IMG/VR virus record: IMGVR_UViG_3300033064_000047
Span: 1-22,194 of that record
Source: a virus
Length of the DNA: 22,194 nt
Reading direction: 5' to 3' (one strand)
Within the stretch, counting starts at the first letter, position 1. The number at the start of each line of letters is the position of its first letter. The notes under the pieces are model-generated. The model was not told the origin of the DNA. It worked only from the letters and a program-made list of their open reading frames with translations, and did no database searches. This document shows positions 1-22,194 of the stretch, one piece after another. Position numbers and translations under genes: made by a program.

Positions 1-459
1 GCGCTGGCTTCCTGCGGTTGAGCCAAAAAAGAAAGAAAGCACTTGGTCTGCCTTAGCAGACAGATACCCAATCAGCGTGCCAGCCATCACAGAATCAATT
101 GTGGAAAACCCCGCCAGCGTTGAAATAACCACGCCGACAAACGAGGTGACTACGATGATTGCCAACGAAGGCACGAGATAGGATTTGGTGGCAACTTGCA
201 TATCGCGTGCAGATTTGCGGTCTGTCACGGCCAGTTGCTCAAAGTCAAGGTTCATCGACTGGGCTTGCTTCTTCAATTCCAGTTCAGCAAGCTGGATGGA
301 CGCCACCTGCTCGGCGGTCAGCTTATTGCTGTTGAGGACATCCTGCACTTCCTCTGGAGCAATATTCAAGGTTTTTGATACGGCAGCCAAGGCCATACCA
401 GCCAACGGGCCACCAAGAGCCGTAACGACTGTTGGTGCAATTGTTTTAAGCCATTCCAT
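1..459 (-). CDS. Holin of the 3-TM (gene-transfer-agent holin) type, C-terminus cut by the window edge
   Basis: Predicted to permeabilise the inner membrane at the end of infection. It reads open for 153 codons from ATG at 459 to base 1 without a stop, so it is truncated by the window, not broken. The N-terminus (MEWLKTIAPTVVTALGGPLA) is a hydrophobic Gly/Ala-rich segment. An amphipathic charged helix follows (about residues 35-92, with the conserved-looking DRKSARDMQ at 80-88), then two membrane segments at about 95-117 and 122-147. This layout resembles the family named 'holin of 3TMs, for gene-transfer release' (PF11351), recalled by eye rather than searched. Its ATG overlaps the TGA of the upstream frameshifted gene (ATGA), so translation is probably coupled to the frameshifted product. 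Endolysin would be expected further left, outside the window. Confidence 0.8.
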   Translation of the reverse strand, partial: MEWLKTIAPTVVTALGGPLAGMALAAVSKTLNIAPEEVQDVLNSNKLTAEQVASIQLAELELKKQAQSMNLDFEQLAVTDRKSARDMQVATKSYLVPSLAIIVVTSFVGVVISTLAGFSTIDSVMAGTLIGYLSAKADQVLSFFFGSTAGSQR

Positions 460-949
460 CAGAAACCCCTATTTGTGATAACGTGAAATGCAATACTCAC
501 CAGCGGCACAACAATAGCAGATGAGCCGGAAATCCAGAGTGTATTCATAATAATTGCTACCTTCACTTCTTTCTCCTTCTGCTTGCGCTCCGCTTCTTCT
601 CTTTCCAGCATGTTGCGTTCCTTTGTCAGCCTAGTTCGCTCTGACATCATCTCTTCCCACACTGGCGCGTTGCCTGAGTAAAAGAGTATGTCCTTCAATT
701 CCTTCTCATGTTCTCTCAGCGCCTTAGATGCCAGTGCAATCTGGAGTGCTTCAGAACTGATTTGTGCATTCGTCTTTCCAATACTAGCAATCCGCGCTTT
801 ACTGCTTGCTAGGTGAACTGTGTCCGCTGCTTGATAAAAACTGCTGAATTCTTTATATAAACTGTGGATATCCTTACCAAGAGCGACTGCTTTTTTATAC
901 CGGCTACCGCACCTTGGGCAAGGGCAAAAGCTGTAAATGGGTCAATCAT
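459..949 (-). CDS. Phage membrane-anchored protein made by a candidate -1 frameshift (163 aa)
   Basis: The ATG at 949 has a strong Shine-Dalgarno (AGGAG, 5 nt before the ATG). The zero frame starts MIDPFTAFALAQGAVAGIKK and reaches a TAG at 809-811 after only 46 residues. At 890-896 the zero frame reads ATA AAA AAG, the slippery heptamer A AAA AAG of E. coli dnaX. Slipping back one base continues as AVALGKDIHSLYKEF and stays open to the TGA at 459-461, giving 20 + 143 = 163 residues. The -1 frame has no ATG before 698. The fused protein has a helical N-terminal half, a charged coiled-coil-like stretch (RTRLTKERNMLEREEAERKQ) and a C-terminal membrane segment. It resembles a family I recall in marine and freshwater phages whose members start MIDP and run through an IKK motif; function unknown. 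It sits just before the holin, so a lysis role is possible. A missing A in the homopolymer is the main alternative. Confidence 0.75.
890..896 (-). promoter_or_regulatory. Candidate -1 ribosomal frameshift site, A AAA AAG
   Basis: Read on the minus strand the heptamer is A AAA AAG in the zero frame of the gene starting at 949, with codons ATA AAA AAG. The same heptamer drives efficient -1 frameshifting in E. coli dnaX. An SD-like AAGGTG lies at 910-915, 13 nt upstream, a position where such elements can stimulate slippage. No strong downstream hairpin is obvious by eye. The coding potential switches frame exactly here. Confidence 0.65.
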
Positions 950-956
950 AAAACTC

Positions 957-1118
957 CTATTTCTTGTCCACAACCACCCAGCGGCAGATGCGCCCGTCTT
1001 TGCTTACAAACTCGTTTGCACCCGGCTTGTCATCTTTCTTAGGGATGCGGCAGACCAACACCGTTTTTGTCTCGGTATTGGGCCACGGGTTTTCAGCAGA
1101 GACAGTCTGGTCAATCAC
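957..1118 (-). CDS. Small hypothetical phage protein with GTG start (53 aa)
   Basis: A short gene starts with GTG at 1118 that overlaps the TGA of the gene before it (GTGA) and ends at TAG 957-959. It fills a gap that would otherwise be empty. The product begins MIDQTVSAENPWPNTETKTV and ends in GRICRWVVVDKK. It is soluble-looking, slightly basic, with two cysteines (residues 23 and 45), and no membrane segment or known domain is seen. Its stop codon merges with the Shine-Dalgarno of the next gene (TAGGAG). Function unknown; its place after the tail fibre suggests an accessory tail or lysis-region gene. Confidence 0.65.
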   Translation of the reverse strand: MIDQTVSAENPWPNTETKTVLVCRIPKKDDKPGANEFVSKDGRICRWVVVDKK

Positions 1119-1339
1119 GCTGCTTTAAGCGCCTTGAGCGCGTCCAGGCTATCTGCCGAGTCCACAAGCAAAGTAATGTCCCGTAGGCGCTGCTTCTCAG
1201 TCACGATTGCAGATGTGTTTGCGTTGGATTCCAAAGCACGTTGAAAAGCCACATCTTGTGCAGCCAGCAATGGCTCACGCTCTGCCCGCAAGCGGTTCTT
1301 GGTGATGGCCTTGGCCTTGTCCATATTGATGGTGATCAT
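1115..1339 (-). CDS. Small hypothetical phage protein (74 aa) downstream of the tail fibre
   Basis: The chosen start is ATG 1339, because it overlaps the TGA of the upstream gene as ATGA; an ATG four codons upstream also exists but is less coupled. The protein starts MITINMDKAKAITKNRLRAE and is almost entirely helical, with many Arg, Lys and Ala. It resembles small proteins often found beside tail-fibre genes in podo- and siphoviruses, whose N-terminus 'MITINMxKAK' is familiar. Function unknown; a fibre-assembly or chaperone role would be inference from location only. Confidence 0.75.
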   Translation of the reverse strand: MITINMDKAKAITKNRLRAEREPLLAAQDVAFQRALESNANTSAIVTEKQRLRDITLLVDSADSLDALKALKAA

Positions 1340-1521
1340 GCATACTCCCATGCGTTGCGAAATGTGCGGTCTGTTGGGATGTCAGCGACATCCACAATCT
1401 TAAACGGCTTGCCAGCAGGGACATCTTTAGCGGCTATTTCCTCAATGGTTAAGCCGCACTCAGCGGCGGGAACAATGATGGCAACACCGTCATCAGTTGG
1501 GTAAATGATTCGCTGATTCAT
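1336..1521 (-). CDS. Small hypothetical phage protein (61 aa)
   Basis: It starts at ATG 1521 after a good Shine-Dalgarno (AAAGGAT, 7 nt spacing) and follows the tail fibre gene by 12 bases. The sequence MNQRIIYPTDDGVAIIVPAA looks like a small mixed alpha/beta domain and ends DRTFRNAWEYA. Similar proteins with MNQRIIYPTDDG at the N-terminus occur near tail genes of phages of environmental Proteobacteria (recalled, not searched). It is coupled to the following gene by ATGA. No catalytic motif is visible. Confidence 0.75.
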   Translation of the reverse strand: MNQRIIYPTDDGVAIIVPAAECGLTIEEIAAKDVPAGKPFKIVDVADIPTDRTFRNAWEYA

Positions 1522-1533
1522 TTTTTTATCCTT

Positions 1534-2547
1534 TTAGCGGAATATAGAAACCATTGCATCACTTATATCATCAAGAGCTGTGGCACTAACATTTAAACAT
1601 TGAAACGTAGTTTTTGAAACAGTTTTGTTAGTACTATCCGATGTTTCTACCATATCACGCAAAAAATCAGCTCCAGTTCCGTTATACCCGTGTGAAAGCA
1701 TTGTTGCATAGTTAACATCAGGCATTGCAGTTGTGAAATTAATCGTGTAATTGCCTGTGGCGTTATCTGTAATACTTGACACATTACCACTTGCGCGTAT
1801 TGCTGGAGTACCTGTGCCATTAAAGTTCACCCAAGCACGGGCGGCATAAATAGGCGCTGTGCCTGTCACAGTAGCAAATTGAGCTGAGTTGATGTTGGGT
1901 GTGGTTAATGTTTTATTTGTTAGCGTCTGACTTCCAGTCAAAGTCACTACTGTGCTGTCAATTGCAATTGTGCCGGTGCTAGTAATTGGCCCACCAGTAA
2001 GACCCGTTCCAGTGGCAACTGAAGTCACAACAGTCCCAGCTACTATGCTTGTCCACGCGCTGTTGATGTAGCCCTCCATCGCTGCCGTGGTAGTGTTGTA
2101 GCGGATCATGCCGTTGGACGGTGTAGGACGCTCTGCGGTAGTGCCAGCGTTTACTTTTGTCGCGCCAGTTCCGGTGAACGTCACTGCGCCAGATGCCGTC
2201 AACGTGGTGAACGCGCCAGTGTTCGGTGTGGTGTTACCTATGGGTGGAGGCGTTGCAAATGTGGTGATGTCTATCGGAGTTAAGATGTTGTCCACTGTGT
2301 ACAGCAGCACATCCGTCGCCGTTTTAACGATAAATTTATAGCTAGTGTTGGTCAATAGCCAAATGTTGGCCTGGCCAAGAGAGTCCAAGATGATGGGGTT
2401 GGTGTTGGCCGTGCCAGCGGTGTAATCGGTGTAGGTTGCAATCGGCGTAGATGTCCCCGCAGCGTAAGTAAAAATCTTTCCGCCGACCAACGGAGTGCCG
2501 TCAGATCCAAAGATCTGCTGCTTGGGTGTAGGTGTTAGTACGGCCAT
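1534..2547 (-). CDS. Tail fibre protein with particle-binding N-terminal domain (337 aa)
   Basis: Probable receptor-binding or fibre protein attached to the tail. The N-terminus (MAVLTPTPKQQIFGSDGTPL, then GGKIFTYAAGT and NPIILDSLGQANIWL, about residues 1-90) matches the general pattern of podovirus fibre/tailspike head-binding domains, with the G-K-I-Y and 'PII-D-G' elements also seen in the P22 tailspike N-terminus. The middle (about 165-235) is a Thr/Gly/Ser-rich beta repeat region with the common TGTGLTGGPI motif. The C-terminal ~100 residues form a distinct domain (AARAWVNFNGTGTPAIRASG onward), the likely tip. No chaperone-protease motif or depolymerase active site was recognised. Its ATG overlaps the TAA of the preceding gene (TAATG). 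Confidence 0.82.
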   Translation of the reverse strand: MAVLTPTPKQQIFGSDGTPLVGGKIFTYAAGTSTPIATYTDYTAGTANTNPIILDSLGQANIWLLTNTSYKFIVKTATDVLLYTVDNILTPIDITTFATPPPIGNTTPNTGAFTTLTASGAVTFTGTGATKVNAGTTAERPTPSNGMIRYNTTTAAMEGYINSAWTSIVAGTVVTSVATGTGLTGGPITSTGTIAIDSTVVTLTGSQTLTNKTLTTPNINSAQFATVTGTAPIYAARAWVNFNGTGTPAIRASGNVSSITDNATGNYTINFTTAMPDVNYATMLSHGYNGTGADFLRDMVETSDSTNKTVSKTTFQCLNVSATALDDISDAMVSIFR

Positions 2548-2771
2548 TATTTGTCCTTGTCTTGTTTGTTTTCCAAACGGTCAAAAATCTTACCTAGCAT
2601 TTCCTTGACCTCTTTCATGTCGTCGCGGTAGTCCTGCCGCGCAACGTAGACCAAGGGTAGTTTACTCAGGTCTGTTTTCAATTCTTGCACCGCCGACCAC
2701 AGTTCGCGGGCGAACCATCCAGCGACAGTCAGAGCCGCGCCGAATAGGATGTTGAGTAGTTGTTGTTCCAT
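2547..2771 (-). CDS. Small membrane protein with coiled-coil tail (74 aa)
   Basis: A single membrane segment spans about residues 5-25 (LLNILFGAALTVAGWFAREL) and is followed by a charged helical tail (DMKEVKEMLGKIFDRLENKQ). This shape is common for small phage proteins annotated as holin-like or unknown. It lies between the last ejection-protein gene (one base gap) and the tail fibre (TAATG overlap), in the same place in many podoviruses. It could be a second holin-type or spanin-like lysis protein, or a small virion protein; the sequence does not decide. Confidence 0.72.
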   Translation of the reverse strand: MEQQLLNILFGAALTVAGWFARELWSAVQELKTDLSKLPLVYVARQDYRDDMKEVKEMLGKIFDRLENKQDKDK

Positions 2772-2772
2772 G

Positions 2773-5232
2773 CTATCGCCGTAGGTTGTTCATCAGGTCT
2801 AAGTTATCTTGTCTGAATTGGTCTAGGCTGCTTTCAGGCGCTAACATATTTTGTTGAAAAGCGCGTGTCTTTGGCCCTTGCCCGCCGGTAGATGTGGGCC
2901 GTGGGGCGCGTAGCTGGTCTTCCAAAGTAGCCAACACATCTAGCATTTTTAACAACATTATCTTGTTGGCAATGGCCTTGTCAGACAAGCCTTTCAACTC
3001 TGGCGCAGCCGCAGCTAAATCAACTTTAGTCTTTTCCCACGCAACTTTCTCAGACGCCGACAAAGCAAAGTTTTGCCCCGCCGCCACTTTTTGCGACGCA
3101 GTGCTAAGGTCACGTCCGGTGTCGGACATAAACACTTCTGGAGTAGCGCCTTTGACGCCTGCACCACCTACTTTGTACGTGCCCGTAATCGGGTCAAGTT
3201 CCAACACACTGCCGCCACCTGTGGGTTGACGCGCTGCTGCTTCCGCCGCCGCTTGTTGGGCTTCGGCTTGCGCGCCTTGGCGCATAGACAAGTCGCGCTC
3301 TCGCGCCCGCATGATGTCAAATGCGCCAGGCTGTCCTTGCACAGGTACATTTGGATCGTAACCTAAACGTGGTATAGCTGGAAGTGGGGCGGCAGGGGGC
3401 ACTATCAAAAAGTTTTGCGGCTCTGTTGCAGCGGATTTTCTAATGTCTTGCTGAAGTTGACCTGTGTATTGGTTTAATCGGTTAAGTTGCGCGGTAATGA
3501 ATTGTTGATCATTTGCATCATTAGTTCGGCGCAAATTGTCTTCAAGCCGTGCAATTTGAACTTGAACCGAATTTAATTTTTCATTTAGCACAGCAGTTGA
3601 TTCAAGCGGCGCTGCAACAGCAGCAGCCAATTGATTGACAGGAATCCGAAAGTCTTGCAGCTTCAGCCCAGCTTGATAGCCAGGTGAGGCCATACGCCTA
3701 GCTGCTGCCGCGCCGCCAAACTCGCTTACCGCGCCGCCAATAACACCACCAAGAATAGATCCGGTTAACCCGAATTGAGACCCTGCCAATGCGCCTGCCG
3801 CGCCCCCTGCGCCCGACCGGCTAAGACGCGGGGCGCTGAAAAATTTAGACCCTGCTTCGGTGGAAAATACGTCAGGGAAATTTCCCGCAATCTTGCCTAG
3901 CGAAGCAATGTCGCCCGTGAGGGTGTTGTCTTTAGCAGTGATCCGCGCCAGTTTCCCTACGTCAACCATGCCGGTGTTTAAATCCACCGCGCCTTCGTAA
4001 GCATATGTACGCGCCATCTTTTGACGCGCGTCACGGAACTCACCCAACAGTTTTGGGTTTGAGATATTGGAATCAATCATCGACTCCAACTGGCTGGCAA
4101 TGGATAGATTAGCGTCGGCAATAGCTAACTGCTTGGGTGATGCGTTTTGGTTGTTGTAGATTTTCTTTGCGTCTGCGCGAAGATTTCTTACGTTCTCAAG
4201 AAGCTGCGCGCCTGTCAACCCCGCTTGGGTCTTAGCCACCGCTTCGTCAATTAGCTTGTTGACTTTCTTAGCTGTAGCCTCGCCGCCTATGAGGGCTTCA
4301 TTTTTGCGAAGCCCTTGCAAATTTGCAAGCGTTGTTTCATCGGCCACCATCGTAGGCAGATTGACCACATCAACATATGGCTTGGCCAACGATTCCCGCG
4401 ATTTCTTAAATGCAGCGCCGTTCAGTGAAGTAGTAGCGTCAAGCCCTAACTCAGCCTTTGCGATCTCTGTGACGCGAGGGCGGTTTGCAGCCGCAAGTGC
4501 TTCTGGCCCGCGCGGCCCCGCCGCCATTGAGTACAGCTTTGCCGTCCGCGACGGGTCAATATCCGCCGGGTTAAGAGCAATCTTCAGTCGTTGAGCTTCT
4601 GCGGCAGCGTCTAGCTGCGGGCCTTTGGCATACGATTCAGCGGACAGGCGCTCACGTTTGGCCTGAAGGCCTGCCTCAAACGGCAATTGAACGCCGGTCT
4701 TAATTTGCTGTACGACAGGCGTGGCAGCTTCCTTGACCGCGCCAAGCGCTTTTGGTGCAGCCAGCGTCAACGATGCAATTATGTTTTCTACATCGCTGGG
4801 AGCCATCCCTGTCTTTTCGGCTATATATTTGGCACCTTTTTGGTAGTTCTGGCCAATAAAGTCCATTACTTGGCGGCTAGTTTCTTGCTGGTACTCAGGG
4901 GTCTCAGTTACACCAAAAGTTTTTCCAAATGGCTTGTCTACAGCGCTCACCAACGCTTGCGTTGACGCTGTTGCTTGCTCTGGAGTTCTGCCCGCCAAAC
5001 GCAACATCGGGTAGCCCGCGTATTGAACTACACCTGGAATAATGCCGCCTAGCGTCACATCAGCCAAAGACGCAGCGCCGCGTCCAAATTGCGTCAATGC
5101 GCCAGCGCGTTGGCGTGGGGCTGGGATTTCTGATGTGACAACCTCACCATATTGTTTGGCAAGCGCGTCGTAATCAACAGCAGGCGGCGCATCAGCGCCA
5201 CCGTATTTCTTGGCCAGTGCGTCGTAGTCCAT
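2773..5232 (-). CDS. Large DNA-ejection/internal virion protein, P22 gp16-position (819 aa)
   Basis: By position it is the third and largest of three consecutive ejection-type proteins (P22 order gp7-gp20-gp16), expected to be packaged in the head and expelled into the host envelope with the DNA. The N-terminus holds an imperfect direct repeat: DYDALAKKYGG at 2-12 and DYDALAKQYGE at 20-30. A Gly/Ala zipper likely to insert in membrane lies at about 474-510 (GGAAGALAGSQFG, GGVIGGAVSEFGG). A heptad-rich helix lies around 540-595, and an Ala/Gln-rich helix near 645-675. No lytic transglycosylase motif was recognised. It begins by TAATG overlap with the 673-aa gene. The role is inferred from synteny and architecture, not from sequence identity. 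Confidence 0.7.
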   Translation of the reverse strand: MDYDALAKKYGGADAPPAVDYDALAKQYGEVVTSEIPAPRQRAGALTQFGRGAASLADVTLGGIIPGVVQYAGYPMLRLAGRTPEQATASTQALVSAVDKPFGKTFGVTETPEYQQETSRQVMDFIGQNYQKGAKYIAEKTGMAPSDVENIIASLTLAAPKALGAVKEAATPVVQQIKTGVQLPFEAGLQAKRERLSAESYAKGPQLDAAAEAQRLKIALNPADIDPSRTAKLYSMAAGPRGPEALAAANRPRVTEIAKAELGLDATTSLNGAAFKKSRESLAKPYVDVVNLPTMVADETTLANLQGLRKNEALIGGEATAKKVNKLIDEAVAKTQAGLTGAQLLENVRNLRADAKKIYNNQNASPKQLAIADANLSIASQLESMIDSNISNPKLLGEFRDARQKMARTYAYEGAVDLNTGMVDVGKLARITAKDNTLTGDIASLGKIAGNFPDVFSTEAGSKFFSAPRLSRSGAGGAAGALAGSQFGLTGSILGGVIGGAVSEFGGAAAARRMASPGYQAGLKLQDFRIPVNQLAAAVAAPLESTAVLNEKLNSVQVQIARLEDNLRRTNDANDQQFITAQLNRLNQYTGQLQQDIRKSAATEPQNFLIVPPAAPLPAIPRLGYDPNVPVQGQPGAFDIMRARERDLSMRQGAQAEAQQAAAEAAARQPTGGGSVLELDPITGTYKVGGAGVKGATPEVFMSDTGRDLSTASQKVAAGQNFALSASEKVAWEKTKVDLAAAAPELKGLSDKAIANKIMLLKMLDVLATLEDQLRAPRPTSTGGQGPKTRAFQQNMLAPESSLDQFRQDNLDLMNNLRR

Positions 5233-7253
5233 TAAAGCCCCGCAGCTTTCTTAAACTGATTGGCTGCTTCAGCAGTAGGGAATGTCTTAGTACGGCCATC
5301 AGGCAAGGTGACAACATTACCGCCTGTTGCGGCGGGTTTACTGCCAGGAATTAGCGCGGCTCCAGATGTTGGTGGTGGGGGTGGGGCGGCGGGGATTGCT
5401 ACTTCTAAAGGAATGTTGGTTTTTATGCCTTTGACCGATTTGTTATGCCGTTCAATTACGCTGCGAGCCGCACGATCATTTATGTCTAGCACTTTACGAA
5501 TGGCGGTTTCATCCATAGAAATTTCGCCCGCCGCAGCTTTTGTAGCGTACTCACGGTCAGCGTCTGATATAGCGGTTCCCGCGCCAAATTGCTTGATAAG
5601 TTTGCCTACGTTTGCGGCCATTGCAGAGCCATAGGCTTGCGAATTTGTTGCTGCATCAGCGTAGCCAAAATCAATGCCGCCGTGTTTAAGCGCCTTGTTA
5701 AGGCCCACAAAAAAGTCCGCGCCTGCGCCAGTGATCGCGCCGGATGTAAGAAGCGAACGGCCCACTTCGTTAGTCGCCAAAATATCTGCCGCCGCTTGCG
5801 CCGTTTCTTGGCTTTCAAGCACTCGTTTTGATTGCCCCGTACCAAGTCCAGTCGCAAACGCCCCTTCTTGTTTTTGGTCAATGCTGACTGTAGTCTTAGG
5901 CGTACTCAAAACTATGAAATCGGTAAAGGAGCCTTTGTAGCCGCTGTTCTTTTTTGCGTACTCGTATCTTTCAATGGCTCCATCTACGGATTTTGCTGGA
6001 ATATCCACTAGCTTTGCAATTCGTTTAGTAGCGGCGTCTTTTGCGGCTTGGCTTGCGTTTGGATTCGCAAGCACCGCGACTTCTTTTTGCGTTTCACTAA
6101 GCGAAGGCGCGCCTTTAAATGTACCTACGCTAGGAAGAACGTATGTTCCATCTGGCGAGATGCTAAAGCCTTTGCTCAAGTTGTCTATCTGCTTGCCCAA
6201 GTCCTCGTACTTCAGTTTTGCGCTTGACGATCTCAAGAACGGCTCTAATTGGTTTCGTTGTTCTTGGAGACCTTGAATCTTCAGCGCCAAGGCGTTTGCC
6301 ATGTCTGGCGGCGCGGTCGGTGCAGCGGCAGCAGCAGGAGCAGGGGCCGCAGGAGCCATAGGTGCAACAGCCGCAGGGGCAGCAACAGCAGCAGGGGTAG
6401 GCGCAGCAACAGCAGCAGGAGCCATAGATGCAAGGCCCGCCGCGCGCGTACCAGAAAGCGGTGCGGGGGCTGCTGAAGCCGCAAACAATTCTGCGAATTT
6501 TTCTTCTGGAATTGGAACTCCGTCTAGGTAATACGTTTTATTACCTCTAGCGTCTTGTGATACGTTTAGTTTACCTAACGGTACGGCGGCTTGCGTTGGG
6601 CGAACCAAAGGCGCTTTCGTGTCGTCTACCGGCGCGGTTGGCACTACGGCGGCAGGTGCAGCAGACGCAGCGGCGGCGGGCGGGACTCTAGACGCTAAAT
6701 ACCGTTGTTCTTCTAAAATGTCCAAGCGATCTTTAGCCGCCATCATCCCGGTCACAGTTCTCCGTTGCCAAGTTGCAAAATCTGGCGCAGCGTTAATTTG
6801 CGCTTTTAACTGCGTAGCTTGTTCCGGCGATATGATTTTGCGTGAGACTTGCGTATCAATACTGGCCAATGCGCTGGGCGCGTCGGGGAAATTTGAAATT
6901 TCGCTCAACGCCTTATCTAACTTTTGAGTTTCAAATTCATAACTAGATTTATTTGCCAGCGCCTGTTCTTTTCTTTGCTCAGCCAAACTTTTAAGTGCGG
7001 CTTGCCCTGGTTTACCAAGCCTTAACAGTCCGCGTTGGCCTTCGGGGGTGGTTAAATCGTTAGTTGGATCTGCCAAATAATTCTGAACGCCTTCTTCCTC
7101 TAGCATAGCCCGTTGAGCCGCAGATATTTGCATCTGTGCAAGTTGATTCTGAGTGCCCGCGTTCACTACGCTCATGAGCTGGCTGTATTGGGCCGCTGGG
7201 CTTTCCAACTGAAGCGGCTGCCCAGTTAGCGCAATTCGTGTATCTAAAGGCAT
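5232..7253 (-). CDS. DNA-ejection/internal virion protein, P22 gp20-position (673 aa)
   Basis: Second of the three ejection-type proteins by gene order. It starts at ATG 7253 after AAGGAA, 10 bases past the previous gene. The N-terminal ~180 residues are helical with Gln/Ala-rich stretches (MPLDTRIALTGQPLQLESPA start). Residues about 188-320 are a low-complexity Ala/Pro linker interrupted by a short structured segment (GNKTYYLDGVPIPEEKFAEL). The C-terminal half is helical, with a proline run (PAAPPPPPTSG), and ends in a small LPDGRTKTFPTAEAANQFKK element that looks like a separate subdomain. Flexible, Ala-rich, partly disordered sequence suits a protein that must unfold to pass the tail. No enzyme motif seen. 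Confidence 0.7.
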   Translation of the reverse strand: MPLDTRIALTGQPLQLESPAAQYSQLMSVVNAGTQNQLAQMQISAAQRAMLEEEGVQNYLADPTNDLTTPEGQRGLLRLGKPGQAALKSLAEQRKEQALANKSSYEFETQKLDKALSEISNFPDAPSALASIDTQVSRKIISPEQATQLKAQINAAPDFATWQRRTVTGMMAAKDRLDILEEQRYLASRVPPAAAASAAPAAVVPTAPVDDTKAPLVRPTQAAVPLGKLNVSQDARGNKTYYLDGVPIPEEKFAELFAASAAPAPLSGTRAAGLASMAPAAVAAPTPAAVAAPAAVAPMAPAAPAPAAAAAPTAPPDMANALALKIQGLQEQRNQLEPFLRSSSAKLKYEDLGKQIDNLSKGFSISPDGTYVLPSVGTFKGAPSLSETQKEVAVLANPNASQAAKDAATKRIAKLVDIPAKSVDGAIERYEYAKKNSGYKGSFTDFIVLSTPKTTVSIDQKQEGAFATGLGTGQSKRVLESQETAQAAADILATNEVGRSLLTSGAITGAGADFFVGLNKALKHGGIDFGYADAATNSQAYGSAMAANVGKLIKQFGAGTAISDADREYATKAAAGEISMDETAIRKVLDINDRAARSVIERHNKSVKGIKTNIPLEVAIPAAPPPPPTSGAALIPGSKPAATGGNVVTLPDGRTKTFPTAEAANQFKKAAGL

Positions 7254-7262
7254 GATTGTTCC

Positions 7263-7985
7263 TTATGCTAAGCTAACGCCTTGCACTGGCTGTAACATTC
7301 TATTTACCGGGCTGTTGTAGTTCAAATAATTTGACAACCCGCTATTAATCGCGTTGTAAGCGCCCATGTAGCCAGACGCGCGGGCGTTGGCCGCACCCAT
7401 GTAGCCCTCAGCAGTAGCGTTTGCGCCCGCCATGCCATAGCCGCCTATCGCGCTGGCATTTTGAGCGCCAGCAGCCCCAAGTTGTTGGGATGTGCTTTGG
7501 CCCATGCCGGTCAACGATTGCAACGGGCCAAGACGCGCTTGGCGTTCAGCTTGGTAGCGGTTGAATGCGTTGGTGTACTCTTGCGAACCCATTTCTTGGC
7601 CAAAGCGTGTAGCGGCTTTCAACGCGCCGCCCGAGATCAATCCGCCGCGTGCAGCCGCCGAACGCTCCAACGCCTTTTGGCCTTCTGACAGCCGAAACGC
7701 ATAACCTGGGTCGGCTTGAAATTGATCTTGTCCAAATTGTGTGTACTTAGACGCTTGCACTAACTCAGGCAAGGCATTGACGCCAACATCGTAAAACGGT
7801 TGCTGACGTTTTACATTTTCTTCGTACTGCTTTTGCTGCAAGTCTGACGCATAACGAGATGCAGCAGATACCGTTTCCGCAGAACGTTCAGCCGCTTCTG
7901 CTTGTGTGTTTGCGGCTTTATCGGCAGCGTACGCGCCAACTAAGGCGCTCCCTCCAATTGCTACTGCTGTGTATACTGCTGACAT
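7263..7985 (-). CDS. DNA-ejection/internal virion protein, P22 gp7-like (240 aa)
   Basis: First of three ejection-type proteins. Its length is near that of P22 gp7 (about 229 aa). The N-terminus carries a hydrophobic Gly/Ala segment (AVAIGGSALVGAYAADKAAN), followed by Ala/Glu/Gln-rich helices. The central motif DPGYAFRLSEGQKALERSAA followed by RGGLISGGALKA and GSQEYTNAFNRYQ is one I recall in many podovirus internal proteins. The C-terminal third is Gly/Ala/Ser/Asn-rich with repeated GYMGA units (near 193-208). It overlaps the end of the upstream SET-domain gene by 25 bases, so the two are translationally linked. Confidence 0.78.
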   Translation of the reverse strand: MSAVYTAVAIGGSALVGAYAADKAANTQAEAAERSAETVSAASRYASDLQQKQYEENVKRQQPFYDVGVNALPELVQASKYTQFGQDQFQADPGYAFRLSEGQKALERSAAARGGLISGGALKAATRFGQEMGSQEYTNAFNRYQAERQARLGPLQSLTGMGQSTSQQLGAAGAQNASAIGGYGMAGANATAEGYMGAANARASGYMGAYNAINSGLSNYLNYNSPVNRMLQPVQGVSLA

Positions 7986-8848
7986 AATGCTTCCTTAAAT
8001 TTAACGCCAGACAATGCAAGTGCTTGACGGTAATCAATTGTGACTTCGGTTCCCATGCTGCCGCCTTTGCAACCTTCTATGTCAGCCAACGCGACCAGAT
8101 CAATATCACCATTTGCCAGCAAAACCATTTTGGCATTTGGGTGCGCGGAGTGATTTGTATAGCGCCCTGCTTGAGAACGCTTGCCATTTATTCTAGCAGG
8201 GCAGACTATTTGACCGGCCTTAACCGGCGCGGTTACAAATAGCCCCTTACCTTCAATTGGAGAGATGGCAACCCTTGTAAGGGGGCTGTCAACCCAAGCA
8301 AAATCCGTTTCGTTCTCAGACTGCTGGCGGGCGACTTCATGCGGAATGCCGCAATCAGCAAGCAAGTTCAAATAGTCTTCGCGGTCAAACAACCGAGAAA
8401 CGCTCTCTACCGCAAACTTGCTTGCTTGGTCATCGTGCCAATCCTCTGTCTTTTCAACGAATAGCGTCTCTACAGCATCAGCATCTTTGAGGTCTGTTGG
8501 GTAGATGTTTTGCCAAACCATGTCTTCCATGACGTAGCCAATCTTCCTGCCCGCTTTGCCTGTAAAGATGACGGGTGCGGAAAGTATCTGCGTGGTTCCG
8601 TCGTCATTGGCAATCATCACCTTGCCGCGCAGCATCACATTGAGATGCTCAAATCGTTGCTTATGGCCTATTGCCAATGTACCGGCGGGCATAAAAACTT
8701 CGCGGATGCAGACACCAGGCCCAAAGTGATGCACCACTGAACATTCAGCTTGCGGCATTTGCATCAAAGTTTTTTCGGGTTCATCTAACGCAAGCAACTC
8801 ACGCAACGCTATTGCGCCGATGTTTTCTTGTACCGCTAGATCGCTCAT
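7961..8848 (-). CDS. Cupin-like plus SET-domain protein, candidate protein-lysine methyltransferase (295 aa)
   Basis: The C-terminal half carries the SET-domain signatures in order: GKGLFVT (G200-G202, cofactor-loop type G-x-G), the pseudoknot motif RYTNHSAHPN at 229-238 (canonical R-x-x-N-H-S-x-x-P-N), and EVTIDY at 268-273 ending in the expected catalytic tyrosine. These are the S-adenosylmethionine and lysine-binding elements of SET enzymes. No post-SET cysteine cluster is present. The N-terminal ~130 residues look like a beta-barrel of cupin type (GHKQRFEHLNVMLRGKVMIA, with His62 and His68). It starts at ATG 8848 (weak GGA site) and overlaps the gp7-like gene at its end. It occupies the position of P22 gene 14, between tail and ejection genes. 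The substrate is unknown: a virion protein or a host protein are both possible. Confidence 0.8.
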   Translation of the reverse strand: MSDLAVQENIGAIALRELLALDEPEKTLMQMPQAECSVVHHFGPGVCIREVFMPAGTLAIGHKQRFEHLNVMLRGKVMIANDDGTTQILSAPVIFTGKAGRKIGYVMEDMVWQNIYPTDLKDADAVETLFVEKTEDWHDDQASKFAVESVSRLFDREDYLNLLADCGIPHEVARQQSENETDFAWVDSPLTRVAISPIEGKGLFVTAPVKAGQIVCPARINGKRSQAGRYTNHSAHPNAKMVLLANGDIDLVALADIEGCKGGSMGTEVTIDYRQALALSGVKFKEALCQQYTQQ

Positions 8849-8868
8849 GTCATTCCAGTAAAAGATTG

Positions 8869-9693
8869 CTAATTGCGGGTCTGCATAATAATCCAGTTAG
8901 TGCCGTCGGACACCAACGTCGCCCAGTTGCCTATCACACCCAAAAGGATGGCCGTACCGGCAGTTGTGCTGCCAATTGGCACGACATTGCTGGACGCTGA
9001 CACAACCGCTTGGAGTTGTATAGTCTTGAAAATCAATTGACGCCCGACCCAAGACGCGGCGGCGGGTAGCGTAACGGTACAGGTGGATCCTGACTTGTTA
9101 TTGATGAGCCAGGCTTCGCCATCGGCCACAGTGAAGTCGGCTGTTTTGACAACCGGTGCAGATAGTGTGTCTGGAGTTTTCCACGTTGGGACTCCAGCGC
9201 CCGCGCTGGTCAGCACTTGGCCAGAAGTTCCCACAGCAGTAAATCCGTATGCAGTACCCGTACCATAAGGCACAGCGCCAGCCGCAGGAGCCGTAGAACC
9301 GTTTGTTCCGCCATTGGCAATAGCCAAGATGCCTGCAAGCGTTACAGCGCCTGTGGTGGCCGTTGCTGGCGTCAAACCGGTAGTGCCACCTGAGAAAGAC
9401 ACCACGCCCGAACTGGCAAGGGTGATAGTCCCCGCTGCGTTGGTGACCGTGATGCCGCTGCTGGCCGTCAGAGTATTAAGGGTATACCCTGTGCCGTTGC
9501 CAATCAGCAACTGGCCGTTGGTAGGGGTAGCAGACAGCCCTGTTCCGCCATTGGTGGTTGGCGTGATGCCTGTCCCACCGCCGGTTACGGTGTACTGGTT
9601 GAAAAACCAACGATACCATTCCCGCGAAACCGCGCCTGTGCGCTGATCTACGATTGGAACACGCGGGGGCGTGATTTGCGTATTGTTAAGCAT
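8869..9693 (-). CDS. Fibre- or needle-position virion protein (274 aa)
   Basis: The gene follows the gp10-like hub with an 8-base overlap, the place of the P22 tail needle gene 26. The N-terminus MLNNTQITPPRVPIVDQRTG, then REWYRWFFNQY (about 1-35), looks like an attachment segment common to phage fibre proteins. Next come Thr/Gly-rich repeats (NGGTGLSATPTNGQLLIGNG; NGGTNGS) that form beta or triple-helix fibre shafts. The last ~95 residues (from SAPVVKTADFTVADGEAWLI) form a compact beta domain ending NWATLVSDGTNWIIMQTRN, likely a distal knob. It could be a tail needle analogue or a side fibre. No heptad coiled coil like that of P22 gp26 is visible, so homology to gp26 is not claimed. Confidence 0.75.
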   Translation of the reverse strand: MLNNTQITPPRVPIVDQRTGAVSREWYRWFFNQYTVTGGGTGITPTTNGGTGLSATPTNGQLLIGNGTGYTLNTLTASSGITVTNAAGTITLASSGVVSFSGGTTGLTPATATTGAVTLAGILAIANGGTNGSTAPAAGAVPYGTGTAYGFTAVGTSGQVLTSAGAGVPTWKTPDTLSAPVVKTADFTVADGEAWLINNKSGSTCTVTLPAAASWVGRQLIFKTIQLQAVVSASSNVVPIGSTTAGTAILLGVIGNWATLVSDGTNWIIMQTRN

Positions 9694-11128
9694 TGGTCGG
9701 GCTGAGTATCAATTCAGCGCCCATGATGGCAATCTTGACCGGGTCAGTGCCGGACACTTCGTAGACCCGGTCGCGCAGCTTGAGCGTCATGCCCAGCCGC
9801 CGCCAGAAGACGCGTTGGTAGTACGCCCCTATCTTGCCCATTGGTGACCAATGCTCATTGCTGAAGGTGTGGCCACCGTCATCCGACCAGCGCAGCATGG
9901 CTTGGGGGTCGGAGCCTTGGCCGTCATTTAGACCAACGCCCGACTCACAATTCAACTGCAAGCTGTGGTGCGCGGTGCGCTTGAGATTGTTCTGCCCTGA
10001 CGGCAGCGCCCGCCATGAACGCAACCACTTCTGGATGTCTCCGTTGTCGGCGTAGACATCCAAGTCAAACGTGTAGATGTTGCCGTTCTCGTAGTCGCCC
10101 ACAATAATGTTGCCGCCAAAATTGCACTGGCAATTGCTGCGGTGGCGGGTAAACTCGCCGTTGTCCCACCCGGCGCGTTCATGCCAAGCCTGGGTCGCAA
10201 CGTCGTACACCCAAGTGGCATTGCCCGATGGGAATGTCAGCACATAGAAAGCATGGCCTTCTTGCTGGTAGGTGTAGGCAATAGCATCTGAAATGTCGCC
10301 GTATTGGGCAATTGCATACTCAATTGCGTGCGTAGAGATGCGCTGGCCGGTGTAGCCATTGGCTCGGTAGACAATGCCTTGGCCGCGTGCATCTTTGCCC
10401 AACCAAAACAGGCCGTTGTCCATCTTGGCAATGGTGTACGCAGACACGCACCCGATCTCATTGAAAGCGCCTTGGATGCGGGTCAGCGGGAAGTCAGCCG
10501 CACCTGAGTCGTACCAAACTTCCACGGAATCAGTGCCAAACACCCACAGTTCGCGGTGGTCAGCAATAAGGCCCACTACGCCGTCCGGTGAGCCTTCGGC
10601 GCTTGCAAAGTCCAACGGGTCAACGGATTGACCGTTCAACAATTGCGAGACCCAAATGATTTGGCTGTCCGGCTGGTTGAAGACGAAGTACCCGTCGAGA
10701 TACGCCACCGTCACAGCGCCAGCAAAATCTGGGTCTGTGATTTGCGCGAACACGTTGGTGGTCTCGTTGTAAATAAATCCGTCAGGATTGCAGGCAAAGA
10801 AAATCTGTGTCCCGTTATCCGCAATCGACACCGGCCCCGTGCCGGTCACCGTGCCCAGCAGTGTCGGCGTGGCCGTCAAGCCGGTCAGCTTGTACACCTC
10901 GTTGGCCGACACAACATAAAAGTAGCCGCCGCTATTTTGGCTTACCCACAATGCGCGGATTGGGCCTGTGCCCACTGCTTGCAAGAAGTTGAGGCCAGGG
11001 GCACGGTTGAGGAAAGCGGCGGTCTGTCCGTTGTCCGGTGTCATCTCCGGAAACAGGTTGACCATCCGGTTGTCCGCAGCATTGATACTGCGGGCGACGT
11101 AGGACGCGCCGAGTATCGGGGTCTGCAT
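9686..11128 (-). CDS. Packaged-DNA stabilisation / tail hub protein, P22 gp10-like (480 aa)
   Basis: It closes the portal channel after packaging and forms the hub to which fibres and needle attach. Length 480 aa is close to P22 gp10 (472). The N-terminus MQTPILGASYVARSINAADN, then RMVNLFPE and APGL, matches the pattern of the phage stabilisation protein family (PF11134, recalled). The body is a run of beta-propeller-like strands with YDSGAADFPLTR and WVYDVATQAWHERAGWDNGE. The gene sits between the gp4-like adaptor (ATGA overlap) and the fibre/needle gene, as in P22, which supports the call. Confidence 0.9.
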   Translation of the reverse strand: MQTPILGASYVARSINAADNRMVNLFPEMTPDNGQTAAFLNRAPGLNFLQAVGTGPIRALWVSQNSGGYFYVVSANEVYKLTGLTATPTLLGTVTGTGPVSIADNGTQIFFACNPDGFIYNETTNVFAQITDPDFAGAVTVAYLDGYFVFNQPDSQIIWVSQLLNGQSVDPLDFASAEGSPDGVVGLIADHRELWVFGTDSVEVWYDSGAADFPLTRIQGAFNEIGCVSAYTIAKMDNGLFWLGKDARGQGIVYRANGYTGQRISTHAIEYAIAQYGDISDAIAYTYQQEGHAFYVLTFPSGNATWVYDVATQAWHERAGWDNGEFTRHRSNCQCNFGGNIIVGDYENGNIYTFDLDVYADNGDIQKWLRSWRALPSGQNNLKRTAHHSLQLNCESGVGLNDGQGSDPQAMLRWSDDGGHTFSNEHWSPMGKIGAYYQRVFWRRLGMTLKLRDRVYEVSGTDPVKIAIMGAELILSPTNA

Positions 11129-11844
11129 CAGTAGTTTCCAGCAAAAATGTTAAACCGCTGGCGAGTAGCCACAATTGCGTAGGGCATGGACATCACATCG
11201 TCAGGGTTGTTGATGCGCTTCAGATTACGCTTGCTAGTCATGGCAATGCGGATCACTTGTGGGCTGGGTTCAACGCCAAACTCAGGTGCAATCTCCATTG
11301 CCAAGTTGTAGGTGAACGCCCGCAGATAGCCTGGTGGGAAAGCCAGCACAGTTACTAGTGTGGCCGGTTCGTCCAATTTTTGAACGCTCACAAAGTGCCA
11401 TTCCAAGTCCCGCGTGGGCTGTGGATAGACTGTCATCGTAACGTCGGGGTAAGTCATATTTACAAAAATGACTTGCGGGTAAGTTGACGTTACGGTTTTG
11501 ACGGCAATGCCGTTGTACTGCTGCTGGTTGATAAACTTGATGCCATAGCTGACGTTTGTACTGGCATCGCGGTAGTAGGTTGAGTCGTCCAGCAAGACGG
11601 GACGCAGGCCAACAAAGTTGCCCGATGGGCCAAGCGTGCGCGTAATTTGCCCCGCAGGCCAAGTAAACATTTGATCTTGAGTGCTGAACACCGACAGGCG
11701 TTCAGTGTCCCACGAATCAATCATCTGATTCATCGCCAACAGTGAGTCTTGCGACACTGATGCGGAGGTAGTCTCACCTTCGGCAAGGACGCCAAGCAAC
11801 CGCAACGCCCGGTTGATCTGGTCACCCGCAGTGTAAGTTGCCAT
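11128..11844 (-). CDS. Head-to-tail adaptor, P22 gp4-like (238 aa)
   Basis: It binds below the portal ring and connects it to the hub. The N-terminal helix pattern (TAGDQINRALRLLGVLAEGE, then LLAMNQMIDSWDTERLSVFS) and the C-terminal helical part (LRAFTYNLAMEIAPEFGVEP, then ASKRNLKRIN-like helix) match gp4/T7 gp11-type adaptors, in which P22 gp4 has 'LA.RIAPDYALE'. Between them lies a beta insertion (about 60-165), making it longer than P22 gp4 (166 aa). It starts at ATG 11844, two bases after the previous stop, and its TGA overlaps the ATG of the hub gene. Confidence 0.87.
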   Translation of the reverse strand: MATYTAGDQINRALRLLGVLAEGETTSASVSQDSLLAMNQMIDSWDTERLSVFSTQDQMFTWPAGQITRTLGPSGNFVGLRPVLLDDSTYYRDASTNVSYGIKFINQQQYNGIAVKTVTSTYPQVIFVNMTYPDVTMTVYPQPTRDLEWHFVSVQKLDEPATLVTVLAFPPGYLRAFTYNLAMEIAPEFGVEPSPQVIRIAMTSKRNLKRINNPDDVMSMPYAIVATRQRFNIFAGNY

Positions 11845-11846
11845 AG

Positions 11847-12032
11847 CTAGACCCCTTGTGGTTCAACTTTTCTACGCCGCTTTACTTCCAGGACGTTCAC
11901 AGGAGCCGCCAACTCAAAATCGGGCGTATCCTCATTGTATCGCACCCAACCGTTTTTCTCATCGGCGTCTGCTTCAAGATCCATAGTGGCAACTTTTCTG
12001 CCGTGTATGGGATGCTTTAGGTATATGACCAT
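11847..12032 (-). CDS. Small hypothetical phage protein (61 aa)
   Basis: The product starts MVIYLKHPIHGRKVATMDLE and ends in a very basic stretch (LEVKRRRKVEPQGV). The acidic middle (ADADEKNGWVRYNEDTPDFE) makes it bipolar. Similar proteins with YLKHPIHG occur before the adaptor gene in related environmental podoviruses (recalled). Its best Shine-Dalgarno (AAGGAGG, 12058-12064) is unusually far from the ATG because a stable hairpin lies between them. Function unknown; possibly a small connector or completion factor, by position only. Confidence 0.72.
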   Translation of the reverse strand: MVIYLKHPIHGRKVATMDLEADADEKNGWVRYNEDTPDFELAAPVNVLEVKRRRKVEPQGV

Positions 12033-12041
12033 AGGTGAGAA

Positions 12042-12060
12042 AGGGGGCTTGTGGCCCCCT
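12042..12060 (-). terminator. GC-rich hairpin between head and tail genes, possible leaky terminator or translational element
   Basis: A 7-bp perfect stem (AGGGGGC/GCCCCCT) with a 5-nt loop lies in the 33-base gap between two genes. Reading the operon direction, only TTTCTC follows, a weak U-tract, so full termination is unlikely. The other strand has CCTTTTT after the stem. The upstream arm begins inside the Shine-Dalgarno AAGGAGG of the next gene, so it may also control initiation. Confidence 0.5.
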
Positions 12061-12065
12061 CCTTT

Positions 12066-12476
12066 TTAGGACGCGCAGTGGATAACTGCAAAATTAATAA
12101 CAATAGCTTCCGACAATGTTCCGCCAGAAATATTGCGAAGCGTAATGCTAACCGTGCCAGCAGCAAGCGCATTGGCAAATGCGTTGTATGAGCCAGCGGT
12201 TGCTTGACCACCTGAAATAGTCAAAATTACTGCATCGTTAACGCTAATTGTCGTGTTGTTTAACGTGAACGTGGCATTGGTGGCGGTTGCCAATGATGCG
12301 TTGTTCATTGTTATGCGGCCAGCGCTGTTATTCAGCGTTACCGCCGTCGATTTGCTGGTCAACTGCGTTACTGCACCTTGGGCTGCTGCGCTGTAGCCAA
12401 GTTCTTGGCTTGCATAGCAGGTAGTAAATTCAGGGTCGCTAAATGCAACACCGACAGCTTGTGTGTTTGATGGCAT
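12066..12476 (-). CDS. Beta-rich phage virion protein candidate (136 aa)
   Basis: It starts at ATG 12476 after AAGGAAA placed just behind a terminator-like hairpin. The sequence is rich in Ala, Thr, Ser and Asn with alternating hydrophobic residues, typical of a beta sandwich: VTQLTSKSTAVTLNNSAGRI, then TFTLNNTTISVNDAVILTIS and a C-terminal SEAIVINFAVIHCAS. I recall similar 'TQLTSKST-V' proteins in many environmental phages next to the coat gene, without known function. A head decoration or fibre role is plausible. No signal peptide or membrane segment. Confidence 0.72.
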   Translation of the reverse strand: MPSNTQAVGVAFSDPEFTTCYASQELGYSAAAQGAVTQLTSKSTAVTLNNSAGRITMNNASLATATNATFTLNNTTISVNDAVILTISGGQATAGSYNAFANALAAGTVSITLRNISGGTLSEAIVINFAVIHCAS

Positions 12477-12487
12477 GATGTTTCCTT

Positions 12488-12510
12488 AAAAACAGGGGCC
12501 GAAGCCCCCG
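12488..12510 (-). terminator. Intrinsic terminator-like hairpin with UUCG loop after the coat-protein gene pair
   Basis: On the minus strand GGGGC-TTCG-GCCCC forms a very stable tetraloop stem, extended by a G-T and a C-G pair, followed by TGTTTTTAA with five consecutive T. It lies between the stop of the 140-aa gene (12517) and the start of the 136-aa gene (12476). Because essential tail genes lie beyond it without a visible promoter, it probably terminates only partly and so boosts coat over tail expression. Confidence 0.75.
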
Positions 12511-12516
12511 TTAGGT

Positions 12517-12939
12517 TTAAGCAATACGGTACACAGTGTACGCAGCATCGCCGGTCTTGCGAAACAAGAACTGCCCCGCGCCACCAACACCCGCCGCGCT
12601 GCCGGTAATAGCAACAACCAAGTTGCCGACCGCAGTGATGCCAGTTCCAACAGCCATCGTAATCAGGCCAGTTGAAGTGCCCAAGTTGATAACTGTCAAA
12701 TTGAACGCGCTGCCAATTTTTGCGTTGGTGATAACCGCATCAATTGCGGTTGCCGTTGGCAAAGTGTACGTAGCAGCGGTTGTGGAGGGGTTACCCACCA
12801 ACAAGTTGCCCGTAATTTGTGCAACGGTCAGGGTTGCGGTTGCGGTTGCGGTTTGTTGGGCCGCTGTTGCATACAAGTCGATTTCGTTCAGGTTGCCGTC
12901 ACCGACTTGGTATCCACCACCAGAATTAGGAAGAGCCAT
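12517..12939 (-). CDS. Beta-rich candidate head decoration protein (140 aa)
   Basis: The gene directly follows the coat protein, 26 bases downstream, with a good Shine-Dalgarno (GAAGGAA). The product starts MALPNSGGGYQVGDGNLNEI and then alternates Ala/Thr/Val/Ile in beta-strand patterns (TATATLTVAQITGNLLVGNP; FNLTVINLGTSTGLITMAVG), ending in a short strand pair (FLFRKTGDAAYTVYRIA). Position after coat and the compact Ala/Thr-rich beta composition suggest a capsid-surface decoration protein. This is inference; no named family is recognised with confidence. Confidence 0.72.
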   Translation of the reverse strand: MALPNSGGGYQVGDGNLNEIDLYATAAQQTATATATLTVAQITGNLLVGNPSTTAATYTLPTATAIDAVITNAKIGSAFNLTVINLGTSTGLITMAVGTGITAVGNLVVAITGSAAGVGGAGQFLFRKTGDAAYTVYRIA

Positions 12940-12965
12940 GATATTTTTCCTTCAAAAAGAATTGA

Positions 12966-14174
12966 TTAGCCCCACAGACGGCAAGCCATCTGTGGACGAA
13001 TGGTGCTGAAACCATACAAAACGTCGATACGGCAAGGCATACGGTCGTTGTTGATGTCGTACTGACGAACAACGCGCAAGCTGATACCGTTGTGGACGGA
13101 ACGTGCAGCCATGTCAACGCCTTGGGGCAGCAACAGGTCAGCGGTAGCAAAGGTGATTGCATCCTTGTGGTAGATCAAGTTCTGTGCGTAGGCAGTAGAG
13201 GCAGTTCCCACAAAAGTCACAACAGCGTTGATCAATGGTAGAGCGGTCATGGTTGCCAGTGCGTGAGCAGCGGAGTACATGGCAGCCACAGTCACAGTCC
13301 AAGTGCCCGCCACCGCAGTTGCATCAGCCAAAGCCACAAACTGGAACAGCGAACCGGTGGTTTCACGGGTCTGCGGATTCACAGCAAAGACGCTACCGCA
13401 AGTGAACACGTCACCAGCTTTGATGGTAGTGGTCACCGAGGCTTGCGACAGGCTCAGAGTGGAAGATCCTTCCGAAGTCACCGAGGCGGCAACAATGGTA
13501 GCGGCAGCCGCGTCACGCGAACCGGTGGTGTGCTGCTTGATCGACTGAGACATATTGATCTCGTCATAACCCAACACGCCAGTACCCATCATGCCGTTTT
13601 TAAACTGCTTGCTGATAGTGTCGGTAGGGTTAAACAGACCTTTCATGCCTTCAACCAGACCAGCGTTGGCAGCGGGGTTAACCGTTGCATAGCGTGGCGA
13701 CATTACAGCAGCGGCCTCGTTCAGTTTTTGCTGGGCTTGCAACAGCACCAACGAAGTGGACGGGGTAGTGCCGGGTGTGCCGACGGTGTTACCGATGGTC
13801 TTGTAAGCGTTGGCAACGTCAGCATCAATGCTGGAGGCCAACTGGCTGATACGCGGCTTGAGAACACGCTCTGCAAAGTCGTCCAATTGCATGGTCAACT
13901 CAGCGGACGTGAAGTTCACGCCGATGTGCTTCTGGGTGGAAACGGTCAGCGTTGTGAACTGCTCGTTGTCGTCCTGCACTTGCAAGGCAGCGCCGTCAGT
14001 GACCAAGGCGCGGTCAGGCAGACGAATACGCAGAGTGGAACCGATCTTCGCACCTTCAACAGCAAAGCTGTCGTCGTACTGACGGTTTACGTTACGGGTG
14101 AGTACCAGGTTGTTCTCGAGAATTTCGAGCGCCTTCCGGGTAATCATGTCAATGGTTAGGATGCTATTAGCCAT
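12966..14174 (-). CDS. Major capsid protein, P22 coat-protein type (402 aa)
   Basis: Forms the icosahedral HK97-fold shell around the scaffold. Length 402 aa (P22 coat 430). The N-terminus MANSILTIDMITRKALEILE and the 'GSTLRIRLPDR' strand, the helix DDFAERVLKPRISQLASSID (spine helix region, about 97-116) and the C-terminal RIDVLYGFSTIRPQMACRLW pattern resemble P22 gp5, whose C-terminus has RIALWYG-NATRPEA. A central beta segment (about 235-285, GDVFTCGSVFAVNPQTRETT) could be an inserted domain like the P22 I-domain. The gene lies 24 bases after the scaffold gene with RBS AAAGGAC. Confidence 0.9.
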   Translation of the reverse strand: MANSILTIDMITRKALEILENNLVLTRNVNRQYDDSFAVEGAKIGSTLRIRLPDRALVTDGAALQVQDDNEQFTTLTVSTQKHIGVNFTSAELTMQLDDFAERVLKPRISQLASSIDADVANAYKTIGNTVGTPGTTPSTSLVLLQAQQKLNEAAAVMSPRYATVNPAANAGLVEGMKGLFNPTDTISKQFKNGMMGTGVLGYDEINMSQSIKQHTTGSRDAAAATIVAASVTSEGSSTLSLSQASVTTTIKAGDVFTCGSVFAVNPQTRETTGSLFQFVALADATAVAGTWTVTVAAMYSAAHALATMTALPLINAVVTFVGTASTAYAQNLIYHKDAITFATADLLLPQGVDMAARSVHNGISLRVVRQYDINNDRMPCRIDVLYGFSTIRPQMACRLWG

Positions 14175-14198
14175 GAAAAAAGTCCTTTAAGAAAAAAA

Positions 14199-14984
14199 TT
14201 AGCGGTTTGCCTGCGCTTCCCACTTCTTTCTTTGCCTTGCCCTATCGGCTTCAATCCACTGCGAATCAGTCATGGTCTTGATAGACCGTGGATCCGTAGT
14301 GTCATAGGCCGGTGATCCAGTGGATCGGGCAGAGACAGGCGAAATAGGTGCTGGCGCTGACGATGTACGTCTCACGGGCGGATCTGCGGCCAATTTGGCC
14401 TCAATCCGTCCAATCTCTTTAGCCTGGCTGAGTGGCGTCAGACGGGAAATGCGCTCCGCTTCCTTGGGGTTTGTGCCGAGATGGTATGCCAACTCAGGCC
14501 CAATATCCGAAGATTGGATTGCCTCTGCCATCACGTTGGTGATCGGAAGTTTGGGGTTGTACGCGACTTGTTCAAAGTCTTCGTATTTACTCCGTGCTTC
14601 CTCTTCCCGTTCGTGGTAGCTTTCAAGAACTTGCGACTGCTGTTTTGCCGCTTCACGCTGTGCAATCAACTGCTCGGCCTTTTGATAGGCCAGCGCGTCG
14701 GCGTAAGCCTCGGTGCTTTCAAATTGATCAGCAGACTGAACCGGCGCGACTCTTAGCGCTTGCGTTTCCGCAGCGCGTTGCGCTTGATCTCGTTCCCACT
14801 TCCTTTGCTCTCTTGCAAGGCGTTTGCCAATTGCAGCGTCCAATTCTTCCTGTGTGAAAGTCTTAGATTGCTGGTCTTCAGCTACTTCCGGCGCTTTAAC
14901 TTCGGGTTCAGGTGCAGCCGTTGCCACCTGTTCCGGCGCGGGGTCAACTACCGCTAGGTTTTCTTCTGACATTTTTGATTCCAT
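14199..14984 (-). CDS. Scaffolding protein (261 aa)
   Basis: Directs coat assembly and leaves the head on DNA packaging. It has the usual composition: acidic Pro/Ala/Glu N-terminus (about 1-40), long charged helices (TFTQEELDAAIGKRLAREQR; then EQLIAQREAAKQQSQVLESY to 'EEEARSKYEDFE', about 43-140), and a basic C-terminus (SQWIEADRARQRKKWEAQAN) that would bind the coat. It directly precedes the coat gene. Two starts are possible: ATG 14984 (AGGG, 5 nt spacing) or ATG 14972 (MSEENLAV); the first is kept. No capsid protease domain is present, as in P22. Confidence 0.87.
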   Translation of the reverse strand: MESKMSEENLAVVDPAPEQVATAAPEPEVKAPEVAEDQQSKTFTQEELDAAIGKRLAREQRKWERDQAQRAAETQALRVAPVQSADQFESTEAYADALAYQKAEQLIAQREAAKQQSQVLESYHEREEEARSKYEDFEQVAYNPKLPITNVMAEAIQSSDIGPELAYHLGTNPKEAERISRLTPLSQAKEIGRIEAKLAADPPVRRTSSAPAPISPVSARSTGSPAYDTTDPRSIKTMTDSQWIEADRARQRKKWEAQANR

Positions 14985-15026
14985 AGAATCCCTGGTGAAC
15001 GCGCCAGTACGTTTTTTACAAATGTA

Positions 15027-15368
15027 TCAGATATTTTGTTTAATCCAAGATGTTGTTGCCTCATCCCAATAATAAGCGCCATCAGTAGGCATTGGGACTG
15101 GGGCAGACCATAAACAGGTTTGCTCATTCATTGTCCAACTTGGAAATGGCTGTGGTGGAATAAATGCGTTGCGCTGGCTGTCATAGGTGTACCCAATTCC
15201 AGCGTAGTTTTTGCGTAATGGTGTATTACCGTTGGCATGAACACCGCCATAGGTGTTGTAGCTGGTCTGCACCCAGCCATTACCAAAGATGCCAGAGTCA
15301 ATGACATCTTGTTCGGCAACAATCACTTGCGTAACAATGCCATTTTCTACTTTTGCAAAATGTGACAT
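15027..15368 (-). CDS. Small conserved phage protein, MSHFAKVENG type (113 aa)
   Basis: The start is ATG 15368, ten bases after the polyglycine gene; the open frame further upstream overlaps that gene and is rejected. The product starts MSHFAKVENGIVTQVIVAEQ and contains WVQTSYNTYGGVH, PLRKNYAGIGYTYDSQRNAF and PPQPFPSWTMNEQTCLW, ending with YYWDEATTSWIKQNI. I recall nearly this consensus in many cyanophage and freshwater phage structural modules, where it is unnamed. Compact and aromatic-rich, probably a virion component that partners the polyglycine protein. Its Shine-Dalgarno is weak (AACAAG). Confidence 0.8.
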   Translation of the reverse strand: MSHFAKVENGIVTQVIVAEQDVIDSGIFGNGWVQTSYNTYGGVHANGNTPLRKNYAGIGYTYDSQRNAFIPPQPFPSWTMNEQTCLWSAPVPMPTDGAYYWDEATTSWIKQNI

Positions 15369-15378
15369 ATAAAACTTG

Positions 15379-16248
15379 TTAAAGCGGAGCCAAGCTGCCG
15401 CTAGATGTGAATGTGTGAATAGTGTTGCCGCCAGAAGTAGTGACCGTTCCACCAGTAAATACTTGTGATCCAGCGTAAGAGATGATTACAACGCCGGAGC
15501 CGCCAGCACCGCCAGAACCTGACGAAGGAGCACCGCCGCCGCCGCCGCCTCGGTTTGCTGTACCAGCGCCACTGGGCGCTGCACCGCCACCGCCTGCGCC
15601 CCCAGAACCCATTACGGTATTACCTGCACCCCCACCACCACCGGCATAGGTAACGCTTGAACCTGTGATAGAGGATGCTGTTCCAGCACCACCATTACCG
15701 CCTACTCCTAATAAGTGATTACCTCCTACTGCTCCTGCACCACCACCACCGCCACCAGAACGAAAAGTAGTCGCATCAGTTCCCCCAGTTCCTCCTGCAT
15801 TTCCTTGTCCAGAAGTTCCTGCGCCGCCAGACCCTGTATTTGCTGGCGAACCAAAAGACCCACCGCCACCACCAGAACCGCCACTATTTCCAGTTCTAGT
15901 GCCACCAGAAGCGTCACCAAAAGCACCACCACCTCCTCCAGTTGAGGTTATTGATGAAAATACAGAATTGCTACCATTGACTCCAAAAGCACCGCTACCA
16001 CCACCAGCGCCACCACCGCCAACAGTAACGGTGTAGGTTAAGTTTGAATCAATAATTTCAGAATTAAAAAGTAAACCACCAGCACCTCCCCCGCCAGCCC
16101 AAGCATCGCCACCACCACCGCCACCACCAGCTACCACCAAGTAACTAGCACTTACAGATGAGTTACTACCGCTAGTCGACAAAAGAGAAATAACGCCCCC
16201 AAGCCCAATAGCAAGGCCGTTACGGGTGGGGATGCCAAAATAACTCAT
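15379..16248 (-). CDS. Polyglycine-rich adhesin-like virion protein (289 aa)
   Basis: The start is ATG 16248 (MSYFGIPTRNGLAIGLGGVI), coupled by ATGA to the preceding gene; an upstream in-frame ATG at 16314 lies inside that gene and is rejected. From about residue 36 the sequence is a glycine-rich domain with the family hallmarks YLVVAGGGGGGG, GGGGAGGLLF, YTVTVGGGGAGG, ITSTGGGGG and a closing SGVVIISYAGSQVFTGGTV with NTIHTFTSSG. It resembles the Gly_rich_2 phage domain. Runs of glycine may pack as polyglycine-II helices, as shown for the phage S16 gp38 tip adhesin. It may bind a receptor or decorate the head. Its place between portal and scaffold is unusual for a tail adhesin. Confidence 0.82.
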   Translation of the reverse strand: MSYFGIPTRNGLAIGLGGVISLLSTSGSNSSVSASYLVVAGGGGGGGDAWAGGGGAGGLLFNSEIIDSNLTYTVTVGGGGAGGGSGAFGVNGSNSVFSSITSTGGGGGAFGDASGGTRTGNSGGSGGGGGSFGSPANTGSGGAGTSGQGNAGGTGGTDATTFRSGGGGGGAGAVGGNHLLGVGGNGGAGTASSITGSSVTYAGGGGGAGNTVMGSGGAGGGGAAPSGAGTANRGGGGGGAPSSGSGGAGGSGVVIISYAGSQVFTGGTVTTSGGNTIHTFTSSGSLAPL

Positions 16249-16547
16249 TGCGAGTTTATTGGTTTGCAGTAGATCGTGCCACCAGTAGACACTTGGATTG
16301 CGCTCACGCGCCACTGGCCGCTGACGCTGCTAGGCACTTTAAATGGGACAGGCACATTTGCTGGCAACGGTGTGCTGGCTGTTGTAGCCGTAACACCTTC
16401 GCCAACCAACACATAGCACGCTTGGTCAGACCAAACCACCACGCCTTGAGCGCCAGCAGGCCAAGCGCCAGTGCTGCCCGCCGTACCTGTGTAAGCCACA
16501 GATTTGGCGGGGAAATTGGCATCTGCCAAAGGATTTAAAAGTTCCAT
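16245..16547 (-). CDS. Small beta-rich hypothetical virion protein (100 aa)
   Basis: It starts at ATG 16547 with RBS AAGGAAAC, 9 bases after the preceding gene. The product MELLNPLADANFPAKSVAYT continues through GAQGVVVWSDQACYVLVGEG and PANVPVPFKVPSSVSGQWRV to QVSTGGTIYCKPINSQ. It reads as an eight-strand beta domain with two cysteines (residues 44 and 94). Similar unnamed proteins in environmental phages sit beside glycine-rich fibres. A capsid decoration or fibre-base role is possible. Its end overlaps the polyglycine gene by ATGA. Confidence 0.72.
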   Translation of the reverse strand: MELLNPLADANFPAKSVAYTGTAGSTGAWPAGAQGVVVWSDQACYVLVGEGVTATTASTPLPANVPVPFKVPSSVSGQWRVSAIQVSTGGTIYCKPINSQ

Positions 16548-16556
16548 AATGTTTCC

Positions 16557-16919
16557 TTATGCCAAAAAGCGTAGTTTATACAGGGTTCTCAGATAAATTT
16601 CGATAATGTTGTCAATCAACTGCTGGAGCGAAGAGTCAGTTTTATCACACACCTCATACCGAGCAGCTTCAATTTCAGCCAACGAATCCTCTAAAAACTC
16701 AATGACGTTGCTGGTCTTCTTTGCTGAGTGCAAGGTGATTGGGCCAATCAAGCCATGACGGCCTTGGTAGGCTTCGGCAAAATCATCCGCCGCGCCAACG
16801 ATGCGCTCGTAAAAAATATTCAGCGCCTTGTGCTTGCTAAAGCTGCGCGTGTTCAGGTGAACGCTATGCGTCACATCACGGGCTAAGAACAGCAAGCCTA
16901 AAAAATCAGCGGGTTTCAT
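16557..16919 (-). CDS. Dps/ferritin-like helical protein after the portal (120 aa; DUF5856-like)
   Basis: The gene starts by ATGA overlap with the portal stop, with GGAG 8 bases upstream. It is predicted all-helical, in a possible four-helix layout: helices about 3-30, 31-52, 68-88 and 92-118. His18, His30, Asp45 and Glu49 have exactly the spacing (12, 15, 4) of the E. coli Dps ferroxidase ligands H51, H63, D78 and E82. The fifth ligand Asp67 is Asn34 here, and the local sequences (HSVHLNTRSFSKH; ADDFAE) also fit. The overall look, with 'HKALN-FYE' and a C-terminal LYKLRFLA, is that of an uncharacterised phage family I associate with DUF5856. It is shorter than Dps (about 160 aa). Iron binding is inference; a structural or DNA-associated role is an alternative. 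Confidence 0.75.
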   Translation of the reverse strand: MKPADFLGLLFLARDVTHSVHLNTRSFSKHKALNIFYERIVGAADDFAEAYQGRHGLIGPITLHSAKKTSNVIEFLEDSLAEIEAARYEVCDKTDSSLQQLIDNIIEIYLRTLYKLRFLA

Positions 16920-19108
16920 TGTTGCATCTCCATCGGCATCTGTTCTGGTAGCATCAGCATGGATTGTTCTGGCGGCATGATGGCTTGCTGGTCACGGCTT
17001 GGCATCTCGTAGATCATATTTTGCGAATCCATTGCTGCTGCGACCACGCCCATAGCAATATCTTGAATCTGTTGCTCGGTCATGCCAGCTTGCACCGCAG
17101 CAATCCGCTTGGTTTCGGCTTCGTACATTTTGACCTCGGCCTCAAAATCTTTGCGCTTCTGTTCTTGCATTTCAATGGACTTGCCGACGTTTTGAATCAT
17201 CTGGAACATCTGCTCCATCTCTTGGCCCATCGCTTGGATCTGCTGCTCGGCCTGCTGCAACTCAGGCGGCTTGTCGCCGTCCTGCATCAGCTTGGGATCA
17301 ATAGTCTTCGCAAAGCGTTTTGCCATCTCTTGAGCGCCCGGCCAGTCCATGTTCTTCACAAACAGATCACCGGCCACAGCCCACAGATTAGGGTTGCCTT
17401 GCAGCAACTGCGCCATTGCTTCCAGCGCCTCTTGGCGCTTGGTGGCGTAGCCTGGGCCGGTGGTGACCACCACGTCGTACTTGCCGACCGACGGGTTGTA
17501 AATCTTGTCGATCACAATGCCTTCTTGGTTGACAATCTTTTTGACCGGCTCGGCTTGCATCGGGTCAATCTTGACCATGTCGGTCTCGCCATCCTCGCCA
17601 ATGATCCGCGCTACCCGCTGGGTGTCGTAAATCTTGGGAACCAAATCAATAATTTGACGAACAATGTGCCGCACGCCACGCGCCAGGTTGTCGCCGTAGT
17701 GGTAAGTACCAACATCGCCCTCACGCTGACGCGCAAGAATCGCTTTTCCTGAGCGTTCGTTGGAACTCATGCCCAAACTGGCGTTATATTGACCAGTTGA
17801 CGATTTGATGTCCTCAGAAGCGCCAGCCTTGGCTTGCAGCAGCCCGCTGGACGCCATTGGCGGCTGGGCGCGCTGCGGTAGGGGCAGAATGCTGCCAGAA
17901 CCGTCGGTGACGTCAGGATTTACCTCTAAATACGGCCAATTGGTCGTATTTGCGGTTTTCCACTGGGTCTCGTAGCCCTCAAACTGACCGCCGTAGCCAA
18001 TAAATGGCGCTTTCGGAGCCAAAGCCAGTATTTCTGCCTCTTGGGATACCCAATAGTTGTACATCCGTTGGGCATCTTTGGCATTTCGGACAATTCCAGA
18101 CACATACAGACGCCCGTCAACCTCAAATTCGTTGCCTACAATGCGAACTACGGGAATGTATTTGCCTGCCCACTCACGCTCTTCCAGCATTTCGTACCCG
18201 TTGATCTTGCAATACTTGATTCTGCGCCGGTCAGACTCGCGAAACTTCAGCGGCTTGCCAAACTGGTCTTTCAGCATCTTGTCTTCGGGTGTACCGGCAA
18301 ACGCGGTGATGTTGCCTGGGTACAAATTCAGCGTAGCGCGGTCATAGTCAACGTAATAGTAGTCCGCAATGCGGATCGTATCTTCGTTGAGCCATTGAGA
18401 CAGATTCTGGTCACCAACGCCCAACGACTGCAAGGTCGTGATAGGCGCTGAGTTAGGGTACATACGCTCATAGTCTGCTTTTGAGATGTCCTCGGTAATG
18501 AAACACCACTTGGCATCAGACCCGCACGGGTCTTGGATCGTTGGATCCATGTAGACGCTGAAACTGTTGCGGACGCGCCCGATCTTGATGTCTTGGTCAA
18601 AGGTGTTGTCGTCGCAGTATTCCGTCAGGACGCGGATGTAGCCTTCACCGTAGGAGACCTGGTTCTCGCAGGCGGTGTCGTAAGCGACGTCGGCGTCGGA
18701 GATGTACTCAATATGCCTGACCATGCCGTTGAATATTTCGGCGACTGCAATGTCGGCCTTGTCGTCGGCTGGAATAACCTTGCCACTTGGGCGGTTTTGG
18801 CGTTGGTCATTGGTGACTTGCCGGACGTGCTGCGGCAGTTTGTTGATTGTCAGGCACGGGCGGGCGTTGATCGTCTGGCCCTGCACCGCGCCGCGAGTCG
18901 CCAACACGTCAGCAGGCCATTGCCAGCGGTTGTCTGGGCTACCGGCGTAAAACTTCAGGTCGTCAATCTCATCCTCGCGGGACTCAGACAGCGCGCCGAT
19001 GGCCATATCCAGACGGCTGCGGGCAGTCGCCAAGATGTTGGCCGTGGTGTCCTTCTGACCGCCGCCGTTAGATACCGCACCAGCGGCGGCTATGCCGGTG
19101 TAATCCAT
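16916..19108 (-). CDS. Portal protein, P22-type (730 aa)
   Basis: Forms the dodecameric ring at one head vertex through which DNA enters and leaves. Length 730 aa is close to P22 gp1 (725). The N-terminal half shows the P22-portal style: AIGALSESREDEIDDLKFYA, then RWQWP, and LTINKLPQHVRQVTNDQRQN followed by RPSGKVIP (about 85-113), and VSYGEGYIRV. The C-terminal ~120 residues are a long Gln/Glu/Met-rich helix (QQIQAMGQEMEQMFQMIQNV), as expected for the portal barrel, ending in a Met/Pro/Gln-rich tail. The ATG overlaps the TAA of the 42-aa gene (TAATG). Confidence 0.93.
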   Translation of the reverse strand: MDYTGIAAAGAVSNGGGQKDTTANILATARSRLDMAIGALSESREDEIDDLKFYAGSPDNRWQWPADVLATRGAVQGQTINARPCLTINKLPQHVRQVTNDQRQNRPSGKVIPADDKADIAVAEIFNGMVRHIEYISDADVAYDTACENQVSYGEGYIRVLTEYCDDNTFDQDIKIGRVRNSFSVYMDPTIQDPCGSDAKWCFITEDISKADYERMYPNSAPITTLQSLGVGDQNLSQWLNEDTIRIADYYYVDYDRATLNLYPGNITAFAGTPEDKMLKDQFGKPLKFRESDRRRIKYCKINGYEMLEEREWAGKYIPVVRIVGNEFEVDGRLYVSGIVRNAKDAQRMYNYWVSQEAEILALAPKAPFIGYGGQFEGYETQWKTANTTNWPYLEVNPDVTDGSGSILPLPQRAQPPMASSGLLQAKAGASEDIKSSTGQYNASLGMSSNERSGKAILARQREGDVGTYHYGDNLARGVRHIVRQIIDLVPKIYDTQRVARIIGEDGETDMVKIDPMQAEPVKKIVNQEGIVIDKIYNPSVGKYDVVVTTGPGYATKRQEALEAMAQLLQGNPNLWAVAGDLFVKNMDWPGAQEMAKRFAKTIDPKLMQDGDKPPELQQAEQQIQAMGQEMEQMFQMIQNVGKSIEMQEQKRKDFEAEVKMYEAETKRIAAVQAGMTEQQIQDIAMGVVAAAMDSQNMIYEMPSRDQQAIMPPEQSMLMLPEQMPMEMQQ

Positions 19109-19236
19109 TATTTCTTACTCTTGGGGGGTGGGGTGTTGCGCTTGACAACAGCCTGCTTCACCGGCTTACCGGCAACAACTTCAGCCTTCACGTTCTTACG
19201 GACAGCCTCGGGTGTTTTGGATTTGATTAAATGCAT
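19108..19236 (-). CDS. Tiny basic phage protein (42 aa), MxLIKSK type
   Basis: A 42-codon gene with TAATG overlaps at both ends fills the space between two other genes. The product is MHLIKSKTPEAVRKNVKAEV, continuing VAGKPVKQAVVKRN and a TPPPKSKK tail: 10 lysines and 2 arginines against 2 glutamates. It matches the pattern 'LIKSKS..A...NVK.E..AGKP.KQA.A' that I recall for a widespread small phage family (DUF6496-like). Function unknown; the strong positive charge and position between terminase and portal suggest DNA or packaging contact (inference). Confidence 0.8.
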   Translation of the reverse strand: MHLIKSKTPEAVRKNVKAEVVAGKPVKQAVVKRNTPPPKSKK

Positions 19237-19388
19237 TATTTCTTCTTCGCCGTCTTGGCAGAATCTTTGAAGTCTTTGGCCGTCGGCGCTGCCTTGCTGC
19301 CGACTTTGTTCATCTTCTCGCCAGAGCCAGCTTTAATGCGGGCCTGTTTGGCGTTAATGTTTGCATAAAGTCCGGGTTTAGTAGCCAT
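19236..19388 (-). CDS. Tiny lysine-rich phage protein (50 aa), GLYANI type
   Basis: The gene runs from ATG 19388 (RBS AAGGAA inside the end of the HNH gene) to TAA 19236-19238. The product begins MATKPGLYANINAKQARIKA and continues GSGEKMNKVGSKAAPTAKDF to end SAKTAKKK. It has 12 lysines and 1 arginine against 3 acidic residues. This motif series (GLYANI.AK..RI..GSGEKM...G..GAPT..DF..SAKTAKK) is familiar from many phages of cyanobacteria and freshwater Proteobacteria, always unannotated. It is likely disordered until bound. It is separated by one base from the HNH stop. Confidence 0.85.
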   Translation of the reverse strand: MATKPGLYANINAKQARIKAGSGEKMNKVGSKAAPTAKDFKDSAKTAKKK

Positions 19389-19389
19389 A

Positions 19390-19818
19390 TTACACATTCC
19401 TTGGTAAAAATTGACCGTTGTTTGCTTTGCGCGCTAACGTGTTCACTATGTTTGGGTGCAGCCGTGCGTGTTCAATTGTTTTCATAACGCGCAAATTTTC
19501 AACGCGATTATCACCGTGAACTCCGTTAATGTGATCAACTTGTTCTCCATGCTCTAGCGGTTTAATAAATGCGTCAGCAACAAGACGATGAACCAATTTT
19601 TGTTTACCTGGAAGATCACGAGAGCCACCGTTTCGCAAGTACACCTCAATGTAAGGTCGTTGGCGGCCATTGTCAATTTTAACGCGCAACGCCATCATAC
19701 GCTCAGGCACGGGGACTGTACAATTACTTTTACCTTTTCTGACGCGTGCCAACGACTTGACGCGGCCAAACGTACTCACTTGGTAGCGCTCTTCGTAGCC
19801 ACGAATATCGGCCCACAT
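19390..19818 (-). CDS. HNH homing endonuclease with NUMOD4 motif (142 aa)
   Basis: A free-standing DNA endonuclease that spreads its own gene. The start chosen is ATG 19818 (MWADIRGYEERYQVSTFGRV), one base after the TGA of the preceding gene; the frame is open further upstream but only inside that gene. Residues 1-25 are a NUMOD4 DNA-binding motif (W-x-x-I-x-G-Y-E-x-x-Y-x-V-S-x-x-G-R-V-K-S-L). The HNH core follows at about 77-121: LVHRLVADAFI, VDHINGVHGDNRVENLRV (catalytic His96 region, Asn104, Asn108) and a final IEHARLH. It is inserted neatly between two small late genes, with one-base junctions on both sides. Confidence 0.88.
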   Translation of the reverse strand: MWADIRGYEERYQVSTFGRVKSLARVRKGKSNCTVPVPERMMALRVKIDNGRQRPYIEVYLRNGGSRDLPGKQKLVHRLVADAFIKPLEHGEQVDHINGVHGDNRVENLRVMKTIEHARLHPNIVNTLARKANNGQFLPRNV

Positions 19819-19819
19819 T

Positions 19820-20071
19820 TCAACATTTCCATCGTTGCATTGCTGCTTTTGCACGGCTGCCCTTTTCAGATTTTTCTGCGATAGGAGCCATCCTAGCACA
19901 AAATGAATCCTTGCGACCCTGATCTGCTTTGGTCTTGGGGTTGGGTGCTGGCGCTTTGAGGTTGGAGCCAGTGGCCGCGTTGTACTTCTCGCGGCCCTTG
20001 GCCGTCAGACCAGCACCTTTAGATGTTGGCAGCTTCTCGCCGCGTCCGACACTGAGAGACACTTTTTTCAT
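19820..20071 (-). CDS. Small basic phage protein (83 aa), DUF6321-like
   Basis: ATG 20071 directly abuts the TAA of the large terminase (TAAATG). The product begins MKKVSLSVGRGEKLPTSKGA, has a GGLTAKG-type motif (GLTAKGREKYNAATGSNLKA) and ends with SFCARM at about 56-61 and a terminal RWKC. The KSFCARM...RKWKC ending is the hallmark I recall for DUF6321 proteins in podoviruses, often next to terminase or portal. The two cysteines (57 and 83) may bind metal or form a disulphide. Strongly basic, so nucleic-acid contact is likely; function unknown. Confidence 0.82.
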   Translation of the reverse strand: MKKVSLSVGRGEKLPTSKGAGLTAKGREKYNAATGSNLKAPAPNPKTKADQGRKDSFCARMAPIAEKSEKGSRAKAAMQRWKC

Positions 20072-21595
20072 TTAGCTGCCCATCCATGAATTTGATACGC
20101 TGTTGCCCTGCGAGTTTATCCGGCGGGCGGGTTCAGTATATTCGCGGTGGGCCACAGGAAACGCGAACGTCACGCATATAGCGTCTGCTGCGTCGGGTGA
20201 TGCAAGTCCGCGAGATTTCATTTCTTTCTTGCTTTCCAAGAAGATTGTTCCACGTGAATCAGGCTTCATCATAGGCGAAATCAAGTCCGTCTTCAAGAAC
20301 CTGTCGTGCGGGATACTAGCAGATTTCAACCACTCCCTCATCTCACCCCACATCTGCGCCCGCATATTGCCGTACATGATGGGGTTTTTGGCCTTGTTGC
20401 CAAAATTGACCCCCTTGATTTTGTACCGTTGCTCCTTGAGCCGGTCGACAATTCCCGCGCCCAGCCCGCCCTCGTCGATCACCACCAGCGTCGGTTTGTA
20501 TTCCTCAATGGCCTCAATGACGTGCCCGACCACCGTCATAGTGTCGTCGCCCCGATGCCGCGCTATGTTGACAATATCCCGCCCTTGCCGCACGGCAATG
20601 ACCGTCGCGTCCGCGCCGAACCGCGCCGGGTCAACCCCGATGATGATGGGCGCGCTCAGATCCTTGTACTTCTCACGCTTCATCGCATCATCCACAATGT
20701 CTGCGCCGATGAACTGATCATCCCCCGCGTTCGGGAACATACCGTACACCACGACGTGCGCTTGCGCCGACTCCGGCCCGTACTCCTGAATGATCCGCTC
20801 GTACACCTGCTTGTCCGTACCCTCGACCGTGCGCGCGTCCACCACCTTGGTTTTCCAAAAATCCCGCTTGCTGTTGAACGCCTCGTAGAAATACCCCGTG
20901 TTGCGGCGCGGGTTGCTGAACGCCAGCCAGAAACGGTTGGGCGTGTTCTCCGTGAAGAACCCGCTGGTCACCGCCCAAATCGAGTCGTCAATACCGCTGG
21001 CCTCGTCGAACACAACCAACACCCCGTCGAAATTATGCACACCCGCGTAAGCGTCGGGGTTCTCCGCTGACCAGAGCCGTCCCTCTACACCCCAGTAGCG
21101 CGTGCCCTTCTTCAAGTCACGCTCGACCAGTTCGGTCAGCCACTTGGCGGGCATCACTCTGGTTGCTGACACTTCAAACCAGTGACTGTTCAACGCCATC
21201 GCCAGCCACTTAGTGATCTCGGCCCAGGTAATTGATCTGAGCTGACTCTCTGAGTTAGCAGAGATGATGGTCGTCGAGCCTATGCGCGTGGCCAGCATCC
21301 AGATTGTGATCCAACTGACCAGCGCTGACTTGCCAATACCGCGCCCGGACGAGATGGCTTCTTGCAACACCCCGTAGTCGACTTGCCCCTTGTTTGCTTG
21401 GATGTGCGCGGCGATGTCTTGCAGCACGTCGCGCTGCCACTTGCGCGGCCCTTTGAAGTTTTCCAACGGCGTGCCCTTGACGCCCCACGGAAACACTAGG
21501 GCTACGAAAGCTAGCGGGTCGTCCTTGATGCGCGGCGTCCACAGACGCGCCATCAATTCCTGTTCGTCTTCAGCGCTGTATTTGGTCGACTGCAT
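20072..21595 (-). CDS. Terminase large subunit, ATPase and nuclease (507 aa)
   Basis: The packaging motor that cuts concatemeric DNA and pumps it through the portal. The start is ATG 21595 (MQSTKYSAEDEQ) with GAGG six bases upstream; an in-frame TTG two codons earlier has no usable spacing. Visible motifs: Walker A SGRGIGKS (about 83-90), Walker B VLVVFDEAS (about 192-200, Asp197-Glu198), a coupling motif near AFSNP (225-229), and the RNase-H-like nuclease acidic residues in IIIGVDPARFG (Asp322), VVIDEGGLG (Asp374) and SPDAADA (Asp468, Asp471). It overlaps the small terminase gene by 26 bases. Whether packaging is headful or cos cannot be told from this sequence alone, though P22 relatives use headful. 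Confidence 0.95.
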   Translation of the reverse strand: MQSTKYSAEDEQELMARLWTPRIKDDPLAFVALVFPWGVKGTPLENFKGPRKWQRDVLQDIAAHIQANKGQVDYGVLQEAISSGRGIGKSALVSWITIWMLATRIGSTTIISANSESQLRSITWAEITKWLAMALNSHWFEVSATRVMPAKWLTELVERDLKKGTRYWGVEGRLWSAENPDAYAGVHNFDGVLVVFDEASGIDDSIWAVTSGFFTENTPNRFWLAFSNPRRNTGYFYEAFNSKRDFWKTKVVDARTVEGTDKQVYERIIQEYGPESAQAHVVVYGMFPNAGDDQFIGADIVDDAMKREKYKDLSAPIIIGVDPARFGADATVIAVRQGRDIVNIARHRGDDTMTVVGHVIEAIEEYKPTLVVIDEGGLGAGIVDRLKEQRYKIKGVNFGNKAKNPIMYGNMRAQMWGEMREWLKSASIPHDRFLKTDLISPMMKPDSRGTIFLESKKEMKSRGLASPDAADAICVTFAFPVAHREYTEPARRINSQGNSVSNSWMGS

Positions 21596-21980
21596 CGACA
21601 ACCTCTATGACACGCAACTCGGCTTCATGCAGTGCTTGCGTGATGGATATGCGTTGGTCGATGTCAACTGAGATGGACTGCTTGGCCACCCAGCCGTGTT
21701 GATGCTTGAGGATTTCCAGCGCCGCCTTAGCGTCGCCTTCCCGCGCAGCGTTGTGCAGGATGTTGGCCATCTCGTATTCGCCGTCTGCTTTGCCTTTGAT
21801 TGCGGCCATTTCGGCCAGTGGGTCAAGTTGGCATAGTTGGCGGTACTCATCGGGTCGCATCCCTGACGCCAGGGCAAGCGTGTCGCCTTTGAGACCTAGC
21901 TTTGCGGCTTTGTAAATAGAGTGCAAGCGCGACTCAGTCGCTTCGACTTTGCGTATGGTCAGTGGCAGTGACTGGAACAT
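21570..21980 (-). CDS. Terminase small subunit (136 aa)
   Basis: Recognises the packaging start site and presents DNA to the large subunit. It is the first gene of the operon, ATG 21980, with a strong Shine-Dalgarno (AAGGAG, 6 nt). The N-terminal half contains a helix-turn-helix-like stretch (IYKAAKLGLKGDTLALASGM followed by RPDEYRQLCQ, about 22-52). Next comes a helical oligomerisation part (ANILHNAAREGDAKAALEIL then KHQHGW, about 72-98). The C-terminus is acidic (ISITQALHEAELRVIEVVDA). The call rests on this layout and the immediate overlap with the large subunit. Confidence 0.85.
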   Translation of the reverse strand: MFQSLPLTIRKVEATESRLHSIYKAAKLGLKGDTLALASGMRPDEYRQLCQLDPLAEMAAIKGKADGEYEMANILHNAAREGDAKAALEILKHQHGWVAKQSISVDIDQRISITQALHEAELRVIEVVDAVDQIQR

Positions 21981-21991
21981 TGGTTCTCCTT

Positions 21992-22072
21992 TGCCAACAC
22001 GGCTGAGGACTGAAGCAACCGACTTTCAAGGGTACGGCGCTGGCATTGTCACAATCCCCATGCGTGTTGGCA
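21992..22072. repeat. 10-bp inverted repeat around the operon leader
   Basis: TGCCAACACG at 21992-22001 is exactly complementary to CGTGTTGGCA at 22063-22072, separated by 61 bases. An 11-bp palindrome ATTGT-C-ACAAT (22045-22055) lies between the arms. The set lies between the candidate promoter and the small terminase, so it could be a protein-binding (terminase or repressor) site or a leader RNA structure. Confidence 0.55.
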
Positions 22073-22084
22073 TGTGCCGTGAAG

Positions 22085-22112
22085 TGTATACCAAAAAAAA
22101 TTTGTTCGTGAA
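22085..22112 (-). promoter_or_regulatory. Candidate sigma-70-like promoter for the structural operon
   Basis: On the minus strand TTCACG (22107-22112, 4 of 6 consensus) and TATACA (22085-22090, 4 of 6) are 16 bases apart, with an intervening ACAAATTTTTTTTGG tract that should bend DNA. It lies about 105 bases before the terminase start, the only AT-rich segment in the leader. A TACACT alternative -10 is offset by two bases. Confidence 0.4.
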
Positions 22113-22125
22113 GGCTCCGTTACCG

Positions 22126-22141
22126 CTGGCCCTCTGGCCAG
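22126..22141. repeat. Short GC hairpin at the leader's outer side
   Basis: CTGGCC-CTCT-GGCCAG, a 6-bp perfect stem with a 4-base loop, lies just upstream of the candidate promoter. It is not followed by a T-run in the operon direction, so it is not a standard terminator. Confidence 0.45.
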
Positions 22142-22174
22142 GCCCTCCCCCCCCACCCTCCGGCCACCTGGCGC

Positions 22175-22194
22175 GCAGCCAGCAGCCAGCAGCC
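22175..22194. repeat. 7-base tandem repeat at the right edge
   Basis: The last 20 bases read as a 7-base unit GCAGCCA repeated about 2.8 times and running into the window edge. It may be a real end-associated repeat or the point where an assembly broke. Confidence 0.5.

Follow-up and report, generated by a model that had tools for sequence, protein, structure and literature searches.

How is a gene to be read when its start codon opens one reading frame and most of its coding sequence lies in another? The question is raised by a locus on the minus strand of the window (the whole stretch of viral DNA that was analysed, 22,194 nucleotides), where the frame of an ATG at 949 closes after 46 codons and the -1 frame stays open far beyond it. 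A first-pass annotation, made from the letters alone, had proposed that ribosomes pass from one frame to the other on a slippery heptamer, and all of its coordinates (ATG 949, 46 codons, -1 frame from 941 to 459 with a TTG at 698, junction at 890-896) were reproduced. We conclude that the locus, which belongs to a P22-like podovirus, is very probably a true case of programmed -1 ribosomal frameshifting; the slippage itself and its efficiency we infer from comparative sequence data. The features on which the argument turns are the following.

459..949, minus strand: frameshift gene, encoding a predicted 163-aa fused protein by way of a -1 shift
809..949, minus strand: 0-frame product of 46 codons, stop TAG at 811-809
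459..941, minus strand: open stretch in the -1 frame, ending at TGA 461-459; its first ordinary start is TTG 698
890..896, minus strand: slippery heptamer A_AAA_AAG, in codons ATA AAA AAG (898-890), invariant in 86 of 86 relatives
885..889, minus strand: spacer of 5 nt between heptamer and stem
877..884, minus strand: 5' arm of the downstream stem, GCTCTTGG
826..834, minus strand: 3' arm of the downstream stem, TCAAG-c-AGC, with a bulged C at 829
876-870 paired with 841-835, minus strand: weaker inner extension of the stem
1..459, minus strand: next gene, a membrane protein, whose ATG at 459 overlaps the stop TGA 461-459

The heptamer A AAA AAG at 896-890 has the correct X_XXY_YYZ phase relative to the 0 frame, and joining the frames at ATA AAA AAG (898-890) yields the 163-aa protein. 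The AGGAG that the annotation saw before ATG 949 is indeed present on the minus strand here, but it is not a general property of the gene: only 3 of the 86 relatives that share the heptamer have it within the 12 bases upstream, and in most relatives the start codon overlaps the stop of the upstream gene in its place.

Conservation and selection across the two frames

A tblastn search of viral contigs with the joined protein gave 406 related stretches, and among the 80 best matches the majority cover residues 1-163 over 488 bases, against 489 expected, so that the same -1 offset must be present in those relatives. The tblastn matches were then pooled with those of a DNA pattern scan blind to the N-terminus, giving, after removal of duplicates, 113 distinct relatives: 86 carry ATAAAAAAG and need a shift, two (L001 and L067) lack it, and 25 are single-frame. 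In all 86, which come from more than 50 metagenome datasets, ATAAAAAAG stands in slippage phase and the codons ATA AAA AAG are fixed, while synonymous sites before the heptamer vary (Pro4 is CCA, CCG, CCC or CCT and Ala14 is GCT, GCG or GCC). The fraction of ATA among isoleucine codons is 0.29 in these genes, and that of AAA among lysine codons 0.25. Judging by these counts, the heptamer is conserved far beyond chance, and homologues do keep it at the same codon, as the annotation had asked, throughout the frameshift clade (86 of 86). The annotation had also held that homologues in one continuous frame would speak against a frameshift; such homologues occur, but they are confined to the outside of the clade and the heptamer is likewise absent from them, which indicates a clade-specific acquisition of frameshifting and not an artefact.

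Selection was compared in the two frames on either side of the heptamer. Codons 3-17, which precede it, have a dN/dS of 0.087 when read in the 0 frame, compared with 5.6 in the -1 frame. For codons 21-46, which follow it, the -1 frame gives 0.043 and the 0 frame about 2.0. The -1 frame remains constrained over codons 47-84 (0.071), upstream of any start that could be used in that frame. By this measure, purifying selection changes frame exactly at the heptamer.

These values bear on two explanations that dispense with a frameshift. According to the first, an ordinary single-frame gene has been split, either because sequencing or assembly dropped an A or through decay into a pseudogene, as might be suspected from the distant homologues, isolated phages included, which are single-frame. 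Exactly six A in the same phase are, however, found in 86 distinct sequences, and the recurrence of the same break across more than 50 datasets rules out a sequencing slip; strong purifying selection acts on either side of the heptamer, each side in its own frame, and the covarying stem and conserved 0-frame stop described below are equally hard to reconcile with an error or with decay. We therefore give this explanation almost no credence. The second supposes two separate genes and no frameshift, with ATG 949 starting a 46-aa peptide and TTG 698 a 79-aa protein. A possible start does exist in each frame, but codons 21-84 of the -1 frame precede TTG 698 and nevertheless show dN/dS of 0.04-0.07, the same codons align with the single-frame homologues, and the tail of the 46-aa peptide is unconserved, making two independent genes just as hard to credit.

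The fate of ribosomes that do not shift appears to be under selection as well. All 86 members of the frameshift clade have a TAG in the 0 frame at codon 47, whereas 2 of the 27 other relatives do. Since CTA and TTA together make up only about a fifth of the leucine codons in these genes, this difference suggests that prompt termination of unshifted ribosomes has been selected. The peptide thus released is conserved over its first 20 residues only, which are common to the long form, and its tail differs between relatives: past the heptamer it counts 1 aa in 25 of the 86, which have a TAG at codon 22, and 26 aa in the other 61. The annotation had envisaged a 46-aa product alongside the 163-aa one, and as a functional protein we find little to recommend it, with a tail that is unconserved (dN/dS about 2) and that 25 of the 86 relatives do without, stopping after 21 aa.

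The downstream stem and the proposed mechanism

Folds of single sequences had first suggested a stem whose core of 8 pairs begins 5 nt after the heptamer. All 8 pairs are formed in 84 of the 86 relatives with the heptamer, in 1 of the 27 without it and, when the codons of the window's protein are randomised synonymously, in 3.5% of cases. One of these pairs joins the third bases of Ala23 and Ala41, which are C-G in 45 relatives and T-A in 41, with no mixed combination. On a maximum-likelihood tree built without the Ala23 and Ala41 third-position columns, the state of this pair changes at least 6 times, always jointly. A test on independent pairs found 5 of 5 concerted (sign test p 0.06), a number of pairs with which the sign test is unable to reach p 0.05. 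Among the 2415 variable third-position pairs in the gene, codons 23 and 41 provide the sole fully Watson-Crick two-state pair. At another pair, L109 and L127 replace T-A by G-C through a double change, Leu24 from CTT to TTG and Gln40 from CAA to Ala GCG, in which a neighbouring pair is broken.

Further, synonymous variation dips most over codons 21-41, where the stem-loop lies. Since this dip is also present in the relatives whose 0 frame is closed at codon 21, it points to a constraint on the RNA and not to a second protein. Measures of folding are less telling: measured against synonymous randomisation, minimum free energies are just mildly unusual (mean z -0.8, with -0.55 in the in-frame sisters), and a consensus fold tested by shuffling columns is weak, so that the structural case rests on covariation. 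Upstream stimulators resembling a Shine-Dalgarno sequence are an auxiliary and not an obligatory part of -1 signals. We found none that is conserved here, and over the 20 nt upstream the in-frame sisters pair with the anti-Shine-Dalgarno at least as well.

We also observed that in the loop and 3' arm, codons 29-41 (about 866-828 of the window, minus strand), the ratio of observed to expected synonymous variation is about 0.3-0.6, lower than the 8 core pairs alone account for. A pseudoknot or some other RNA contact at these codons is possible.

The arrangement of heptamer and stem also bears on whether it is the ribosome that shifts. RNA polymerase could instead slip on the A-run, so that some mRNAs would gain an extra A and be translated by an unshifted ribosome. 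Runs of A are a known basis of transcriptional slippage, but the runs cited are longer than 7 A (PMC3711429) and the one here has only six. What is invariant, moreover, is a phased heptamer ending in G and followed 5 nt on by a covarying stem, as in ribosomal signals, and we consider slippage of the polymerase very improbable.

We therefore retain programmed -1 ribosomal frameshifting, as the annotation had proposed, for which the invariant heptamer, the covarying stem, the switch of the selected frame and the conserved 0-frame stop all argue. Translation would begin at ATG 949 with MIDPFTAFALAQGAVAGIKK; on A_AAA_AAG the two lysine tRNAs would slip back by one base, with the stem-loop 5 nt downstream pausing the ribosome and aiding the slip. 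The fraction that slips would make the 163-aa protein, and ribosomes that do not slip would end at the conserved in-frame UAG by codon 47 or, in 25 of 86 relatives, right after codon 21. Since homologues elsewhere are the same protein in one frame, it is most likely the 163-aa form that constitutes the main product; if so, the frameshift most likely serves to cap its dose relative to its neighbours.

Origin of the frame break

The tree was rooted with distant single-frame outgroups. The 86 relatives with the heptamer, together with L001 and L067, are separated in the tree from the 25 single-frame sisters by a branch with modest support (83). The phages of these sisters show at most 64% identity and have no slip site, and the distant homologues, in Limnohabitans phage DC31, Puniceispirillum phage HMO-2011, Roseobacter phages CRP-4 and CRP-13 and genomes from Manatee Spring, are all single-frame too. 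The simplest reading of this tree is that mandatory frameshifting would have been gained once, in a formerly ordinary gene.

L001 (2988-3477) and L067 (210-699), which come from different datasets, are nested within the clade beside L109 and L127 (support 98) and form its exception. At the site of the heptamer they read ATC AAA AAG GCC, so that the heptamer is gone and the frame is restored, but one extra base at codon 5 (ATG ATT GAT CCT TTT CGT TGC) breaks the frame of the ATG again. The upstream gene has lost one A as well. A DNA pattern search for further frame breaks at codon 5 yielded L001 and L067 as the only true relatives. The sequence UUU_CGU contained in the altered codons is the +1 shift site of influenza PA-X (PMC3498833). 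This raises the tentative and rather doubtful idea that the frame break is itself selected, and that this lineage may have swapped a -1 shift for a +1 shift on UUU_CGU and so kept expression restricted. A plainer alternative is a weak TTG start that overlaps the upstream stop (TTGA) and would give a slightly different N-terminus. As L001 and L067 represent one event, they offer a hint only that the frame break is selected.

The protein, its neighbours and known systems

Searched against PHROG profiles, the fused protein has a single confident match, phrog_32327, of unknown function (E 2.9e-11, residues 1-138 aligned to positions 1-130 of 152), and none to a lysis family. It is predicted to be helical, with a hydrophobic N-terminal helix, a highly charged, coiled-coil-like stretch at 100-130 and, close to the C-terminus, a membrane segment that the hydropathy profile places at about 133-157. 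No Pfam family scored above cut-off for the single-frame homologues tested. For L390, an in-frame homologue, AlphaFold gives an all-helical model of low confidence (mean pLDDT 65), the credible Foldseek matches are to uncharacterised phage proteins only, and a profile search of the PDB gave nothing credible, so that no function can be derived from structure. The single-frame homologues within phrog_32327 (HMO-2011, CRP-4/13 and DC31) belong to the same family, with an N-terminus of the form MIDPxTAFA..., helical character, a C-terminal membrane segment and a late or lysis neighbourhood; they differ in having one continuous frame and neither heptamer nor stem.

The window belongs to a P22-like podovirus, as its portal, coat and stabilisation proteins show. 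The annotation had placed the frameshift gene directly before the holin. This holds in one relative, L006, where a holin (phrog_3427) comes next, then two small genes and then an M15 peptidase endolysin, but in the window itself the neighbour at 1-459 matches phrog_1544 alone, of unknown function, and no Pfam family. Several annotated homologues have peptidase or lysozyme genes downstream too. Given this gene order and the single C-terminal membrane segment, the likeliest site of action of the 163-aa protein is the membrane, as part of the lysis module or next to it, a suggestion that we make with low confidence.

The gene that follows the frameshift gene (1-459 in the window, 3491-4003 in L006) was seen to vary among relatives, beginning with MEWLK..., MIPII... 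or MSEE..., which indicates that the frameshift gene has kept its place through repeated exchanges of its neighbour on the lysis side.

The neighbourhood bears on a further explanation, in which the frameshift is real and its purpose is to provide two products, as in dnaX tau/gamma: either a short amphipathic peptide would regulate the long membrane protein, or a switch would set the time of lysis by coupling termination to the holin, as the annotation had suggested. In its favour, residues 1-20 are conserved and hydrophobic, none of the 86 has lost the TAG at codon 47, and in most relatives the start of the next gene overlaps the stop of the long form, an overlap with a downstream lysis-module gene that recalls the coat-lysis termination coupling of MS2 and GA. 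The tail of the short product is unconserved, though, and ends at codon 21 in 25 of 86, and the coupling itself fares poorly: the next gene differs from those of MS2 and GA in having a strong ribosome-binding site of its own (AGGGG at 470-466, 6 bases before its start), so that it may be translated independently of the frameshift; its identity varies among relatives; and the in-frame sisters L390 and L367 show the same stop-start overlap. We thus consider a two-product purpose unlikely, and favour restricted synthesis of the 163-aa protein.

Three other genes of the window, all on the minus strand, deserve mention. An ORF of 295 aa at 7961-8848 has a C-terminus that matches the SET domain (PF00856) exactly at cut-off, with E 1.6e-4, and an N-terminal half that looks cupin-like by eye; a SET-like protein is unusual in the late region of a podovirus. 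A free-standing NUMOD4/HNH endonuclease (PF07463, PF13392), likely a homing endonuclease, is encoded at 19390-19899 between the terminase and portal genes. Finally, adjoining the portal gene, 16557-16919 encodes a 120-aa protein that matches DUF5856, of unknown function, with E 2.9e-19.

The closest parallel for the signal is Escherichia coli dnaX (tau/gamma), where A_AAA_AAG is an established shift site with a downstream stem (PMC5009743; PMC3711429). The heptamer and its phase are the same, a stem-loop follows, and the shift occurs between AAA and AAG lysine codons. The genes are unrelated, however, and the phage gene is without a conserved upstream Shine-Dalgarno-like stimulator. Whereas the dnaX shift ends the short form, that of the phage would open the long one, and the unshifted phage product is just 21-46 aa long. 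Because the tail of this product is unconserved, the analogy covers the signal and not two conserved products. The lambda-type G/GT tail-assembly chaperones offer another conserved -1 frameshift among the late genes of tailed phages. They are not homologous, though; the present gene belongs to a P22-like podovirus, precedes lysis genes and not a tape-measure gene, and shifts at codon 20, whereas in G/GT a complete first protein has almost been made when the shift occurs.

Frameshifts in phages are used in tail-chaperone and capsid genes. In the open-access literature searched, we found no frameshift reported in this protein family and no conserved frameshift in a lysis-module, holin or antiholin gene of a double-stranded DNA phage. 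The family consists mostly of uncultured phages, from freshwater going by the isolated relatives, and a scan of genome contigs revealed no relative in a host or as a prophage copy. Automatic annotation is likely to split the protein in all these phages. Conserved frameshift genes of phages outside tails and capsids form a short list, to which this gene would add a seemingly unreported family. Its evolutionary record is unusually clear, comprising in-frame sisters, a frameshift clade and a sub-lineage in which the site is gone and the frame remains broken, and the system would permit a direct test of how an ordinary gene comes to depend on mandatory frameshifting, with dose limitation set against a regulatory short peptide beside the lysis genes.
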